64,000 nt of DNA from Aurantibacillus circumpalustris (GTDB lineage: Bacteria; Bacteroidota; Bacteroidia; B-17B0; Aurantibacillaceae), in assembly GCF_029625215.1 (NCBI RefSeq), contig NZ_CP121197.1, positions 434,001 to 498,000 of the forward strand, written 5' to 3'. Both the position numbers and the translations under genes were made by a program. The notes under the pieces are model-generated. The model was not told where the DNA came from, did no database searches, and saw only the letters and a program-made list of their open reading frames with translations. The first letter of the stretch is position 1, and the number at the start of each line of letters is the position of its first letter. This document shows positions 1-64,000 of this stretch, piece after piece.

Positions 1-1
1 A

Positions 2-826
2 AATGATATAAAATTTCCTCGGCAAATTGTAGGTCGGTATTATCATGAACATTTTGAAAAGAAAACACACATTCAATTTCCAATTATCTATCCGGGTGAT
101 TATTTTATTGATACTACATTTCATAAAAAGTCTAAATACCATGCCAATAAAGATGATCACGAAATTTATAGCGATTTAGATAAGGTATTCAGCAAAGAAA
201 TTATCATTGCAAATCAAATAAATTTTACAAATGAAGATGAGATGAGCGAATTACAGACTAAACTCACCTTTTGGCTAAACAAAAATAAAAAGTTATACAA
301 CCCTAAAGTTATTGAAGACTCAATTTTTAGCATAAAGTTTACGGATGTGAAGAAAAATAATTATTTTAATATATCATTAAAGAATAAAATGCCTGAGGTT
401 AATAGAAGTAATTATTCAAAAAAAGAAGACCGTCTTATAATTACAACAAAAGCTAAACTACTATCTCTAAACCTTGATAAAATATGGGGGGGAGATGTTC
501 TATCAATAGGCTACGCGATAGATATAGAAGTGTTTGAGGAGTTGTCTCTTGAAAAGAACTTAGATATTGTTTGCGTTAGACTTATTACACGTTATCCCAT
601 TTTTAAAGACGATGTAACACATAATACTAGTAGAGTTTTAAAATATTATTTCAATAATCCATCTCTTACTAACTTATGGATTACTCAAAAAATAAAACTA
701 CGTCCCTACGTAAATAAATATCCATTTAATGAGCGCGATCATTGGATTACATATAGCAAATGCGATTTGTGTCAGGTTTGCAAAATGCCGGAATTAGATT
801 TTGAGAAATTACAATCTTCCGATTAA
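2..826 (+). CDS. Unrecognised protein, 5'-truncated by the window edge
   Basis: The frame that ends at 826 is open all the way to the left edge of the window (codons from base 2), so the ATG at 242 is probably an internal methionine and the true start lies outside. About 274 residues are visible. They are polar and charged, with no signal peptide or membrane segment. Near the C-terminus there is a WGGDVLSIG stretch and then a CDLCQVCK cysteine cluster that could bind a metal. I do not recognise the family. A WGGD/LxIG-like end reminds me of the tail of some metallo-beta-lactamase-fold enzymes, but the part that would hold the metal site is not in the window, so this is only a guess. Confidence 0.7.
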   Translation, partial: NDIKFPRQIVGRYYHEHFEKKTHIQFPIIYPGDYFIDTTFHKKSKYHANKDDHEIYSDLDKVFSKEIIIANQINFTNEDEMSELQTKLTFWLNKNKKLYNPKVIEDSIFSIKFTDVKKNNYFNISLKNKMPEVNRSNYSKKEDRLIITTKAKLLSLNLDKIWGGDVLSIGYAIDIEVFEELSLEKNLDIVCVRLITRYPIFKDDVTHNTSRVLKYYFNNPSLTNLWITQKIKLRPYVNKYPFNERDHWITYSKCDLCQVCKMPELDFEKLQSSD

Positions 827-898
827 TTTTATTAGGAATGTATTACTTGTCTGCTGGACGAGTCCACCTCAATAAATACTAAACACATATTAAACACC

Positions 899-922
899 AT
901 AAACCCGACAACAATCGGTTAT
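899..922 (-). terminator. Weak hairpin downstream of murF-alr
   Basis: ATAAaCCcGA pairs with TCGGTTAT around a CAACAA loop, with two bulged bases. It lies between the end of the first gene and the end of murF-alr, which converge here. There is no clean T-tract, so a terminator role is tentative. Confidence 0.25.
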
Positions 923-993
923 AAGTATTTAAAAGCGTATCTAATTGTTTAACAATGATAAAAGAAATTCCAAATCAGTAAAGATCAAAAGTC

Positions 994-3441
994 CTACTCC
1001 TGCACATAAACCCTCTTCACTCTTGCAGATACACTAGTAAGCACCTCATATGAAATAGAGTTGATTGCTTGCGCCATGACATTAATTTGTTCGGCATTTT
1101 CAAAAATAATAACCTCCTCACCTTCGTTACATCTAATAGCGGTAACATCCACCATGCACATGTCCATACAAATATTACCAACCGTTTTACAAAAAGTGTT
1201 TTGAATATACACGCCGTGTTTACCATTACCTAAGGCGCGACTAAAACCATCTGCATATCCAATTGGAATGGTAGCTATTTTAGTATCGCTGTTAATTTTT
1301 CCACTACGGTTATAACTCACGGTTTGCCCTTTTACAACATTTTTAATCTGACTGATACGTGTTTTTAGAGTGCCAACATTTTTTAGTTTGTTTTGTTCTT
1401 TTTCATTCACTCCTACTCCGTACATGCCAATTCCCAAACGCACCATGTTATAATGCGCTTCTTTAAAACGTGTAATGGCTCCTGAATTGCAAATGTGTTT
1501 TATAACAGTGTAGCCTAATCCTTTTTCTAATAAATTATAAGCACTTTCAAAAATTCGGATTTGCTCTTTTGTGAATGCATCCAAATCAGGATTGTCTGAA
1601 CCAGATAAGTGCGAAAAAACAGATTGCACTTTTAATTGTGGCGTTCTTTGAAGTTCCTTTAATAATTCATTGAAGTCTTGTTCTTCAAATCCTAAACGAT
1701 GCATGCCCGTGTCTATTTTAAGATGGACTGGATATGGCTCTGTAATGCCCATAGAATCCAACTTAGCAACGAAGGATCTGAGCACTTTAAAATGATAGAT
1801 CTCTGGTTCAAGCTGATAATTTATAATATCTTCAAAGGCGTCTTCTTCCGGACTCATGACCATAATTGGTAAAGAAATATGGGAAGCTCTTAACTCTACT
1901 CCTTCATCCGCATAAGCAACGGCCAAATAATCCACACCCATGTGCTGCAATGTTCGTGCGATTTCTGTACTGCCACTGCCGTAACCCATGGCTTTTACCA
2001 TTCCCATAATTTTTACTTCTTTAGAAATTAAAGAGCGGTAATAATTTACGTTTTCAGTGAGTTTGTTTAAATCAATTTCGAAAACGGTATCGTGACTTTT
2101 TAATTGTAGCAAACGACTAATGTTTTCAAAACCAAAACTCCGTCCGCCTTTAAGTAAAATACCTGCGTCGCTGAATTGATAATTGATAAAGCGAAACTGT
2201 TCAATGAAATTCTGCGTGCTTTCAAAAAATAAAGAATTGCTTTTAAATAAAGGTTTGTGTTGAATTATTTCTTTTCCAATTCCTACAACCAAATCAATCT
2301 CGTATTGCGAAAACAAGTCAGCCAAGTTATGATACAAGTCTGAAGGGCTAATGCCAGACTGTTCAATATCCGAAACAATTACCATTTTCTTTAAACGGTT
2401 ATTTTGTTGCTGCAAGTGTGTTAAAGCGATTTTAAGAGAATCGAGATCTGAATTATAATAATCGTTTATAATTAAAGAATTATGGATCCCCTTTTTTATT
2501 TCTAAACGTAAGGCAACCGGTTGAAGCAATTTTATTTTTTCAGCTATTTCTTTTTCTTTGAAACCTAAATGTAGCATTACCCCCACACAGGCGGCAGTGT
2601 TGCTAAGAGACGCTAAATCAGAAAAAGGGATTTTAAAAGTATGGTCAACATTTTTAGATTTAAGATGTAACGTATTGTTTTCGAACTTTACTTTTAAGTC
2701 TGCGTCATTATACTCAGAGACAAAAACTGATTTTTTTTGTAGTGATTCTGAAATTTTATTTTTTTCTAATCCGGAAATAATTAAAGCATCACTCCCTAAA
2801 AGTAATTTTATTTTTTCCTGAATTTTTTCTTCGCGATTTTTAAACCCTTCATCATGAGCTGAACCAATAGAAGTGAGCACTCCTATCGTTGGTCGGATAA
2901 TGGAAGCAAGTGTTTCCATCTCGCCAGGCTGAGAAATTCCAGCTTCAAAAATAGCAAGTGTGTGTGAGGCATTTAAATTTAAAACACTTAATGGTACGCC
3001 AATTTGCGAATTGTAACTTTTTGGACTTCTACAAATAGAATAATTAGTTTTTAATAGTTGATACAACCATTCCTTTACAACTGTTTTACCATTACTACCA
3101 GTAATGCCAATAACAGGAATCGAAAATTGTTGTCGATGATACGCGGCAAGTTGCTGAATGGTTTTAAGTGGGTCTATGGAAACAAGAAATGAAATATTAG
3201 AATCGCTATAAGGTGATGTATTAAAATCGTTTTCGGAAATTAAAAACGACGTCACACCTTTTTCGATCAATTCAGGGATATAATTATGTCCATTGTTTCT
3301 TTCTGTTCTTAAAGCAATAAATAAAGTTTCATTCGAGTAAAGCACACTTCTGCTATCATTTAGGAAATGGTGAATGCTGTAATTGTTCTTGCCAACAAGC
3401 TTAATGTTTGTTATTTCTGCTATTTGATCGAGCGTGTACAT
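994..3441 (-). CDS. murF-alr: Bifunctional MurF ligase / alanine racemase
   Basis: This is a fusion of UDP-MurNAc-tripeptide:D-Ala-D-Ala ligase with a PLP-dependent alanine racemase, so one cytoplasmic protein makes D-Ala and also adds D-Ala-D-Ala to the peptidoglycan precursor. Residues 1-450 are MurF; the ATP-binding loop GITGSNGKT is at 112-120 and a late KGGRSFGFE is near 432. The racemase begins near 451 (VFEIDLNKL). The PLP lysine is K483 in MVKAMGYGSG, which replaces the more usual VKANAYGHG. The catalytic tyrosine region VSY is at about 708-710 and is followed by IGYADGFSR. The fusion is known to be common in Bacteroidota. D-Ala-D-Ala ligase itself is not in the window. A good -7 element lies upstream at 3476-3483. 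Confidence 0.96.
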   Translation of the reverse strand: MYTLDQIAEITNIKLVGKNNYSIHHFLNDSRSVLYSNETLFIALRTERNNGHNYIPELIEKGVTSFLISENDFNTSPYSDSNISFLVSIDPLKTIQQLAAYHRQQFSIPVIGITGSNGKTVVKEWLYQLLKTNYSICRSPKSYNSQIGVPLSVLNLNASHTLAIFEAGISQPGEMETLASIIRPTIGVLTSIGSAHDEGFKNREEKIQEKIKLLLGSDALIISGLEKNKISESLQKKSVFVSEYNDADLKVKFENNTLHLKSKNVDHTFKIPFSDLASLSNTAACVGVMLHLGFKEKEIAEKIKLLQPVALRLEIKKGIHNSLIINDYYNSDLDSLKIALTHLQQQNNRLKKMVIVSDIEQSGISPSDLYHNLADLFSQYEIDLVVGIGKEIIQHKPLFKSNSLFFESTQNFIEQFRFINYQFSDAGILLKGGRSFGFENISRLLQLKSHDTVFEIDLNKLTENVNYYRSLISKEVKIMGMVKAMGYGSGSTEIARTLQHMGVDYLAVAYADEGVELRASHISLPIMVMSPEEDAFEDIINYQLEPEIYHFKVLRSFVAKLDSMGITEPYPVHLKIDTGMHRLGFEEQDFNELLKELQRTPQLKVQSVFSHLSGSDNPDLDAFTKEQIRIFESAYNLLEKGLGYTVIKHICNSGAITRFKEAHYNMVRLGIGMYGVGVNEKEQNKLKNVGTLKTRISQIKNVVKGQTVSYNRSGKINSDTKIATIPIGYADGFSRALGNGKHGVYIQNTFCKTVGNICMDMCMVDVTAIRCNEGEEVIIFENAEQINVMAQAINSISYEVLTSVSARVKRVYVQE

Positions 3442-3475
3442 AAATGTGAAGTGTTATAAAAATCCCTATATGCTG

Positions 3476-3483
3476 CAAAGTTA
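3476..3483 (-). promoter_or_regulatory. -7 promoter element of murF-alr
   Basis: Read on the minus strand this is TAACTTTG, a full match to the Bacteroidota -7 consensus TAnnTTTG, about 35 bases before the murF-alr ATG. The nearest upstream TTG (3510-3512) is 26 bases away, further than the usual 19-21, so the -33 box is unclear. Confidence 0.4.
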
Positions 3484-3580
3484 AGACATTGTTTAAAAGC
3501 CGTGTAAAACAAAGCTTAAAAGTAGTTTAAGATGTAACAAAATCAAATTATTTTAGGCTTTACTAACAAACTATTATCAC

Positions 3581-4192
3581 ATGTCATCAGATAAACTATT
3601 AAGTAGGATCCAATTACAAATAAACGAACTTGCACCAGCTCTTGAGTTGTTTGTTGACGAGACCATACAGCCATCTGTGCAAGACTGTGAGAATCTTCAA
3701 AGGCTTTTGGGAGGAATACAAGAAAACCTTGCGGTTTATAAGTACAACAAGCAAAACAAAGAGTTGTCGCCAAGCTTCAACATCCATGCCCGATTAAGTG
3801 AGAAGGAAGGTTTAGAAGAGAAGAAGGCTGAAACTCAAGAAGCCACAAAACCCCAGAAAGAAGAAAAAACAGAAGCTCTTGCCACTAAAACGTACCATGT
3901 TAGCTCTGAAATTCATCCTACAGAAGCACCAATAAAACAAAACGCGCAAACAGAACTCGCCAAACCACGAGCAACTCTTTCAGTAGGTATTAATGATAAG
4001 TTCCGTTTTATGAATGAACTTTTTTCACAAAATTCTACTGAATACAATATAGCTATTGAACAAATTAATAACGTGACTAGCTGGAACGAAGCGGAGATTT
4101 ACCTAAACAGCCTTAAGAATGTTTATGAATGGGACGAAAAAAATGAAGCCGTTATCTATTTTTTCAGCGTTGTGAAAAAGTGCTTTAAATAA
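3581..4192 (+). CDS. Conserved Bacteroidota protein of unknown function
   Basis: 203 residues with two parts. The N-terminal 60 residues look helical. A low-complexity linker rich in Lys, Glu and Ala (about 70-125) separates them from a compact C-terminal region (about 130-203) that begins LSVGINDKFRFMNELF and ends in a helical segment with W and F residues. I remember this C-terminal pattern (GINDKF.F..ELF) from unnamed Bacteroidota proteins, but I know no function. There is no signal peptide. It is transcribed away from murF-alr and is followed after 24 bases by the M28 peptidase gene, so the two may share a transcript. Confidence 0.8.
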   Translation: MSSDKLLSRIQLQINELAPALELFVDETIQPSVQDCENLQRLLGGIQENLAVYKYNKQNKELSPSFNIHARLSEKEGLEEKKAETQEATKPQKEEKTEALATKTYHVSSEIHPTEAPIKQNAQTELAKPRATLSVGINDKFRFMNELFSQNSTEYNIAIEQINNVTSWNEAEIYLNSLKNVYEWDEKNEAVIYFFSVVKKCFK

Positions 4193-4216
4193 AATTCTAA
4201 TTTCCTTAAAGGAATC

Positions 4217-5359
4217 ATGCGTTTACTAGCTTTTGCTTTTCTTCTCTTATTATTCTCGCAGGCTGTCGCTCAAGATACTGTGTATGCGAGAAAAGTGATT
4301 CGTCATTTGACTTCTGAAAAATGTTTTGGAAGAGGTTATGTGAAAAATGGACTTTGCGAAGCCGAAAAATTTATCACTTCAGAATTAAAAAATCAAAAGC
4401 CAAATTCTTTGTTTGGAAAAAGCTACACGCAATCCTTTTTCCATCCGGTTAATACTTTTCCAAGTAGCTGCGAACTAAGTATCAATGGCAAATTATTGAA
4501 GCCAGGTGAAGATTTTATTCTTAGTCCTGAAGCCTGCTCTTCCAAAGGAAAATTTTCTCTTCAAAAAGTAGATACGACACATTTTATTTACGCTGAAGAT
4601 CCAAAGATATCATTGAGTCTTAAAAACAAATTAACTTATAGTGTTGGCCGAGAAGTTGCAGGTTTTTGTGGAATAGAAATTGATCGCACAAAATTTAAAG
4701 AAGAGCCAAAAGAAATAGAAGTAAACATTAAAAACAAATTCGTTTCTAAATTTGAAAGTAAAAACATTGGTTGTTTTATAAATGGTTCGCTTAACTCAGA
4801 TAGTTTGATTGTTTTCTCAGCGCATTACGATCATTTGGGCGGAATGGGAAAATCCACATTTTTTCCGGGAGCCAATGACAATGCCAGTGGTGTGAGTGTG
4901 ATCTTAAATCTGATCAAGTATTACCAAGCACATCCACCAAAATATAAAACAGTTTTTCTATTTTTTGCAGGCGAAGAAGCCGGATTATTGGGTTCTAAAT
5001 TTTTTGTAGAAAGCAATATGATAGATCTTTACAAAATTAAATTTTTGGTAAACCTAGATTTGCTTGGAACTGGAGATGATGGAATAATGGTTGTAAACGG
5101 AGCGGTTTATGAAAAAGAATTTTCTCAGTTAGCGAAAATAAACGCCGAACAAAATCTGGTGAAAGAAATTAAAAAACGTGGTAAGGCTTCTAATAGTGAT
5201 CACTACTGGTTCTCAGAAAAAGGGGTGCACTGTTTTTTTATCTATACAATGGGTGGAATAAAAGCTTACCATGATGTTTACGACATTGAAAAAACATTGC
5301 CACTAACAGATTATGTAGATGTGTTTCATCTTTTGACTGAGTTTATCTCGATGTTTTAA
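4217..5359 (+). CDS. Secreted M28-family zinc peptidase
   Basis: 380 residues with a clear signal peptide (first 19, ending SQAVAQ). The M28 di-zinc aminopeptidase signatures appear in order: AHYDHLGG (His ligand), GANDNASG (bridging Asp), GEEAGLLGS (Glu general base and Glu ligand), NLDLLGTG (Asp ligand) and a C-terminal YHDVYD (His ligand), with SDHYWF before it. All metal-site residues appear present. It probably removes N-terminal amino acids from peptides in the periplasm or outside the cell. Substrate preference cannot be read from the sequence. It converges with the LytTR gene, with 9 bases between the stops. Confidence 0.93.
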   Translation: MRLLAFAFLLLLFSQAVAQDTVYARKVIRHLTSEKCFGRGYVKNGLCEAEKFITSELKNQKPNSLFGKSYTQSFFHPVNTFPSSCELSINGKLLKPGEDFILSPEACSSKGKFSLQKVDTTHFIYAEDPKISLSLKNKLTYSVGREVAGFCGIEIDRTKFKEEPKEIEVNIKNKFVSKFESKNIGCFINGSLNSDSLIVFSAHYDHLGGMGKSTFFPGANDNASGVSVILNLIKYYQAHPPKYKTVFLFFAGEEAGLLGSKFFVESNMIDLYKIKFLVNLDLLGTGDDGIMVVNGAVYEKEFSQLAKINAEQNLVKEIKKRGKASNSDHYWFSEKGVHCFFIYTMGGIKAYHDVYDIEKTLPLTDYVDVFHLLTEFISMF

Positions 5360-5368
5360 TTCTACTTC

Positions 5369-6091
5369 TTAAAGTTTCTGAAACAAACTCATGATTTCCT
5401 TGTGGTATTGACGACTTATTGGCAATATTGTTTTATTAATAATTACTGAAGAGTTGTCAAAGCCCTCTACTCTGTCGATATTAACAATAAAAGATCTGTG
5501 AATTTTTTTAAAGACTGGGTTTTTTATTTGGTCTGAAAAATGATTTAAGTTATATGAGAGTGTATACGATTTACCTTCTGTGACCACCTCCGAATAGCTT
5601 CCCTTTGCTTCAATATATAGTATTGAATTAATGTCAATTCTTTTATAGTGGCTTCCATCTTTTACGAATACAGGGTGGTTCGTGTTAACTGGGGAAGCTA
5701 GAGAGGATTGAATTGCGTTTTTATTGTGCTTTTGACATCCAAGTTCTAAGGCTATTTTTACGTCATTTTTATTAAAAGGTTTAGATAGGAAAGCACATGG
5801 ACCCAAAGGCAGGGCTCTAGTAATCGTCGAAGGATCTGCACTTGCTGTTAAAAACATAAAAGGAATCTTTATAGTTTGGTTGAGTATTTGAACAATTTCA
5901 ATCCCGTCGAGCTTTCCTCTTAAACAAATATCCATGATTATAATGTCTGGTTGATGTTTATCAATATAAAGAAAACATTCTTCGAAATTGATAGCAATAC
6001 CTGAAACATCAAAACCACATTCCCGTAAAAAATCAGCAAGATCTTCTGCTACTAAGACCTCGTCTTCAACTATAAGCACTTTTATTTTCAT
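5369..6091 (-). CDS. LytTR-family response regulator (pair 1)
   Basis: 240 residues. The receiver domain covers about 1-120 with acidic pocket EDE at 9-11, phospho-acceptor D54 (IIIMDICLRG) and the conserved lysine in FLSKPFNKND. A LytTR DNA-binding domain covers about 135-240 (IEAKGSYSEVV, HRSFIVNIDRV). Its ATG lies inside the end of the upstream kinase gene (26-base overlap), which indicates translational coupling and a cognate pair. It is strongly similar to the regulator at 8029-8754 over the whole length. Targets are unknown. Confidence 0.95.
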   Translation of the reverse strand: MKIKVLIVEDEVLVAEDLADFLRECGFDVSGIAINFEECFLYIDKHQPDIIIMDICLRGKLDGIEIVQILNQTIKIPFMFLTASADPSTITRALPLGPCAFLSKPFNKNDVKIALELGCQKHNKNAIQSSLASPVNTNHPVFVKDGSHYKRIDINSILYIEAKGSYSEVVTEGKSYTLSYNLNHFSDQIKNPVFKKIHRSFIVNIDRVEGFDNSSVIINKTILPISRQYHKEIMSLFQKL

Positions 6092-7979
6092 TTAGCCATT
6101 GTAAAGTTATTGAATAATGTATTCCGTCGTTTTCTTCTATTGTTAGTTCTCCATTAAGTTGTCGTATCAATGCTTGTATAATTCTTAATCCAAATGAATT
6201 TGAAGATTGTACTTCAGAAATACCCCCGTGCCCGTTATCACTGACATTAAGCTGGAGCCATGTTTTATCTTTCACGAGCAATTGTATTTTCAACTCCAAT
6301 TTCACGGCTTCCTTTTTTGCATGCTTTAATGCATTAATAATTAGTTCATTTAATATTAAACCTACTGGAATTGCAGTATCAACATCCAAAATAATTTTTG
6401 GAAAATCTATTTCCAATTGTATCTCGTTAGAATGGATCCCAAAACTTTCAATTAAACCTTCAGAAAGTTTTTTCACATAATCTTTCATTTCAATGCCGCT
6501 AAATGAATTGGCACTATATAGCATTTTGTGAACCAACTCCATTGATCTTATCCGCTCCTTTCCCCTACGAATCTCCATTTTAGCATCCTCGCTCTTCATA
6601 CTCTTCTCTTGTAAACTTAATAAACTTGACACAACTTGAAGATTGTTTTTTACCCGATGATGAATTTCCGCAAGGAGTAATTCATTCTCAGTATTCTTCT
6701 TATCCACTAAAGATTTTTCATGATTTAATTCTTCGGTTCGTTGTTTTACAATCTGTTCAAGCTTTTCATTGCTCTCCTTTTGAAAACTTTGATTCGCTAC
6801 GAGTTGTTCAATATATAGTAATTCTGCTTTTCTTTTTTCGTCATAGTAGAGTTTGGTTGTATAACCCAAACCTACCGAAAAAATTAAAAGTTCGGCGGTA
6901 ATACCACACTCAACAAAATAGGCGTTATCCCAGCCTGGAAATAATTTTGCCTGTTCAATAATTCCACCAACAATAAGAAAACAGGAAGCAATAATGACAA
7001 TCTTTCCACGAAGATTTTTATTTTTTACTATATAAAATAGAATAAATAACATGAGAATTATTTCAAGGCTTAGGATCGTATCAATATAAACGTGAGAGTA
7101 AATAAAATCTAAACCCAATACATGTAATACCGTATTTATAACTAGTTCTGAACTTTTAAAAATAATTCCAACATTTAAAAGTTGGTACGCTCGCGGAACG
7201 AATTTTTTATATTCTCCAAATTGATTTAAAAAATAGAAATAGCTTATAAAAATAATGCTATACCATGTGTATGTGAGGTTAATGGGGATTTGATTAACAG
7301 ATGTAAATAGAGTTTGTAGTAATCCGAAATAATACAAGAAATAAATTAAAGCGCTGAATATATATACGGCGTATTTAAAATAGACTCTCCATCTTGTCAC
7401 AAAAAAAATAACCAAATTAAAAAGAAAAAGAAACGCGAAAAGTCCTAAAAAAAATGCCTGCGTATAATAAACTCGATTTGTGCTTTTTTCTAAGTACTGC
7501 TTTGAAACAAGTATAAGATCCAATTTATTTTCTTCCGCGCGGTTTAATTCATCTATTGAAACTGTAATCAATTTTTCTTCCTGTGGGGCTAAGCTTAGGT
7601 TAATGCAATTCAACCTTTCAAAGTAATTCTCCATTCGATTTGTTGTCGAAGACATAATATTAAAACTGTTAGCGGTAACATAACGATGTGGAAATTGTAG
7701 AATTCTAACAATAGTATCATTTGTACTATTAAAAATCGCAAGACTAAACTCCAGACTTTTATTTACCGGAAGTTTGTTAAGTACTTTTTGCAGTGGAATA
7801 AAACTATCACTTTCTGTTTTTTTGATCTGTAAATAAGAAATGAGGTCAATCTTATCTGCTCCGGAATTTAATTCATTAATAGTTAAACCATTTTGTGAAT
7901 TGAGAATATAGGATTGCAAAAGAAGCAAAAGAAATGATAAAAATCGCATCGTACGTTTATTCATGGTGCAACTATTCAT
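6066..7979 (-). CDS. 7TMR-DISM sensor histidine kinase (pair 1)
   Basis: 637 residues. A signal-like N-terminus is followed by an extracytoplasmic domain (about 30-165) of the 7TMR-DISM extracellular type, seven or eight hydrophobic segments (about 170-385) and a coiled coil (about 385-435). Then comes a HisKA_2 phospho-acceptor segment EIHHRVKNNLQ (His 440/441) and an ATPase domain with NELIINALKHA (N box) and VSDNGHGG (G1 box), ending SFGLRIIQAL. In-frame ATGs also lie at 7964 and 7949; the last would put the signal peptide at the very start. It follows the pair 2 regulator gene by 49 bases and overlaps its own regulator gene. The ligand is unknown; related sensors bind sugars or other small molecules. 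Confidence 0.93.
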   Translation of the reverse strand: MNSCTMNKRTMRFLSFLLLLLQSYILNSQNGLTINELNSGADKIDLISYLQIKKTESDSFIPLQKVLNKLPVNKSLEFSLAIFNSTNDTIVRILQFPHRYVTANSFNIMSSTTNRMENYFERLNCINLSLAPQEEKLITVSIDELNRAEENKLDLILVSKQYLEKSTNRVYYTQAFFLGLFAFLFLFNLVIFFVTRWRVYFKYAVYIFSALIYFLYYFGLLQTLFTSVNQIPINLTYTWYSIIFISYFYFLNQFGEYKKFVPRAYQLLNVGIIFKSSELVINTVLHVLGLDFIYSHVYIDTILSLEIILMLFILFYIVKNKNLRGKIVIIASCFLIVGGIIEQAKLFPGWDNAYFVECGITAELLIFSVGLGYTTKLYYDEKRKAELLYIEQLVANQSFQKESNEKLEQIVKQRTEELNHEKSLVDKKNTENELLLAEIHHRVKNNLQVVSSLLSLQEKSMKSEDAKMEIRRGKERIRSMELVHKMLYSANSFSGIEMKDYVKKLSEGLIESFGIHSNEIQLEIDFPKIILDVDTAIPVGLILNELIINALKHAKKEAVKLELKIQLLVKDKTWLQLNVSDNGHGGISEVQSSNSFGLRIIQALIRQLNGELTIEENDGIHYSITLQWLNENKSAYS

Positions 7980-8028
7980 TTTTAATCTAACTCGTTTTAA
8001 ATTGTTTTGGGTATATGTAAAAACCGTT

Positions 8029-8754
8029 TTACAGTTTCAGAAACATATTCATAATTTCCTTTTGATACTGCTTACTAACAGGAATTGGTATCTTATTAAT
8101 CAGTAGTGCTGAATTATCGATTCCTTCCACTTTATTCACATTTACTATAAACGAACGGTGAACGCGTTTAAAAACAGGATTATTTACCTGAGTCGCAAAA
8201 TAATTCAGATTATAAGAAAGTGTATACGATTTTGTAGTTGTTACAATCGTAGAATAGCTTCCTTTTGCTTCAATGTAAAGAACTAAGGGGACATCAATAC
8301 GTTTATACACTGAGCCGTCTTTAACAAATATGGAGTGATTAATCACATCATGATCCGCGGTTGCATTCTGAATAACCGTATCATTGTGTTTTTGACATGC
8401 AAGCTCAATGGCAATTTTTAAATCATTTTTATTAAAGGGTTTAGATATAAAAGCGTGCGGATTTAATGGCAATGCTCTATTCACAGTCATAGTATCTGTA
8501 TTAGCCGTTAGAAATATAAACGGAATTCTTTTTGTTTGATTTAGAATTTTTGCAATTTCAATGCCGTCTAATTTTCCCTGAATATTAATGTCCATTAAAA
8601 TAATATCTGGCTCGTTTTGATTGATCGATTCAAAACATTCTTCGTTTGTTGTTGCTATTCCTGTCACTTTAAATCCGCAATCTTTCATGTAACCCGCAAG
8701 ATCTTCTGCAACCAGAACTTCATCTTCAACAATTAAAATTTTTATTTCTGTCAT
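8029..8754 (-). CDS. LytTR-family response regulator (pair 2)
   Basis: 241 residues. The receiver domain has acidic residues near 10-12 and phospho-acceptor D55 (IILMDINIQG); the LytTR domain lies in the C-terminal 105 residues. The start codon overlaps the stop of the upstream kinase (ATGA, 4 bases). It is a close paralogue of the regulator at 5369-6091: both share LIVEDEVLVAEDLA, GKLDGIEI and the HRSFIVN segment. The two may bind similar sites. Confidence 0.95.
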   Translation of the reverse strand: MTEIKILIVEDEVLVAEDLAGYMKDCGFKVTGIATTNEECFESINQNEPDIILMDINIQGKLDGIEIAKILNQTKRIPFIFLTANTDTMTVNRALPLNPHAFISKPFNKNDLKIAIELACQKHNDTVIQNATADHDVINHSIFVKDGSVYKRIDVPLVLYIEAKGSYSTIVTTTKSYTLSYNLNYFATQVNNPVFKRVHRSFIVNVNKVEGIDNSALLINKIPIPVSKQYQKEIMNMFLKL

Positions 8755-10760
8755 GTGATTAATTTATAATTTTTTAATTCAATAAAATAATGCAGCCCGT
8801 CTTGTTCTTTAATTTCCATAACACCTTTAAGCTGGCGAATTAAAGCTCTTACAATTTTCAACCCGAATGAATCGGAAGTTTCAATATCACTCACAGTTCC
8901 TTTTCCATTATCAGAAATATTTACTATGAGTTGTTCTTGTCCACTCTGGAAAATTTCTATTTTTAAATTCAATTTTTCAGTAGCGGTTTTAGCATGTTTA
9001 AGTGAATTTACAATCAATTCGTTTAAAATCAAACCCAAAGGAACGGCAGTATCAACATCCAAAGTAATTGGACTAAAACCAATATTAACATTCACATCAC
9101 TTTTACTTAAGCCGAAACTTTCGATTAAACCTATGCTCAGATTATTAACATAATCCTGCATTTCAATACCACTAAATTTGTTTTCACGGTATAGCATTTT
9201 ATGAACGAGTTCCATTGATTTGACTCGTTCTTTGCCTTCAAGAATGGCAGATTTTACTCCGGCATCACTTACATCACGCTCTTGCAAACTCAATAGACTA
9301 GAAATTACCTGAAGATTGTTTTTTACACGGTGGTGAATTTCACCCAGCAGTAATTCGTTTTCTGAATTTTTTAATTCGATTGTTTTTTTCTGCTCGAACA
9401 AAAGTTCATTTGCTCTTCGTTTTTTACGATAGTTTACTAAGGCCATAGACGCAAAAATAGAAACGGCAACCAGGGCAATTATTGAGATTAACAACAATAG
9501 TGTTTTTTGTCCAAGATTTTTTTCCACCTCTTCTTTCAAAGCGATTTGATTTACAATTTCAGTTTTCTGAACAAGAATAGAATCTTCTTTTTGTTTGGTT
9601 TCATACTTTGTTCGCATGTCAATGATTGCTTCTGCTTGTTGCTGAGAGAGAAGACTATCCTTTAATACAGAACTTTTGTTCGCAAATAGGAGTGCTTTTT
9701 TATAATCGCCTGCTTTCTCATAAACCATGGAGGCCACATTGGTTGCGTACCGATGTAGTTCATCATCATTCACTTTTTCAAGTCCAGTTAATCCTTCTTT
9801 TAATGTAGCTATTGCCAACACATTGTTACCTATTCTTGAATACGACAAGGCCATGTTAATAGTAATTTGGTTAGCAAATTTAAATTCTTCTACTCTCGCA
9901 AAAATTTCTCGTGCTTTGGTGTACTCACGGATGGCATCTGATTCCTGACCAACGTCCGAATAACTTTGTCCTAAGTTATTTCTCATATAAGCTTCATAAA
10001 TTTCGTTGTTAATGGTTTTATTGTTTAGAGAGATTTTCTCTATAAGTAATTTGATTGCCTTTTTGGGTTGCTGAAACTCGCGATAATAAGTGCTCAAATT
10101 AATTGAACGAATTATTATATCTTCCTCCTGCCCATTAATTCCATTGGCTATTGTTATGGCTCTTTCAATATATTCAATGGCCTTTTCATAATTGCTATAG
10201 TTGGCGTAAACAAGAGAAATATTGTTAAGATAGCTAGCTATGTGCATCTGATTTAGTACTTTGTTTTTTTCTGCGATTTCAAGAGCCTTAAAAAAACAGG
10301 TAAGCGATTCTTTGTAATTTCCTGCTAAACGGTAAGTTAAACCGAGATTGCTATGACCAAACATTAAACCTTTTCCAATTCTCAAACGTTTACATTCAGA
10401 AATGTACTCCTTGTATAAGGCAATAGCTTCCGGGTAATTTCCAGTTTCAGAATAATATCCAGCGAGTGCATTTGTTGCGTTTAATATTCCTTTAGCAAAT
10501 TGTATTTTACTAGCCAAGGCTTTTGCGTTTTCGGCATACATTTTTGCTTCTTCGAGAGACCGATTTTTTAGCAGAAGATTTGAAAGCTTCGTTGAGCAGT
10601 TAACAATATCCGTGTCTGCCAGAGATTTTTTATTCAACTCAGTTTTTAAACTGTCAATTTTTTTGGTCTGGGAATTTAGATAATTCGCAAAGCAAAAGGT
10701 TAATACCAGTGATAAAAAAAATAATTTTATGCTTTGAGTAAAAGAATAATTGTTTATCAT
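8751..10760 (-). CDS. TPR-domain sensor histidine kinase (pair 2)
   Basis: 669 residues. An N-terminal signal or anchor segment (about 10-30) is followed by six or more tetratricopeptide repeats (about 45-370) predicted to lie outside the cytoplasm, one membrane helix (about 420-443), a short coiled coil, the HisKA_2 segment EIHHRVKNNLQ (His 475/476) and a HATPase domain (NELIVNSLKHA, ISDNGKGT). The kinase half closely matches the kinase at 6066-7979, whereas the sensors are unrelated. It is the first gene of a probable four-gene operon running to 5369. TPR sensors usually respond to protein or peptide partners; the signal here is unknown. Confidence 0.94.
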   Translation of the reverse strand: MINNYSFTQSIKLFFLSLVLTFCFANYLNSQTKKIDSLKTELNKKSLADTDIVNCSTKLSNLLLKNRSLEEAKMYAENAKALASKIQFAKGILNATNALAGYYSETGNYPEAIALYKEYISECKRLRIGKGLMFGHSNLGLTYRLAGNYKESLTCFFKALEIAEKNKVLNQMHIASYLNNISLVYANYSNYEKAIEYIERAITIANGINGQEEDIIIRSINLSTYYREFQQPKKAIKLLIEKISLNNKTINNEIYEAYMRNNLGQSYSDVGQESDAIREYTKAREIFARVEEFKFANQITINMALSYSRIGNNVLAIATLKEGLTGLEKVNDDELHRYATNVASMVYEKAGDYKKALLFANKSSVLKDSLLSQQQAEAIIDMRTKYETKQKEDSILVQKTEIVNQIALKEEVEKNLGQKTLLLLISIIALVAVSIFASMALVNYRKKRRANELLFEQKKTIELKNSENELLLGEIHHRVKNNLQVISSLLSLQERDVSDAGVKSAILEGKERVKSMELVHKMLYRENKFSGIEMQDYVNNLSIGLIESFGLSKSDVNVNIGFSPITLDVDTAVPLGLILNELIVNSLKHAKTATEKLNLKIEIFQSGQEQLIVNISDNGKGTVSDIETSDSFGLKIVRALIRQLKGVMEIKEQDGLHYFIELKNYKLIT

Positions 10761-11121
10761 ATAAATACAAGCATGAATCTTAAAATAAAATGCTCAATCT
10801 AAATTATGAATTTTATTCAAATTCTAGGCTTTTAAAATTATTTGCAATCCGCAGTCAATAATTCATAATTAAGTACGATCGAATTTGAAAGAAGTGAATC
10901 ACTCATTGTCGTTCAGTTAAAAACAAATGTGTCCTAGTGAATTTATAGATTAAATAGCCTTAGTGTAAAAAAATAGGCAATACAGGTTTAACTCATACAT
11001 GAAACAAAATCCTTCGTTCACAAAATATAAAGTGACTTCTACAAAAACTCACTTCCTTATCAGCCCTTTATGTAGGTTCTTTGAGTTAAAATTTAAAACA
11101 ACAAGCCATAAATCTTACCCC
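10761..11121. other. Divergent intergenic region with a repeated leader element
   Basis: This 361-base region separates the regulatory operon (minus) from the exported-protein block (plus). It is AT-rich and holds the leader repeat at 11019-11061. The frame of the downstream gene is open from 10999, but that 41-codon extension has no signal peptide and overlaps the repeat, so I treat it as noncoding. I found no good match to the TTG/TAnnTTTG promoter pattern. Confidence 0.6.
11019..11061 (+). repeat. Leader repeat, copy A
   Basis: A 43-base segment matching 14207-14249 at 36 of 43 positions. The best block is CTTCTRCAAAAACTCACTT. It lies about 60 bases before the preferred start of the FG-GAP gene, in the same orientation relative to the next gene as copy B. 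It could be an operator or an untranslated-leader element. Confidence 0.6.
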
Positions 11122-14100
11122 ATGAAAAATAAAATTAAACCTCAAACCAGAAAAACGTTTTTCGTTTTCCTACTAAGCCTACTAAACGGTTACATGCTTT
11201 CACAAATACCTTCTTTGTGTTTTCATGTCCCAACTGGCTCGCTTACATCTGCCGCAGGATCTGGCCCTGTAGGAATATGTTCGGCAGATTTTAACGGTGA
11301 TGGTAAGGCAGATATGGCAGTAACACTTGATAATGTGAACAGCGTAGGTGTTTATATCGGCATTGGAAACGGTACTTTTTCAACCGCGGTAAATTATCCC
11401 GTAGGTTCATTGCCACAGAATATAATCTCGGGAGATTTTAACGGTGATGGTAAAGTAGATCTTGCGGTTGTTAATGGAAACTCGTCAAACATTTCCATTT
11501 TACTTGGTTCAACAAGCGGTGTATTTGCAGCGGCAGTAAACTACGCTGCTGGCACTTCGCCAAGAGATATTACGAAAGCAGATTTTAATGGAGATGGAAA
11601 TATGGATCTAGCTGTTGCAAATGCAGGTTCCAATAATGTTTCTATTTTTCTTGGCACCGGTTTAGGAACTTTTGCGTCTGCCGTTAACTATGCAGCTGGC
11701 GCAGGCGCTTACGGTTTGGGTATTGGCGACTTTAACGGAGATGGAAATATTGACTTTGCTGTTGCTAACAACAATGCGAATAATGTTACTTTGAGATTAG
11801 GTAATGGAAACGGAACGTTTGGAACAAGTGCCAATTTTAATATAGGTTCAGGTCCAATAAGACTTGTTGTAGCAGATTTTAATACCGATGGTAATTTAGA
11901 TATTGTTACTTCCAATTTTACATCCAATAATATTTCTTATTTAGCAGGTACTGGCACCGGTTCATTTTCCATAGTGGTAAATTTTTCGGTTGGAACTGGC
12001 CCTAGTGGTTTAATAACAGGCGACTATGATATGGATAGCAACCCTGATTTAGCTGTAACTTTAAATACAGAAAATAAAGTGGCCGTGTTGATAGGAAACG
12101 GTAGCGGTGCATTTTTCACTTCAGTTAAATACTCCGTGGGCACACAACCAAGAGGCATTACCGCCGCGGACTTCAATGGCGATGGTAAGCAGGATTTGAG
12201 TGTTGCATGCTATATACCTAACAATCTCCAAATTTTACTCGGAGCCGGTAATGGGGTTTTTGCAAGTCAAATGAATTATCCGACGGGAACAGGTCCTTAT
12301 GGGATCGTTTCGGCAGATTTTAATGGTGACACCATACCTGACCTAGCAAATTCCAACGGGAGTTCCAACAATGTTTCTGTAATGTTTGGTCTATCAAACG
12401 GCACTTTTTCTGCACAAACATTATATGGTGTTGGCTCTAATCCACGAGGGATTGTTGCTGAAGATTTTAATGGTGACGGAAAAAAGGACCTTGCTATAAC
12501 CAATTTCAATTCAAACACTATTTCAGTTTTATTAAATAATAGTTCAGGTGCATTTTTATCAGCAGTTAATTATGTTGTAGGATCGGGTCCTTTGCATCTT
12601 GTTTCAGGAGATTTTAACAACGATGGAAACAAAGACCTCGCAATAGCTAATTACAATTCAAACAGCTTATCAATTCTAATGGGTTCGGGAAATGGAACAT
12701 TTTTAAATGCCGTAAATTATTCGGGTTTAAGCGCTCCCTATAAATTAGTTATAGAAGATTTTAACTCAGATGGTATTTCTGACATCGCTATAGCTAACGG
12801 AAGTTCAAATAACTTACCTATATTTTTTGGTATTGGCAACGGCGCTTTTAATTCCGCACAGTACTTAAATATTGGAAACTTACAATATGCGATTAGCGCA
12901 GGTGATTATAATGAAGATGGTATTGTAGATATAGCTGTTGCTTGTAACCAAACTATAACAATCCTTGCGGGAACAGGATCAGGTTCGTTTTTATTTGGCC
13001 AAAATTATTATACCGGAATTTTCTCAAATGATATAACTACCGCTGACTTTAATGGAGACGGCCATCTCGATATTGCGACTACAAACAATACCAATAGTGG
13101 GTTCTCGATATATCTCGGTTTTGGAAACAATAATTTTACTCTTCCAATAAGCTACACAGCAGGTATAAATGCTATAGCACTCGCAAAAAACGACTTTAAT
13201 AATGATGGTAGAATTGATATTGCGATTTCTAACAATGGCGGTAATGGCATAACAGTATTTCTAAACGGGTTACCAAATCTTCAACTAAGTTCTAGTAATA
13301 CAATCTGTATAGGAACTAGTTTACTTATCACTGCTTCTGGCGCTAACACATATAGTTGGAATACAGGGGCGACAACTAGCAGCATAACTGTAAGTCCATC
13401 GATTAATACTAACTACACGTTAAGCGGAGTGTCTTATGGTGGTTGTGTGAGTAAGGCTGTAAAAAATGTTACTGTTAATCCTGTTCCAACAATTACTGTT
13501 AATAGTGGTGCAATTTGCGAAGGAAAAAGTTTTACTCTTTCTCCTATTGGGGCTTTAAGTTACACGTATTCGGAAGGCTCTGCAATAGTTAGTCCTATAA
13601 CCTCTATAAATTATTCAGTAACCGGTACAAATACTTTTGGTTGCGTTTCTCCAAGCGTTGCTATAAGTTCAGTGACAGTTAATCCTTTACCTATACTTCA
13701 ATTATCATCTAGTTCTCCAACAATTTGCGCAGGAGAATTAGTGACACTTAACGTAAGCGGCGCAAGTACTTACTCCTGGAATTCTGGAGAAAATGGAAGT
13801 GCACTTACTTTCAGTCCTTCAATTTCAAACAACTATAGCGTTATGGGAACAGATGTTAATGGTTGTGTAAATAATACAAGCATTTTACAAAATGTAGATG
13901 CTTGTACAGCGTTATCAAATTTATCTAAAAACAATAACTCTATCATGATATATCCGAACCCAAACAACGGCGAGTTTTTTGTAAAACTTGACACTGAAAA
14001 TAGTGCCGAACTAATTCTCTATGATTTAACAGGAAGAAAAATAATTCACAAAATTGTAAACGATCAAATTACACTCGTTGATATTTCCAATGAACCTAGC

Positions 14101-14166
14101 GGGTTTTATTTTATTGAAATTAAACAAAACGAAATTGTCAAAAGATTGAAGATCACTAAACTATAA
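11122..14166 (+). CDS. FG-GAP/VCBS repeat protein with T9SS sorting domain
   Basis: 1014 residues from the ATG at 11122. This start is chosen because MKNKIKPQTRKTFFVFLLSL gives a proper signal peptide; an upstream in-frame ATG at 10999 would bury it. There are 14 FG-GAP/VCBS units, each with a calcium-loop pattern DFNGDGxxDxAV. They are spaced exactly 147 bp (49 codons) apart except for one 141-bp step, which fits two seven-bladed beta-propellers. Three Ig-like repeats follow (TYSWNTG, TYSWNSG patterns), then a T9SS type A tail (YPNPNNGEF, ending KRLKITKL). It is inferred to be a large calcium-binding surface or secreted protein, possibly an adhesin; no enzyme motif is seen. Confidence 0.93.
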   Translation: MKNKIKPQTRKTFFVFLLSLLNGYMLSQIPSLCFHVPTGSLTSAAGSGPVGICSADFNGDGKADMAVTLDNVNSVGVYIGIGNGTFSTAVNYPVGSLPQNIISGDFNGDGKVDLAVVNGNSSNISILLGSTSGVFAAAVNYAAGTSPRDITKADFNGDGNMDLAVANAGSNNVSIFLGTGLGTFASAVNYAAGAGAYGLGIGDFNGDGNIDFAVANNNANNVTLRLGNGNGTFGTSANFNIGSGPIRLVVADFNTDGNLDIVTSNFTSNNISYLAGTGTGSFSIVVNFSVGTGPSGLITGDYDMDSNPDLAVTLNTENKVAVLIGNGSGAFFTSVKYSVGTQPRGITAADFNGDGKQDLSVACYIPNNLQILLGAGNGVFASQMNYPTGTGPYGIVSADFNGDTIPDLANSNGSSNNVSVMFGLSNGTFSAQTLYGVGSNPRGIVAEDFNGDGKKDLAITNFNSNTISVLLNNSSGAFLSAVNYVVGSGPLHLVSGDFNNDGNKDLAIANYNSNSLSILMGSGNGTFLNAVNYSGLSAPYKLVIEDFNSDGISDIAIANGSSNNLPIFFGIGNGAFNSAQYLNIGNLQYAISAGDYNEDGIVDIAVACNQTITILAGTGSGSFLFGQNYYTGIFSNDITTADFNGDGHLDIATTNNTNSGFSIYLGFGNNNFTLPISYTAGINAIALAKNDFNNDGRIDIAISNNGGNGITVFLNGLPNLQLSSSNTICIGTSLLITASGANTYSWNTGATTSSITVSPSINTNYTLSGVSYGGCVSKAVKNVTVNPVPTITVNSGAICEGKSFTLSPIGALSYTYSEGSAIVSPITSINYSVTGTNTFGCVSPSVAISSVTVNPLPILQLSSSSPTICAGELVTLNVSGASTYSWNSGENGSALTFSPSISNNYSVMGTDVNGCVNNTSILQNVDACTALSNLSKNNNSIMIYPNPNNGEFFVKLDTENSAELILYDLTGRKIIHKIVNDQITLVDISNEPSGFYFIEIKQNEIVKRLKITKL
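11287..13218 (+). repeat. 14 in-gene repeats with 147-bp period
   Basis: GAY TTY AAY calcium-loop starts lie at 11287, 11434, 11581, 11728, 11875, 12022, 12169, 12316, 12463, 12610, 12757, 12904, 13045 and 13192. Twelve of the thirteen steps are 147 bp and one is 141 bp. Units have diverged in sequence but hardly at all in length. Confidence 0.9.
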
Positions 14167-14206
14167 GACTAAGCATCTTTTTATTCACAAAACAATTCGT
14201 GCCGTA

Positions 14207-14249
14207 CACAAAATATATATGACCTTCTGCAAAAACTCACTTCCTAATC
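14207..14249 (+). repeat. Leader repeat, copy B
   Basis: The second copy of the 43-base element at 11019-11061 (7 mismatches). It lies in the gene-free space between the FG-GAP gene and the lipoprotein gene at 14366, about 115 bases before that start. This copy has stops in its frames and is not coding, which supports the view that copy A is also noncoding. Confidence 0.6.
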
Positions 14250-14365
14250 TAGCTAATTTTAATGTCCTTAGTATAACAAATAATATAACCCAAATGTCAA
14301 CCATAAATTACCAGATTCTCTTCCAAGCACTCAATTAATTATTTATAAAATTATTTATTAAAACT

Positions 14366-15376
14366 ATGAAAACAACAAAAACCATACTTTATTTTGTAAT
14401 AGGGTTATTATTATCTTGCTCGAAAGAAAAAGAACCAACATTAACCGCGTGTATTTCTGGGCCTGAAACGGTTGAAAGAGGTAAAACTGCTACATATTCT
14501 TGGTGTGGCACGGATGTGGACGACGTGATAAATTGGACTACCAGCTATGGGGAAACTGGTGTAAGCTCAAGTTTTCTTGCAACATTTCCTTCAGTGGGAA
14601 CACATACCATCACTGTTACAGGAAAACTCAAAGGTAAGGCAGAATCCAAATCCATAGTAGTTAACTATGGTAGTTCTAATACAATAACATGCTTCATCAA
14701 AAACGAATGCAGCACAGGAAACCAAAACATACAAAACCCTGATGGTTACAAAGCGTATCTCTATAATTCATACATAAACTGTAACAGTGATTTGAAAAAT
14801 GGCGGCCATCAATTGGCTCTGGATTCGACTGCGTGTAAATATTCATCTTCATATTCCACCATTACAGCCGAATTTAAAACCACAGCAACACCTGGTTCAA
14901 CTCTTTATCTCGTTGTAGAAGGGTTATCCTCAGTGTCAAATTATGGCAATATAAGTACTAATGGCGGTATTGCGCTCCAAGATAATGGAGCTGAAATAGC
15001 TTACATTACTGTAGATAATTATTCTAAAATGTTTCTTCGAGGAAAATGGAAATTAAGTTACCAAGAATTTAACACTAGTAGTGTAAACATTGCACCTTGT
15101 AACCAGGACGATTACCTTGAATTTTTTATGGACGGCACCTGGAAATATCAAATAGGTTCTGATGACTGCAATGGCGCATCCCAACAAAGCAATGGCAAGT
15201 ATTCGTATGCTTTTCCATTATGTAACATTGGAGGTAACCCTTCATATATCGCATTAAATACTCTTTCGGGGCCATTCACGGGTGTTTATGGTTTAGAGTT
15301 TACTCCATCGCAAATCAAAGTAAATTATCAAATAGGGAGCAACTACGGCTTTTTTAGATTTAATTACAGTAATTAA
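14366..15376 (+). CDS. Lipoprotein with Ig-like and lipocalin-like domains
   Basis: 336 residues. The N-terminus ends in a lipobox (GLLLSC), so the mature protein is lipid-anchored from about Cys 18. Residues about 28-100 look like a PKD/Ig-like domain (GPETVERGKTATYSW, then THTITVTGK). The last 110 residues resemble the lipocalin-like domain frequent in Bacteroidota lipoproteins (LRGKWKLSYQEF, CNQDDYLEFFMDGTW, then a second Cys). The middle (about 105-215) is unrecognised. The ligand is unknown. It is the second gene of the exported-protein block. Confidence 0.8.
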   Translation: MKTTKTILYFVIGLLLSCSKEKEPTLTACISGPETVERGKTATYSWCGTDVDDVINWTTSYGETGVSSSFLATFPSVGTHTITVTGKLKGKAESKSIVVNYGSSNTITCFIKNECSTGNQNIQNPDGYKAYLYNSYINCNSDLKNGGHQLALDSTACKYSSSYSTITAEFKTTATPGSTLYLVVEGLSSVSNYGNISTNGGIALQDNGAEIAYITVDNYSKMFLRGKWKLSYQEFNTSSVNIAPCNQDDYLEFFMDGTWKYQIGSDDCNGASQQSNGKYSYAFPLCNIGGNPSYIALNTLSGPFTGVYGLEFTPSQIKVNYQIGSNYGFFRFNYSN

Positions 15377-15442
15377 CAAAATGATTTTTGTATTCAGGTA
15401 TACCAAGTGTTACCATTCAAACCGCTCATAAAATTAATGTTA

Positions 15443-15479
15443 TATGAAGATGTATGAATTTTAATACAAGATCTTCATA
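15443..15479. repeat. Inverted repeat upstream of 15506
   Basis: TATGAAGAT (15443-15451) is the exact reverse complement of ATCTTCATA (15471-15479), with a 19-base spacer that itself holds GTAT...ATAC. It lies 26 bases before the next start codon. It may be a regulator binding site, or a hairpin ending the 14366 transcript; no T-tract follows. Confidence 0.4.
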
Positions 15480-15505
15480 ATATAATACACGTATAAATAA
15501 ATATC

Positions 15506-16240
15506 ATGAAAATAAAACTAATATTATTGGCCTTGGCATTCTGTGCAAAAACGTTTGCAGGCGACGGAGACAAATTAACCTTAAAAGAAAAAATTGAACA
15601 AAATAAAGTGGTAAAAGTTTTTTTTACTGTAAGAGACATTATAGATGAAAATGATGAACGTTTGTTACGGGCTTCAAATCCTAATGCGAAAACGAGCATC
15701 AGAACAACCATGCCTTCTGAGTATTCAAACTCAGAAATAAAAAACAGTTTAATGAAAACTCTCAACGATGGCTTGCAGGTAGGTAATGCTTTTGTGGAAG
15801 GTGATATTGCCGAATTACCTGAATCAGCGAACAGTAAAACGCACTTCCGCGATCTATCTAAATTGGCAGATGGTTTTTATGCTATTGTTTATATACAAGG
15901 AGAATACAATAGAACAATAGTAAAGAACACCGTTGCAGGAAATGTTGTTTTAGATGTTTCAAATAAAATGGAAATACGTTCACATTTATTTTTTTATGAA
16001 GTAGTTAATAGCGATGTCAAAAAATACGGCGACATGTTTATGAGATCTGGCGTTTTATTAGGAAATGCCAATTCTATTACCGTTAAATCAACCCAGCTTG
16101 AAAACATAGATTATATGGAGAAAGTTTTTCCTGCACTTTCATTACTTGACGAATACAAATCATCTATGCAAAGATTCGCGTCAGATTTTGCTAGTAAGCA
16201 ACTCAGTAAACATGACAAAGCGGTATCAAAAAGAAAATAG
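15506..16240 (+). CDS. Secreted protein of unknown function
   Basis: 244 residues with a signal peptide (first 19, ending KTFAG). After it the protein is mixed alpha/beta with no cysteine-rich, catalytic or repeat motif that I recognise. The C-terminus is basic (ending KRK). It is separated by 35 bases from the next gene, which also encodes an exported protein, so the two are probably co-transcribed. An inverted repeat lies just upstream. Real gene by codon use, signal peptide and context; no function is proposed. Confidence 0.75.
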   Translation: MKIKLILLALAFCAKTFAGDGDKLTLKEKIEQNKVVKVFFTVRDIIDENDERLLRASNPNAKTSIRTTMPSEYSNSEIKNSLMKTLNDGLQVGNAFVEGDIAELPESANSKTHFRDLSKLADGFYAIVYIQGEYNRTIVKNTVAGNVVLDVSNKMEIRSHLFFYEVVNSDVKKYGDMFMRSGVLLGNANSITVKSTQLENIDYMEKVFPALSLLDEYKSSMQRFASDFASKQLSKHDKAVSKRK

Positions 16241-16275
16241 TTTTGATTAATATTAATTAACCTTATACATATATC

Positions 16276-17688
16276 ATGAAACAAATAATAATTTTTTTTA
16301 TCACACTGCTTCCAGTTTGCATTAATTCACAAACTTTCGACAGAACTAAGATCGGCAGCATGGTTCCTGCCTCATTAGTATATTCAGACGGAAGAACGGA
16401 AAATGTAAACATGAAAATGCAGTCGCCAGAGCAATTAAAAAGACTCGATAATATTTTAGAAATAGAAATGAACGAAAACAATGTGCTCTTAAAAGAAATT
16501 AATAAATCACTTGGAACTTCTGGAACTAAAGGTACCATTGGTCGTTTTAGAGCCAGTTTATTTGATGCTTTGCTGATTGACGGTAACATTTGGGCCAAAC
16601 GACCAAATCCAAAAGCAACTCCTGAATATGCGCAAAATTTTGTAGTATTAAAAAGACAAGGCGGCATTCAAGAGTACACCTATATTGAAGGAGAATACAA
16701 AGAAGGAACTCTTGTATTAGGAACATCTAAAGGAAATGTAGTTTGGAAATGGGGAGAAAACTTGCCAAACCATAATTATAAAGCAATGATTGCAGATTAT
16801 CCTGAGCTCGCACAAAAATTAGAAAAAGATTTATCAAATCTCGATTCTGTTTTAACGGCATATAATGTTTGGTATGAAGAGCAATTTCCTGGAAGAATTA
16901 AATACTACTTTCAAAATGGACCTGTAGCGGAAGTAAAAAGATCTGCTGCCGATGAAGCAAACGACCTTATAGCGAAATTTCAAAAAAGCAAGGAGGCAAA
17001 AGAAGAAAGAGAAGCTGCAAAAAGGGAAAAAATGGCAAAGAGACCAGCTTCGCCGGATCCAACAATTGTTTCACAAAAACCAAACCTTCCGCCTAAAAAA
17101 GAAATATTTTCGGCAAAAGTAAAACGCTTCGAACAAGAAGGACATAAAATGGCAGTTATAATTGAATCGCAAAAAATTGTTGTTAGAAATTCAGGCGGCG
17201 GTTGCGTTGAAGGTATAAAGGAAAAATCATTTGAAGATCTTGAATACCCTAAGTTTATTGCCGCAAAACTGAATGAATTGTATCAAACGAAAATTTTTGA
17301 AGTGGTAAACATAGAGCAAATTCCGTTCGTGACCGTTAAAAACAAAATTCCTGATGACTGGTGGACAACTTGCTACAAAGTAGTTGTAGCAATAGATCAA
17401 ACCCAAGCTTATAACGCCAACCTCAATACCATGGATCAAAAAAGCGACGTGCAATATTTTATCAATAACAGGGCTAATGTTACTGAGTTTATTGATGACG
17501 AGAAAAAAAGTACCGATTATATAAAACGTTCATACAATCTTGGTGACGGCTATAGTAATTCTAAAAAATACGAAGCCTGTGGCACACTTGAAAAATTTGA
17601 AGAAATGGTAGATCAAAAAATTGCCATTGAACGTTTAGAAAAAGATCAAGCTGAAAGATTTGCGAAACTTGTAAGTAAATGGGATTAG
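16276..17688 (+). CDS. Exported protein of unknown function with a charged coiled-coil segment
   Basis: 470 residues. The first 18 form a signal peptide (MKQIIIFFITLLPVCINSQ). About residues 220-275 are rich in Lys, Glu, Arg and Ala and probably form a coiled coil followed by a proline-rich linker. The region from about 280 to the end contains a GGGCVEGIKEKSFED stretch and an aromatic DDWWTTCYKVVV stretch. I recognise no family. It probably shares a transcript with the gene at 15506. Confidence 0.75.
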   Translation: MKQIIIFFITLLPVCINSQTFDRTKIGSMVPASLVYSDGRTENVNMKMQSPEQLKRLDNILEIEMNENNVLLKEINKSLGTSGTKGTIGRFRASLFDALLIDGNIWAKRPNPKATPEYAQNFVVLKRQGGIQEYTYIEGEYKEGTLVLGTSKGNVVWKWGENLPNHNYKAMIADYPELAQKLEKDLSNLDSVLTAYNVWYEEQFPGRIKYYFQNGPVAEVKRSAADEANDLIAKFQKSKEAKEEREAAKREKMAKRPASPDPTIVSQKPNLPPKKEIFSAKVKRFEQEGHKMAVIIESQKIVVRNSGGGCVEGIKEKSFEDLEYPKFIAAKLNELYQTKIFEVVNIEQIPFVTVKNKIPDDWWTTCYKVVVAIDQTQAYNANLNTMDQKSDVQYFINNRANVTEFIDDEKKSTDYIKRSYNLGDGYSNSKKYEACGTLEKFEEMVDQKIAIERLEKDQAERFAKLVSKWD

Positions 17689-17812
17689 TTTAAAATACAA
17701 ATACGACAAAACAAAAACACGCTTCTGCAAAATATTCCAGCTCATCTACAAAAAATCAGTTTGTGAGACCGTCTACATTAATTTACTTCGTATCATAATT
17801 ACAAAAAACAAA

Positions 17813-17956
17813 ATGAAAACGAAATTTTCAATTTTAACTGTAACAGCCAGATGCTTTACCACTTTTCATACCGCACATTTTTCAGAGCCTTACGCTAACT
17901 TGAGAATATACTATACTCAGGATCTCTCCCGACAACTTAAGTTCACACTCCTATAA
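17813..17956 (+). CDS. Possible 47-residue ORF, perhaps a gene remnant
   Basis: An AT-rich run leads into an ATG at 17813 that opens a 47-codon frame ending at 17956. The first residues (MKTKFSILTVTA) look like the start of a signal peptide, but the hydrophobic stretch is broken by ARCFTTFH and the rest shows nothing recognisable. It may be the decayed 5' end of a lost secreted-protein gene, or chance. It lies 24 bases before the next lipoprotein gene. Confidence 0.25.
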   Translation: MKTKFSILTVTARCFTTFHTAHFSEPYANLRIYYTQDLSRQLKFTLL

Positions 17957-17980
17957 ATAACTAATCTAAAAAAATAAATT

Positions 17981-18403
17981 ATGAAAAAAACAAACCAAAA
18001 CTTCATTCTTTTAACCGCTTTCCTTATTGTAGCATTATCTAGTTGCACAACTCTTAACAAAACAATGAAAGAATCGAATACACTTGTTGAATTAAAAAAA
18101 ACCGATTTCACATTATCCGAACAGGTTACCGGTAATGCCACTCAAATGAAAATACTTGGAATAGATTGGGGTAGGCTCTTCAAAAAAGAAAAAGGTGCAA
18201 CAATTGCAACGCCCCTTATTGGAAACAAAGTAAATGTTGGTAAAGTCGAATCTTACGCTCTGCATGATATGCTTTCATCAAACATGGGTCATGACGTAGT
18301 ATTTTATCCATCTTTTGAGAAATCCCGTTTCAATCTTCTCTTCCTGTACATTAAAACGGAAGTTACAGTAAGAGGGAGATTAGGAAAACTAAATCGCGAA
18401 TAA
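17981..18403 (+). CDS. Small lipoprotein
   Basis: 140 residues with a typical lipobox (VALSSC, Cys about 22). The mature part includes TLSEQVTGNATQMKILGIDW, then a HDVVFYPSFE segment and a basic C-terminus with a TVRGRLGKL ending. I have seen similar short envelope lipoproteins in Bacteroidota but know no function. It precedes a T9SS gene by 41 bases and belongs to the exported-protein block. Confidence 0.8.
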   Translation: MKKTNQNFILLTAFLIVALSSCTTLNKTMKESNTLVELKKTDFTLSEQVTGNATQMKILGIDWGRLFKKEKGATIATPLIGNKVNVGKVESYALHDMLSSNMGHDVVFYPSFEKSRFNLLFLYIKTEVTVRGRLGKLNRE

Positions 18404-18444
18404 CTGTAAATTTTTACATTTAATAATACACTAAACCAATTACA

Positions 18445-19857
18445 ATGAAAAAAAAGATAACATATTTAGCCGTGTTTTTTGTGACATCCCTTTTTTTAAA
18501 AGCACAAATTTCACAAAAATGGCTTCAATTAGGAACCGGAACTCCTAAAAACCAGACTAGTCAACCTTCTATGGCGTTTGATCGACATGGCAATTTATTT
18601 TTAGCTTATACCGATCAAAGCACTCCGCAAAATAAAGCAACGCTGAAAAAATTCGATGGACAAACATGGACAACACTTAGCAATAATTTCACTCCTGGGC
18701 AAGCCCAGTTTATTAAACTTGAACTTGATACAGCAGGTGTTCCCTACGTTGCCTTTCAGGAACCATATCCCGTAACAAAAAAAATCTCAGTTATGAAATA
18801 TAACGGAACGGGTTGGGATACGGTTGGTATAAGAGGCTTTGCAACTGCGGACTTTAATAATCCTGAAATTTCGATGAATATTGATTTTAATAACAACATA
18901 CAGCTTGCTTATAGAGAAAATGCAACCGGAAAAGCATCTGTAATAAGTTACTATGGTATAAATTGGTCTTTTGTTAACAGTGCAAATATTACTGAAGGAG
19001 ATGCTACTAAACTCTCAATGGCCGCGAGAGGTTCTCATTACTATCTTGCATTTAGCAACGGGCATCGTGGAGGAAAACTTTCTGTGATAACACAAACGAT
19101 TGGCGGCGCATGGGTGTATGTTGGAGATACAACCTTATCAACTGGTCCGGTAGATTACATAACTTGTAAAATTTTTGGAGGAACAAATAATGTTTTTACA
19201 GGAATAACATTTAAAGACCTTAGTGACGATAAAGCTTATTTGTTGTCTAAAACCGATTTTGGTATCTGGTCTAATGTTAATAGCACGCCTCAATCTGAGG
19301 GTACTGCAAATTATGTTTGCCTTGCTAAAAAACGTACAGAGCCTTTTAATGGAAAATACTACTGTGGTTATGCAGACGGAACCAGTGGAGGAAATGCAAC
19401 GGTTAAACAATCACATGCAACTGTTGCAAACGGAGTTAGTTTGGTTGGCAAAAAAGGATTTACTGACACGCTTGGTATTTTTGCTGGTGCATTTTACGCC
19501 ACAATGGGAATTGATAAATACGATAGTTTATACATAGCAGTCCAGTCCTTTAATGAATATGTGGTGTTTAAATACAGAAGTATTAATTTAAATTTAGCTG
19601 GGATTCCTCAGTCAAATTTCAACGCGCAAATAAGTATTTTTCCCAACCCTTCAAACGGCCATATAACAACTAGTATAGACAATAGCCTTCCATACAGCAT
19701 GAAGCTTTTTAACTTAGATGGTAAAGTGCTATTCGAAAACCATTCAGAAAAGGGTGAAGATCTTACTATTGATATTTCGAACAAAACAAATGGGGTCTAT
19801 TATATTGAAATAAAACAAAACGACAAACTCACACGAACTAAAGTGATTAAAAATTAA
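18445..19857 (+). CDS. Beta-propeller-like protein with T9SS sorting domain
   Basis: 470 residues. Signal peptide about 1-20 (ending FLKAQ). Four or more units of about 45-50 residues carry a pattern of hydrophobic strand, GTGW or GQTW and a polar turn (KKFDGQTWTTL, MKYNGTGWDTVG, SYYGINWSFV), as in propeller proteins. The C-terminal 75 residues are a T9SS type A domain (FPNPSNGH, GVYYIEIKQN, ending KVIKN). Its tail resembles that of the FG-GAP protein at 11122 (FIEIKQNE, IEIKQND). Probably secreted or surface-attached; no activity is evident. Confidence 0.88.
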   Translation: MKKKITYLAVFFVTSLFLKAQISQKWLQLGTGTPKNQTSQPSMAFDRHGNLFLAYTDQSTPQNKATLKKFDGQTWTTLSNNFTPGQAQFIKLELDTAGVPYVAFQEPYPVTKKISVMKYNGTGWDTVGIRGFATADFNNPEISMNIDFNNNIQLAYRENATGKASVISYYGINWSFVNSANITEGDATKLSMAARGSHYYLAFSNGHRGGKLSVITQTIGGAWVYVGDTTLSTGPVDYITCKIFGGTNNVFTGITFKDLSDDKAYLLSKTDFGIWSNVNSTPQSEGTANYVCLAKKRTEPFNGKYYCGYADGTSGGNATVKQSHATVANGVSLVGKKGFTDTLGIFAGAFYATMGIDKYDSLYIAVQSFNEYVVFKYRSINLNLAGIPQSNFNAQISIFPNPSNGHITTSIDNSLPYSMKLFNLDGKVLFENHSEKGEDLTIDISNKTNGVYYIEIKQNDKLTRTKVIKN

Positions 19858-19884
19858 CTGTTACTAGCCTCAATCAAGCGAGTT

Positions 19885-19918
19885 AATTGCCGTTTAAACT
19901 CACATTTAATCGGCAATT
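19885..19918 (+). terminator. Hairpin between convergent genes
   Basis: AATTGCCG pairs with CGGCAATT, extended by TTTAAA/TTTAA inside, and is followed by ATTATTTTG. It lies between the stop of the T9SS gene at 19857 and the stop of nadD at 19932, so it may serve both. Confidence 0.55.
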
Positions 19919-19931
19919 ATTATTTTGAAAT

Positions 19932-20507
19932 TTACTTTCTATAAAAATTCATTGTATCAATTTCTTCCCACACTTTGGTGGGAAGAAAAAAACGAATATC
20001 CTTTTTATCTTTGATGGCCTGACGAATAAAGGTCGCCGATATATCCATCATCGGTGCTTGTGTTAAATGTATATGTGGGTGTTCATCAAATTGAGTTGTT
20101 GCGCAATTCGGACGTGGGTAAACATAAATATGAAACCCTTTTAAAATCTCTTCATAGTTTTTCCACTTATGAAATGATTGTAAATTATCCTGACCCATAA
20201 TAAGACTAAAGGTATGTTCTGGATATTTTTCTTTTATGTGAACAAGGGTATTAATGGTATAAGAAGGTTGTGTTAATCCAAATTCAATATTCGAACTCCG
20301 CATGTTGGGATGATCGTCAATCGCAGCATTCACCAGCATGAGGCGTTGATTTTGATCCAATAACTGACTTTTGGTTTTTAATGGGTTTTGCGGACTTACT
20401 ACCAACCAAACCTTTTCCATGTCGGTAAAACTCAGCATATAGTTGGCGAGCGCCATGTGTCCTATATGAACTGGATTAAAAGAACCAAAGAATAAACCAA
20501 TATGCAT
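19932..20507 (-). CDS. nadD: Nicotinate-nucleotide adenylyltransferase
   Basis: 191 residues, normal length for NadD. It joins nicotinate mononucleotide and ATP to form deamido-NAD in NAD synthesis. The nucleotidyltransferase signature GSFNPVHIGHMALA is at 8-21 and the C-terminal ISATFIRQ matches the family ISSTxIR motif. The ATG at 20507 is only 4 bases from a perfect -7 promoter element (20512-20519), so the transcript may be leaderless or nearly so. It is divergent from pabB, 57 bases apart. Confidence 0.95.
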   Translation of the reverse strand: MHIGLFFGSFNPVHIGHMALANYMLSFTDMEKVWLVVSPQNPLKTKSQLLDQNQRLMLVNAAIDDHPNMRSSNIEFGLTQPSYTINTLVHIKEKYPEHTFSLIMGQDNLQSFHKWKNYEEILKGFHIYVYPRPNCATTQFDEHPHIHLTQAPMMDISATFIRQAIKDKKDIRFFLPTKVWEEIDTMNFYRK

Positions 20508-20511
20508 GGTT

Positions 20512-20519
20512 CAAAATTA
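20512..20519 (-). promoter_or_regulatory. -7 element of nadD, adjacent to the start codon
   Basis: TAATTTTG on the minus strand matches TAnnTTTG completely and ends 4 bases before the nadD ATG. No TTG sits at the usual -33 distance. If used, transcription would begin at or next to the start codon. Confidence 0.4.
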
Positions 20520-20564
20520 CTAGTTATTTCTTTTTAATCTTACTTTTACTAATTATTCTACACA

Positions 20565-21629
20565 ATGAGTTTTGAACCATTTAAAAACTGCTTCTTCGAA
20601 CCTGCCACAAAAGATACACCTGGTTTGCTATATCTTTTATCCGACGATCCAGTCGAATACACTATTAATTCGTTTGTTATAATTCCGTATACCAATTCCA
20701 CTTCAAAAATCGATCCCTGCTTTTACAGGCTTGAAGGTGTTATCCGCACAGACGTAAGCCCGCTCATGCAATACACCGATGTGGAATACCCAATTAGAAT
20801 GAAAAGCAGGACTCCAAAAGAAGAGTACATAAAAAATATTCATAAGCTTAAAGAAGAAATTCAAAATGGAAATATTTATGAAATAAATTATTGCATAGAA
20901 TTCTACGCCGAAAATATTCTTATTGATCCCTTGAATATTTTTTTAAAACTCAATGAGTTAGCCAAGGCTCCTTATTCACAACTAATAAAACTTGGTGACG
21001 AGTACATAATCTGTGCCAGTCCAGAATTATTCCTTGCAAAAAAGGGAAATACAGTTTACACCAAACCAATTAAAGGGACAATAAAACGTGGAAAAAATAA
21101 AGAAGAAGATCTTGAATTAAAAAACGAATTACAGAACAATCTTAAAGAACGAACTGAAAATGTAATGGCTGTTGATGTTGCTAGAAATGATCTTTCAATG
21201 TTCGCCAAAAAGGGAAGTGTAAGCGTAAATAAATTATATAACATCGAAACATTTGAAACCGTGCATCAAATGGTAAGCACCGTGAGTTGTGAAGCAAAAG
21301 AAAACACTTCCTTTAAAAAAATAATTGATTCCACTTTCCCTATGGCAAGTATGACTGGTGCCCCAAAACATAAAGCCATGGAATTAATTAATAGCCACGA
21401 AGATTTTGAAAGAAATTATTATTCAGGCACAATGGGCACAATTGATGAAAAAGGAGACTTGACCTTGTCTGTAATTATTAGAAGCATTTTTTACAATCAA
21501 AAAACAAAAAAAATTTCAATTGCCGTGGGTGGTGCCATTACTTACTTAAGCGATCCAGAAAAAGAATACCAGGAATGTTTATTAAAAGCTAGTGCATTAT
21601 TGAAAGTTTTGAATGCTGAAATCAACTAA
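20565..21629 (+). CDS. pabB: Chorismate-binding enzyme, aminodeoxychorismate synthase component I-like
   Basis: 354 residues, mainly the catalytic chorismate-binding domain. Motifs: SPELFLAKKGN, KPIKGTIKRG, MTGAPKHKAM and YYSGTMGTI. In this family a lysine in PIKGT is characteristic of aminodeoxychorismate synthase (PabB, folate pathway), while anthranilate synthase usually has Ala there, so PabB is preferred. The long N-terminal half of typical TrpE/PabB is shortened. No glutamine amidotransferase partner or lyase is in the window. Its last 4 bases overlap the convergent MmcQ-like gene. Confidence 0.85.
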   Translation: MSFEPFKNCFFEPATKDTPGLLYLLSDDPVEYTINSFVIIPYTNSTSKIDPCFYRLEGVIRTDVSPLMQYTDVEYPIRMKSRTPKEEYIKNIHKLKEEIQNGNIYEINYCIEFYAENILIDPLNIFLKLNELAKAPYSQLIKLGDEYIICASPELFLAKKGNTVYTKPIKGTIKRGKNKEEDLELKNELQNNLKERTENVMAVDVARNDLSMFAKKGSVSVNKLYNIETFETVHQMVSTVSCEAKENTSFKKIIDSTFPMASMTGAPKHKAMELINSHEDFERNYYSGTMGTIDEKGDLTLSVIIRSIFYNQKTKKISIAVGGAITYLSDPEKEYQECLLKASALLKVLNAEIN

Positions 21630-21967
21630 TCGCGCTTATACTTTGCCGATAACTCTTTTGGTGCAATTTCACAATAAGCGCAGGTAAGAGCATCTTTAAA
21701 AAGATCGGTTCTTACTTTTTTTAATTCTACGAAAGTCCAACCTTGTTTGCCCCATTTATTTGGAACCGGATAAATAATATTTGAATCAAATGCACAAAAA
21801 ACCGATTGATCGATTAAAGATAACTTTAAGCAAGCTCTATTATTTTTTAGATCAAATGTGGCAAATATCTTTTTGCGAATTCTAAAAGATGGTTTTTCAA
21901 AATGTGGTATCTCTTCTGCCTCTTCAAATGAAAGAGCCAGTTTTCTATATGCCGCTATACTTATCAT
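21626..21967 (-). CDS. MmcQ/YjbR-family protein
   Basis: 113 residues, the usual size of MmcQ/YjbR proteins, which have a CyaY-like fold and a suggested DNA-binding role. The order AYRKLALSFEEAEEIPHFEK, FRIRKKIFATFD, then PNKWGKQGWTFVEL fits the family. It is the third gene of a probable pepT-DUF1398-MmcQ operon (8-base gap upstream). Its 3' end overlaps pabB by 4 bases on the opposite strand. The cellular role is not established. Confidence 0.85.
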   Translation of the reverse strand: MISIAAYRKLALSFEEAEEIPHFEKPSFRIRKKIFATFDLKNNRACLKLSLIDQSVFCAFDSNIIYPVPNKWGKQGWTFVELKKVRTDLFKDALTCAYCEIAPKELSAKYKRD

Positions 21968-21975
21968 TAAATCCT

Positions 21976-22359
21976 TTAGAAAGGGATTAACTCTTCATAA
22001 CTACCACCAGAACCAATATAAGTCACCCGTTTTTGATTTCCGTTCAGTGTCGCTTCATAAAACCGAACACCCGCTTTCGCGATCTCATTCATAAACTCAG
22101 GGTAGGTACTTTTTCCCTGCTGTGTGGTTTTTACCGCTTGAACCGTTAGTTCTTTATTGAACTCTGCTTCTACAACTCTTTGAGCTAACTCAGAAGAATG
22201 CAAGGAACTTTTTCCTCCTTCTAAACGATAAAGTGTTATACCCGTTGCAACATCTACTGTATAAGACTGTATTCCCAGCCTTATAAGTGCATGAACCAAA
22301 TCAGGATACGTTTTACTTACCTGATAAATTGCCTTAATTTTATTTTGTAATTCATCCAT
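21976..22359 (-). CDS. DUF1398-family protein
   Basis: 127 residues matching the DUF1398 (YbcV-like) pattern: a helical N-terminus (TYPDLVHALIRLGIQSYTVD), a central LYRLEGGKSS and the conserved end YPEFMNEIAKAGVRFYEATL. Function unknown. It lies 16 bases after pepT and 8 bases before the MmcQ-like gene, consistent with one transcript. Confidence 0.82.
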   Translation of the reverse strand: MDELQNKIKAIYQVSKTYPDLVHALIRLGIQSYTVDVATGITLYRLEGGKSSLHSSELAQRVVEAEFNKELTVQAVKTTQQGKSTYPEFMNEIAKAGVRFYEATLNGNQKRVTYIGSGGSYEELIPF

Positions 22360-22375
22360 GGTCTATTAATTTAAA

Positions 22376-23623
22376 TTAACTTTTCTCTTCCCAAATACTT
22401 ACAAGATTTACAATGGTCTCAACCGCTTTCTGCATATCCTGAGAACTTACCCATTCTTGTTTACTATGAATAGCATGTTGTGCTGCAAAAATATTCGCAC
22501 AAGGTAATCCCATAAATGAAAACCTTGAGCCATCAGTACCTCCGCGAATACTATCTAATTTCGGAGTTAAACCTGAGCGTGTAATGGCCTCCAATGCATG
22601 GCCAATTATTTCAGGATTTTTGTCCAAAACATCTTTCATGTTCCTGTACTGCTCAGTTACAATGAACTCGTACGAGGATTTATCATAATGCGACAATACT
22701 TCTACTGTAATCATTCTTAGCTCATCTTCCAATGCTAAAAGTGTTGGTGTATCAAAAGCACGAATAATAAATTTAATTTCGGCTTCTTCCAATGCTCCAG
22801 TAATTCCTGTTGGATGAATAAAAGGTTGTTTTTTCTCAGTGGTCTCAGGAGTTTTCTCTACCGGAATTTTGTTGATGATTTGAGCCGCAATTTTAATAGC
22901 ATGTTGCATTTTGTCTTTGGCATATCCTGGATGGGTAGAAAACCCTTTGATTTTTATGCTCACACCGTCTGCACTGAAAGTTTCATTTTCAAGAGTTCCA
23001 ACAGGGCCTCCATCCAAGGTGTATCCAAAATCAGCACCTAGTTTTTTAATATTTGCTTTATCTGCTCCACGTCCTATTTCTTCATCAGGAGTAAATAAAA
23101 TTCTCACCTTACCATGTTTCACTTCTGGATGCGTCATTAAAAAATGGGCTGCGTCCATAATTTCAGCAACACCGGCCTTATCATCTGAACCTAACAGTGT
23201 AGTACCGTCGGTAGTAATCACATCGTTGCCAATTTGATTTTTTAAGTCAGGATGTTCAGATACTTTTATTACTTGAGAAGTGTCGCCTGGTAATACAAGG
23301 TCTTGTCCTTTATAATTTTTATGAATGATTGGTTTTACGTTAGTTCCTGAACAATCGGGTGCAGTATCTACATGCGAACAAAAACAAATTACGGGAACTT
23401 TTTTAGTGGTATTGCTTTCAATGGTTCCGTAAACATATCCATGTTCATCTAACTCAGCATCTTTAATACCCATTTCTTTTAGTTCTTCAACCAGAAGTCT
23501 TGAAAGATTTTTTTGTTTTTCAGTACTCGGACAAGTTGGAGATTCTGCATTAGATTGTGTGTCTATTTTAGCGTAACGCACAAAACGATCGGTTACTGTG
23601 AAATTGTACTTGTTAAGGCTCAT
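22376..23623 (-). CDS. pepT: Peptidase T (tripeptidase)
   Basis: 415 residues from the ATG at 23623. An upstream in-frame start at 23674 would add 17 hydrophobic residues absent from the family and would cross the likely promoter. It is an M20B zinc aminotripeptidase acting in the cytoplasm. Metal-site motifs: CSHVDTAPD (His and Asp), GSDDKAGVAEI (bridging Asp), TPDEEIGRG (catalytic and ligand Glu), TLDGGPVGTLE (Asp) and AQHAIHSKQEW (His). Length agrees with PepT. It is the first gene of a three-gene operon and is divergent from the ABC transporter. Confidence 0.94.
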   Translation of the reverse strand: MSLNKYNFTVTDRFVRYAKIDTQSNAESPTCPSTEKQKNLSRLLVEELKEMGIKDAELDEHGYVYGTIESNTTKKVPVICFCSHVDTAPDCSGTNVKPIIHKNYKGQDLVLPGDTSQVIKVSEHPDLKNQIGNDVITTDGTTLLGSDDKAGVAEIMDAAHFLMTHPEVKHGKVRILFTPDEEIGRGADKANIKKLGADFGYTLDGGPVGTLENETFSADGVSIKIKGFSTHPGYAKDKMQHAIKIAAQIINKIPVEKTPETTEKKQPFIHPTGITGALEEAEIKFIIRAFDTPTLLALEDELRMITVEVLSHYDKSSYEFIVTEQYRNMKDVLDKNPEIIGHALEAITRSGLTPKLDSIRGGTDGSRFSFMGLPCANIFAAQHAIHSKQEWVSSQDMQKAVETIVNLVSIWEEKS

Positions 23624-23641
23624 AATTTTTATTTTGAAGAA

Positions 23642-23670
23642 TAAAAGTAGGAAAAATCTGCTTTTAACAA
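23642..23670 (-). promoter_or_regulatory. Promoter of pepT operon
   Basis: On the minus strand TTG (23670-23668) is followed after 18 bases by TACTTTTA (23649-23642), 7 of 8 matching the full-length consensus TAnnTTTG. It sits about 20 bases before the pepT ATG. It partly shares space with the start of the divergent membrane-protein gene. Confidence 0.4.
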
Positions 23671-23706
23671 TCATTAAATAACAGTCTTTGGCAGAATTTA
23701 CTTCCT

Positions 23707-24618
23707 TTGACAGTGCAATTATTAAAGCTTCGTTATTTTCAAATTAAACGTGATTTAAGCTATTGGTTTATCATCATTGCTTTAGTCGTGTTTTACATTT
23801 CCAAAAACGTTTCTGAGTTTTCGTTAAATTACCTGCTAGTTCTCTGCGGTGGATTTTTGTTTTTTCTTCTCAATTATCATCTCAACAGAAAGGATCTTAA
23901 TTTTTTGAATAAATATTTTAGCGCACCAAAATTCAATCTTTGGTTGAATTATAATTTACTAACACTTCCTTTGTCAATTAGTATTTTGTTTACACAGCCG
24001 TATTACTTTGCCATAACTCTGCACTTGTGTGTTTCACTAATTCCTTTTATGGCAGCAAAACCTTCCTTACCGAAACTTATTTTTATGAAGCAGTTTGTCC
24101 CAACATCTCAGTTTGAGTGGATAGCAGGTTTAAGAAGTAGTTTCTATTTATTAATGCCACTTTTTATTCTCGTTTTATTTTTTAGTCCAGTTAAATTTTT
24201 TGGGCCTGTTACTTTGTTTTTAGTAAACTCTCTTTTTTTAGGATTTTATAGATACTTCGAGCCACTGGTGATGCTAAATCCAGAAGGATTAGAGCCGCAA
24301 GAATTTCTGGATCGAAAAAATAAATTTTTAATTAAAATGATTTTAGTGCTCAATGTCCCCCCTCTAATAATTAATTCTTTTTTTAATTTAGATGTGGCTT
24401 GGTTTAACATTTGCTTTTTAATTGGTTTTACTTTACTGGCTTTGTGCACCATTTATATGAAGTATTCAGATTATAAGCCCAACGAAGAACAACCCTTTCA
24501 CATGGATTCATTAATCGTGTTTGCTGCCGTACTCATTCCGTTTTTTCTGCCTATTTCTTATTTTCTTAATCGTTCTTACAAGAAAAAAGCGTTACTAAAT
24601 CTTACAAACTACGCATGA
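23707..24618 (+). CDS. ABC transporter membrane subunit
   Basis: 303 residues with about six to eight hydrophobic segments and little polar sequence between them. No ATG occurs near the start; the candidates are TTG at 23707 or GTG at 23713, both followed by a frame beginning QLLKLRYFQIKRDL. The gene overlaps the ATP-binding subunit gene by 4 bases (ATGA), which strongly suggests a two-part ABC transporter. The family is divergent and the substrate is unknown. The arrangement resembles small antibiotic- or lipid-export pairs. Confidence 0.8.
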   Translation: MTVQLLKLRYFQIKRDLSYWFIIIALVVFYISKNVSEFSLNYLLVLCGGFLFFLLNYHLNRKDLNFLNKYFSAPKFNLWLNYNLLTLPLSISILFTQPYYFAITLHLCVSLIPFMAAKPSLPKLIFMKQFVPTSQFEWIAGLRSSFYLLMPLFILVLFFSPVKFFGPVTLFLVNSLFLGFYRYFEPLVMLNPEGLEPQEFLDRKNKFLIKMILVLNVPPLIINSFFNLDVAWFNICFLIGFTLLALCTIYMKYSDYKPNEEQPFHMDSLIVFAAVLIPFFLPISYFLNRSYKKKALLNLTNYA

Positions 24619-25301
24619 TCACAACTAAAATAGTATCATTCAAATATAAAGAATCCGTTGTTTTAGAAAATATCGATTTAAGTTTTGAATCGGGTAAAAC
24701 TCATGGTATTGTTGGCTTAAATGGAGCCGGAAAAACGACCTATTTTAATTTGATGGCCGGCTTTATAAAAGATGAAGGCTGTTCGTTTACCAGAGATGGT
24801 AAATTAATACAACGCAAAGACATCGCCTTCATTGATACTGATCTCTTTTTTTATCCAAAACTTACTGCAAAAGAATTTTTAAGTGTTTTCCCAAATACTA
24901 ACACCACTTACCACGAAGAAAAACTCGCCGATTTATTTAAGTTGCCATTAAATGGTTTTATGGAAGAATTTTCTACAGGCATGAAGAAAAAACTGTTGTT
25001 ACAAAGTCAGATCAAACAAAACAAGGAAATATACATTCTCGACGAACCTTTTAATGGCCTAGACTTGGAAACAAATAAAATTTTGGAAGTAATTATTGCA
25101 ATCTTAAACGAAAGAGGAAAAACCGTTTTTATTTCTTCACACATTCTTGAACCACTATTAGAAATATGTTCTCAAATTCATTACTTAAAAAACAAAACAG
25201 TTTTTAAATCCTACAAAAAACATGAATTCAATTTAATAGAAGAGGAGCTGTTTGGTAACTACGCCCGCGAAATGAAAAATAAACTTTTAAAAATAATTTG
25301 A
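24615..25301 (+). CDS. ABC transporter ATP-binding subunit
   Basis: 228 residues. Walker A GLNGAGKTT (about 34-42), a signature-like FSTGMKKKLLL (variant of LSGGQ), Walker B YILDEPFNG and the H-loop ISSHILE. It resembles the ATPase of export systems. Translation is coupled to the membrane subunit by an ATGA overlap. The gene order fits an importer-independent exporter with no binding protein. Confidence 0.92.
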   Translation: MITTKIVSFKYKESVVLENIDLSFESGKTHGIVGLNGAGKTTYFNLMAGFIKDEGCSFTRDGKLIQRKDIAFIDTDLFFYPKLTAKEFLSVFPNTNTTYHEEKLADLFKLPLNGFMEEFSTGMKKKLLLQSQIKQNKEIYILDEPFNGLDLETNKILEVIIAILNERGKTVFISSHILEPLLEICSQIHYLKNKTVFKSYKKHEFNLIEEELFGNYAREMKNKLLKII

Positions 25302-25315
25302 TAAGTAATAAACAT

Positions 25316-25495
25316 TTAATGGCTTCTTATTCTACTCCAAATGACCCTTTTGATCGATTTCCAGTGTTTGTTTTCCTCAGTTATTTTAGTCGCTAAAAGC
25401 CTATAACAGTGTTCTTCTTGTTTCCATATGTTCATGGAAGAGCTTCCCGTTTTCAGTTTTTGTAATACTAAATATGCGTTGTCTTGACTAAGCAT
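25316..25495 (-). CDS. Possible 59-residue small protein
   Basis: A minus-strand frame with an ATG at 25495 and TAA at 25316 gives 59 residues, beginning MLSQDNAYLVLQKLKTGSSS and ending KRVIWSRIRSH. It is basic, helical in appearance and rich in Trp, Lys and Arg. It fills an otherwise empty 281-base gap between the ABC operon and the XRE gene, on the opposite strand to both. A second in-frame ATG lies at codon 21. I recognise no family; the composition looks like a real small protein rather than noise. Confidence 0.4.
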   Translation of the reverse strand: MLSQDNAYLVLQKLKTGSSSMNIWKQEEHCYRLLATKITEENKHWKSIKRVIWSRIRSH

Positions 25496-25600
25496 GTAAA
25501 TTCAATCGTTAGAGAATAAAATTTTTCAAACTTAGGGTTTGCTTATAGTCCTAATAAGACAAATTAAAGCTTAATAAGATTAGTGAAATATTCGATTATT

Positions 25601-25990
25601 ATGAATTTTCACTGTGTGAATAAGGACATTGGTAAAAAGATTAAAAAAATTAGGGAAAGTAAGAATATGAATACCAAAAATTTAGCAGATGCTGTTGGTA
25701 TTTTAGACACTTCACTTTCGAAAATTGAAAGAATAGGTACAAATAATGTTGAAACTTTAAAAAAAATTGCTGAAGCACTTGATGTGCGGGTAAGTGACTT
25801 TTTTGAAGAAAATAGTTACGTTTTTGAACCAGAAATAAAAATGGATCACGTAACTAAAGACGACCTCGCTAAATCAAACCGTGAAATAATCAAAATTTTA
25901 AGGTCTGAAATTAATCAACTTCGGGAAGAGCTTTCTTTAAAAAAAGATTCCTATAAACCTAAAGCGGAAACGCGGAAAAAGAAATCCTAA
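25601..25990 (+). CDS. XRE-family helix-turn-helix regulator
   Basis: 129 residues from the ATG at 25601; a GTG at 25583 would add six residues without support. The N-terminal 60 residues are a Cro/C1-type HTH: IGKKIKKIRESKNMNTKNLA, then TSLSKIER and TLKKIAEALDVRVSDFFE. A linker and a short coiled coil (EIIKILRSEINQLREELSL) could mediate dimerisation. The last residues are very basic (KPKAETRKKKS). It is a stand-alone gene converging with clpX. Targets are unknown; the neighbouring ABC transporter is a possible one. Confidence 0.9.
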   Translation: MNFHCVNKDIGKKIKKIRESKNMNTKNLADAVGILDTSLSKIERIGTNNVETLKKIAEALDVRVSDFFEENSYVFEPEIKMDHVTKDDLAKSNREIIKILRSEINQLREELSLKKDSYKPKAETRKKKS

Positions 25991-26026
25991 ACAGATTCTC
26001 TTCGCTTTTTAAAAAAAACGCTTTTA

Positions 26027-27271
26027 TTAAGCTACCTTTAACTGACTTAACCTTGCGTTTTTCAACTTTTCTAAAGCATAATCTAAAGTTAAAGTGAACT
26101 GCTTAACGGGTTTTTCCTCGCTTGGTAACGAATACATGATGTCTGTCATTATAGCTTCGCAAATGCCCCGCAAACCTCTCGCTCCCAATTTAAATTCAAT
26201 TGCTTTATCAACAATTAAATTTAAAACCTCCTCGTCAATTTCCAGTTTAGTGCCTTCCATTTTAAACAATTGTTTATATTGTTTCATAAGAGCATTTTTA
26301 GGGTCAGTTAAGATCTGACGCAAAGCATCTCTATCTAAAGGTTTTAAATAAGTTAATACAGGTAAACGACCAATTAATTCAGGAATTAATCCGAATGACT
26401 TTAAATCCTGTGGAGAAATATATTGCAGCAAGTTGCCTTTATCCAACTCAACCGCATCTGTAACTGCCGAATAGCCCACAGCTGTAGTGTTTAAACGTTT
26501 GGCGATTTTCTTTTCAATACCATCAAAGGCACCGCCACAGATAAACAAAATGTTTTTTGTGTTAACAGCAATCATTTTTGCATCGGGATGCTTTCTTCCT
26601 CCTTGAGGTGGAACATTTACTACCGTGCCTTCTAAAAGTTTTAGCATGGCTTGTTGAACCCCTTCGCCGCTTACGTCTCTCGTAATTGAGGGATTATCGC
26701 TTTTACGTGCAATCTTATCTACCTCATCAATAAATACAATTCCTTTTTCGGCAGCCGCAACGTCATAATCAGCAGCTTGTAACAAACGCGTTAAAATACT
26801 CTCAACATCTTCGCCCACATAGCCCGCCTCAGTTAACACAGTTGCATCTGCAATACAAAATGGCACATTTAACATAGTGGCAATGCTGCGCGCCAAAAGT
26901 GTTTTACCTGTACCTGTTTCTCCAACCAAAATTAAATTAGATTTATCTATCTCAACCTCTTCCTTATTGTTTTTTGCAACATGCGCAATTCGCTTAAAAT
27001 GATTATATACAGCAACACTCAATACTTTTTTAGCATCATCTTGTCCAATCACGTACTCATCCAACTTCTCTTTAATTGTTTTAGGCTTAAGTAAATTAAT
27101 GGCGTGTTGAACTTGTTGTTTTTGCTCACCAACAGATTCCTCTTTAATAATGCCATAAGCCTGAGTAACGCAATTGTCACAAACGTGGCCATTTATCCCG
27201 GCTATTAAAATTTTTGATTCTTTTTTATCACGCCCACAAAGTGAGCAACGTATTGCTGTATCTTTTGCCAT
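26027..27271 (-). CDS. clpX: ClpX, ATP-dependent unfoldase of ClpXP
   Basis: 414 residues from the ATG at 27271. A TTG 15 bases upstream also lies in frame but sits inside the -7 promoter element, so it is rejected. N-terminal zinc-binding domain with CSLCGR and CDNCV; Walker A GETGTGKT; pore loop GYVG; Walker [10 protein letters not shown]; arginine region ELIGRLPV; C-terminal sensor-2 GARGLR. The IGF loop that docks ClpP reads VGY here. ClpX unfolds tagged proteins and feeds ClpP. clpP is not in the window. Confidence 0.96.
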
Positions 27272-27283
27272 TTTACTAGGGTA

Positions 27284-27291
27284 CAAAGATA
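27284..27291 (-). promoter_or_regulatory. -7 element of clpX
   Basis: TATCTTTG on the minus strand fully matches TAnnTTTG and ends 12 bases before the clpX ATG. No clear TTG lies at the -33 distance. It implies a very short leader and decides the clpX start. Confidence 0.5.
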
Positions 27292-27448
27292 ATAAAAATG
27301 AAGGATTTATAGGCTCTAAAAGCCATTTTCTTCATTTATAAAGGTTAAGAGTCGATTTTATAGACACAACTCTTTTCTAAGGTGCCACAAATCTATTTTA
27401 CGTAATTAGAAGCAACTATTCCTTAATATTTAATGGATTGTTAATTGA

Positions 27449-30400
27449 TTAGTTATAGCGAGTGCCAATAACTAAAATATCATCTACTTGTTCATGTGTG
27501 CCACGCCAATTTTCAATGGATATATTAAGCAACTCTCTTTGCTCAGCCATTCCCAAGTGTTGTGAATTAACGAGCAAATGTTTTAAAGCACTTGATTTAA
27601 ATTTTTTACCTGCAGGTCCGCCAAACTGATCTGAATATCCGTCAGAAAATATGTAAATAGTATCTCCCTTTTCAAGCGGAATTTCGTGATTGGTAAACTT
27701 ATTGTTTTCACCAGATTTCGAATTACCTATAGGAAATTTATTGGCTTTTATTTCGATTAACTCTTTATTTCTGATTATCCATAAAGGATTATATGCACCA
27801 GCATATTCAAGCACTCCCTTCTTCTTATCGAAGGAACAAATCGCAATGTCCATTCCGTCACGCACGGTATTATCCTCTAAATCTGTTTGTCGTAAGGTAT
27901 CGGATATACTTTTGTTTAATTCGTCCAGTATTCTCGCGGGTTGCGTTATTTTTTGCTCACCAACAACTCTGTCTAATAAATTATGCCCAACAATCGACAT
28001 AAAAGCACCCGGAACACCATGGCCCGTACAATCAACGGCTGCAAAGATAACTGTGTCTTTTTTATCTTCCATCCAATAAAAATCTCCACTTACTATGTCC
28101 TTCGGTTTAAAAAGAACAAACGTGTTAGGTAAATGCTTTTTCACGAAATCATCCGGTGGCAAAATAGCATCTTGAATACGTTTGGCGTAACGAATACTTG
28201 CAGTAATATCCTTATTTATTTCATCCAATTCTTTGTTTTTTTCTACAACTTCAGCGGTGCGTTCGTTTACTTTATCTTCCAGTATTTTCTTTTCATCGCG
28301 TAATTTTCGTTCTCTTATTTTAATATAAGCAAACAAAGCACTTACTATTATAGAAAACATAATTAAATAAAACCACCAGGTTTTCCAGTATGGTGGACTA
28401 ATATTTATTTTAATATCTATAGATTCACTACAAACTCCTCTACTATTGCAAGATCTTAGATGAAAAACATATTCATTATCTGTAAGGTTTGAATATACTT
28501 GGGAAGTTTCTGTGACTGTCTTCCAATCCCCATCGTAACCATCAAGTTTAATTTTATATTTCACTCCTTCCGGGTTTGAAAGCGAAATACCTACGAATTC
28601 AAAATTTAGAGAATTTTCTTCGTAAGATAATTCAACTTTATCTGAGAGGGGGTACTCTTTAAGATTAACTTTAAATGAAAGCATTTTTGTGAGGGGTGGT
28701 GGTGGAAGCTTTTCATCAAGTTTTGGACTATACTTAAATGCTCCATTTACAGTACCAAACCAAAGATTATTTTCATTATCACTATAAAATGATCTCGACT
28801 TTGTTTCTACACCCGTAAAACCATCACCGCTCAAGTAAGAGGAGAATGTAGCTTTTTCAAGGCTAAATTTATTGAGTCCTTTATTTGTTCCTAACCAAAC
28901 ATTATTGTTTTTATCTGCGGTAACAAGTGTAATAAAATCAGATTCGAGTCCATCTTTTACTTTATAATTCGTAAAAGACTTTCCATCATAAACAAAAGCA
29001 CCACCACCTTCAGTTCCAACCCAAATTCTATGCTTAGCGTCTTCTGTTATTGAAGAAATACTTGTGTTATTGAGACCGTTTTCACGATTATATTTTCTAA
29101 TCTCTTTACCATTGTAAACGCTTATTCCCTTTTGTTTTGTTCCAATCCAAATATTTCCTTTTGTGTCTTCAAAAAGACATGAAATGTCATTGTCACTTAA
29201 TCCGTCTATTGTACGTAATGTTTTAATAGCACCAGTAGCGAGATCATAGTATACAATTCCTTCATAGGTTCCAATCCATAAACGATTTCTACTATCAATC
29301 AAAAGAGAACTTACTAAAGTATTTACAATATCGTTTAGAGCTGGGATTTGTTGTAAATGTCCTTGCTGTGAATCATACTTAATAACCTTACCACCCCACA
29401 TACCAATCCACAGATTTCCATATTTATCAGCCACTATTGCACGAATATTATTGTTCGGCAATCCTTCTGCCATAGTTATATTTTTACAAGCCTTGTCATG
29501 GGTCTCTTTAGGATTATATAATGTTAAACCTTCGTTGGTACCAAACCAATAATTTCCATTTCGATCCTGGCTTATTGCCCAGACCTGATTATCACGCATT
29601 CCGTTTCGTTTAGAAATCGAGACAAATTTTTCACCAGAAAATACCTGTAACCCTTCGCCAGAAGTGCCCAAAAGAATATTTCCATCTTTATCTTCAAAAA
29701 TATTTTTTATTTTATTGGTCGCTAAGCCGTTGTTTGAATTAAAAGCTGTAACTTTCTTTGTCTTTTCATTATATCTGTACACGCCCCTATTCGCAACTGT
29801 TACCCAGATATTATTCTCCCTATCTTCAAGAATTGTATAAACATAGTTTGGCCCTCCACCAAATATATCATTAGCAATTTCCTGAGGACTAAAAAGGAGT
29901 TCGAATTTATTTTTAGCTACGTCATATTTCGATACACTTCCAGCAAGAGTTCCAACCAAAAAATTATTGTTGTGATCCAGTGTTAACGCTGAAATTTGCC
30001 CGATTGGCATATTTTCAGGTCTGAAAAAATCAAATTGACGCGTACTTCTGTCCATTATTTTTATGCCCACATCGGTGAGAAACCAGAGGTTTCCTTTAGT
30101 ATCTTGCGATGTAGAAATAACGTATTGGCTTAAGCCCTGACGGCCTGAATAAACTTTAATTGCCAGCTGTTCCTTTAAATCTCTTGACGGATCTAAAATT
30201 TTGATAACACCTGCAGAAAACGTTGAAATCCACAAACTACCCGTTTTATCCTGAAAAAAACCATATATTTTTTTATCTTTGGGAAGCAATTTTGATTTTA
30301 TTTCAGTAAAGGTTTTACCGTCATATTTGGTAAGCATTCCATTTTCGTGACCCAACCAAATGTGATTATTTTTATCTAAAAAAATAGCGCTGACATTATT

Positions 30401-30631
30401 ATCCGCTAGGCCGTCTTCTTTAGTATAATTAATGAAATTTTTTCCGTCGAATCTTGAAACGCCGCCATCTGTTGCCAACCAATAAAACCCAGCACTATCC
30501 TGAATAATACCCGAAACGTTAGATTGCGCCAACCCATCTTTTACCCCAAAATTGGAGAAATGATAGGATTGCGCATTAAATAAAAGTGGTAATAAAAGTA
30601 GAAAGAATTGTATAATGTTTCTGAAATACAT
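27449..30631 (-). CDS. Propeller sensor with Y_Y_Y domain and SpoIIE (PP2C) phosphatase
   Basis: 1060 residues. Signal peptide about 1-20. About residues 25-630 are two-component-regulator propeller repeats (patterns GDGLADNNVSAI, DNNHIWLG, GNIWIGT). A Y_Y_Y domain follows (about 650-740), one membrane helix (about 755-778), a coiled coil (about 785-840) and a SpoIIE/PP2C phosphatase domain (about 860-1060) with metal-site motifs VSGDFYWME, VDCTGHGVPGAFM and FSDGYSDQFGG. The output is therefore predicted to be serine/threonine dephosphorylation in the cytoplasm in response to a periplasmic signal. It is the second gene after the caspase gene (24-base gap). Substrate unknown. Confidence 0.93.
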   Translation of the reverse strand: MYFRNIIQFFLLLLPLLFNAQSYHFSNFGVKDGLAQSNVSGIIQDSAGFYWLATDGGVSRFDGKNFINYTKEDGLADNNVSAIFLDKNNHIWLGHENGMLTKYDGKTFTEIKSKLLPKDKKIYGFFQDKTGSLWISTFSAGVIKILDPSRDLKEQLAIKVYSGRQGLSQYVISTSQDTKGNLWFLTDVGIKIMDRSTRQFDFFRPENMPIGQISALTLDHNNNFLVGTLAGSVSKYDVAKNKFELLFSPQEIANDIFGGGPNYVYTILEDRENNIWVTVANRGVYRYNEKTKKVTAFNSNNGLATNKIKNIFEDKDGNILLGTSGEGLQVFSGEKFVSISKRNGMRDNQVWAISQDRNGNYWFGTNEGLTLYNPKETHDKACKNITMAEGLPNNNIRAIVADKYGNLWIGMWGGKVIKYDSQQGHLQQIPALNDIVNTLVSSLLIDSRNRLWIGTYEGIVYYDLATGAIKTLRTIDGLSDNDISCLFEDTKGNIWIGTKQKGISVYNGKEIRKYNRENGLNNTSISSITEDAKHRIWVGTEGGGAFVYDGKSFTNYKVKDGLESDFITLVTADKNNNVWLGTNKGLNKFSLEKATFSSYLSGDGFTGVETKSRSFYSDNENNLWFGTVNGAFKYSPKLDEKLPPPPLTKMLSFKVNLKEYPLSDKVELSYEENSLNFEFVGISLSNPEGVKYKIKLDGYDGDWKTVTETSQVYSNLTDNEYVFHLRSCNSRGVCSESIDIKINISPPYWKTWWFYLIMFSIIVSALFAYIKIRERKLRDEKKILEDKVNERTAEVVEKNKELDEINKDITASIRYAKRIQDAILPPDDFVKKHLPNTFVLFKPKDIVSGDFYWMEDKKDTVIFAAVDCTGHGVPGAFMSIVGHNLLDRVVGEQKITQPARILDELNKSISDTLRQTDLEDNTVRDGMDIAICSFDKKKGVLEYAGAYNPLWIIRNKELIEIKANKFPIGNSKSGENNKFTNHEIPLEKGDTIYIFSDGYSDQFGGPAGKKFKSSALKHLLVNSQHLGMAEQRELLNISIENWRGTHEQVDDILVIGTRYN

Positions 30632-30646
30632 ACAAGATTATACAAT

Positions 30647-30654
30647 CAAAGCTA
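30647..30654 (-). promoter_or_regulatory. -7-like element before the SpoIIE gene
   Basis: TAGCTTTG on the minus strand matches TAnnTTTG exactly, in the 24-base space between the caspase gene and the SpoIIE gene, 16 bases before the latter's ATG. No -33 TTG is seen at normal distance. It may give the phosphatase its own transcript. Confidence 0.3.
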
Positions 30655-30655
30655 A

Positions 30656-32998
30656 TTATTTTTTGATAAAGAAATAAGTTCCACCTTCATCTTCAAGATC
30701 TTTAATTTTTCCGAATTTTGGAGCTTGATTTCCAGCTTGAGAAACAGAATAAGTTACCTTTTTCACGATTTTCTCAATCGGTAAACATGGTTCAACATTA
30801 TTGTTGAGGGCGCTCACAAATGTTTTAGTGAACTGTGAGTTATCTGAAGCGAGTTCATAACCAGCTGAAGTAAATACTTGAGAAGATTTAGCTTTTGTTA
30901 GTTCGAAATTATCACAACGTTTTTCATCATCACCACCACGCATTGCCATTAAAAAAGTTGCTCCTGATTCGCAAGCGTCAGTAATTACAAGTGTATGAAC
31001 TAACTTCCCTGCATACGACTGCATAGCCGCCTTTAAGTTATTAATACCAAAATAGCTAAACTCATCGTCAGTTTTTCCATCAGCAGGTACCCAGTATCCA
31101 GTAGGACTCACATACTTACCATGTCCAGCATACCAAATCAATAAGGAGTTAATGTTATTATTCTTTACATAGTCCCTTAACTCAATGGAAAAGAACTTCT
31201 CCATTTCAATCTTAGTCATGTTTTGCTTAAAAACGGTTTTAGTTATTTTGTAATTAGCTAAAGCTGTTCTCATCGCAGTTACGTCCTTCGCTGGACCTTC
31301 AAGGCTAGGAAAATTTGTGTATTTACTGTTTTCGATAAAAACAACCCAAGTATTGCCCATCGGATTGTCAACACCAGCGGTTGAAGCAGTGCGGTTAAGC
31401 GCATAAACTTGAATGTTTTCATTACCATAAATATCTTTAACAGTAATTGAAATTTTTGCTTTTTCAGCAATTTTTATTTGAGTAGAAAATTCCGGGTTAA
31501 GATTACTTGGGTTAAAAGAAGCACTTATTCCATCGATGATAATTGATTCAATCAAACTGGCATCCTTTATTTTACCTTGCAAATAAATCTCCTGGTTATT
31601 GTTTTCAATAAAGATTTCATTTTCAAAAGTAGCAATTGGAGTTTCAATAGCTATAATTGGCTTGTCGCTTTCTGTTTTTTCAATTTTAAACTGAGTCGTT
31701 TGAGTATTGTTATATACATCTGTAGCGCTCACTGTAATTTCATTTAATTTAACCAGATCTGTAATATTTAAAGTAAAAACAGGGTTCAATGAATCCATTG
31801 AAAATACAGCAGTTCCTGAGTTAACATCAATATTTTTAATTAAGCTGGCATCCTTTACAATACCTTTAAGAGTGATTTCGTTTTTATCAGATGCTATTTT
31901 AATGACGTTTTTGTCAGCTTTCATGGAAGTAAGCTCAATCTCAGGCTTAGTGGATTCTTTATTCAACTCAAAAATCTTCTTTTTCGCCTGTTTCACAATG
32001 CCGTCAATCTTTTCATCGCCTGTTGCAAGGGAAGCTACTCTATTGTAGTCGGATAATGCCGCTTTAAAGTTCTGAATCAATTCGCTTGCGTAAGCCCTAT
32101 TTAAATAAGCTACAACGTTTTTATCATCCAGTCTAATAATTTGAGAATAATCATTGATTGAATTGTGATGTTGACCAAGAACTGCATAAAACGAAGCTCT
32201 TTGCATAAATGCTTCGGTAGTTGGTTTGGTTAAAATAACCTTAGTGATTTCATTTATGGCATTTTGGTAATCCTTTTTAGCCGCGTGTACTAAACTTTTT
32301 GTAAAAAACACATCTGGATTATTAGGATCCTTAGTCAAAGCTTCATTACAAACCTTCATAGCATCGTCAGTCTTGTTTAACTCAATTTGAGTTAAAGCAA
32401 GAGCAACGTAAGCAGGAATAAATTTGGCGTCTACCTGTTTTGAACTTCTATAGAATTTCTCAGCTTCAATGTTATTCTTTAAGCTATCAAGCATTACAGC
32501 ATGATTGTACAAACTCAAAGCGGTTTTTTTGTTAGCAAGAGCCATTTCGGTTACCTTCATACCGTAATTGTAATCTCTCAATTCAAATAAAACCTTAACT
32601 TCCAAAGCCAATGCGTCTACGTAATGTTTATCGCGTTCGATTGCTTTACGCAACATATCATCAGCTTCTTTATTTTTCTTAAGTTCTGCAAATAAGCGGC
32701 CAGACTCATAATAGTATTTTTTTTCCTTCGGGTTAAAAACAGAAGCTTTGTTGTAATCTTCAATCGCTTCAGATTTAAAATTTATTTTTTCGTAACATAC
32801 AGCCCTTGATATGTAAGCCTTTTCTAACTTTGGCTCCATTTCTAATGCTTTTGAATAGTTTTCTATTGCGCCTTCATAATTCTTTGCTTTTTCAAACTTC
32901 ACAGCAGCGCTCATATATTTTTTTGGAGATTGAGCTAAAACAAATGACGGAATTAGCGCTAATATTCCCACGATTAATAAACTTCTGAATATTGACAT
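30656..32998 (-). CDS. TPR and caspase-domain (C14) protein
   Basis: 780 residues from the ATG at 32998; the in-frame ATG at 33037 would place 13 residues before the signal peptide MSIFRSLLIVGILALIPS. About residues 20-330 are tetratricopeptide repeats. Two beta-sandwich-like repeats follow (about 345-440 and 450-540), both with a DASLI(KN/ES)I segment. The caspase domain (about 545-780) keeps the dyad: His in IWYAGHGKY and Cys in ITDACESGATF. The signal peptide places the protease outside the cytoplasm. It is the first gene of a probable operon with the SpoIIE sensor. Substrate unknown. Confidence 0.92.
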   Translation of the reverse strand: MSIFRSLLIVGILALIPSFVLAQSPKKYMSAAVKFEKAKNYEGAIENYSKALEMEPKLEKAYISRAVCYEKINFKSEAIEDYNKASVFNPKEKKYYYESGRLFAELKKNKEADDMLRKAIERDKHYVDALALEVKVLFELRDYNYGMKVTEMALANKKTALSLYNHAVMLDSLKNNIEAEKFYRSSKQVDAKFIPAYVALALTQIELNKTDDAMKVCNEALTKDPNNPDVFFTKSLVHAAKKDYQNAINEITKVILTKPTTEAFMQRASFYAVLGQHHNSINDYSQIIRLDDKNVVAYLNRAYASELIQNFKAALSDYNRVASLATGDEKIDGIVKQAKKKIFELNKESTKPEIELTSMKADKNVIKIASDKNEITLKGIVKDASLIKNIDVNSGTAVFSMDSLNPVFTLNITDLVKLNEITVSATDVYNNTQTTQFKIEKTESDKPIIAIETPIATFENEIFIENNNQEIYLQGKIKDASLIESIIIDGISASFNPSNLNPEFSTQIKIAEKAKISITVKDIYGNENIQVYALNRTASTAGVDNPMGNTWVVFIENSKYTNFPSLEGPAKDVTAMRTALANYKITKTVFKQNMTKIEMEKFFSIELRDYVKNNNINSLLIWYAGHGKYVSPTGYWVPADGKTDDEFSYFGINNLKAAMQSYAGKLVHTLVITDACESGATFLMAMRGGDDEKRCDNFELTKAKSSQVFTSAGYELASDNSQFTKTFVSALNNNVEPCLPIEKIVKKVTYSVSQAGNQAPKFGKIKDLEDEGGTYFFIKK

Positions 32999-33569
32999 GA
33001 TATTGGATTTTAATGTTTGACTGAACGAAGATAACAATTTTTTTAAACAGAAGTCCGTAATAAGTCACTATTTTGAGGAAGCACTCCAATTTGTTAAAAT
33101 TCTTGTTAATTAAATGGTTTTAGATGTTAATAACTCGAAACCGCGCTGGAAAATGACTCTTTTTTGCTTATTTTCTCACTACTATATCACCTCAATATCA
33201 TACTTTCCGAGCCAACTAATGAAATAATGGGGTTAGGGTTCAGTATGATGTTGTTATTTGCGACGGAAAATGACTTTTTCAACAGACAGATTCATCCAAG
33301 CTATTCTTAAGTTAAAAGAAAACTCTGTTTTATGAAACTGATCACAGAAATAGAAACTTAGCCGGTGATAAATTTAACCGTATTTAGACACTAGAAGCCT
33401 TTGAAAAAGATGAACTGGCTGTCTTAATGCGGGAAATCCCGATATAGTGTTTGCAAGGATTTCTTAATGAAAGAATGGCTTGAAATACCCACAAACACTT
33501 AATCGCAGACCGTTCTTCTTTTGAACTGTTTAGGGTTTGATGAACACCATACGTTGATAAAGAGTTTTG
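32999..33569. other. Gene-free stretch, probably degraded DNA
   Basis: No frame of useful length is open on either strand. GGAAAATGACT occurs twice in the same orientation (33148-33158 and 33265-33275), each followed by a run of T. Short protein-like fragments broken by stops occur on the plus strand near 33390-33530 (for example EAFEKDELAVLMREIPI). This looks like a decayed gene or transposon remnant, but I could not assign a family. The left part also holds the leader of the caspase gene. Confidence 0.45.
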
Positions 33570-35936
33570 TCAAAACAAAATTCGGTACTGCGGAATAACA
33601 AAAAACTTTAACTGATAGTTTGTATTAATTGTTTTGTTGGTTAGGTCGTAGGTCTGCTGAAAAACGTTTAAATTTCTTGTCACATTTTGTAAATCGATTG
33701 TGAATTCGTGTGTTACTTTTTTAGCATTGTAACGGTATCCTGGCTTAACATCCATTCTGAAATAAGGGGAGTATTGTTGTTGAAAGGCTTGAGACACATC
33801 GCGTACCTCTGCATTTGCAGCAATACTTGCATTCAGATCAATTGGTGTGTAACGTTTACCACCTGCATAAGTGGCTCTGATATCAATACTAAAGACATGC
33901 TTTTGTTTAATCCTAAATTCTTTTCCGCCCAATAGATTAAAAACATAATTGCCATTAAACGCCGTATTTCTTATCACACCATCACTTGCCAAATATTTAC
34001 TTTCGAAGAAACTGCTTGTCCACAAAAAATAAAACCCTTTACTATAAAATTTTTCAAGTGTTATTTCTAAACCATAGTTAAAGCCGGTTCCCTTGCTAAC
34101 TAGATTACTCACATTCGGACTATTAAAATCAGCACCAAGATTAAGAACTGAAAAATAGTTAGGATAATTTTTTACAGGGGCATTATAAATATATTGGTAA
34201 TACACTTCTGTTTTTAAACGAAAATTAGCCGAAAAGTTGTTGTCGTAAGCTAGCACTGCATGGGCGGCTCTGGTGAAATCAAGATTTTTATTTGTTTCTA
34301 CACGATTATTTCTTGCTGTGTCAGTAGCAAAATAAATATAGGTTGGTTGAAGCTGACTATGCAATCCGGCTCCAAAACTAAATGCTTGTTTTTGATTTAA
34401 CGCATATTTTAAACCAACACGTGGCTCTATGGCGTTAGAATTATTCAGTAAAAAAACCTGATCGCTGATTCCTAGATTGATTAAAAATTTATCGCTGAAT
34501 TTATGTTGCCATTGCAAAAACGCTCTTAGTACTGCTGTTGTACCACTGTAGTTTCGCAAAGTTATAAATGTGTTATCGCCAAATAAATAATCATTACTAT
34601 CTACAAAAACAGTCTTATAAACTTCACTATAAATCCCTAGATTAATAAAATTACGTGAGTTAAATTTCTTGTTATAGGTTGTATTTAAAGAGTATCTGAC
34701 ATTTTGTGTTGTTTGTCGATACTCAGGTTTAAGGTTTTTGGGCGTTTTAAAAGACGAATCAATTCTATCAGCAAGAATAATATTTTGACTTCCACTTATT
34801 CCAATATTTGTTTTTAAGTACGCGCTCTTCTTAAATAAAATTATGTGCGAGATCCCACTTGCCCCGACATTCGATCGGAAATAAGTATCGCGCGCACTGT
34901 ATCCATACAAGTCCTGCCCTTCTTTTTTATCACTTTCTAAAAGCGCAACGTAACTGAGTCCTCCAATACCCCAAAAAGAAATTTTACCGAATTTTTTTGT
35001 AGCAAAATCTGCCTTAAATGTGATATCTTGATATTGAGGTACAGCGGCACCTGCTCCGAAATCAATGTTAAGCGCTTTAAAAACGGCTAATGTTGAGTAA
35101 CGATAGTTAACTATGAAAGTAGAATTTTTACTTTTACTAAAAGGCCCCTCTGCACCAAGCTCAAAACCGTTAAACCCTACTTGCCCAACAAACTCATGCT
35201 TTTCATTATTACCCTGTCTCATTTTAAGATCAAATACTCCAGAAGTAGCATTGCCATAGTCTGCAACAAAGGCTCCGGTCATAAAATCAGAACTACCTAA
35301 TGTATTATTGTTTAATATGCTAATAGGTCCACCGGTAGAACCTGTATTCCCAAAATGATTCGGGTTGGGGATATCAATACCATTTAGTCGCCATAAAATA
35401 CCCAAGGGTGAATTCCCTCGTATAATTATATCGTTTCGTGAATCATTTGCACCGCTAACTCCAGCATAATTAGCAGCCATTCGAGCTGGATCGTTGCGAC
35501 TTCCAGCATAACGTCCCGCTTCCTCTGCACTAAACACGCGTGCACTAACGGTACTCATCTTGTTGTTTGTTTCTGTTTTATCCTGAATTGCTGTTATTAT
35601 CACTTCCTCACCCTGCAAAACACTTTCTTCAAGCTCTACAATTAAAACTGATTCTTTTCCTGAATTTAATTCAACTGTGACGTAATTTTCTTTATAACTT
35701 ATTGCTTGAACTTTTATTTGCCATCTTCCAATAGGAACATTCTGTATTTTAAATTCTCCCTTTTCATCCGTGCTAGCTCCAAGGATTGGATTAGAATTTA
35801 TAAGGAATACAGCAACTCCTGGTAACGTTGCTTGACTTTGCTTGTCAATAATAGTTCCACGGATGGTTTGCGTGATGATTTGGGAAAAGCTGTTTAAACA
35901 AAAAAACGAAAAGAATAGTATAAAGTATTTTTTCAT
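33570..35936 (-). CDS. TonB-dependent outer-membrane receptor
   Basis: 788 residues. Signal peptide about 1-18. A carboxypeptidase-regulatory-like beta-sandwich (about 20-110; IRGTIIDKQSQATLPGVAVF) precedes the plug (about 135-240; DIIIRGNSPLGILWRLNGID, NPNHFG). The rest is a beta-barrel ending in phenylalanine (QYRILF), as usual for outer-membrane barrels. It imports an unknown ligand with TonB energy. No SusD-like partner lies next to it, so a carbohydrate Sus system is not supported. The SDR gene lies 18 bases upstream and probably shares its transcript. Confidence 0.93.
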   Translation of the reverse strand: MKKYFILFFSFFCLNSFSQIITQTIRGTIIDKQSQATLPGVAVFLINSNPILGASTDEKGEFKIQNVPIGRWQIKVQAISYKENYVTVELNSGKESVLIVELEESVLQGEEVIITAIQDKTETNNKMSTVSARVFSAEEAGRYAGSRNDPARMAANYAGVSGANDSRNDIIIRGNSPLGILWRLNGIDIPNPNHFGNTGSTGGPISILNNNTLGSSDFMTGAFVADYGNATSGVFDLKMRQGNNEKHEFVGQVGFNGFELGAEGPFSKSKNSTFIVNYRYSTLAVFKALNIDFGAGAAVPQYQDITFKADFATKKFGKISFWGIGGLSYVALLESDKKEGQDLYGYSARDTYFRSNVGASGISHIILFKKSAYLKTNIGISGSQNIILADRIDSSFKTPKNLKPEYRQTTQNVRYSLNTTYNKKFNSRNFINLGIYSEVYKTVFVDSNDYLFGDNTFITLRNYSGTTAVLRAFLQWQHKFSDKFLINLGISDQVFLLNNSNAIEPRVGLKYALNQKQAFSFGAGLHSQLQPTYIYFATDTARNNRVETNKNLDFTRAAHAVLAYDNNFSANFRLKTEVYYQYIYNAPVKNYPNYFSVLNLGADFNSPNVSNLVSKGTGFNYGLEITLEKFYSKGFYFLWTSSFFESKYLASDGVIRNTAFNGNYVFNLLGGKEFRIKQKHVFSIDIRATYAGGKRYTPIDLNASIAANAEVRDVSQAFQQQYSPYFRMDVKPGYRYNAKKVTHEFTIDLQNVTRNLNVFQQTYDLTNKTINTNYQLKFFVIPQYRILF

Positions 35937-35954
35937 GTTTTGTAAAGACTAATA

Positions 35955-36653
35955 TTAAGGCGTAGTGGAAGAAACTGGAATGATTTTCCCATTAAAATAC
36001 AGATGACCAGTTAAAGCAAAATTACAAATAAACTCTGCCATCTGAGAAGCCTTAAGTGGTGCTTTGTAACCAGGAAAAGCCTTTGCAAGCATTTCAGTTT
36101 GAACAGCTCCTAAAGCCAGACAATTTACAGCTATGTTTTTTGTTTTAAATTCTTCTGCAAGGCATTCCGTTAAACCAACTAATGCGGCCTTGCTGCTTGA
36201 ATAGGCGCTTAATCCCGGAAATTTCGAACTTCCTTGAAACCCGCCTATGCTACTGATATTTATTATGTGTGGGCGTTTTCTAGTGTTCATTAAAGGTAAA
36301 AGAGCTTGAATTAATGTGAAAGGAGCAAAAACATTCGTAGCATAAACACTTTGCAATTCTTTTTCATTTATTTTTTCAAAGGGTTTGTTTACAATAGTTC
36401 CGGCATTATTTACTAGAACATCAATTTTTAAATTAAGCGTTTTGATTGTTTTAACGATTTTTTTTTGGTCCACAATCTTGCTAATATCTGCCTTAATCGG
36501 TAATACTGAGTGCGTGTTTTTATCTCGCACCATCTTATTTAAAGAATCAATGTTTCTCGATATGGCAATAACCAGATGGCTTGGATCTTTAGAAAACAAT
36601 TTCACCATCTCAAAACCTATACCCTTTGAAGCCCCTGTTACAACTATTAGCAT
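35955..36653 (-). CDS. Short-chain dehydrogenase/reductase
   Basis: 232 residues, classical SDR size. Cofactor loop TGASKGIGFEM (6-16), NNAG at about 85-88 and the catalytic Ser-Tyr-Lys set (ISSIGG, then YSSSKAALVG). The substrate and the NAD or NADP preference are not evident. It lies just upstream of the TonB receptor gene on the same strand and is divergent from the barrel-like gene at 36726. Confidence 0.9.
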   Translation of the reverse strand: MLIVVTGASKGIGFEMVKLFSKDPSHLVIAISRNIDSLNKMVRDKNTHSVLPIKADISKIVDQKKIVKTIKTLNLKIDVLVNNAGTIVNKPFEKINEKELQSVYATNVFAPFTLIQALLPLMNTRKRPHIINISSIGGFQGSSKFPGLSAYSSSKAALVGLTECLAEEFKTKNIAVNCLALGAVQTEMLAKAFPGYKAPLKASQMAEFICNFALTGHLYFNGKIIPVSSTTP

Positions 36654-36682
36654 TTTTTAGTAAATTTACTTGGCTAAGATAC

Positions 36683-36712
36683 TTGATATTTTTCTGCTAA
36701 GAACGAAATTTG
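36683..36712 (+). promoter_or_regulatory. Promoter of the 36726 gene
   Basis: TTG (36683-36685), a 19-base spacer, then GAAATTTG (36705-36712), which differs from TAnnTTTG at one base. The ATG follows 14 bases later, so the leader is short. Confidence 0.5.
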
Positions 36713-36725
36713 CATAAATCTGTAA

Positions 36726-37295
36726 ATGAAATTGATTCGAATCATAATTCTTATTGTTGTTTGCTCTGGTTTCTCTCAGGCGCAGGTGGATAGTGTTTAC
36801 TATGGTTCTCAGGAACCGATCAAGAAGGCAAAAGAAAAAAATGATGCGTGGAAAGAGAAACTTCTTTGGGGTGGAAATCTTCAAGCATGGATTGGAAACC
36901 CAACTTTTATTCTTTTAACTCCGACTATTGGATTTACACCCTTTGAGAAATTTGATATAGGCATTGGCGGTATTTACAATTACACAAGTTACAGATCATC
37001 CTACGGAAGTTATTCTCAGTCCATTTTCGGCGGACACTCTTATGTGCGATACACTATTGGCGAAAGCTATTTTGTGCAAGTGCAATATGATAAACTTTTA
37101 CAGCCAGATCTTTTTTCTTTAGAGCCCAATAAAAAAATCTGGATTGATTACATATTTGTTGGTGGTGGATTCTGCCAAGCAATTAGCGACAAGTTAGCCT
37201 TAAGTACTTCCATTATGTATAATGTGAATCATAATTTCCTTTCCATCTACCCAAGCAGATTAATCATTCAATTTGGAATCACAGGAAGATTCTAA
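36726..37295 (+). CDS. Small outer-membrane barrel-like protein
   Basis: 189 residues with a signal peptide (first about 19, ending GFSQAQ). After a charged segment (KKAKEKNDAWKEK) the sequence alternates strand-like stretches with Gly and aromatic residues (GIGGIYNYTSYRSSY, YFVQVQYDKL) and ends in Phe (GITGRF), as in outer-membrane beta-barrels of eight or so strands. No enzyme motif. It converges with gap. Function unknown. Confidence 0.75.
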   Translation: MKLIRIIILIVVCSGFSQAQVDSVYYGSQEPIKKAKEKNDAWKEKLLWGGNLQAWIGNPTFILLTPTIGFTPFEKFDIGIGGIYNYTSYRSSYGSYSQSIFGGHSYVRYTIGESYFVQVQYDKLLQPDLFSLEPNKKIWIDYIFVGGGFCQAISDKLALSTSIMYNVNHNFLSIYPSRLIIQFGITGRF

Positions 37296-37311
37296 AAAAA
37301 TTTGTCCTTTT

Positions 37312-38298
37312 TTATTTTCCTATGCGTTTAACAAGATCTACCAATCGATTACTATAACCCCATTCGTTATCATACCAACCAATAATTTTCACAAGGTTGC
37401 CTACAACGCTCGTGAATTCCGAATCATATAAAACACTGTGAGAGTTTCCAATTACATCTACACTAACAATTGGATCTTCAGTGTATTGCAAAATACCTTT
37501 CAAATCCTTTTCAGAAGCTATTTTAAACGCTTTGTTAATTTCTTCAATGCTAGGCGTATTTTTTAAGACGCAGGTAATATCCGTTAAAGAACCGTCAGGA
37601 ACTGGCACACGCATTCCACAACCTCCTATTTTTCCTTCAAGATGCGGGAAAATTTTAGTAATTGCTTTTGCTGCTCCTGTAGAAGTAGGTATAATACTCA
37701 TAGCTGCTGCTCTCGCTCTTCTCAGATCTTTGTGTGGCGCATCATGAATACGTTGATCACTAGTATAAGAATGAACCGTTGTAATGTACGCTTGCTCTAT
37801 CCCAAACTGTTCAAGAACTTTTAACATGGGTGCTGCGCAATTGGTTGTGCAACTCGCGTTCGAAATAATTACATCGTCCTTACTCAAAACCGATTCGTTA
37901 ACTCCCAGCACAATTGTTTTTATCGTATCGTCCTTTGGCGGTGCGGAAAGAATAACTTTTTTTGCTCCGGCTTTTAAATGTCCCTTTGCACTTTCTGAAT
38001 CTAAAAAATGCCCAGTGCTTTCAATAACGATGTCAATCCCTAATTCTTTCCATGGTAAATCTTCTGGACTTTTATGTGAAACAACTCTAATTCGTTTACC
38101 ATTTACAATTAAAGTGTTTCCGTCTGTTTTTATTTCTCCCGGAAATGCTCTATGAACAGAATCGTATTTTAAAAGGTGGGCTAATGTTGTTGTATCTGTG
38201 ATGTCGTTTATAGCAACGATCTCTATTTCAGGAATATTAATGCAGTTTCGCAAAAAAACTCTTCCAATTCTACCAAAACCATTAATTGCTATTTTCAT
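37312..38298 (-). CDS. gap: Glyceraldehyde-3-phosphate dehydrogenase
   Basis: 328 residues, normal GAPDH length. NAD-binding NGFGRIGRVFLRN near the N-terminus, with Asp in INDITD favouring NAD; catalytic Cys in SNASCTTNCAAP (about 148-159); catalytic His in TTVHSYTSDQ; C-terminal WYDNEWGYSNR. It oxidises glyceraldehyde-3-phosphate in glycolysis. It appears to be transcribed alone. Confidence 0.97.
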   Translation of the reverse strand: MKIAINGFGRIGRVFLRNCINIPEIEIVAINDITDTTTLAHLLKYDSVHRAFPGEIKTDGNTLIVNGKRIRVVSHKSPEDLPWKELGIDIVIESTGHFLDSESAKGHLKAGAKKVILSAPPKDDTIKTIVLGVNESVLSKDDVIISNASCTTNCAAPMLKVLEQFGIEQAYITTVHSYTSDQRIHDAPHKDLRRARAAAMSIIPTSTGAAKAITKIFPHLEGKIGGCGMRVPVPDGSLTDITCVLKNTPSIEEINKAFKIASEKDLKGILQYTEDPIVSVDVIGNSHSVLYDSEFTSVVGNLVKIIGWYDNEWGYSNRLVDLVKRIGK

Positions 38299-38460
38299 AA
38301 GTAGACGCGCTTGTTAAATTAATAATTACTAAAGCTAAAGGAATACAAATTTAGTTTAGTTTTTCGATTCTTAATCTGCTTACGAAACCAAAAGGATTAG
38401 TTAATTTAAAATTAGCAAAATTTGTGAAGCCACTCTGCACTTAGCTTTGAAGTATCTGGG

Positions 38461-39354
38461 CTAGGAATGTTTATAAGGCCTTTTTATATTAGTGTTTAAA
38501 TCATAAATAAACCATTCCTTTTTTTGGCGTAACAAAATTTCATCGTGCTCGTAAATCATAATCTCATCAGCATGAACAGTTGTTTCTTCCTTCGTATTCA
38601 TGTTATAAAGAATATAGTACTCTTTTGGTTCATATATTTTATGAATGAGGAAATGTTTGGTTGCTATATCTATGTGCCTATGCGTTCCAATTACCTTTTT
38701 TCCATGATAATCAAAAACCTCATCGTCTGCGTTATTTCTAACACCCGCGCTACAGGCAACAATTAGAGAATCATTCGTGTTAATTTTAATTATTGAGTAA
38801 TTGTGTGGGATAAGCTCTTCTTCCCTTTCATTCGTAATTCCAGCCAATACAATATCGCCCTCATTTTTAAAAGAAGTAAAATAAAACTTCTTTTCTGGGC
38901 TAAAACTAATATCATGATAGCCTTTAAATGTCAATTGCTGGAAACTCTTATAGACAATGAATTTTTTTCCTTTCCAGGTAACCATAAAGTAAGGATCGTT
39001 ATTTAGGTATTGTTTGAGAATACTCTTACTGTATGAAAAAATACTCGAAGTGTCGTTAAGTTGATTACGAATAATAAGTCGCTCGTTTTTTTTACTCAAA
39101 TAATTACAGGCAAAAGAAGTTGTAGTTACTTTGATAAATTTATTTGCCGACGCTGATTTAATTCGAAAACAGGCCATGCATATTTTTCCTGTTGAATCGA
39201 AATCAAAAATTGTATCGTAAATTGGTTGAATTATTACGGATTCGTTTTCCTTAACTCCCCATTTTATTCCCTCTCGAAAAGCCACAGTCTGTGCCAATAA
39301 ACTGCCTGAAAAAACTGCAAAGACAGTAATAAGTATGGAAACACGTTTTTTCAA
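38461..39354 (-). CDS. Secreted WG-repeat-like protein
   Basis: 297 residues starting at a TTG codon (MKKRVSILIT) that opens a good signal peptide ending SGSLLAQ. The region after it, KWGVKENESVIIQPIYDTIF, is a recognisable WG-repeat unit; later units are more diverged (EREEELIPHNYSIIKI). Function unknown. It is a single gene, with the divergent LiaF-like operon 189 bases away. Confidence 0.75.
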   Translation of the reverse strand: MKKRVSILITVFAVFSGSLLAQTVAFREGIKWGVKENESVIIQPIYDTIFDFDSTGKICMACFRIKSASANKFIKVTTTSFACNYLSKKNERLIIRNQLNDTSSIFSYSKSILKQYLNNDPYFMVTWKGKKFIVYKSFQQLTFKGYHDISFSPEKKFYFTSFKNEGDIVLAGITNEREEELIPHNYSIIKINTNDSLIVACSAGVRNNADDEVFDYHGKKVIGTHRHIDIATKHFLIHKIYEPKEYYILYNMNTKEETTVHADEIMIYEHDEILLRQKKEWFIYDLNTNIKRPYKHS

Positions 39355-39543
39355 GTCGTTATGCGATAAAAGTAACTAAAATCGTTTTTTAATCATAGAC
39401 ATTTTAAAGATCTAATGCGAAATTTATTAAAAAAATATGCCGTTCCCCGACCTCAAAATACATTTCACCGCCTTTAAGATTCGATCTACCTAATGTGTAT
39501 TGCAAAAGGAAAACAAGGAATATACCTTTACAAAAAAATTACA

Positions 39544-40362
39544 ATGGAAGATCAAAATAAAAAGCCTCTAGAATCACTCATGGATGAGAATATGTGGCGC
39601 AAGGCTGAGAAGAGTCACCGTCGTGGTAAAATTATGGGGGGCTTATTAATAGTTGCAATTGGTTCACTTTTCTTAGCCAGAGAATTAGGCGTTGAAATAC
39701 CATTTTGGGTATTTACTTGGAAAATGCTTTTAATCGGGTTGGGATTAATACTTGCCGTGAAGCACAAATTTTTACATCCTGGATGGATTTTACTTGTTGC
39801 TGTTGGGGGTGCCTTTTTAGTAACAGACATCTATCCTGAGATGCAAATAAAACCGATACTTTGGCCAAGCCTATTAATACTTCTAGGACTAATGATCATA
39901 TTTAAACCTCGTAGAAAAAATTTTGGAAGATATCGTAGACACTGGAGAAACAAGCTCGGTCATCGCGAATTTCATAATTACTGTCAAAATTTTATGAATC
40001 AGGAAGAGCCAAACAAAGATGATTATATTGAGTCTACAGTAGTTATGGCCGGTGTAAAAAAAAACATCGTGACTAAAAACTTTAAAGGTGGTGAAGTCAT
40101 AAATGTTTTTGGTGGGTCGGAACTTAACATGAGCCAAGCAGATTTTGAAGGCACTGTTAAACTTGAAATTACTCAGGTATTTGGTGGCACTAAGTTAATA
40201 GTACCTTCTAATTGGGAAATACGATCAGAGCAAACAGTGACTGTGTTTGGCAATGTAGAAGACAAAAGGGCTTTGCAAGCAAATAGTGGCAGTGAGCCGG
40301 AAAAGGTGCTTATCATCACCGGCACCACAGTTTTTGGAGGAATCGATATCAAAAGTTTTTAA
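39544..40362 (+). CDS. LiaF-like transmembrane protein
   Basis: 272 residues from the ATG at 39544; an in-frame ATG at 39493 would add 17 residues with no support. A cytoplasmic lead of about 30 residues is followed by three or four membrane helices (about 35-125, DUF5668-like; KIMGGLLIVAIGSLFLAREL). A C-terminal soluble domain (about 160-272) has repeated VFGG motifs (NVFGGSEL, QVFGGTKL, TVFGGIDI), as in the LiaF/cell-wall-active-antibiotic response fold. In Firmicutes LiaF restrains the LiaS kinase. Here it heads an operon with a LytS-type kinase and a LytTR regulator, so an analogous role in envelope stress sensing is a reasonable inference. Confidence 0.85.
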   Translation: MEDQNKKPLESLMDENMWRKAEKSHRRGKIMGGLLIVAIGSLFLARELGVEIPFWVFTWKMLLIGLGLILAVKHKFLHPGWILLVAVGGAFLVTDIYPEMQIKPILWPSLLILLGLMIIFKPRRKNFGRYRRHWRNKLGHREFHNYCQNFMNQEEPNKDDYIESTVVMAGVKKNIVTKNFKGGEVINVFGGSELNMSQADFEGTVKLEITQVFGGTKLIVPSNWEIRSEQTVTVFGNVEDKRALQANSGSEPEKVLIITGTTVFGGIDIKSF

Positions 40363-40387
40363 AATCACAAATTAAACCTTAATACAA

Positions 40388-40735
40388 ATGGAAAAATATC
40401 TCGCAAAACTTATGTTCAACATTAATATCGATAACGGTAGCGATGCATCACAATTTGATGAACAAATTAGAATAATAGAATCGCATAGTCTTGAAGAAGC
40501 TTTTTACAAAGCGCGCGTTATCGGAAAAAAAGAAGAAGAAGTATTTACCGATTCTAGCAATAAACAAATTAGCTGGCAATTTATCGACGTATCTGATGTA
40601 TACTCACTTGATGTGGTAAAAGACGGTGATCAACTATATTCTAATACCCATAAAATAAAAGATACTGGATCCTTCATTAAGTTTATTCGCCAAAAATCAA
40701 TGGAAATTCAGGCAAAAAACCTAACATTTGCATAA
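40388..40735 (+). CDS. DUF4288-family protein
   Basis: 115 residues, soluble. The order YLAKLMFNINIDNG, SLEEAFYKARVIGKKEEEVF and WQFIDVSDVYSLD matches the small DUF4288 family. Function unknown. It lies between the LiaF-like gene (25-base gap) and the kinase gene (8-base gap), so it is probably co-expressed with the sensing module. Confidence 0.82.
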   Translation: MEKYLAKLMFNINIDNGSDASQFDEQIRIIESHSLEEAFYKARVIGKKEEEVFTDSSNKQISWQFIDVSDVYSLDVVKDGDQLYSNTHKIKDTGSFIKFIRQKSMEIQAKNLTFA

Positions 40736-40743
40736 ACATCTAT

Positions 40744-41790
40744 TTGAATACTAAATTTCAATACTCGATTAAGCACATCATGCTAGGTTTTTCGGCCTTG
40801 TGGGCTTTTTGGGTTATTGTTCAAACTATTTTATTGCATCGCTATGGCATTAGTTGGAAATTATCTTTTATTGATGCCAGCATTTCAAATAGCATACTTG
40901 CGCTTCTAAGTTATACAGCAATTACAATTTACCGCTTTTACCAACCCGGAAAAACTAATCGTTTTTACCGTCTCATTTTTGCTCTTGGTATAAGTATATT
41001 ATTTATTCTCATTTTACGTTTTTCATTAAATGCCGTTCTCGCCGAAGAAACCTCTTATCTAGAATTTTTAGAACTTTCAATGCCAATAAGGCATATAACT
41101 GCTTTTCTAATTATCTCTTTCGTTACAGTATTAAACTGGATGTGGAATGTTTTAAAAGAACAAAGGGAGTTAGAGGAAAGAAGGAATGAAACAGAGAAAT
41201 TAATAAAAGAAGCAGAGTTAGTAAAACTGCGTCAGCAACTTCAGCCCCACTTTTTATTTAATAGCTTAAACTCCATCAGTGCTCTTGCTGGCAGTAAACC
41301 GAATGAGGCAAGAAAAATGATTCAACAACTCTCTGATTTTTTAAGAGGTACGCTAAAAAAAGATGGACAGCAAATTGTTTTACTTAAAGAAGAAGTGGAA
41401 CATTTAAAACTTTACTTGGAAATTGAAAAAGTTCGGTTTGGACATCGCTTAAATTTCAAAATTGATATTTTGGAGAATGTAATGGATGCGGAAATTCCAC
41501 TACTACTTTTACAGCCTATAGTGGAAAATGCAATTAAATTTGGGCTATATGGCACAATAGAAGACGTCGAGGTTGGCCTGAACGCACATGTTGATTCAGG
41601 TTATTTATGTTTAGAAATTAAAAATCCCTTTGATTCGCAAACACAAGGCGGAGCAAAAGGTACAGGCTTTGGTTTGAGTTCTGCTCAACGACGTTTGTTT
41701 TTACTTTATAGTAGAAATGATCTTTTAACAACTGATAAAAAAGGAAATATTTTTATAACACGATTAAAAATTCCTCAAATAAAAATATAA
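40744..41790 (+). CDS. LytS/AlgZ-type sensor histidine kinase
   Basis: 348 residues. The start is a TTG at 40744 (MNTKFQYSIK); the next in-frame ATG (40780) would cut into the first membrane helix. Four membrane helices cover about 12-135, followed by a coiled coil and a His_kinase domain with phospho-acceptor QLQPHFLFNSLN (about 165-176). The ATP-binding part shows LLLQPIVENAIKFG and GTGFGLSSAQRRL. It is paired with the LytTR regulator 14 bases downstream. Confidence 0.92.
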   Translation: MNTKFQYSIKHIMLGFSALWAFWVIVQTILLHRYGISWKLSFIDASISNSILALLSYTAITIYRFYQPGKTNRFYRLIFALGISILFILILRFSLNAVLAEETSYLEFLELSMPIRHITAFLIISFVTVLNWMWNVLKEQRELEERRNETEKLIKEAELVKLRQQLQPHFLFNSLNSISALAGSKPNEARKMIQQLSDFLRGTLKKDGQQIVLLKEEVEHLKLYLEIEKVRFGHRLNFKIDILENVMDAEIPLLLLQPIVENAIKFGLYGTIEDVEVGLNAHVDSGYLCLEIKNPFDSQTQGGAKGTGFGLSSAQRRLFLLYSRNDLLTTDKKGNIFITRLKIPQIKI

Positions 41791-41804
41791 CGCATATAAT
41801 AGAA

Positions 41805-42551
41805 ATGAAGAAAATTGTAATAATAGATGATGAGCCCTTAGCGAGAAGTATTGTCATGGAATATTTACAAAATCTCGCTAATGTTGAAGTAGTTGCAGAA
41901 TGTAACAATGGCTATGAAGGTGTTAAAGCTATTATGATTCATAAACCAGATCTCATTTTTCTTGATATACAAATGCCTAAAATAAACGGCTTCGAAATGC
42001 TAGAGCTAATAGACACTATTCCATCCGTCATTTTCGCAACAGCATTTGACGAATACGCCATTAAAGCCTTTGAAGCCAACGCAGTGGACTACCTTTTAAA
42101 ACCTTTCAGCAAAGAGCGTTTTGATGTGGCTATAAATAAGTGGCTATCAAAAACCGAAGACGATAAAAGTTCTGAAAAAAACATTTACAACCTTTTAGAA
42201 AACACCACAAAACAAAATGACGAAAAAAACCGCATTGTTGTAAAAACAAATTCTGAAATTACAATTGTACCAGTTAGTGATGTTGTTTATATTGAAGCGT
42301 ACGATGATTATGTGAAAATTTTTACAAAGGATACTTATTATTTAAAAAAGAAAACGATGAACTATTATGAGCAAGTACTTGATCCTGCTAAGTTTTTCAG
42401 GGCTCATCGTTCCTATATTTTTAATTTGCAACATCTTACTCGTATAGAGCCCTTAGAAAAAAATTCTCATGTTGTTTTACTTAAATCCGGAAAAAAAATA
42501 CCGCTTAGTCGGCCTTCTTATTCTAAATTAAAAAGCATGTTAGGAATATAA
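41805..42551 (+). CDS. LytTR-family response regulator
   Basis: 248 residues. Receiver domain: acidic DDE at 8-10, phospho-acceptor Asp in LIFLDIQMPKING (about 55) and Lys in LLKPFSKERF. The LytTR domain covers about 145-245 (IEAYDDYVKIF, HRSYIFNLQHL). It is the last gene of the LiaF-like/DUF4288/LytS operon and converges with the flippase gene. It is clearly more distant from the two regulators near 5-9 kb than those are from each other. Confidence 0.95.
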   Translation: MKKIVIIDDEPLARSIVMEYLQNLANVEVVAECNNGYEGVKAIMIHKPDLIFLDIQMPKINGFEMLELIDTIPSVIFATAFDEYAIKAFEANAVDYLLKPFSKERFDVAINKWLSKTEDDKSSEKNIYNLLENTTKQNDEKNRIVVKTNSEITIVPVSDVVYIEAYDDYVKIFTKDTYYLKKKTMNYYEQVLDPAKFFRAHRSYIFNLQHLTRIEPLEKNSHVVLLKSGKKIPLSRPSYSKLKSMLGI

Positions 42552-42571
42552 CTTAAATTGCTTTTACAATT

Positions 42572-43819
42572 TTAACTGGATTTATTATTCGTTACCAACA
42601 AATCCAAATCTTTTCTTAATTGAAAAAGATTCACAATTTTAAATTCATTTTGTTTCATAAAAACAAAAGTAAGCACGGCTGCTTGGGCCAGGTAAGAAAG
42701 TGACGCTGCATAACAGGCCCCAATTAACCCAAAATGCGAAATAAAATAGTAGCTCGTGCATAAAGTCACAACTAGACCGCAACTATTAGCAATCAGCAAA
42801 ATTTTTTGGCGTCCGAGTCCTGAATAGTAATGGCTTATAATACTTGAAAAACTGAGAAACAAAACTCCCGGCGATAAATAAAGCATAATGGTCTTTGTTC
42901 CCGAAAAGTCTTTTCCGAGGAAACTAGTAAAAAAAACCTCCGGTAAAAATAATACCACAATTATGCAAAGAGAGCTAAGCAAAAAACTAATTTTTGATAG
43001 TAAAAAGGTAACTCTTCCGTTATTGATTGAGTCTTTTCGATTTGCTATGTGCGTTAAAATAATCGGCGAAATACTACCACTTAAAATCCAAACGGACTCT
43101 ATTAGTGATGTGGCGCTTGCATAAACACCAACCAACATGGCTGTAGCTATCATATAATAATTGTATCGGTTACTTAAAGTGTGTGCAAGATTTCCTAGTT
43201 GATTAACTAAACCGTTTCTTAAAATATCTTTAGTTTTTACTTCAGCTTTTGTTTTATCATCATTTGAAATTGTTTTAATAACAAAGTAACAAGAGATTAG
43301 AAGAGAAACACTCCAGGAGACATAAGCCGCAATAATGTATGCGCAGACATTTTTAATATCAAGCAAAAAAACATTTACACAAAGAATAGCAAGCAAGAGT
43401 AATGGCTGAAAAAAGATTAGAAAATTATAAGTCTTAATTTTTTCTTTTGCAAGTAGTATAACTCCATGAAATGCCTGAAGCGTGGAAATAAAAGACAAGA
43501 TTAAGACATGAATCCATAATTCTTGCATCCCAACGTGAAAGGCATAAAAAATTAAATTAATACTAACAATACAAGCAATGGTCCATAAAATTCCTTTAAT
43601 ATATATTTTAGCTAGAGCATATTTTGCAATAAAATAAACCAATGCGCTACCTGTATAAATATCGCTGATAGTTTGAATAATAGCTAAATTTAAAACCAAA
43701 AGGCTTACCTGGCCAACTTCTTCTCCACCCAATTGTCTGGATTGAACCAATAGGATAGCCAACAAAGTAAAAGCTACTGCGCTTTTAGCAAAAAAAGAAA
43801 CTATTAAATTTTTAATCAA
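42572..43819 (-). CDS. Polysaccharide flippase-type membrane protein
   Basis: 415 residues with about 12 hydrophobic segments, as in the Wzx/MATE-like oligosaccharide flippases. Residues FAKSAVAFTLLAILLVQSRQ and LSPGVLFLSFSSIISHYYSG fit this class. It probably moves lipid-linked glycans across the inner membrane. It lies 13 bases after a glycosyltransferase gene on the same strand, which supports a surface-glycan role. The particular glycan is unknown. Confidence 0.85.
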   Translation of the reverse strand: MIKNLIVSFFAKSAVAFTLLAILLVQSRQLGGEEVGQVSLLVLNLAIIQTISDIYTGSALVYFIAKYALAKIYIKGILWTIACIVSINLIFYAFHVGMQELWIHVLILSFISTLQAFHGVILLAKEKIKTYNFLIFFQPLLLLAILCVNVFLLDIKNVCAYIIAAYVSWSVSLLISCYFVIKTISNDDKTKAEVKTKDILRNGLVNQLGNLAHTLSNRYNYYMIATAMLVGVYASATSLIESVWILSGSISPIILTHIANRKDSINNGRVTFLLSKISFLLSSLCIIVVLFLPEVFFTSFLGKDFSGTKTIMLYLSPGVLFLSFSSIISHYYSGLGRQKILLIANSCGLVVTLCTSYYFISHFGLIGACYAASLSYLAQAAVLTFVFMKQNEFKIVNLFQLRKDLDLLVTNNKSS

Positions 43820-43832
43820 TAAACTATAGAAT

Positions 43833-45038
43833 TTAATTTGAAGTGTTACTGTTAGTAGAGCTCTGTTTATTTGTTCTCAATGCTAAGTTATAGATCCTGT
43901 CCAATTTTTCTCCAACTTTTTCATAGCTATAATTATCAACCGCAAACTGTCTTATAAAATTACGATCATACTTTTCTTTGTTTTCTGAAAAATCGAGTAT
44001 AGCATGAGTCAATTGTTCTTCATTTTGTTTTTCTACCATTATACCAAGTTCTGGTTTCATATATGTTTTAATGGCCCCTGCATTGCTCGTAATAACCGGT
44101 TTGGCACAAGCAAACGCTTCAATAATTACTAAACAAAATGTTTCATAATTGCTAAACATTATCAAAGCATCGTTTGCATTAATTTCATAAACAAGATCTT
44201 TGCTTATAATTCTTCCTTTAAAATTTATTTTATTTTCAAGAGTCAGTTTGTTTACAAGTTTCTTGTATTTTTCCTTATCAACTCCTTCACCAACAATATT
44301 TAATTCCAACGATGTATTTTTTTCAACGGCTTTTCCAAAGGCTCGAATTAAACCACTTACATTTTTTTCTCTATCGTTTAAAGAAGAAATATGAATAAGT
44401 CTTGTTATTTTATTTTGTTCTTTGGCCTCTGGTTTAAAAATATTTACGTTTACAACATTAGGCACGACTACATAATTACCGTTTAGGTTATGCGACAACA
44501 TCGCTTCTTTTAAATACGTACTTGTTGGCATTATTGCCTTTGCATGCTTAACGATTTTCCGCGTATAAAATTGCTTTGTAAATCCTTTATAGCTCCCATC
44601 TTCTTCGCAGTACCCGGACCAATTTTCATTAATTACATAAGGAATTTTGTGTTTCTGCGATAGGTGATAAGCACCTATTCCCATTTGCATAATTACATTT
44701 ATTTGTATCAAATCAACTTTACCTTCCTTTTTAATAAGTAAATCGTAACCCATGTCAAATGCTTCAAGAACTTTTCTTTTCTTTTTTAGTTGCGAAAAAA
44801 GTGGAAAGCGCGACGCGATTTTTTTGTAATAAACGGTAACCGTACGAATATTATTTTCATACGATTCTACACACTCAAAATTTGATTTTAGATTTTCTTC
44901 TGAACACACATGTAACACGCTTACCTTATTGTATAGTGACGCCGCCTCTGCGAAAAAACGATTAAAAATACCATGTGTTGAATCTTGTCGATTTGGGTAC
45001 CATGAAGAAATAAATAAGATATGTTTTTTGTTCTCCAT
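43833..45038 (-). CDS. Glycosyltransferase family 4
   Basis: 401 residues with two Rossmann-like halves. The N-terminal acceptor domain starts HILFISSWYPNRQDSTHGIF. The C-terminal donor domain contains ISSLNDREKNVSGLIRAF, LNIVGEG and a Glu-x7-Glu region in ETFCLVIIEAFACAKPVIT. It is a retaining GT4 enzyme, probably adding a sugar in surface polysaccharide or lipid-glycan synthesis. The flippase gene follows directly. The donor sugar is not predictable. Confidence 0.92.
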   Translation of the reverse strand: MENKKHILFISSWYPNRQDSTHGIFNRFFAEAASLYNKVSVLHVCSEENLKSNFECVESYENNIRTVTVYYKKIASRFPLFSQLKKKRKVLEAFDMGYDLLIKKEGKVDLIQINVIMQMGIGAYHLSQKHKIPYVINENWSGYCEEDGSYKGFTKQFYTRKIVKHAKAIMPTSTYLKEAMLSHNLNGNYVVVPNVVNVNIFKPEAKEQNKITRLIHISSLNDREKNVSGLIRAFGKAVEKNTSLELNIVGEGVDKEKYKKLVNKLTLENKINFKGRIISKDLVYEINANDALIMFSNYETFCLVIIEAFACAKPVITSNAGAIKTYMKPELGIMVEKQNEEQLTHAILDFSENKEKYDRNFIRQFAVDNYSYEKVGEKLDRIYNLALRTNKQSSTNSNTSN

Positions 45039-45103
45039 TTTCTGGAAGATAAATTCATTATAAAAATTATTGTAATCGTAAAAGACTAGTTATAGAACTA
45101 TAA

Positions 45104-45679
45104 CTAGTCAACGCTAATTGTTGCCTCCATTAAGAACATGGATCTGTCATCATTTATTTGTTCAAACTGCATACCGAGCTTGTTACCGCTTTTCATGCCA
45201 ATGGTAATAAATCCCAAGCCAGCACCACCTTTTTCACTTAACTCATTATTTTCAAGATGCTCTAAATAATATGTTTTTAAATCTGCCGGATCTTGAAAAG
45301 AGTTTATTTTTTCAATATGTTTTTCTAATTTTTCAATCGCAGAATTAGCAATTAAATTAGCCGTAATCATTTTAACAGCTTTGTCACTGATATAGAGAAT
45401 GAAAAAATTATGCTTAGCGCCACTCTCATCTCTATGTCCATGTATATACATGTTTTGTAAAGATTCGATGCAGATAAAAAATACTTTTTTTACTACAGAT
45501 TTTGGAAGATTTTTATCAAGAATATTGGTTTCGATCTCCGTTTCAAGTTTAGAGATAGTTTCAGAGTTTAAAACGCCATCATAAGCAAGGATTACTTTCC
45601 CTAAGCCATTTGCATCTTCAACACATTTAGAAAAATGTTGATCGAAAAATTCAGCGTCTTTATTTACTATACTGCTCAC
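45104..45679 (-). CDS. SiaB-like (DUF6272) anti-sigma-type kinase
   Basis: 191 residues from a GTG start. The pattern KVFFICIESLQNMYIHG, a variable centre and LSEKGGAGLGFITIGMKSG matches the SiaB/DUF6272 family, GHKL-type kinases related to anti-sigma factors. In Pseudomonas SiaB phosphorylates SiaC, and the PP2C phosphatase SiaA reverses it. Neither a SiaC-like protein nor an adjacent phosphatase is present here. The start overlaps the stop of the deoxynucleoside kinase gene by one base (TAGTG), which suggests coupled translation. Confidence 0.83.
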   Translation of the reverse strand: MSSIVNKDAEFFDQHFSKCVEDANGLGKVILAYDGVLNSETISKLETEIETNILDKNLPKSVVKKVFFICIESLQNMYIHGHRDESGAKHNFFILYISDKAVKMITANLIANSAIEKLEKHIEKINSFQDPADLKTYYLEHLENNELSEKGGAGLGFITIGMKSGNKLGMQFEQINDDRSMFLMEATISVD

Positions 45680-46296
45680 TATTTAAACAATCCGTTAAGT
45701 TCTGCATCAATCATTCTTATAACCTTCCCTAAATCCTCCTTACTTTCACTAAAATTTACATCGTCTACGTCCACAACTATTATTTTTCCAGACTCGTAGG
45801 AGGCGTTCCAAGCTTCATAACGCTCATTTAAGCGTTTTAAATAATCTAAACGAATACTGTTTTCGTATTCGCGACCACGTTTTTGAATTTGTTTTACAAG
45901 TGTTGGTACACTTGCTCTTAGATAAATAATAAGGTCAGGTGCTTTAACCAAACCTTCCATTAATTTAAATAGTGAAAAGTAATTGTCGTAATCACGCGAA
46001 GTCATCAGACCCATAGCGTGTAAATTTGGCGCAAAAATATAAGCATCTTCATAGATGGTACGATCTTGCACAACAGTATGCTTACCCTTACGGATATCCA
46101 GAATTTGATTGAAACGATTATTTAAAAAGTATACCTGTAAGTTAAAAGACCAGCGTTGCATATCCTCATAAAAATCATTCAAATATGGATTGTCATCTGC
46201 ATCTTCGTAGTGCGCATGCCATTTGTAATGTTTTGCCAATAATGATGTTAAAGTGGTTTTCCCCGACCCAATGTTTCCCGCAATCGCAACGTGCAT
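45679..46296 (-). CDS. Deoxynucleoside kinase
   Basis: 205 residues. P-loop GNIGSGKTT (7-15), a YEDADDNPYL segment, the DRT-type motif QDRTIYEDA and the lid-like KRGREYE are those of the dNK/dCK/dGK family. It phosphorylates deoxynucleosides for salvage in the cytoplasm; base preference is not certain. It overlaps the SiaB-like gene by one base at its 3' end. Confidence 0.92.
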   Translation of the reverse strand: MHVAIAGNIGSGKTTLTSLLAKHYKWHAHYEDADDNPYLNDFYEDMQRWSFNLQVYFLNNRFNQILDIRKGKHTVVQDRTIYEDAYIFAPNLHAMGLMTSRDYDNYFSLFKLMEGLVKAPDLIIYLRASVPTLVKQIQKRGREYENSIRLDYLKRLNERYEAWNASYESGKIIVVDVDDVNFSESKEDLGKVIRMIDAELNGLFK

Positions 46297-46387
46297 ACTT
46301 TTTTGTTAAATAATTAGCCTAAATTAGAAAAATAAGTTACAAAAAGCAAAAAATTGTTGATAAACCCCGAATTTAATTCGATGAATA

Positions 46388-47416
46388 TCAACGACTTGTT
46401 TCCCCTTTATTCTTTCGAGGGCCGTACTTTTGGCAAATTTGTTCAATAATTTGAAGAACCGGCACAAATTCCACCCCTAACTCTGTATTAATCTTTTTAT
46501 TCGAATACTCCTGTTTGTTGAATGCTGAACGAATCAACGCCTTAGTTACGCGTTTCTCACCACCTTGAAAAAACACACGAAAGTCTTCAAAAATATTAGC
46601 TAAAGTCAAAATAAAACGTGTTGCCTTAATACTTGGAACAGGTTTATTGAAATTTCTTTGAATGTGACTCAAGATGTCGAAATATCTATAATTGTTTTCA
46701 ATCAAAATGTACCTCTGGCCAAATTTTTCAAGGGCTATTAACTTAATCATAATTTTTGCCACGTCGCTGGCCGCAATGTATGCGGTTGTGCCAACTGGAT
46801 AAAATTTATTCCCTTTGTATGCTGCGTCAAAAAGCCTACTACTACTTTGGCCTACAAATCCAGGAGATAAAACCACACCGGGGTTCACAATAACGGCATT
46901 TAATCCCTCCTCTATTCCACGCCAAACCTCTCTTTCAGCATTATATTTGCTAATTGCATAATCGCTTTCTTTTCCTGATTTTTTCCAAAAAACATCTTCA
47001 CTCAGTGCCGAAGTATAATCCAAGTTATGAATAGCTGCTAAAGAACTGACATGGCAGAGCGCTTTAATTTTATTGTGTAAGCATGCGTCTACCACATTTT
47101 TAGTACCGGTTTCATTTATGGACATTGTTTTTTTCCGATCTCTTGAATCAAAAGACACAAAACCTGCACAATGATATACGTTGGTAACGCCTTTAAGTGC
47201 CTCTTCGATGGAAAAAATATCAAGTATATCGACATCTACCCACTTAATTTTTCCAAACAAATTTTTGTAGTCCACGGTGTAAAAAGAAAAAAGTTCTTCG
47301 ACCTTTTTCACATCACTACTTTTTTGCTTGCAGGCAATTACCTCCTCGTTATTTTGCAAAAGTGCCAAAACAACATGACTGCCTACTATACCGGTTGCGC
47401 CAGTAACTAAATTCAT
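46388..47416 (-). CDS. NAD-dependent epimerase/dehydratase family protein
   Basis: 342 residues, extended SDR. Cofactor loop TGATGIVGSHV at 6-16 and the active-site pair in YAISKYNAE (Tyr and Lys). The C-terminal third is typical of this class and of dihydroflavonol reductase-like members. The substrate is unknown. The start codon overlaps the stop of the PAP2-like gene (ATGA, 4 bases). Confidence 0.9.
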   Translation of the reverse strand: MNLVTGATGIVGSHVVLALLQNNEEVIACKQKSSDVKKVEELFSFYTVDYKNLFGKIKWVDVDILDIFSIEEALKGVTNVYHCAGFVSFDSRDRKKTMSINETGTKNVVDACLHNKIKALCHVSSLAAIHNLDYTSALSEDVFWKKSGKESDYAISKYNAEREVWRGIEEGLNAVIVNPGVVLSPGFVGQSSSRLFDAAYKGNKFYPVGTTAYIAASDVAKIMIKLIALEKFGQRYILIENNYRYFDILSHIQRNFNKPVPSIKATRFILTLANIFEDFRVFFQGGEKRVTKALIRSAFNKQEYSNKKINTELGVEFVPVLQIIEQICQKYGPRKNKGETSR

Positions 47417-48045
47417 GCGTACGTTAATTTATGTAAAGCTGAAAACAAAGTGAGTTGAACAACAATGCCTAAAAAGAATCCCAGGTAAATTTGATACGGC
47501 TTATGTTCGTTTAATTCTAAACGAGCAAATCCAATAAAGCCCGCCAGAATAATCACGAGAATATAAAACAAAGTCATGTCAAACTTTATTAAATACGATA
47601 TTGAAATAAGCACGCCTAATAGGCCACCAACACCAACCATGTGTGCGCTAATTTTTGTTTTCAAATTAATTATAGCGGTTAATAATATTGCAACACCTCC
47701 TCCAATAATAAATAATTTTATGCTTGGCCAAATATTTATATCTAGTAATAAATAAAACAATCCAAAATAAAACAAAGAGGTCATTACATAAGGAAAAGTT
47801 CTATCTGCTTGATTGGATAAAATAATCTCAGGTATTCTTTTGAGTTTATATAAAATAAAAATGTTTAAAATCGGAAACACAAATGAAAAAACAAACACAA
47901 CAAGTGTAATCCGCCATTTGGCGTCGAACTCTGTGAGGTAGTCATAAACAGTATCTTTTATTCCAAAAAATAAAAGAAGACAGCCGTATGTTGCCATTAG
48001 TAAAGGATGAAAAACAACGGATATAATTAGAGCAAATGTTCTCAA
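47413..48045 (-). CDS. PAP2-like integral membrane protein
   Basis: 210 residues with six hydrophobic segments. The positions SAHMVGVGG and ARLELNEHKPYQIYLG resemble motifs 2 and 3 of PAP2 phosphatases, but the usual Pro-Ser-Gly-His and Ser-Arg are altered, so catalytic activity is doubtful. It is translationally coupled to the epimerase gene downstream and starts 6 bases after gpsA. This places it among lipid-related genes. Confidence 0.75.
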   Translation of the reverse strand: MRTFALIISVVFHPLLMATYGCLLLFFGIKDTVYDYLTEFDAKWRITLVVFVFSFVFPILNIFILYKLKRIPEIILSNQADRTFPYVMTSLFYFGLFYLLLDINIWPSIKLFIIGGGVAILLTAIINLKTKISAHMVGVGGLLGVLISISYLIKFDMTLFYILVIILAGFIGFARLELNEHKPYQIYLGFFLGIVVQLTLFSALHKLTYA

Positions 48046-48051
48046 ACGTAA

Positions 48052-49047
48052 TTAGGATAATAAAAGAGTAAGTTGAGCAATTTCTTTACGCACGTCTTTA
48101 CTTTGATAAATGATATTATAAACAGCATCTGTAATTGGCATGTGTACCTTGTATTTCTTATTAATTTCATAAACACACTTTACAGCATAATATCCTTCGG
48201 CAATCATATTCATTTCTAGTTGCGCTTGTTTTACGCTATATCCTTTTCCTAACATTGTGCCGAACATACGGTTACGGCTAAACTGAGAATAAGCTGTTAC
48301 TAAAAGATCACCTAAGTAAGCAGAAGCTTTGATGTCTCTGTCGATTGGATGTACAGCATCAACAAAACGTTTTATTTCTTGAATAGCATTGCTAACAAGA
48401 ACAGCAAGAAAATTATCTCCATAACCAAGTCCGTGACAAATACCTCCTGCAACCGCAATAACATTTTTTAAAACAGCAGAAAATTCTGTTCCATAGATAT
48501 CATCACTTACCGTTGATTTTAAATAGCGGCAATTCAATATGTCACTTAATATTTGAGCGTTTGCCGTATTGATCGAGGCAATGGTAAGATAACTTAGTTT
48601 TTCTAATGCTACCTCTTCGGCGTGACACGGCCCTGTTATTACACCAATGTTTTCTAAGGGTACATTGTAAACTTTATTCAGGTATTCACCTACAATTAAG
48701 TTGTGTTGCGGCACAATTCCTTTAATAGCAGAAAATATAACTTTATCTTTCAGATCGCTTTCTGTAAGAAGTGAAAACGAGTCATCTAAAAATGCAGAAG
48801 GGATAGCCAAAACCAAATAATCTGAATTTTTAACGCATTCTCTCAGTGATGTATAAAAGGAAATTTTCTCAGTTTCAAATTCTACACCACTTAAATATCT
48901 TGGATTGGTTTTATAACTATTAAAATAGGCTATATCCTCTTCCTTGCGGATAAACCAATTAATTGTGGATGTATTATTTAAAAATAATTTGGCTAGAGCG
49001 GTTGCCCAACTCCCGCTGCCGATCATTGCTATACGTAGAGACTTCAT
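48052..49047 (-). CDS. gpsA: Glycerol-3-phosphate dehydrogenase [NAD(P)+]
   Basis: 331 residues, family length. N-terminal cofactor loop IGSGSWATALAKLF; ITGPCHAEEVA and the catalytic Lys in AVLKNVIAVAGGICHGLGYG are diagnostic. It reduces dihydroxyacetone phosphate to glycerol-3-phosphate, the backbone of phospholipids. It lies 35 bases downstream of the exonuclease gene, 6 bases before the PAP2-like gene. Confidence 0.96.
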   Translation of the reverse strand: MKSLRIAMIGSGSWATALAKLFLNNTSTINWFIRKEEDIAYFNSYKTNPRYLSGVEFETEKISFYTSLRECVKNSDYLVLAIPSAFLDDSFSLLTESDLKDKVIFSAIKGIVPQHNLIVGEYLNKVYNVPLENIGVITGPCHAEEVALEKLSYLTIASINTANAQILSDILNCRYLKSTVSDDIYGTEFSAVLKNVIAVAGGICHGLGYGDNFLAVLVSNAIQEIKRFVDAVHPIDRDIKASAYLGDLLVTAYSQFSRNRMFGTMLGKGYSVKQAQLEMNMIAEGYYAVKCVYEINKKYKVHMPITDAVYNIIYQSKDVRKEIAQLTLLLS

Positions 49048-49082
49048 TAACTAAATAAATTACGTAAAATTACGGGTTCAAT

Positions 49083-49778
49083 TTACGCAAAAATAATGTC
49101 ATCGTCGTTTAAATTTCCAGAACCAATGAAGCGGTTGTATACACGGGCTAACGTAATAACGTCTTTCATACAGTATTTTTCTATTTTACTTAGATCTTTA
49201 TCTTCATAATATGTTTTAGCAACTTGACTACCATCCATATCATCTTTAGGTGAAGGAATTCCCAACACATGTGCTAACAAATTTAGAGAACTGAAATTTT
49301 TTAAATCCCCAAACTTCCATAAATCCATAGTGTCAATATGGTTTACATTCCAGGGTTTTAAGCCTTGTAATTGGAGTGTTTTAGGTAGGGGTAAATTATT
49401 TATCAGAAATCTTCTACATAAAAACGGAAAATCAAATTCCTTTCCATTATGCGCGCACAATAAATGACTAGAAGAGTTAAAATGCTGTTTTAAAAGGTCA
49501 GCAAATTGAGTTAAAATCTCCATTTCGTTTTCTGAAGCAATAGTTTTCACGCGAAATTTTTTGTTGTTATAAAAACCTAAGCCTATGCAGACTACTCTAG
49601 CAAACTCAGCATAAATACCAGCCTTAGCATATTGTTGTTCGGGTGGAACTTCTTTATTGTATTGCCATTTTTTATCCCAAAGATCGCGTGCACTTTCGTT
49701 GAGCTCGCTGTAATTGTAAACTAAAGGAACCGTTTCAATATCAAGAAAAAGAATTTTCTCTATGTCTGTTTTTGTCAT
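49083..49778 (-). CDS. PolB-like 3'-5' exonuclease
   Basis: 231 residues. Exo I FLDIETVPL (Asp and Glu), Exo II HNGKEFDFPFLCRRF (Asp) and Exo III YCMKDVITLARVY (Tyr/Asp) are in the right order for a DnaQ/PolB-type nuclease, with no polymerase domain. It is a stand-alone predicted 3'-5' exonuclease, common in Bacteroidota. It may act in repair; the in vivo substrate is not known. Confidence 0.92.
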   Translation of the reverse strand: MTKTDIEKILFLDIETVPLVYNYSELNESARDLWDKKWQYNKEVPPEQQYAKAGIYAEFARVVCIGLGFYNNKKFRVKTIASENEMEILTQFADLLKQHFNSSSHLLCAHNGKEFDFPFLCRRFLINNLPLPKTLQLQGLKPWNVNHIDTMDLWKFGDLKNFSSLNLLAHVLGIPSPKDDMDGSQVAKTYYEDKDLSKIEKYCMKDVITLARVYNRFIGSGNLNDDDIIFA

Positions 49779-49885
49779 AACGTATTGTCTTAGGATAAAT
49801 ATAGGCGTTTTCGAACAGTATGAAAACCAAGTTATCCCTTTAAGTGTACAGTTATGATTAAAATAAATACAGAAATAAAAACCAA

Positions 49886-50281
49886 CTACTTATAAGCTTC
49901 GGGATTGATATGAAAAGTATAAATTGGAATACTGTTTTTATCTTGATAAAAATATTCAATAACAGTATTCGCTTCACGCAACTTTTTCATTTCGGCACTC
50001 AACTTAACGTTACTAATTATTCCGGGCCATAACATTCTATAAAATCGAACGGTATCTACATTTTGCGAAAGTACATTCATCAGTGTATATCTATACACCA
50101 AAGTATTTGGCTCTTTTACTTCAATCCCGTCCAAACGTGTTTCCGAATCCAACATTTTTGGACACTTTTCATTTATTTCAGTTGCCGTTTTAGCTAAGTC
50201 TCTTCTGTTGCTTTCTTCTTTATTAAGACAAGCGGTAAAAATAAATGTACATCCAATGTAAAAAAAAAGTTTTACCAACAT
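49886..50281 (-). CDS. Small lipoprotein of unknown function
   Basis: 131 residues. Lipobox IFTAC (Cys about 18). The mature part has NTLVYRYTLMN, DTVRFYRMLW and a C-terminal VIEYFYQDKNSIPIYTFHI. I know no name for it. It follows the M1 aminopeptidase gene by 5 bases on the same strand and is probably co-transcribed. Confidence 0.78.
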   Translation of the reverse strand: MLVKLFFYIGCTFIFTACLNKEESNRRDLAKTATEINEKCPKMLDSETRLDGIEVKEPNTLVYRYTLMNVLSQNVDTVRFYRMLWPGIISNVKLSAEMKKLREANTVIEYFYQDKNSIPIYTFHINPEAYK

Positions 50282-50286
50282 TATAA

Positions 50287-52971
50287 TTATTTTGCGCGGT
50301 TATATATTTCTGTAAGCGTAATTTTTGTTGTTTTAACTACCTGTAATTCCTTTTCTAATTCAGTGGTGCTCTGTTTTTCTTGCTTAGCAGTTTCCAACTT
50401 CGTTTGAACTGTATTTTCTTTACTTTCCCAACTACTTAAAATATCCTTTATTCCCTTAACCATTGTAAATTTAATATACTTGTTGGCTCCATTGCTAAGC
50501 ATTTCAAGGTCTCTAGCAGTTGTAAGAACATTTTCAGGAATCTTACATTGTCTGGCTGTTTTAGTGTATAGCCCCGCAAAACCCATAACGTCAAAACCAT
50601 TGATGAATTTTAATGCGTCATGAAAAAAATGCACTTGGCCGTCGCCTCCATTATTGGCATAAAGATTAGCAATAACAAACAATAATTCTTTTCCGCTTTC
50701 TCTTTCTAATAAAATAGCTTTTTCCATTGCCATTTTAACATCACTTTTCGCTATGCCAGTGAGCGCTTCTGCACAAACGGCATAAGACTTATCATTCAAA
50801 GCTGTGCTGTTTAATCCAATCATATCAACTGTCCCAACAGACATTCGATTCAACGCTCCCAATATTTTAGCTCTAGTTATATTGTCAACTTCTTTTTGAT
50901 ACAACATTATAAGAAGTGATTTTACTTCGTTACGTTTTTCAGGACTAACTTTTTCCAATCGTTGTAACGCATAATGACGAAGTGGCTTTGATTTTTCTTT
51001 TTCTAAAACTTGTTTAAATAAAGCGTAAACAACGCCGTCTTGCATCTGCTCTTCAATACCATTTAAGGCTTCTTGTCTGTCTTCAAAAAGTGGAGCAGAA
51101 CTATACTGAAAAAGATACTCCGCTTGAGTTTTTGGATAATCGATATCAGCTATGAGTTGGCGTTCTGCGTCGAAGTTTACTAATTGCGGTTCCCCTTGAA
51201 TTTTAAAATAAAAGGTGCTTTTATTCTCACTAATAACAATATGTTTTCTTTCAACACCACCATTTGCATATAAATCAACTTCTAATGGCAAAATATAAAG
51301 GGGGTATTTACTGAGATCTTGTGTTTGTTCCACTGTAACTTTTAGTGTGTCTAAAGATTTATTTACCTCTTTTCTAATCTTTAAAGACGGGCGGCCTTTG
51401 GTTAAAAACCATTGGTTAAAAAACCTGTTTAGGTCTTTGCCGGTTACTTCTTCAAAAGCTAGTCGAAGATTGTGTACTTCCACCGATTTAAATTTATTTG
51501 TTTCAAGATAATTTTTAAGAGATGCGTAAAAAGCTCTATCGCCGACCAACTTACGAAGCATGTGAAGTATGAGTCCGCCTTTGTTATAACTAAAGGCATC
51601 AAACATATCTTCTTTATCATGATAGTTAAATCGAATTAATTCGACCTCCTTTGTAGAGTTTAAATACCCCTGTTTACTCAACCAGCGGTGGTAGTCGGCT
51701 GCGTCTCTTCCAAATTTATATTCTTCCCACATATATTCACCATATGTTGCAAAGCTTTCATTTAAAGGCAAATTGCTCCAACTCTCACATGTTACTAAGT
51801 CGCCAAACCACTGATGAAATAATTCATGAGCAATAACAGAATTACCTCTTTTAGAATCTAACATTTCTCGAGATGTTTGATATACCATAAAATCACCATG
51901 TAAAGTAGCGCTAGTGTTTTCCATAGCTCCGCTTACATAATCTCTCGCAACAATTTGTGAATATTTAGGCCAAGCGTATGGAACCCCTAAGGTGTTAGAA
52001 TAAAATTCAATCATTTCTTTTGTGTCACCAAAAATTGTTTTTGCATCCGCCTCATATAAAGCATCAACATAATAACTTATTTCTTTTCCCTTCCAAGGTT
52101 CATCAATTACTTTTTTAAATTCTCCAACCGCCATCATTGCAAGGTATGGAGCGTGAGGTTGGTCCAATTTCCAATGATCAATGCGCGTTCCATCATTTTG
52201 TTTTACCGAACTAATTAAGGAGCCATTTGATAGGGTTGTGTATTTATTATCCACGCGCATCAAAATCTCTTGAGTCATTTTTTCATTAGGACTATCTATT
52301 GTTGGAAACCATACAGAGTTAGCTTGTGTTTCACCTTGCGTCCATATCTGTGGCATTTTAAAGGGATTTTCACCAGCTGGATTAATAAAATACAATCCCT
52401 TGTCATCAGTAATGGCATTACTTCCACCAGCACTTTTTAGTTCATTAGGTTTTGCAACATAATCAATAATGACAAAGTAATTTTCATCAGAACTAAACCT
52501 TCTTCCTAAATTAATTTTTAAAGAATCATTTTGATAAGTGTATGAGGTGATGCTGTAGTCATCTTGCATTGAGGCTGCAACAGCGTCGGCATCGGCTCCC
52601 GGTTCTGCTTTTTTTGCTTCAATCGGTTTATTTATATCCATAACCACAACTTTTTTTATTTCCATGCCTCTAGCGTTTAAATACAAAACACTTGTAGGAT
52701 AAAAATGTGGTTTTAATTGAATAGTGGCTCTGCCATTCATTCGCGACAATTTCCAATCAAAACTTACTTCAAGTTTCGTGTGAATAATATCATTCGTCCT
52801 TTCATTTGAGGCTTTGTAAGGTTGCCTTTTTGAATGGTCGTTCGTTACAACACTAATTGTGTCTAGCTGAACAGAAGTCATTTCATTCTTAACAGTTGCC
52901 TTTTTAGAAGTATTGCAATTGGTTAAAATAAGGAGGAAAAAAAGAGCAGAAAATAACTTATGTGATCGCAT
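50287..52971 (-). CDS. M1-family aminopeptidase lipoprotein
   Basis: 894 residues. The N-terminus ends in a lipobox (ILTNC), placing the enzyme on the membrane. N-terminal beta-domain about 50-260; substrate-binding SGAMENTSA; zinc site HELFHQWFGD with Glu in NLPLNESFATY; C-terminal HEAT-like helices from about 660 to 860, ending in a coiled coil. All catalytic residues are seen. It removes N-terminal residues from peptides, likely in the periplasm or at the surface. It forms a pair with the short lipoprotein gene downstream. Confidence 0.95.
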   Translation of the reverse strand: MRSHKLFSALFFLLILTNCNTSKKATVKNEMTSVQLDTISVVTNDHSKRQPYKASNERTNDIIHTKLEVSFDWKLSRMNGRATIQLKPHFYPTSVLYLNARGMEIKKVVVMDINKPIEAKKAEPGADADAVAASMQDDYSITSYTYQNDSLKINLGRRFSSDENYFVIIDYVAKPNELKSAGGSNAITDDKGLYFINPAGENPFKMPQIWTQGETQANSVWFPTIDSPNEKMTQEILMRVDNKYTTLSNGSLISSVKQNDGTRIDHWKLDQPHAPYLAMMAVGEFKKVIDEPWKGKEISYYVDALYEADAKTIFGDTKEMIEFYSNTLGVPYAWPKYSQIVARDYVSGAMENTSATLHGDFMVYQTSREMLDSKRGNSVIAHELFHQWFGDLVTCESWSNLPLNESFATYGEYMWEEYKFGRDAADYHRWLSKQGYLNSTKEVELIRFNYHDKEDMFDAFSYNKGGLILHMLRKLVGDRAFYASLKNYLETNKFKSVEVHNLRLAFEEVTGKDLNRFFNQWFLTKGRPSLKIRKEVNKSLDTLKVTVEQTQDLSKYPLYILPLEVDLYANGGVERKHIVISENKSTFYFKIQGEPQLVNFDAERQLIADIDYPKTQAEYLFQYSSAPLFEDRQEALNGIEEQMQDGVVYALFKQVLEKEKSKPLRHYALQRLEKVSPEKRNEVKSLLIMLYQKEVDNITRAKILGALNRMSVGTVDMIGLNSTALNDKSYAVCAEALTGIAKSDVKMAMEKAILLERESGKELLFVIANLYANNGGDGQVHFFHDALKFINGFDVMGFAGLYTKTARQCKIPENVLTTARDLEMLSNGANKYIKFTMVKGIKDILSSWESKENTVQTKLETAKQEKQSTTELEKELQVVKTTKITLTEIYNRAK

Positions 52972-53111
52972 TTGAATAATTTTTAGAATGTAAAATTGGA
53001 ATAAATTACCTGAATACCAAAATATCCCATTTTCATGATTAAAAAGGCAATTAGCGTCAAATACAATTTTGGCGTTTACAAAAATAAACCCTATTAAGTT
53101 GACTCAAAATA

Positions 53112-53140
53112 CAAATAGCCCTATAGAAGAGGGCCATTTG
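53112..53140 (-). terminator. Hairpin after the 53161 T9SS gene
   Basis: CAAATAGCCCT (53112-53122) pairs with AGGGCCATTTG (53130-53140) with one mismatch that is a G-U pair on the minus strand. The T-rich tail is poor. Confidence 0.45.
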
Positions 53141-53160
53141 CATGTATGTGTTTGGGTAAA

Positions 53161-55314
53161 TTACTCAACAATGAGTTTTTTGGTTGCTAAACTTGCGCCC
53201 ATCTTTAACGACACTAAGTAAATCCCACTTGGCAAATTTTGTATATCAAAGGAAATTATGTTATTCCCTGATTTAACCTCAGCTTGCGAGCTTCTAACTA
53301 ATTCACCAACCAAATTTACCACCGTGATTTCTATTCCAGTGTTTGTTGGAGAACCAAGTCTTAAAAAGAATTTATTACTTGCTGGGTTTGGATAAAGATA
53401 ACTTTTGAGCAAATTCGAATTTGAGTTTTCAGCTAAACCATCTGGCTTCATTTCATCCCAAGGGTTAGAGTATGTTACAAGTTTCCGAGAAAAATTAATC
53501 CCTGCACAGCTGTACCAGTGTTGGTTTACAGTTTTTTGAGAATAAGGACTACTATTTGAAACGGTAATTGGTAATTTAACATTAACCACCGCGTTTGTTT
53601 TAGAAACTAATTTAAATTTTGGTGAAATGAAATGATACATCGCGTGATTTGCAACATCCCCTTGAGCATTTTCGGTCAAGTCAATTCTACTACCACTTAA
53701 ATCATGATTTTCAACATCGTATAAACGAGCTTTAACATTTGGTAAATTATTCCATTTTTTCTGCAAGTCAGTATAAGCCGTATCAGAATCTGCCCAAGTG
53801 AATAATAAATATTTTCCATCAGGTGTTCTACTCATTTGTAAACGCGCGTCTACTCTTACTTTATTATTCGATGAACTTGGATCTGCATCCCAAGGATTAT
53901 CTTGGTAACCTGGATCTGATGTTCTTGCTCCTGGCCCCTCTGTTGACATAGAGTCAATTAACATTTTTGACCAACTATTAGTATTCGCACCATCATAAAT
54001 AAAATCTGCTAAATAAGGCATTGCACCTGGCTTATGAGGCCATAAGTAGTTTTCGGTAGACCATCTGCTAACAAAATTCATCGAATCTGTATGATTACTA
54101 GCTTGACCTGCAAGGGATGAGAAAATGTGCAATCTGTTTCTAGAGTCTACCGTGCAGTCAATTCCTTCAAACCAAAGAAAGTTAGGAACTACTAGGGTGC
54201 TGTCGCTTGCAACAGCCCATAATTTATTTTTAACAACCATAGCACTTGCAGCATTAAAATTAATTCCGTTTTCCAAAGACCAAGTGCCGCCGCTGTTTGT
54301 AGTTTTATACACTATAGGTTGATAACCTACATTAGATCCCGTTGCTCCAAATCTTGAACCTATTATGACAATATATCCCACATCTCCATATTCGTTCCAC
54401 GCCATCATAGGTTGTGGCACCCAATTCGGTGTATTATCAACAGTAGAAGATGTTGTTGGAGGTGCAAATATTTTTCCTGCCCAGTCAAAAGCCATTAACG
54501 TGTTATTAAATGTTGCTGTCATCAGCATAACAGCGGTGTCTGATGTATTTGCATCGTTAGATATTCTGGCGAGTATCCGCATTTTCCCATCATCAGTAGC
54601 ACTAAAATTATATGCAGCGAAATCGTGTCTGCTTGGCACTCCTGTTACAAAAGGAGGCACCGTTGGCATAACTTGTTGCGCGTTTGTTGCAATGCTAGGT
54701 GAATTGTTATAATTTGCCGTCCCCAGCCGTTTGCTTGCATACCAGTTTCCGATCCAAGTAACATTTCCAGGGCCAGTTGCAGGGCCTGCGCCAACAATAT
54801 ACGCATTGTTAATGTCAGTATTTCCTATTGGATTATAAATTGCACCATTTGGGTAACGTGCCCAGAAATTATCATTTGTGTATAAGGCCGTGCTATCCCA
54901 ATTCGCGCCGCAATCGTTACTAATAAATGCCACTATTCCTCCTGTAGCTGCTGTTGGATCTGGCGTTGGCAAAAATGAATAAGTAGGGGACTTACGATGA
55001 ATAAAACTAACCACATCAAGTTCATCGTTCCATTGTAATGGCTTACAGTAACTAACAATAGTTCCATAAATATTCATTGAAGAGCTAATTCGCTGCCAAT
55101 TGGTTGAATTTGTTTTGGCATTATCTTGAATTGGTAAAGAAGTGGGCTTAATTGCGTCAGCGTTTTGTATTGCTGCAAGCCCTTCGTTGCTGTACATTGG
55201 CTGCAATAGTAGTTTAGTGTCGAACGAACCCGAAGGTCTTTGTTTTTTTCCATTTTGCGCTGTGGCACTGAGGATAAGGAAAAAAAAGGATGTAAAGAGT
55301 AGTTGCTTTTTCAT
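53161..55314 (-). CDS. T9SS sorting-domain protein, paralogue 1
   Basis: 717 residues. Signal peptide about 1-19 (ending LSATAQ). The long N-terminal domain (about 60-600) contains Asp-box-like motifs ISNDCGANWD and TTNSGGTWSL, which suggest a beta-propeller related to BNR proteins, but no sialidase catalytic set is seen. The end is a T9SS type A domain (YPNPASNKF, LPSGIYLVSL, KKLIVE). It is a more distant copy of the two genes that follow in coordinates. A consensus-like promoter lies at 55331-55360. Function unknown. Confidence 0.88.
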   Translation of the reverse strand: MKKQLLFTSFFFLILSATAQNGKKQRPSGSFDTKLLLQPMYSNEGLAAIQNADAIKPTSLPIQDNAKTNSTNWQRISSSMNIYGTIVSYCKPLQWNDELDVVSFIHRKSPTYSFLPTPDPTAATGGIVAFISNDCGANWDSTALYTNDNFWARYPNGAIYNPIGNTDINNAYIVGAGPATGPGNVTWIGNWYASKRLGTANYNNSPSIATNAQQVMPTVPPFVTGVPSRHDFAAYNFSATDDGKMRILARISNDANTSDTAVMLMTATFNNTLMAFDWAGKIFAPPTTSSTVDNTPNWVPQPMMAWNEYGDVGYIVIIGSRFGATGSNVGYQPIVYKTTNSGGTWSLENGINFNAASAMVVKNKLWAVASDSTLVVPNFLWFEGIDCTVDSRNRLHIFSSLAGQASNHTDSMNFVSRWSTENYLWPHKPGAMPYLADFIYDGANTNSWSKMLIDSMSTEGPGARTSDPGYQDNPWDADPSSSNNKVRVDARLQMSRTPDGKYLLFTWADSDTAYTDLQKKWNNLPNVKARLYDVENHDLSGSRIDLTENAQGDVANHAMYHFISPKFKLVSKTNAVVNVKLPITVSNSSPYSQKTVNQHWYSCAGINFSRKLVTYSNPWDEMKPDGLAENSNSNLLKSYLYPNPASNKFFLRLGSPTNTGIEITVVNLVGELVRSSQAEVKSGNNIISFDIQNLPSGIYLVSLKMGASLATKKLIVE

Positions 55315-55330
55315 GGGATTTATTTTAATA

Positions 55331-55360
55331 TAAAATTACAAAGCATCTTATCCTTTTCAA
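55331..55360 (-). promoter_or_regulatory. Promoter of the 53161 T9SS gene
   Basis: On the minus strand TTG (55360-55358), a 19-base spacer, then TAATTTTA (55338-55331), one base off TAnnTTTG. It ends 16 bases before the ATG. Confidence 0.5.
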
Positions 55361-55450
55361 TTCAGTTCTTTATATCCTAACAGTTTTTAAATGTAAGTGG
55401 CAGTGGTTTTGATAATAATGGTTTTTATATCTTAAGTTACTGGCAATAAA

Positions 55451-55483
55451 AAAGGGTCGCCTCTGTTGCAGAGACGACCCTTT
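55451..55483 (-). terminator. Strong terminator of the 55501 T9SS gene
   Basis: AAAGGGTCGCCTCTG pairs with CAGAGACGACCCTTT around a TTG loop; the one irregular pair is G-U on the minus strand, where the stem is followed by a T-run (TTTTTATTG). It lies 18 bases past the stop codon. Confidence 0.85.
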
Positions 55484-55500
55484 CAATAATTAAAAATTAA

Positions 55501-57642
55501 TTATTCAATCACTAATTTTTTGGTTGTGCTAGCATTTTCAGCTTTGATGTTAACAAGGTAAATTCCACTTGCTAAACCGCTCAAATCTAAATTAACTGCG
55601 TTTGAACCAATTTGCCCTTGTGTTTCAATTGACTTAACAACTTGACCAATTGTATTTAATACGCTTACCTGTACTTTTGAAGTACTTAATAAACTAACTT
55701 TTACAGTAGCTGTGTTTTTAGCAGGGTTAGGAAAAATAGAACTATTGCTTAAAGCGTCTATGTTATCTTTATCCAAACCAACAGTTAACGTCACAGTAGT
55801 AAGGCGATCGAACTCCATACCTGCACAAGCATACCAGTGCGTGTTTGATGTTAGCTGTGAGTAAGGTGAACTATTAGACGTTGTAGTTGGTAATTCAATG
55901 TTTATTTTAGTCGCGGTTTCCGATACCAATTTAAACTTAGGAGAAATAAAGTGAAACATAGCGTGGTTGGCAACCTCTCCTTGTGCATTTTCAGTTAAAT
56001 TAATTTCAGTTGGGCTCAACTGACTGTTTTGAGCATCGTATAAACGCGCTTTAATGTTTGGTAAATTATTCCATTTTCTCTGAAAATCAGTATAAGCTGT
56101 ATCCGATTCTGCCCAGCTATATAACAAGTGTCTGCCGTCAGCACTGCGACTCATTTGAATACGGGCGTCAATTCTAACTTTTTGATTTGAAGCAGATGGA
56201 TCGGCGTCCCAAGGATTATCTTGATAACCATTTGATGCAGTAGTTCCACCAGGGCCTTCAGTTGACATAGAGTCAATTAACATGTGTGACCAAGAACTTG
56301 TTCCATCATAAGTAAAATCCCATAAATAAGGATGAACGGCAGGACCATTTTGAACAATTGGCGCATGAGGCCATCTGTAACCTTCGGTTGTCCATTGACT
56401 TGTATAATTTAAAGAGTCAAGGTCTTCACTTGGGTGAGCTAAAATGGATGAGAACACATGTAATTTATTGTTCATATCAACTGCACAATCAATACCTTCA
56501 ATCCAAGTAAAATTAGGAACTATTAGATTAGTGTTCGAACTAACTGACCATAATCTTGATTTTACATCATCAAATGCGCTTAAATTAAAATTGATTGAGC
56601 TTTCTAATGACCAAGTTGAACCACTGTTAGTGGTTTTGTATACGATTGGTTGGTAACCAACGTTTGAACCTGTTGCGCCCAATCTTGAACCAATAATTAC
56701 AACGTAGCCTACTGTTCCTTGCTCGTTCCAAGCCATCATTGGACGTGAAATCCAATTTTCTGTTCCATCAGACTCAACTGTTGTTGGCGGATCAAATACT
56801 TTTCCTGCCCAATCAAATGTCATTGAAGTACCGTTGAATGTGCCAGTCATAAGCATTACTGCTGTGTCATTTGAAGCAACATCATCAGTAATTCCAGCCA
56901 AAACACGCATTTTTCCATCATCCGTAGCTGTAAAACCATAGGCTGTAAAATCATGTCTACTTGGTACTCCAGGTGCAAACGGCGGTGCTGTTGGCATTAC
57001 CTGTTGTGCATTTGTTACAGTACTTGGAGCGTTATCGTAATTCACAGTTCCTAATTGTTTACTTGCGTACCAATTTCCAATCCAACCACCACCAGAACCA
57101 GTTGTAGGCCCAGCTCCAACAACATAAGCATTACTGATATCAGTATTGCTAGTTGGGTTGTATATTCCACCATTTGGATACCGCCCCCAGAAATTATCGT
57201 TTCCATATAATGCAGTGCTATCCCAAGTTGAACCGCAATCGGTGCTTACAAACGCAATTATTCCACCAGTTGCCGCTGTTGAGGCAGGAATTGGATTCAT
57301 AACATAAGTTGAAGGCTTTCTGTGTATAAATGATACAGCGTCTAATTCATCATTCCATTGCAATGGTTTGCTGTATGGAATAACAACGCCATAAATATTC
57401 ATAGAAGAGCTAATATTCTGCCAAGTTATTGCACTTGTTTTGGCGCTACTTCCTTTTACCGGCAACGATATAGGCTTTACAGCGTTTTCAATAGCTGTTG
57501 GAGCGACATTCTCACTGCTATACTTAACATTTGCCATCATTTTGGTGTTAATTAACCCTGTTCGCGTCACCTTGATGCCGCTTTGCGAAAAGGTACTTAT
57601 TGCTGCTAATAAGACCGATCCTAGAAGTACGTGTTTTTTCAT
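55501..57642 (-). CDS. T9SS sorting-domain protein, paralogue 2
   Basis: 713 residues. Signal peptide MKKHVLLGSVLLAAISTFSQ. Same architecture as paralogue 1: Asp-box motifs (VSTDCGSTWD, TTNSGSTWSL) in a propeller-like domain, then a T9SS type A tail (FPNPAKNTA, SGIYLVNIKAEN, KKLVIE). It is extremely close to paralogue 3 (57775-59919) in blocks, including long runs with only silent differences near the 3' end and in the middle. This points to recent duplication or gene conversion. It has its own terminator. Function unknown; secreted by T9SS. Confidence 0.9.
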   Translation of the reverse strand: MKKHVLLGSVLLAAISTFSQSGIKVTRTGLINTKMMANVKYSSENVAPTAIENAVKPISLPVKGSSAKTSAITWQNISSSMNIYGVVIPYSKPLQWNDELDAVSFIHRKPSTYVMNPIPASTAATGGIIAFVSTDCGSTWDSTALYGNDNFWGRYPNGGIYNPTSNTDISNAYVVGAGPTTGSGGGWIGNWYASKQLGTVNYDNAPSTVTNAQQVMPTAPPFAPGVPSRHDFTAYGFTATDDGKMRVLAGITDDVASNDTAVMLMTGTFNGTSMTFDWAGKVFDPPTTVESDGTENWISRPMMAWNEQGTVGYVVIIGSRLGATGSNVGYQPIVYKTTNSGSTWSLESSINFNLSAFDDVKSRLWSVSSNTNLIVPNFTWIEGIDCAVDMNNKLHVFSSILAHPSEDLDSLNYTSQWTTEGYRWPHAPIVQNGPAVHPYLWDFTYDGTSSWSHMLIDSMSTEGPGGTTASNGYQDNPWDADPSASNQKVRIDARIQMSRSADGRHLLYSWAESDTAYTDFQRKWNNLPNIKARLYDAQNSQLSPTEINLTENAQGEVANHAMFHFISPKFKLVSETATKINIELPTTTSNSSPYSQLTSNTHWYACAGMEFDRLTTVTLTVGLDKDNIDALSNSSIFPNPAKNTATVKVSLLSTSKVQVSVLNTIGQVVKSIETQGQIGSNAVNLDLSGLASGIYLVNIKAENASTTKKLVIE

Positions 57643-57730
57643 GTGTTTTTAATTTCTATTAATATTCAAAGGCTAATTTACGACATTTTATCTTCACAAT
57701 TAAATTTAGAGATGACCACTTATAAAAAAA

Positions 57731-57753
57731 GCCAGTCCACTTATTGGACTGGC
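57731..57753 (-). terminator. Strong terminator of the 57775 T9SS gene
   Basis: GCCAGTCCA pairs perfectly with TGGACTGGC around CTTAT; on the minus strand it is followed by TTTTTTTATA. It lies 22 bases past the stop codon. Confidence 0.85.
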
Positions 57754-57774
57754 TCTCTATTTCATTCGTATATA

Positions 57775-59919
57775 CTATTCAATCACTAGTTTTTTGGTTG
57801 TGCTAGCATTTTCAGCTTTGATGTTAACAAGGTAAATTCCACTTGCTAAACCGCTCAAATCTAAATTAACTGCGTTTGAACCAATTTGTCCTTGTGTTTC
57901 AATTGACTTAACAACTTGACCAATTGTATTTAATACGTTTACCTGTACTTTTGAATTACTTAATAAACTAACCTTTACCGTAGCTGTGTTTTTAGCAGGG
58001 TTAGGAAAAATAGAACTATTGCTTAAAGCATCAATGTTATTTTTACCTAATCCAACTATTGTAGTATCAGCAGGTCCGCTAGTAAGGCGGTTAAAAGTCA
58101 TCCCTGCACAAGCATACCAATGTGTATTTTTAGTTAACTGTGCGTAAGGTGAACTATTAGAGATTGTAGTTGGTAACTCTATATTTATTGCAGTTGTTGT
58201 TTTTGATATCAATTTGAACTTAGGTGAAATAAAGTGATACATAGCATGGTTGGCAACCTCTCCTTGTGCATTTTCAGTTAAATCAATTTCAGTTGGGCTC
58301 AACTGACTGTTTTGAGCATCGTATAAACGCGCTTTAATGTTTGGTAAATTATTCCATTTTCTCTGAAAATCAGTATAAGCTGTATCCGATTCTGCCCAGC
58401 TATATAACAAGTGTCTGCCGTCAGCACTGCGACTCATTTGAATACGAGCGTCAATTCTAACTTTTTGATTTGAAGCAGATGGATCGGCGTCCCAAGGATT
58501 ATCTTGATAACCATTTGATGCAGTAGTTCCACCAGGGCCTTCAGTCGACATGGAGTCAATTAACATGTGTGACCAAGAACTTGTTCCATCATAAGTAAAA
58601 TCCCACAAATAAGGATGAACGGCAGGACCATTTTGAACAATTGGCGCATGAGGCCATCTGTAACCTTCTGTTGTCCATCCACTAGTATAATTTAAAGAAT
58701 CAAGATCGTTACTGTAATGACCCAGAAGCGATGTAAAAACATGCAGCTTGTTGTTCATATCAACAGCACAATCAATTCCTTCTAACCAAATAAAATTTGG
58801 AACTATTAGGTTAGTATCTGAGGTAACCGACCATAATTTTGATTTTACATCATTAAATGCGCTAGAATTAAAATTAATTGAGCTTTCTAATGACCAAGTT
58901 GAACCGCTGTTAGTGGTTTTGTATACGATTGGTTGGTAACCAACGTTTGAACCTGTTGCGCCTAATCTTGAACCAATAATTACAACATAGCCTACTGTTC
59001 CTTGCTCGTTCCAAGCCATTATTGGACGTGAAATCCAATTTTCTGTTCCATCAGACTCAACTGTTGTTGGCGGATCAAATACTTTTCCTGCCCAATCAAA
59101 TGTCATTGAAGTACCGTTGAATGTGCCAGTCATAAGCATTACTGCTGTGTCACCTCCAGCGACATCATCATTTATACCAGCTAAAACACGCATTTTCCCA
59201 TCATCTGTAGCTGTAAAACCATAGGCAGAAAAGTCATGTCTACTTGGTACTCCTGGTGCAAACGGCGGTGTTGTTGGCATTACCTGTTGTGCATTTGTTA
59301 CAGTACTTGGAGCGTTATCGTAATTCGCTGTCCCTAACTGTTTACTAGCGTACCAATTTCCAATCCATGTTACTGCACCCGGACCAGTTGTAGGGCCAGC
59401 ACCAACAATATAAGCATTACTGATATCAGTGTTGCTAGTTGGATTATAAATAGCACCGCCTGGATAACGGCCCCAATAATTGTCGTTAGAATTTAAAGCT
59501 GTACTATCCCAATTATTTCCACAATCGGTGCTTATCATTGCGACCATTCCACCTGATGCCGCAGTTGACGCAGGAATTGGATTCATAACATATGAAGGAG
59601 TTTTCCTGTGTACAAATGATACGGCATCCAATTCGTCATTCCATTGCAATGGTTTGCAATAGCTGATTATTACGCCATAAATATTCATCGACCCAGTAAA
59701 ATTTTGCCAAGTTATTGAACTTGTTTTAGCACCTGTGCGCACTGGAGTCGAAACCGGTTTAACAGGTGTAGTATTCATTACTGGATTAACAGACTCAACA
59801 CCATACTTAATGTTTGCAAGTTCCTTGATATTCATTATCCCTGTACGGGTTACTTTGCTTTGTGAAAAGGCACTTATTGCTGCTAATAAGACCGATCCTA
59901 GAAGTACATGTTTTTTCAT
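57775..59919 (-). CDS. T9SS sorting-domain protein, paralogue 3
   Basis: 714 residues, with the signal peptide MKKHVLLGSVLLAAISAFSQ almost identical to paralogue 2. Asp-box motifs ISTDCGNNWD and TTNSGSTWSL; T9SS tail FPNPAKNTA, KKLVIE. Compared with paralogue 2, about residues 440-600 and the last 80 are nearly unchanged, while other parts (for example the first 120 residues and the segment before the tail) differ more. The gene has its own terminator (57731-57753). Secreted; function unknown. Confidence 0.9.
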   Translation of the reverse strand: MKKHVLLGSVLLAAISAFSQSKVTRTGIMNIKELANIKYGVESVNPVMNTTPVKPVSTPVRTGAKTSSITWQNFTGSMNIYGVIISYCKPLQWNDELDAVSFVHRKTPSYVMNPIPASTAASGGMVAMISTDCGNNWDSTALNSNDNYWGRYPGGAIYNPTSNTDISNAYIVGAGPTTGPGAVTWIGNWYASKQLGTANYDNAPSTVTNAQQVMPTTPPFAPGVPSRHDFSAYGFTATDDGKMRVLAGINDDVAGGDTAVMLMTGTFNGTSMTFDWAGKVFDPPTTVESDGTENWISRPIMAWNEQGTVGYVVIIGSRLGATGSNVGYQPIVYKTTNSGSTWSLESSINFNSSAFNDVKSKLWSVTSDTNLIVPNFIWLEGIDCAVDMNNKLHVFTSLLGHYSNDLDSLNYTSGWTTEGYRWPHAPIVQNGPAVHPYLWDFTYDGTSSWSHMLIDSMSTEGPGGTTASNGYQDNPWDADPSASNQKVRIDARIQMSRSADGRHLLYSWAESDTAYTDFQRKWNNLPNIKARLYDAQNSQLSPTEIDLTENAQGEVANHAMYHFISPKFKLISKTTTAINIELPTTISNSSPYAQLTKNTHWYACAGMTFNRLTSGPADTTIVGLGKNNIDALSNSSIFPNPAKNTATVKVSLLSNSKVQVNVLNTIGQVVKSIETQGQIGSNAVNLDLSGLASGIYLVNIKAENASTTKKLVIE

Positions 59920-60178
59920 TATTTTTTGTTTTAAAGTAGTTTAAGTGAACTTATTACTATTAACCAAATCTATGAATTATTTTTTAATCTCACAATTTCT
60001 AAAAAGTATAATTAATGTGTCATTTAACGACAACTACTTTTTTAATTATTAAGATTAAAAACTTATATTTTAAAAACAGCCTGCTATCTTATAGATAACC
60101 TAAGGTCGGATTCTGAAAGCACATCCGTCTCTCAGAATAATTTGCGTCATTTATTTACAAGAACCCTTAAATTAAAGC
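59920..60178. other. Leader region of the 57775 gene with two inverted repeats
   Basis: This 259-base AT-rich region, which with the HU terminator makes a 310-base gap, holds no open frame of note. Two small inverted repeats are visible: TATCT/AGATA at 60085-60097 and ATTCTGA/TCAGAAT at 60110-60138 (15-base loop). They could be an untranslated-leader structure or binding sites for the T9SS gene, which starts at 59919. Confidence 0.4.
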
Positions 60179-60210
60179 AAAAGGGACTATCCAAATGGAT
60201 AGTCCCTTTT
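60179..60210 (-). terminator. Terminator of the HU gene
   Basis: AAAAGGGACTATCC pairs perfectly with GGATAGTCCCTTTT around AAAT, 20 bases past the HU stop codon; the stem itself ends in a T-run on the minus strand. Confidence 0.85.
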
Positions 60211-60229
60211 AATAAATTGTGTTTGCTAA

Positions 60230-60511
60230 TTATTTAGATTTGTTAACAGTACCAGCTAAATCAGAACCAGCTTTAAATTTTACTACTTTCTTAGCAGCAA
60301 TTTTAATTTCTTTACCTGTTTGAGGATTACGTCCAGTACGAGCTGCGCGTTTAGCAACGGAAAAAGAACCGAAACCAACTAAACCAATACGGTCTCCTTT
60401 TTTTAAAGCTTTGTGAATAGCTTCAATTGTAGAATCTAAAGCGCGACCTGCGTCAGCTTTTGTTAATTTTGAACCAGATGCAATTGCATCAATTAATTCT
60501 GCTTTGTTCAT
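60230..60511 (-). CDS. HU-family nucleoid protein
   Basis: 93 residues from the ATG at 60511. An in-frame start at 60538 would add nine residues not found in the family. The N-terminal helices [20 protein letters not shown] and the DNA-binding arm [12 protein letters not shown] (with the intercalating Pro) are typical HU. It bends and compacts DNA as a dimer. It has a near-perfect promoter (60550-60580) and a strong terminator, so it is monocistronic. Confidence 0.95.
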
Positions 60512-60549
60512 TTTAAATTTAATTTTAGGGTTAAACAATTATTGTGTCA

Positions 60550-60580
60550 CAAACATAATAGCTTAAAGCACGTTTGTCAA
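60550..60580 (-). promoter_or_regulatory. Consensus promoter of the HU gene
   Basis: On the minus strand TTG (60580-60578), a 20-base spacer and TATGTTTG (60557-60550), a full match to the Bacteroidota TTG-N19-21-TAnnTTTG pattern. The leader to the ATG would be about 30 bases. Confidence 0.75.
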
Positions 60581-60718
60581 GTGCTAAGAAGCGAAAAACG
60601 TCCGTTTTGTTGATAAATTAGCGTTTTGTTAATAAATGCAGGCTGCATCTGGCCTATAACAAGGATTTGAAATACACTTCTATCGAAAATAAAATAATCT
60701 AACGGACTGACACTAATC

Positions 60719-61675
60719 TCAAAAAAAAATTGTGTCGTCCTCAATTTTAAATCCCCGTAAAAAATCCTGCACTTTCATTCTTTTTTTTCCTTGTAACTGA
60801 AGATCTGTGATTTCAATAAATCCTCGTTTGCAAAAAACTCTCATAAAAGTCTTATTGTCAGTTGCTAGAGAACCGTTAGCTTCATTATGAGTAAAATTTT
60901 CAAAAGTCGCATAAAATATTTTTACTAACTGTGGTGTTCCTGACCCTGTCCTTATCTCTGAATAAGCCGTAGGAAAAGGACTAAGGCCTCTTATAAGATT
61001 ATAAATATTCACATTTGTATCGTTCCAATTTATTTTACAAGTTTCTTTAAATATTTTTGGTGCATGGCATACATCATGATCATCCTGTGCTATAAACTCC
61101 AATTCAACATTTTCATTAATGCTTGTTTGAATAGCTTTAACTGTTTTAACAACCAATGCAGCTCCTTTGATCATGAGAGTATCGTGTAAATCACCAGCTG
61201 TTGTTGTATTGGAAATTTCAACTTCTTCGTTAAATAAAATATTACCTGTGTCTATTTCTTGCTTTAGCTTGAAGGTAGTTACGCCAGTTTTATTTTCTCC
61301 ATTTATAATAGCCCAATTAATTGGGGCTGCTCCTCTATATTTTGGCAGAAGAGACCCATGAAGATTGTAAGTTCCATGCTTCGGTAGATTCCAAACAATT
61401 TCAGGTAACATTCTAAACGCCACCACAATCTGAAGGTCGATGTTTAATTTCTCCAATTCTGAAATAAATGTTGGTGATTTTAATTTCTCTGGCTGAAGTA
61501 GTTTTAAGTTATTCTCAAGTGCGTATTTCTTAACTGCCGATTGATGCAACTGCTGACCTCTTCCTGCTGGTTTATCAGGCGCTGTTACAACCGCAACAAC
61601 ATTGTAATCATTCTTTAAGAGAGCTTCGAGACTTGCGACCGCAAATTCAGGAGTGCCCATAAATACTATACGCAT
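60719..61675 (-). CDS. fmt: Methionyl-tRNA formyltransferase
   Basis: 318 residues, normal Fmt length. MRIVFMGTPEFAVASLEALL at the N-terminus, the formyl-transfer motif HGSLLPKYRGAAPINWAI (catalytic Asn/His/Asp region) and DTGNILF. It formylates initiator Met-tRNA using formyl-THF. It is a single gene; the terminator of the next gene (61691-61722) lies just upstream. Confidence 0.96.
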   Translation of the reverse strand: MRIVFMGTPEFAVASLEALLKNDYNVVAVVTAPDKPAGRGQQLHQSAVKKYALENNLKLLQPEKLKSPTFISELEKLNIDLQIVVAFRMLPEIVWNLPKHGTYNLHGSLLPKYRGAAPINWAIINGENKTGVTTFKLKQEIDTGNILFNEEVEISNTTTAGDLHDTLMIKGAALVVKTVKAIQTSINENVELEFIAQDDHDVCHAPKIFKETCKINWNDTNVNIYNLIRGLSPFPTAYSEIRTGSGTPQLVKIFYATFENFTHNEANGSLATDNKTFMRVFCKRGFIEITDLQLQGKKRMKVQDFLRGFKIEDDTIFF

Positions 61676-61690
61676 AATATGTATTAATAA

Positions 61691-61722
61691 AAAAGCCGCT
61701 TCAATTATATGAAGCGGCTTTT
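61691..61722 (-). terminator. Strong terminator of the 61739 T9SS gene
   Basis: AAAAGCCGCTTC pairs perfectly with GAAGCGGCTTTT around AATTATAT, followed on the minus strand by TTATTAATAC; it lies between this gene and fmt. Confidence 0.85.
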
Positions 61723-61738
61723 AAAAAATTCTGAACAA

Positions 61739-63937
61739 TTATTCAATAACAATTTTCTTAGTTACTCTCTCATTGTTTGATTCAACAGTAAGAAAATAAA
61801 CACCTTTTGCTTTTCCAGCAAGGTTAATTGTTGTCACTTCCTGAGAGCTTTTATATGATTTATCTTCATATACTACAGAACCTAAAAGATTAGTTAACTT
61901 CACTTTGTAATTCTCGTTTGATGGAGGAACAACGATGTTTACTTGTTCGTGGGCAGGATTAGGGAAGATAATCAAATTTTCGCTAAGATTGGCTCCTTCA
62001 TTAATTCCAGTACAAGGGCTAAGTGTTATTACTTTTGTAACACTTGTAACACCTGAAGGGTTTTTCACCTTCATAGTAACAGTATATGTACTAATTGTGC
62101 CGCTTATTGTAACCTTGGTTAAATTTGCTGAGTAATATCCTGGCAATGGACTAACACCTGAAGCAGGAGAAAAGCTCCAAGTATATGTAAAGCTGCTACC
62201 TGTTGCACCTGAAGGATTACTAACTGAACTACTTGTTGCAAATGTTTTAATAGGAGCACAAAGAACCTCTGGCATATCGAAATCAGCAATTGGAAGACAA
62301 GGAATAACACTTACGGTTTGAGTTGTCTGAGTAGTTCCAGAAGGATTTGACACGAATAAAGTAACTGAGTATATACCTGGGCTTCCAATTTGAATATCAG
62401 GAGTTAAACCTGAAGCAGGGGTTAATGTTACATTATTAGAAGGAGAAACAGACCATAAATACCCTGGAGCAGGAGCGCCAGTACTAGTATTTCCTGGGCT
62501 GAAAGAGAAACCTGTGCAAGCAGAAGTAGGTAATGTAAACGTTGCAACAGGCGCTGTACATGCTGTTACATTTACTACCCAAGTCGTAATATTTGAACCA
62601 ACTGTATTTGTTGCAGTAAGAATAACACTGTAAGTACCAGCAGTATTAAAAGTAATAGTTGGAGCTGAAGCAGTTGGACTTGATAAAGTAGCCCCAGCAG
62701 GTAAAACTGACCAACTGTAACTTAAAGCTGGAGATCCGATTGATGTATTTACTGGAATAACAGTTGATGTACCTGATAAACAAAGTGTAGCTGGTAAAGC
62801 GAAAGCAGCAGAAGGAGAAACCGTGCCGCTTAATGCACCTGAAAACTTCCAAATATCTGTTATTGGTGTAGGGTTTTGCGGAACATCTAATCCTCCAGCC
62901 CAGCCAGTAGTACCATTTACGAAATCACCTGTAATATATGCTATTCCAGTGCTACCAAAGTCTGTCCAAGACAATCCATTGTCATTTGAATAAGATATAA
63001 ATCCTGTTGTACTATTAGCATTGAAAGAAACTAAATTTCCTGTTCCTGGTACAGGAACAACATCAGTTGGACCCAAATTAGCTGAAAGCGGGGAAATTTG
63101 TGCCCAATTTTGGCCACCGTCGTAAGTGTTCCATAATTCAAGAGTAGCCCCCGAATTTACCATGTAAACAACCCCATTTAAAGGACTTGAAAAAGCAATT
63201 TCAGTAATCGTATTTGTTACCGGTCCAATACCTGTAACACTATAAGATATTCCAGCGTCTACTGAATGAAAAATTCTATTGCTATTTGTTCCAAACCAAA
63301 GGTTTGATGAACCAACTTTAGCGTATAAATTTACAATTGCAAATTCTCCCGAGTTTGGATTAGGAATATTTGCCCCTGGAGTCATTGCCCATGTTAAACC
63401 ACCATCAGTAGTTCTCCAAAGTTCAAATTCTCCATTAACAGGATCGCCATTTGCTATACCTACTGAAGGCGTCAAAAAAGTTACCCAATTGGCGAAAGCT
63501 GCAGTGTTTGTAAACATACCAGGCGCACTCATATTTACCCAATTTGCTCCTCCATTAATGGTTCTATGAATAGCACCCATTCCCTGAACACCCTTCATAT
63601 AGGCGCTAACCCAAGCTGTATTTGCATCTATTCCCTCTAAATTAGCAATAATAAAAGTATTGGTATCGCTGTATACGTTACCACCTGCAAACAAAGCGCC
63701 ACCATTGATACTGCGTGAATACCAGTTATAATTTCTACTAAATCCAGTATTTCCATAATCCTTACCGATAACCCAAATGACATTTGCGTCAACAGCATCC
63801 ATGAATTTAACTCCCGAATTTAATACAGAAGTTGGAAATATAGCGTTCTGGTTTGTTGACCAGGCTGCCGCAGGCACCTGCGCAAACGTAGTACTCAGGG
63901 TTAGGGCTGCAAAAATTGACAGTAGTTGTTTTTTCAT
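61739..63937 (-). CDS. Asp-box propeller protein with PKD-like domains and T9SS tail
   Basis: 732 residues. Signal peptide about 1-20. About residues 35-370 contain six Asp-box-like motifs (RSINGGALF, RTINGGANW, RTTDGGLTW, HSVDAGISY, NTYDGGQNW, YSNDNGLSW), as in BNR/photosystem-stability-factor-like propellers. About 375-640 hold three PKD-like repeats (SYSWSVLPAG, LWSVSPSN, YTWSFSPASG). The T9SS type A domain closes the protein (FPNPAHEQV, GVYFLTVESN, KKIVIE). Probably a secreted or surface-attached protein; no catalytic residues seen. It is unrelated in its N-terminal part to the three paralogues nearby, except for using Asp boxes. Confidence 0.9.
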   Translation of the reverse strand: MKKQLLSIFAALTLSTTFAQVPAAAWSTNQNAIFPTSVLNSGVKFMDAVDANVIWVIGKDYGNTGFSRNYNWYSRSINGGALFAGGNVYSDTNTFIIANLEGIDANTAWVSAYMKGVQGMGAIHRTINGGANWVNMSAPGMFTNTAAFANWVTFLTPSVGIANGDPVNGEFELWRTTDGGLTWAMTPGANIPNPNSGEFAIVNLYAKVGSSNLWFGTNSNRIFHSVDAGISYSVTGIGPVTNTITEIAFSSPLNGVVYMVNSGATLELWNTYDGGQNWAQISPLSANLGPTDVVPVPGTGNLVSFNANSTTGFISYSNDNGLSWTDFGSTGIAYITGDFVNGTTGWAGGLDVPQNPTPITDIWKFSGALSGTVSPSAAFALPATLCLSGTSTVIPVNTSIGSPALSYSWSVLPAGATLSSPTASAPTITFNTAGTYSVILTATNTVGSNITTWVVNVTACTAPVATFTLPTSACTGFSFSPGNTSTGAPAPGYLWSVSPSNNVTLTPASGLTPDIQIGSPGIYSVTLFVSNPSGTTQTTQTVSVIPCLPIADFDMPEVLCAPIKTFATSSSVSNPSGATGSSFTYTWSFSPASGVSPLPGYYSANLTKVTISGTISTYTVTMKVKNPSGVTSVTKVITLSPCTGINEGANLSENLIIFPNPAHEQVNIVVPPSNENYKVKLTNLLGSVVYEDKSYKSSQEVTTINLAGKAKGVYFLTVESNNERVTKKIVIE

Positions 63938-64000
63938 TTCTTTCTAAATTTATTTTTAATTTGATAAAAATACTGAATTTTATTTACACTTATTTAAAAA

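Follow-up and report, generated by a model that had tools for sequence, protein, structure and literature searches.

What does a caspase do when its gene stands directly in front of that of a transmembrane phosphatase? The locus described here, part of a 64,000-nucleotide stretch of DNA (the window), raises this question. To our knowledge, the role of caspases in Bacteroidota is open, and the literature passages available to us assign bacterial caspases no place in envelope signalling. A regular pairing of a caspase with a receptor phosphatase offers a concrete, testable pathway, suggests signalling rather than death for the caspase, names SiaB/SiaC as the likely cytoplasmic relay and makes a common prediction possible for 89 distinct caspase orthologues. 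We think it rather probable that the two genes form a conserved envelope signalling module with a SiaC-type relay, the caspase being the periplasmic partner of the sensor.

The caspase gene and the receptor gene

The pair consists of the following elements:
30656..32998, minus strand: gene for a predicted secreted TPR / Ig-like / C14 caspase (orthocaspase-type), 780 aa, ATG start (ORF list, Pfam, model)
30632..30655, minus strand: 24-bp intergenic gap between the caspase and receptor genes (terminator scan)
27449..30631, minus strand: gene for a propeller receptor with SiaA-type PP2C output, 1060 aa (Pfam, model)

In the ORF check of the window, the caspase gene runs from an ATG at 32998 to a stop codon that ends at 30656; a 793-aa ORF in the list is the same caspase read from an upstream TTG. 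The receptor gene follows 24 bp downstream on the same strand. No terminator-like site was listed between the two genes in the terminator scan, and they may be read as one transcript. The pair is flanked by clpX and a TonB-dependent receptor gene (Pfam), and siaB and siaC do not adjoin it there.

The caspase is divided as follows:
32933..32998, minus strand: signal peptide, residues 1-22, likely cleavage between VLA and Q, without lipobox cysteine (read from sequence)
31964..32929, minus strand: TPR solenoid, residues about 24-345 (Pfam, model helices, Foldseek matches)
31394..31951, minus strand: two beta-sandwich (Ig-like) domains, residues about 350-535 (model strands, conservation)
30713..31348, minus strand: Peptidase_C14 caspase domain, residues about 551-762 (Pfam; poorly modelled)
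31121..31123, minus strand: codon of catalytic His626, in YAGHG (sequence, orthologue alignment)
30971..30973, minus strand: codon of catalytic Cys676, in DACES (sequence, orthologue alignment)

By eye, the N-terminus (MSIFRSLLIVGILALIPSFVLA, followed by Q) resembles a signal peptide without lipobox cysteine. Pfam matches TPRs and Peptidase_C14 (2.6e-15, exceeding the cut-off), and a p20 domain with the His-Cys dyad places the protein in family C14. The Ig-like assignment of the beta-sandwiches is our reading of the model strands. Judged by their titles, the 50 matches listed in a fold search with the caspase model were TPR-type proteins; the caspase-domain part of this model is poor, and the caspase domain, run as a single query, matched no solved structure. 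In the orthologue alignment (101 rows, 89 distinct), the His is present in 101/101 rows and the Cys in 100/100, one row ending at a contig end. D674, two residues before the Cys, is Asp in 100/100 orthologues and occupies what we take to be the position of Asp211 in TbMC2, which makes it a candidate residue of an acidic S1 pocket. The passage available on TbMC2 names Cys92, Asp95, Ser159 and Asp211 together (PMC6426788). Judging from the alignment, C695 and C738, both Cys in 100/100 rows, could possibly form a disulfide.

The receptor is divided as follows:
28712..30571, minus strand: predicted periplasmic beta-propellers, residues about 21-640, like the Bacteroides HTCS sensor BT4663 (4a2l) (profile and fold matches, model)
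28409..28579, minus strand: Y_Y_Y domain, residues 685-741 (Pfam)
28307..28378, minus strand: predicted transmembrane helix, residues about 752-775, then coiled coil (model helix, sequence)
27458..28126, minus strand: PP2C phosphatase domain, residues about 836-1058 (alignment, fold comparison)

Pfam matches Reg_prop (2.8e-63), Y_Y_Y and SpoIIE (7.1e-21), and the ectodomain is of the Reg_prop type, with a 4a2l match at 1.6e-121. A predicted helix (752-779, its end of low confidence in the model) sits where a membrane span is expected. The earlier note, made from the sequence alone, had described a caspase with an intact dyad and a signal peptide, followed by a transmembrane receptor with PP2C output, and both descriptions are borne out.

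Conservation of the pair in Bacteroidota

Full-length orthologues of the caspase occur in 25 of the 120 genomes searched (its own included), and all 25 also carry the sensor, whole or in part. It is the next gene on the same strand in 22 of these; two loci end at contig ends, and in one genome (G074) both genes are present and unlinked. A second set was drawn from named genomes and comprised 80 loci with a caspase orthologue, the best 80 of 248, of which 12 repeat rows of alignment A1 and 76 are not broken by a contig end. In 72 of these 76 the sensor is again the next same-strand gene (median gap 14 bp), with both parts in one ORF in 61 of the 72 partners and the others split or at contig ends. 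Of the four exceptions, one genome has the pair at a different locus, and in two a 43-45% sensor is encoded elsewhere. An orthologue with neither an adjacent sensor nor a paired copy is found in G074, G120, G121 and G122. A full-length sensor (38-45%) lies elsewhere in three of them, those of G121 and G122 being assigned by identity, not tree; none was found elsewhere in the genome of G120. A further match (G080, 29%, broken frame) was left out of the orthologue count. The sampling is MAG-heavy and the loci are not independent. The pairing was to be checked across Bacteroidota, and neighbours found only here had been named beforehand as the outcome that would speak against a link; instead, the pair recurs across many Bacteroidota.

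In a quick tree, 21 paired sensors and the unlinked sensor of G074 form one clade (SH-aLRT 99). The 120-genome table holds no near-full-length sensor match of at least 42% in a caspase-free genome, although weaker members of the clade were possibly missed. Two paired loci have exchanged the PP2C part for one of another subtype and kept propeller and caspase (ectodomain 61 and 54% identical to that of the window, PP2C 42 and 45%). Since the output was swapped and the ectodomain and caspase were retained, the caspase appears tied to the periplasmic part of the sensor. It is probably the sensor's upstream regulator.

The influence could also run the other way, with the sensor regulating the caspase or its operon; alternatively, the two proteins could act in parallel and without contact in a common envelope process, for instance protein turnover. 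Solo TPR-caspase paralogues without an adjacent sensor exist, so the protease can work without one, and outputs of the receptor's type are numerous in the host. We nevertheless consider this reading unlikely: the caspase gene regularly comes first, with a short gap to the sensor gene, and both the two swapped outputs and the lack of close sensors in caspase-free genomes speak against it.

A second, very divergent caspase group, some members with WD40 repeats, adjoins a second, related sensor clade. Here the pairing is patchy: the 40 control loci, which cover all 42 C14-only matches listed outside the host, show a sensor beside the matched C14 gene in 8 cases, and the host adds one pair. The corresponding binomial values, 1.6e-7 for eight loci and 8.6e-9 for nine, are too small, as they assume independent loci and 3900 genes. 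In the second caspase clade 18 of 29 rows lack a paired sensor, and 12 changes of the paired label are required on the C14 tree. At L190 the neighbour of the sensor is a third C14 gene, with an unread residue at its Cys position; at L213 one opposite-strand gene lies between the C14 gene and the sensor; and L243 is an unpaired sensor within the clade of the other caspases, at a contig end. None of 21 other sensors examined has a C14 neighbour, in a sample that omits G072:C3 and G087:C72 (adjacent to a C14 gene or one gene away) as well as G072:C31, G108:C201 and G079:C40; weaker-ranked sensors outside it do adjoin C14 genes, as the control loci show.

The phosphatase output and SiaB/SiaC homologues

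The PP2C domain of the receptor compares with that of Pseudomonas aeruginosa SiaA (6k4e) at 7.4e-44, with 32% identity and a TM-score of 0.89 to the target. The passage available on SiaA lists its active-site residues as D457, D474, G477, D600, G601 and D653, together with D534 and D604 (PMC7647112). By our count along the alignment, these correspond to D850, D867, G870, D997, G998, D1050/D1051, D928 and D1001 of the receptor, in which D850, D867, G870, D928, D997, D1001, D1050 and D1051 are intact. Fold and active site thus being present, the output domain is by sequence of the SiaA type, within Pfam SpoIIE. The receptor carries this output domain but is not SiaA itself: it scores 213 bits, over its C-terminal part only, against the full-length SiaA equivalog NF038263 (cut-off 700 bits), and the substrate-loop residue F612 of SiaA is Lys in the receptor by our count.

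Homologues of SiaB and SiaC are encoded in the host genome, which contains two SpoIIE-SiaB-SiaC clusters. One SiaB-like gene lies elsewhere in the window:
45104..45679, minus strand: SiaB-like (DUF6272) kinase gene (sequence match)

It has no positional link to the pair and is a possible member of its phosphorylation network. In a Bacteroidales MAG (L174), caspase, receptor, SiaB and SiaC genes directly follow one another on the same strand, separated by 33, 68 and 42 bp. SiaB/SiaC genes were found at 3 of the 101 caspase loci scanned, and the four-gene run in L174 alone; at the other two they lie a few kb from the caspase, on the other strand (L109) or at a locus without an adjacent sensor (L159). 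SiaC is present in 25/25 caspase-bearing genomes. It is also present in 100/100 genomes whose sensor match reaches 1e-75 or better, versus 2/20 others, a cut chosen after the table was seen. Moreover, 29 sister sensors in 27 genomes lie 48-1848 bp upstream of SiaC. The SiaA-type output, the SiaB/SiaC homologues of the host and the L174 gene run suggest that a SiaC-type phosphoprotein is the likely target of the receptor phosphatase. Since about 29 phosphatases with this PP2C type are encoded in the host, the specificity of the receptor for SiaC is only putative.

Readings of the pairing and known systems

As a special case of the signalling module, the caspase could cleave the receptor ectodomain, or itself when docked, and thereby switch the phosphatase by proteolysis. 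The dyad is intact in the orthologues, whereas the unpaired paralogue L091 has its catalytic Cys changed to Thr, and the invariant D674 is compatible with a basic P1 residue. Among 75 paired sensors, the receptor positions K191, R397 and K611 are basic in at least 90%, against at most 10% among 21 unpaired ones. They were the only ectodomain positions to pass a looser, class-based filter; the first filter, over the whole receptor, gave seven clade-specific positions, none of them basic. The Fisher value for basic enrichment, 5.6e-5, rests on three positions and on cut-offs picked along the way. Against cleavage, all three lie in predicted beta-strands and may be no more than clade markers, the divergent members L090 and L231 have Thr in place of R397, and the rows shown reveal no conserved basic site in the juxtamembrane linker. 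For self-processing, R536 is an equally good candidate: it lies in the linker of the caspase, directly after the Ig-like domains, and is R in 99/101 alignment rows. We regard switching by proteolysis as distinctly unlikely. A link of the periplasmic protease with the cytoplasmic phosphatase, as suggested in the earlier note, has strong support from conserved adjacency and co-presence, whereas for ectodomain cleavage the alignment of paired and unpaired sensors gave no convincing conserved caspase-type site in the receptor.

Adjacency could also be inherited gene order without function, decaying slowly. Close relatives do keep some flanking genes (TonB-dependent receptor 6/21, SDR 5/21), and many Bacteroidales loci show recurring neighbours of the same length on both sides. 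ClpX, however, was retained in 0/21 (stretches of 8-19.5 kb; thresholds for TonB-dependent receptor and ClpX 35% identity and 60% coverage). Between the window, a Bacteroidetes MAG (L128) and a Flavobacteriales MAG (L168), the flanks have nothing in common, yet the two genes still stand together where identity has fallen to 37% (caspase) and 35% (sensor), and three of the four genomes with unpaired orthologues retain the sensor at another place. Given this turnover and the control loci, slow synteny decay is very improbable and chance adjacency unlikely. An immunity or cell-death system with a caspase effector and a sensor is hardly credible: conflict systems do include bacterial caspases, according to the passage available (PMC7159879), but both proteins appear exported or membrane-bound, PADLOC gave only a match of the caspase TPR region to PrimPol and none for the sensor, hence no support for the pair as a defence system, and of the 62 plasmid records with a match not one spans 80% of the caspase (36-51% in the ten that were listed), which also speaks against plasmid cargo.

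The pair is kept while the surrounding genes change, and therefore a signalling unit across the cell envelope is indicated. In such a module, the caspase would be exported to the periplasm, with TPR and Ig-like domains ahead of a caspase domain whose active site is intact, and the receptor would span the inner membrane, propellers outside and SiaA-type PP2C phosphatase inside. As a dedicated periplasmic partner, the caspase might bind the propeller sensor or feed it a proteolytic signal and so set phosphatase activity; the phosphatase would then dephosphorylate a SiaC-type phosphoprotein, itself phosphorylated by SiaB-type kinases. A broader proposal, that protease-gated transmembrane phosphatases are a widespread Bacteroidota class with the caspase as obligate first step towards SiaC-type switching and at least two divergent caspase lineages joined to the same sensor class, is conceivable and on balance doubtful.

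In agreement with the earlier note, which knew of no described pathway with this pair, we found no description of a caspase-receptor module in the open-access literature searched (one library). The SiaABC(D) threonine-phosphorylation pathway of Pseudomonas aeruginosa has a homologous PP2C output whose metal ligands are kept here; SiaB- and SiaC-family genes are also in the host genome and, in L174, form one run with the pair. The window receptor differs by its propeller sensor, its caspase partner, the absence of adjoining siaB/siaC and the F612 to Lys exchange. With Bacteroides hybrid two-component systems (BT4663, BT3049) it has in common the periplasmic Reg_prop propellers and Y_Y_Y domain, but a histidine kinase/response-regulator output is absent, with PP2C phosphatase in its place, and the partner is a caspase. 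Its propeller also resembles that of PorZ of the type IX secretion system (NF052228, 5m11), although its 124 bits fall below the curated cut-off of 260 and it is a membrane protein with PP2C. Orthocaspases and bacterial metacaspases (C14) share with the caspase the C14 domain, the HC dyad and the Asp two residues before the Cys, whereas the window caspase stands in a divergent clade (in a tree with long-branch warnings) and combines a predicted secreted TPR/Ig architecture with a regular sensor partner.

The caspase-receptor gene pair and its conservation

The host genome (4.6 Mb, one contig) carries the two genes in tandem, 24 bp apart, and the terminator scan shows no terminator-like site in the gap.

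30656-32998, minus strand: TPR-caspase gene, 780 aa; TPRs, two beta-sandwich domains and a C14 caspase domain
27449-30631, minus strand: propeller-PP2C receptor gene, 1060 aa; Reg_prop propellers, Y_Y_Y, one transmembrane helix, coiled coil and SpoIIE/PP2C

Open reading frames, domains and the catalytic pair, His626 and Cys676, confirm the earlier note's description of a dyad-bearing caspase gene in front of a PP2C-receptor gene. The caspase has a putative N-terminal signal peptide, judged by eye from its sequence. The more than 500 bp (33038-33569) that separate the caspase gene from the TonB-dependent receptor gene hold no long ORF; the matching interval holds other genes in some relatives.

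We used the caspase as a query against 120 genomes, the host among these. Some match, mainly to the TPR or C14 parts, occurs in 118, and a full-length or contig-cut orthologue in 25, excluding a broken 29% match in G080. The sensor is the next gene on the same strand in 22 of the 25, with gaps of -59 to 38 bp by first possible start. In G038 and G010 a contig end cuts the caspase, and the sensor or part of it begins another contig; in G074 both genes are there, unlinked. We then turned to named genomes (GTDB r220), which share at least 12 rows with the first set. Among the best 80 of 248 candidate loci retained, the sensor is next to the caspase in 72, a contig edge intervenes in 4 and the sensor is absent in 4 (L112, L129, L155 and L159). 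L112 is an additional paralogue whose genome carries the pair as well, a 43-45% sensor lies elsewhere in the genomes of L155 and L159, and sensor matches in the genome of L129 are weaker and partial only. Nearly all of these 80 loci are labelled Bacteroidota (one is labelled only 'bacterium', one Chlorobiota); record titles include Bacteroidales, Flavobacteriales, Vicingaceae, Sphingobacteriaceae and a Chlorobiota-labelled MAG, and the isolate Plebeiobacterium marinum is among the named bearers. The two genes do co-occur across Bacteroidota, the check proposed in the earlier note, and a functional link between caspase and receptor phosphatase is strongly supported.

The pairing is more than inherited gene order. 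Few of 21 paired loci keep the window's flanking genes (TonB-dependent receptor 6/21, SDR 5/21, ClpX 0/21), and gene order around the pair is not kept between the Bacteroidales group and the window's group. At L128, from a Bacteroidetes MAG, the flanking genes are, as we take them from their translations, prmC and ribD upstream and LOG-family and rpsT genes downstream. Same-length neighbour genes recur at many Bacteroidales loci, so gene order is more widely kept within that group. An extra caspase-domain gene of 258-270 aa lies directly upstream of the TPR-caspase in L131, L142, L144 and L150; the one in L144 looks like a signal peptide and caspase domain alone.

Other sensors and a second caspase group

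No C14 neighbour was found beside 21 other propeller-PP2C sensors, a sample that left out G072:C3 and G087:C72 (C14 gene adjacent or one gene away) as well as G072:C31, G108:C201 and G079:C40. Eight caspase-less sensors (L227, L228, L229, L230, L234, L237, L240 and L241) have a gene of about 430-460 aa upstream on the same strand. Seven of these upstream genes were scanned, and five show a CarboxypepD_reg-like domain, mostly a weak one. Sensors of this class may generally have a private partner encoded upstream.

As a control we took 40 loci with all listed C14-only matches outside the host, fetched before their neighbours were known. A propeller-PP2C sensor immediately adjoins the matched gene in 8 of the 40, on the same strand in six (L178, L182, L183, L185, L188 and L189) and tail to tail in two (L196 and L199). 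In L190 the sensor adjoins the third C14 gene of the locus, and in L213 one gene separates the two. Expected adjacency is roughly 1.5% (about 30 SpoIIE genes in an assumed 3900 genes), for loci that are not independent. The host has such a pair too (L085, tail to tail, 2 bp). A domain scan finds WD40 repeats in two sensor-adjoining caspases (L178:5734-8295 and L185:6166-8727); here a caspase of different architecture immediately precedes the same type of sensor.

In a quick sensor tree, the 21 TPR-caspase-paired sensors group in a clade with the unlinked sensor of G074 (SH-aLRT 99), although the tree does not settle whether the G074 row falls inside. A 12-row clade (98) comprises the eleven sensors paired with other caspases, counting L190 and L213, plus one unpaired row. 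In the caspase tree a very long branch, to which long-branch warnings apply, sets the TPR group apart. Paired and unpaired genes are intermixed in the other group (11 and 18 in one clade), indicating patchy pairing there, or its repeated gain or loss.

A proposed periplasmic partner for the sensor

Caspase and receptor would meet in the periplasm, where the caspase would be a dedicated partner controlling the sensor via binding or proteolytic products. Given the cleavage-site and residue pattern, we favour this role over direct cutting of the receptor. Such cutting, raised in the earlier note, agrees with a dyad that is intact in every readable orthologue row; against it, the aligned receptor rows inspected show no conserved basic site in the juxtamembrane linker. 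An unpaired TPR-caspase paralogue outside the orthologue alignment (L091:8732-11116) has Thr at the catalytic Cys position and is probably inactive. Since the orthologues keep the dyad while this paralogue lost its Cys, catalysis seems to matter.

At three ectodomain positions of the receptor, K191, R397 and K611, a basic residue is the rule in the paired clade and uncommon in other sensors. All sit within predicted strands of the structure model and are therefore better read as contact or ligand residues than as cut sites; possibly they only mark the clade. Two nearly invariant arginines of the caspase are candidate self-processing sites: R536, where the linker to the protease domain begins, and R687, which follows the catalytic Cys. 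Solo paralogues have Arg at the R536 position in four of five cases and Ser in L092.

Two of the 21 paired sensors, L071 and L079, show what looks like an output swap: identity to the window's receptor is only 42 and 45% in their PP2C parts, against 61 and 54% in their ectodomains, whereas in the paired sensors of the 18 other relatives PP2C is better conserved than the ectodomain. Because these two keep the ectodomain while PP2C diverges, the caspase seems tied to the receptor's periplasmic part.

Phosphatase output and a probable SiaC connection

The receptor phosphatase is SiaA-type by sequence and fold: its PP2C domain matches the P. aeruginosa SiaA-PP2C structure 6k4e at E 7.4e-44, with a TM-score of 0.89 to the target and 32% identity. 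SiaA active-site residues named in PMC7647112 align with intact residues in the receptor. Among 30 host SpoIIE-domain loci, 29 score at least 228 bits with a profile of this PP2C domain, and the eight positions checked are all intact in 28; in L016 Asp928 is replaced by Glu, and L004 is of another kind.

The host has four matches to the phosphoprotein SiaC, all above the curated cut-off and none within the window, and five to the SiaB kinase family (three above cut-off), with SiaB/SiaC clusters at 2793593-2795969 and 4146938-4150061. There are only two STAS matches. About 29 host phosphatases with the receptor's PP2C domain thus stand against four SiaC matches, possibly a many-to-few signalling hub. 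The window itself holds one of the SiaB-family matches, which begins right where a deoxynucleoside-kinase gene ends.

45104-45679, minus strand: SiaB-like kinase gene (DUF6272)

SiaC was found in 102 of the 120 genomes: in 25/25 with the TPR-caspase versus 77/95 without (p 0.023), and in 100/100 with a best sensor match of E ≤1e-75, a cut picked afterwards, versus 2/20 others. In 27 genomes at least 29 sensors precede a SiaC gene by 48-1848 bp; they belong to the sister sensors rather than to the caspase-paired ones.

When 101 caspase loci were scanned with the host SiaB and SiaC proteins, both were present in three (L109, L159 and L174). In L174, a Bacteroidales MAG contig, TPR-caspase, receptor, SiaB-family kinase (NF038262, 157 bits, cut-off 85) and SiaC (PF09345, 144 bits, cut-off 24.5) are consecutive, with gaps of 33, 68 and 42 bp in order.

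L174:530-7809, one strand: run from the caspase to a 185-aa gene

Its caspase is 41% identical to the window's, with dyad motifs intact, and its receptor 35%; the 185-aa gene, without a Pfam match, follows SiaC by 15 bp in the same-strand run. Although a single case, L174 brings caspase, receptor and SiaBC together in one run of genes. Together with the few STAS matches in the host, it makes a SiaC-type protein, by inference, the phosphatase's most likely substrate.

The earlier note knew of no described pathway for the pair, and a search of the open-access literature, with most subscription journals and bioRxiv outside it, agrees: it returned no recognisable paper on a caspase that goes with a receptor of the propeller or SpoIIE/SiaA kind. 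The one open-access paper combining caspase, SpoIIE and Bacteroidetes is, in its accessible part, about other proteins, and the accessible parts of PMC6426788, PMC12088040, PMC7159879 and PMC4933709 make no mention of the pair. The parts are of known kinds; their combination, and its breadth, appear new.
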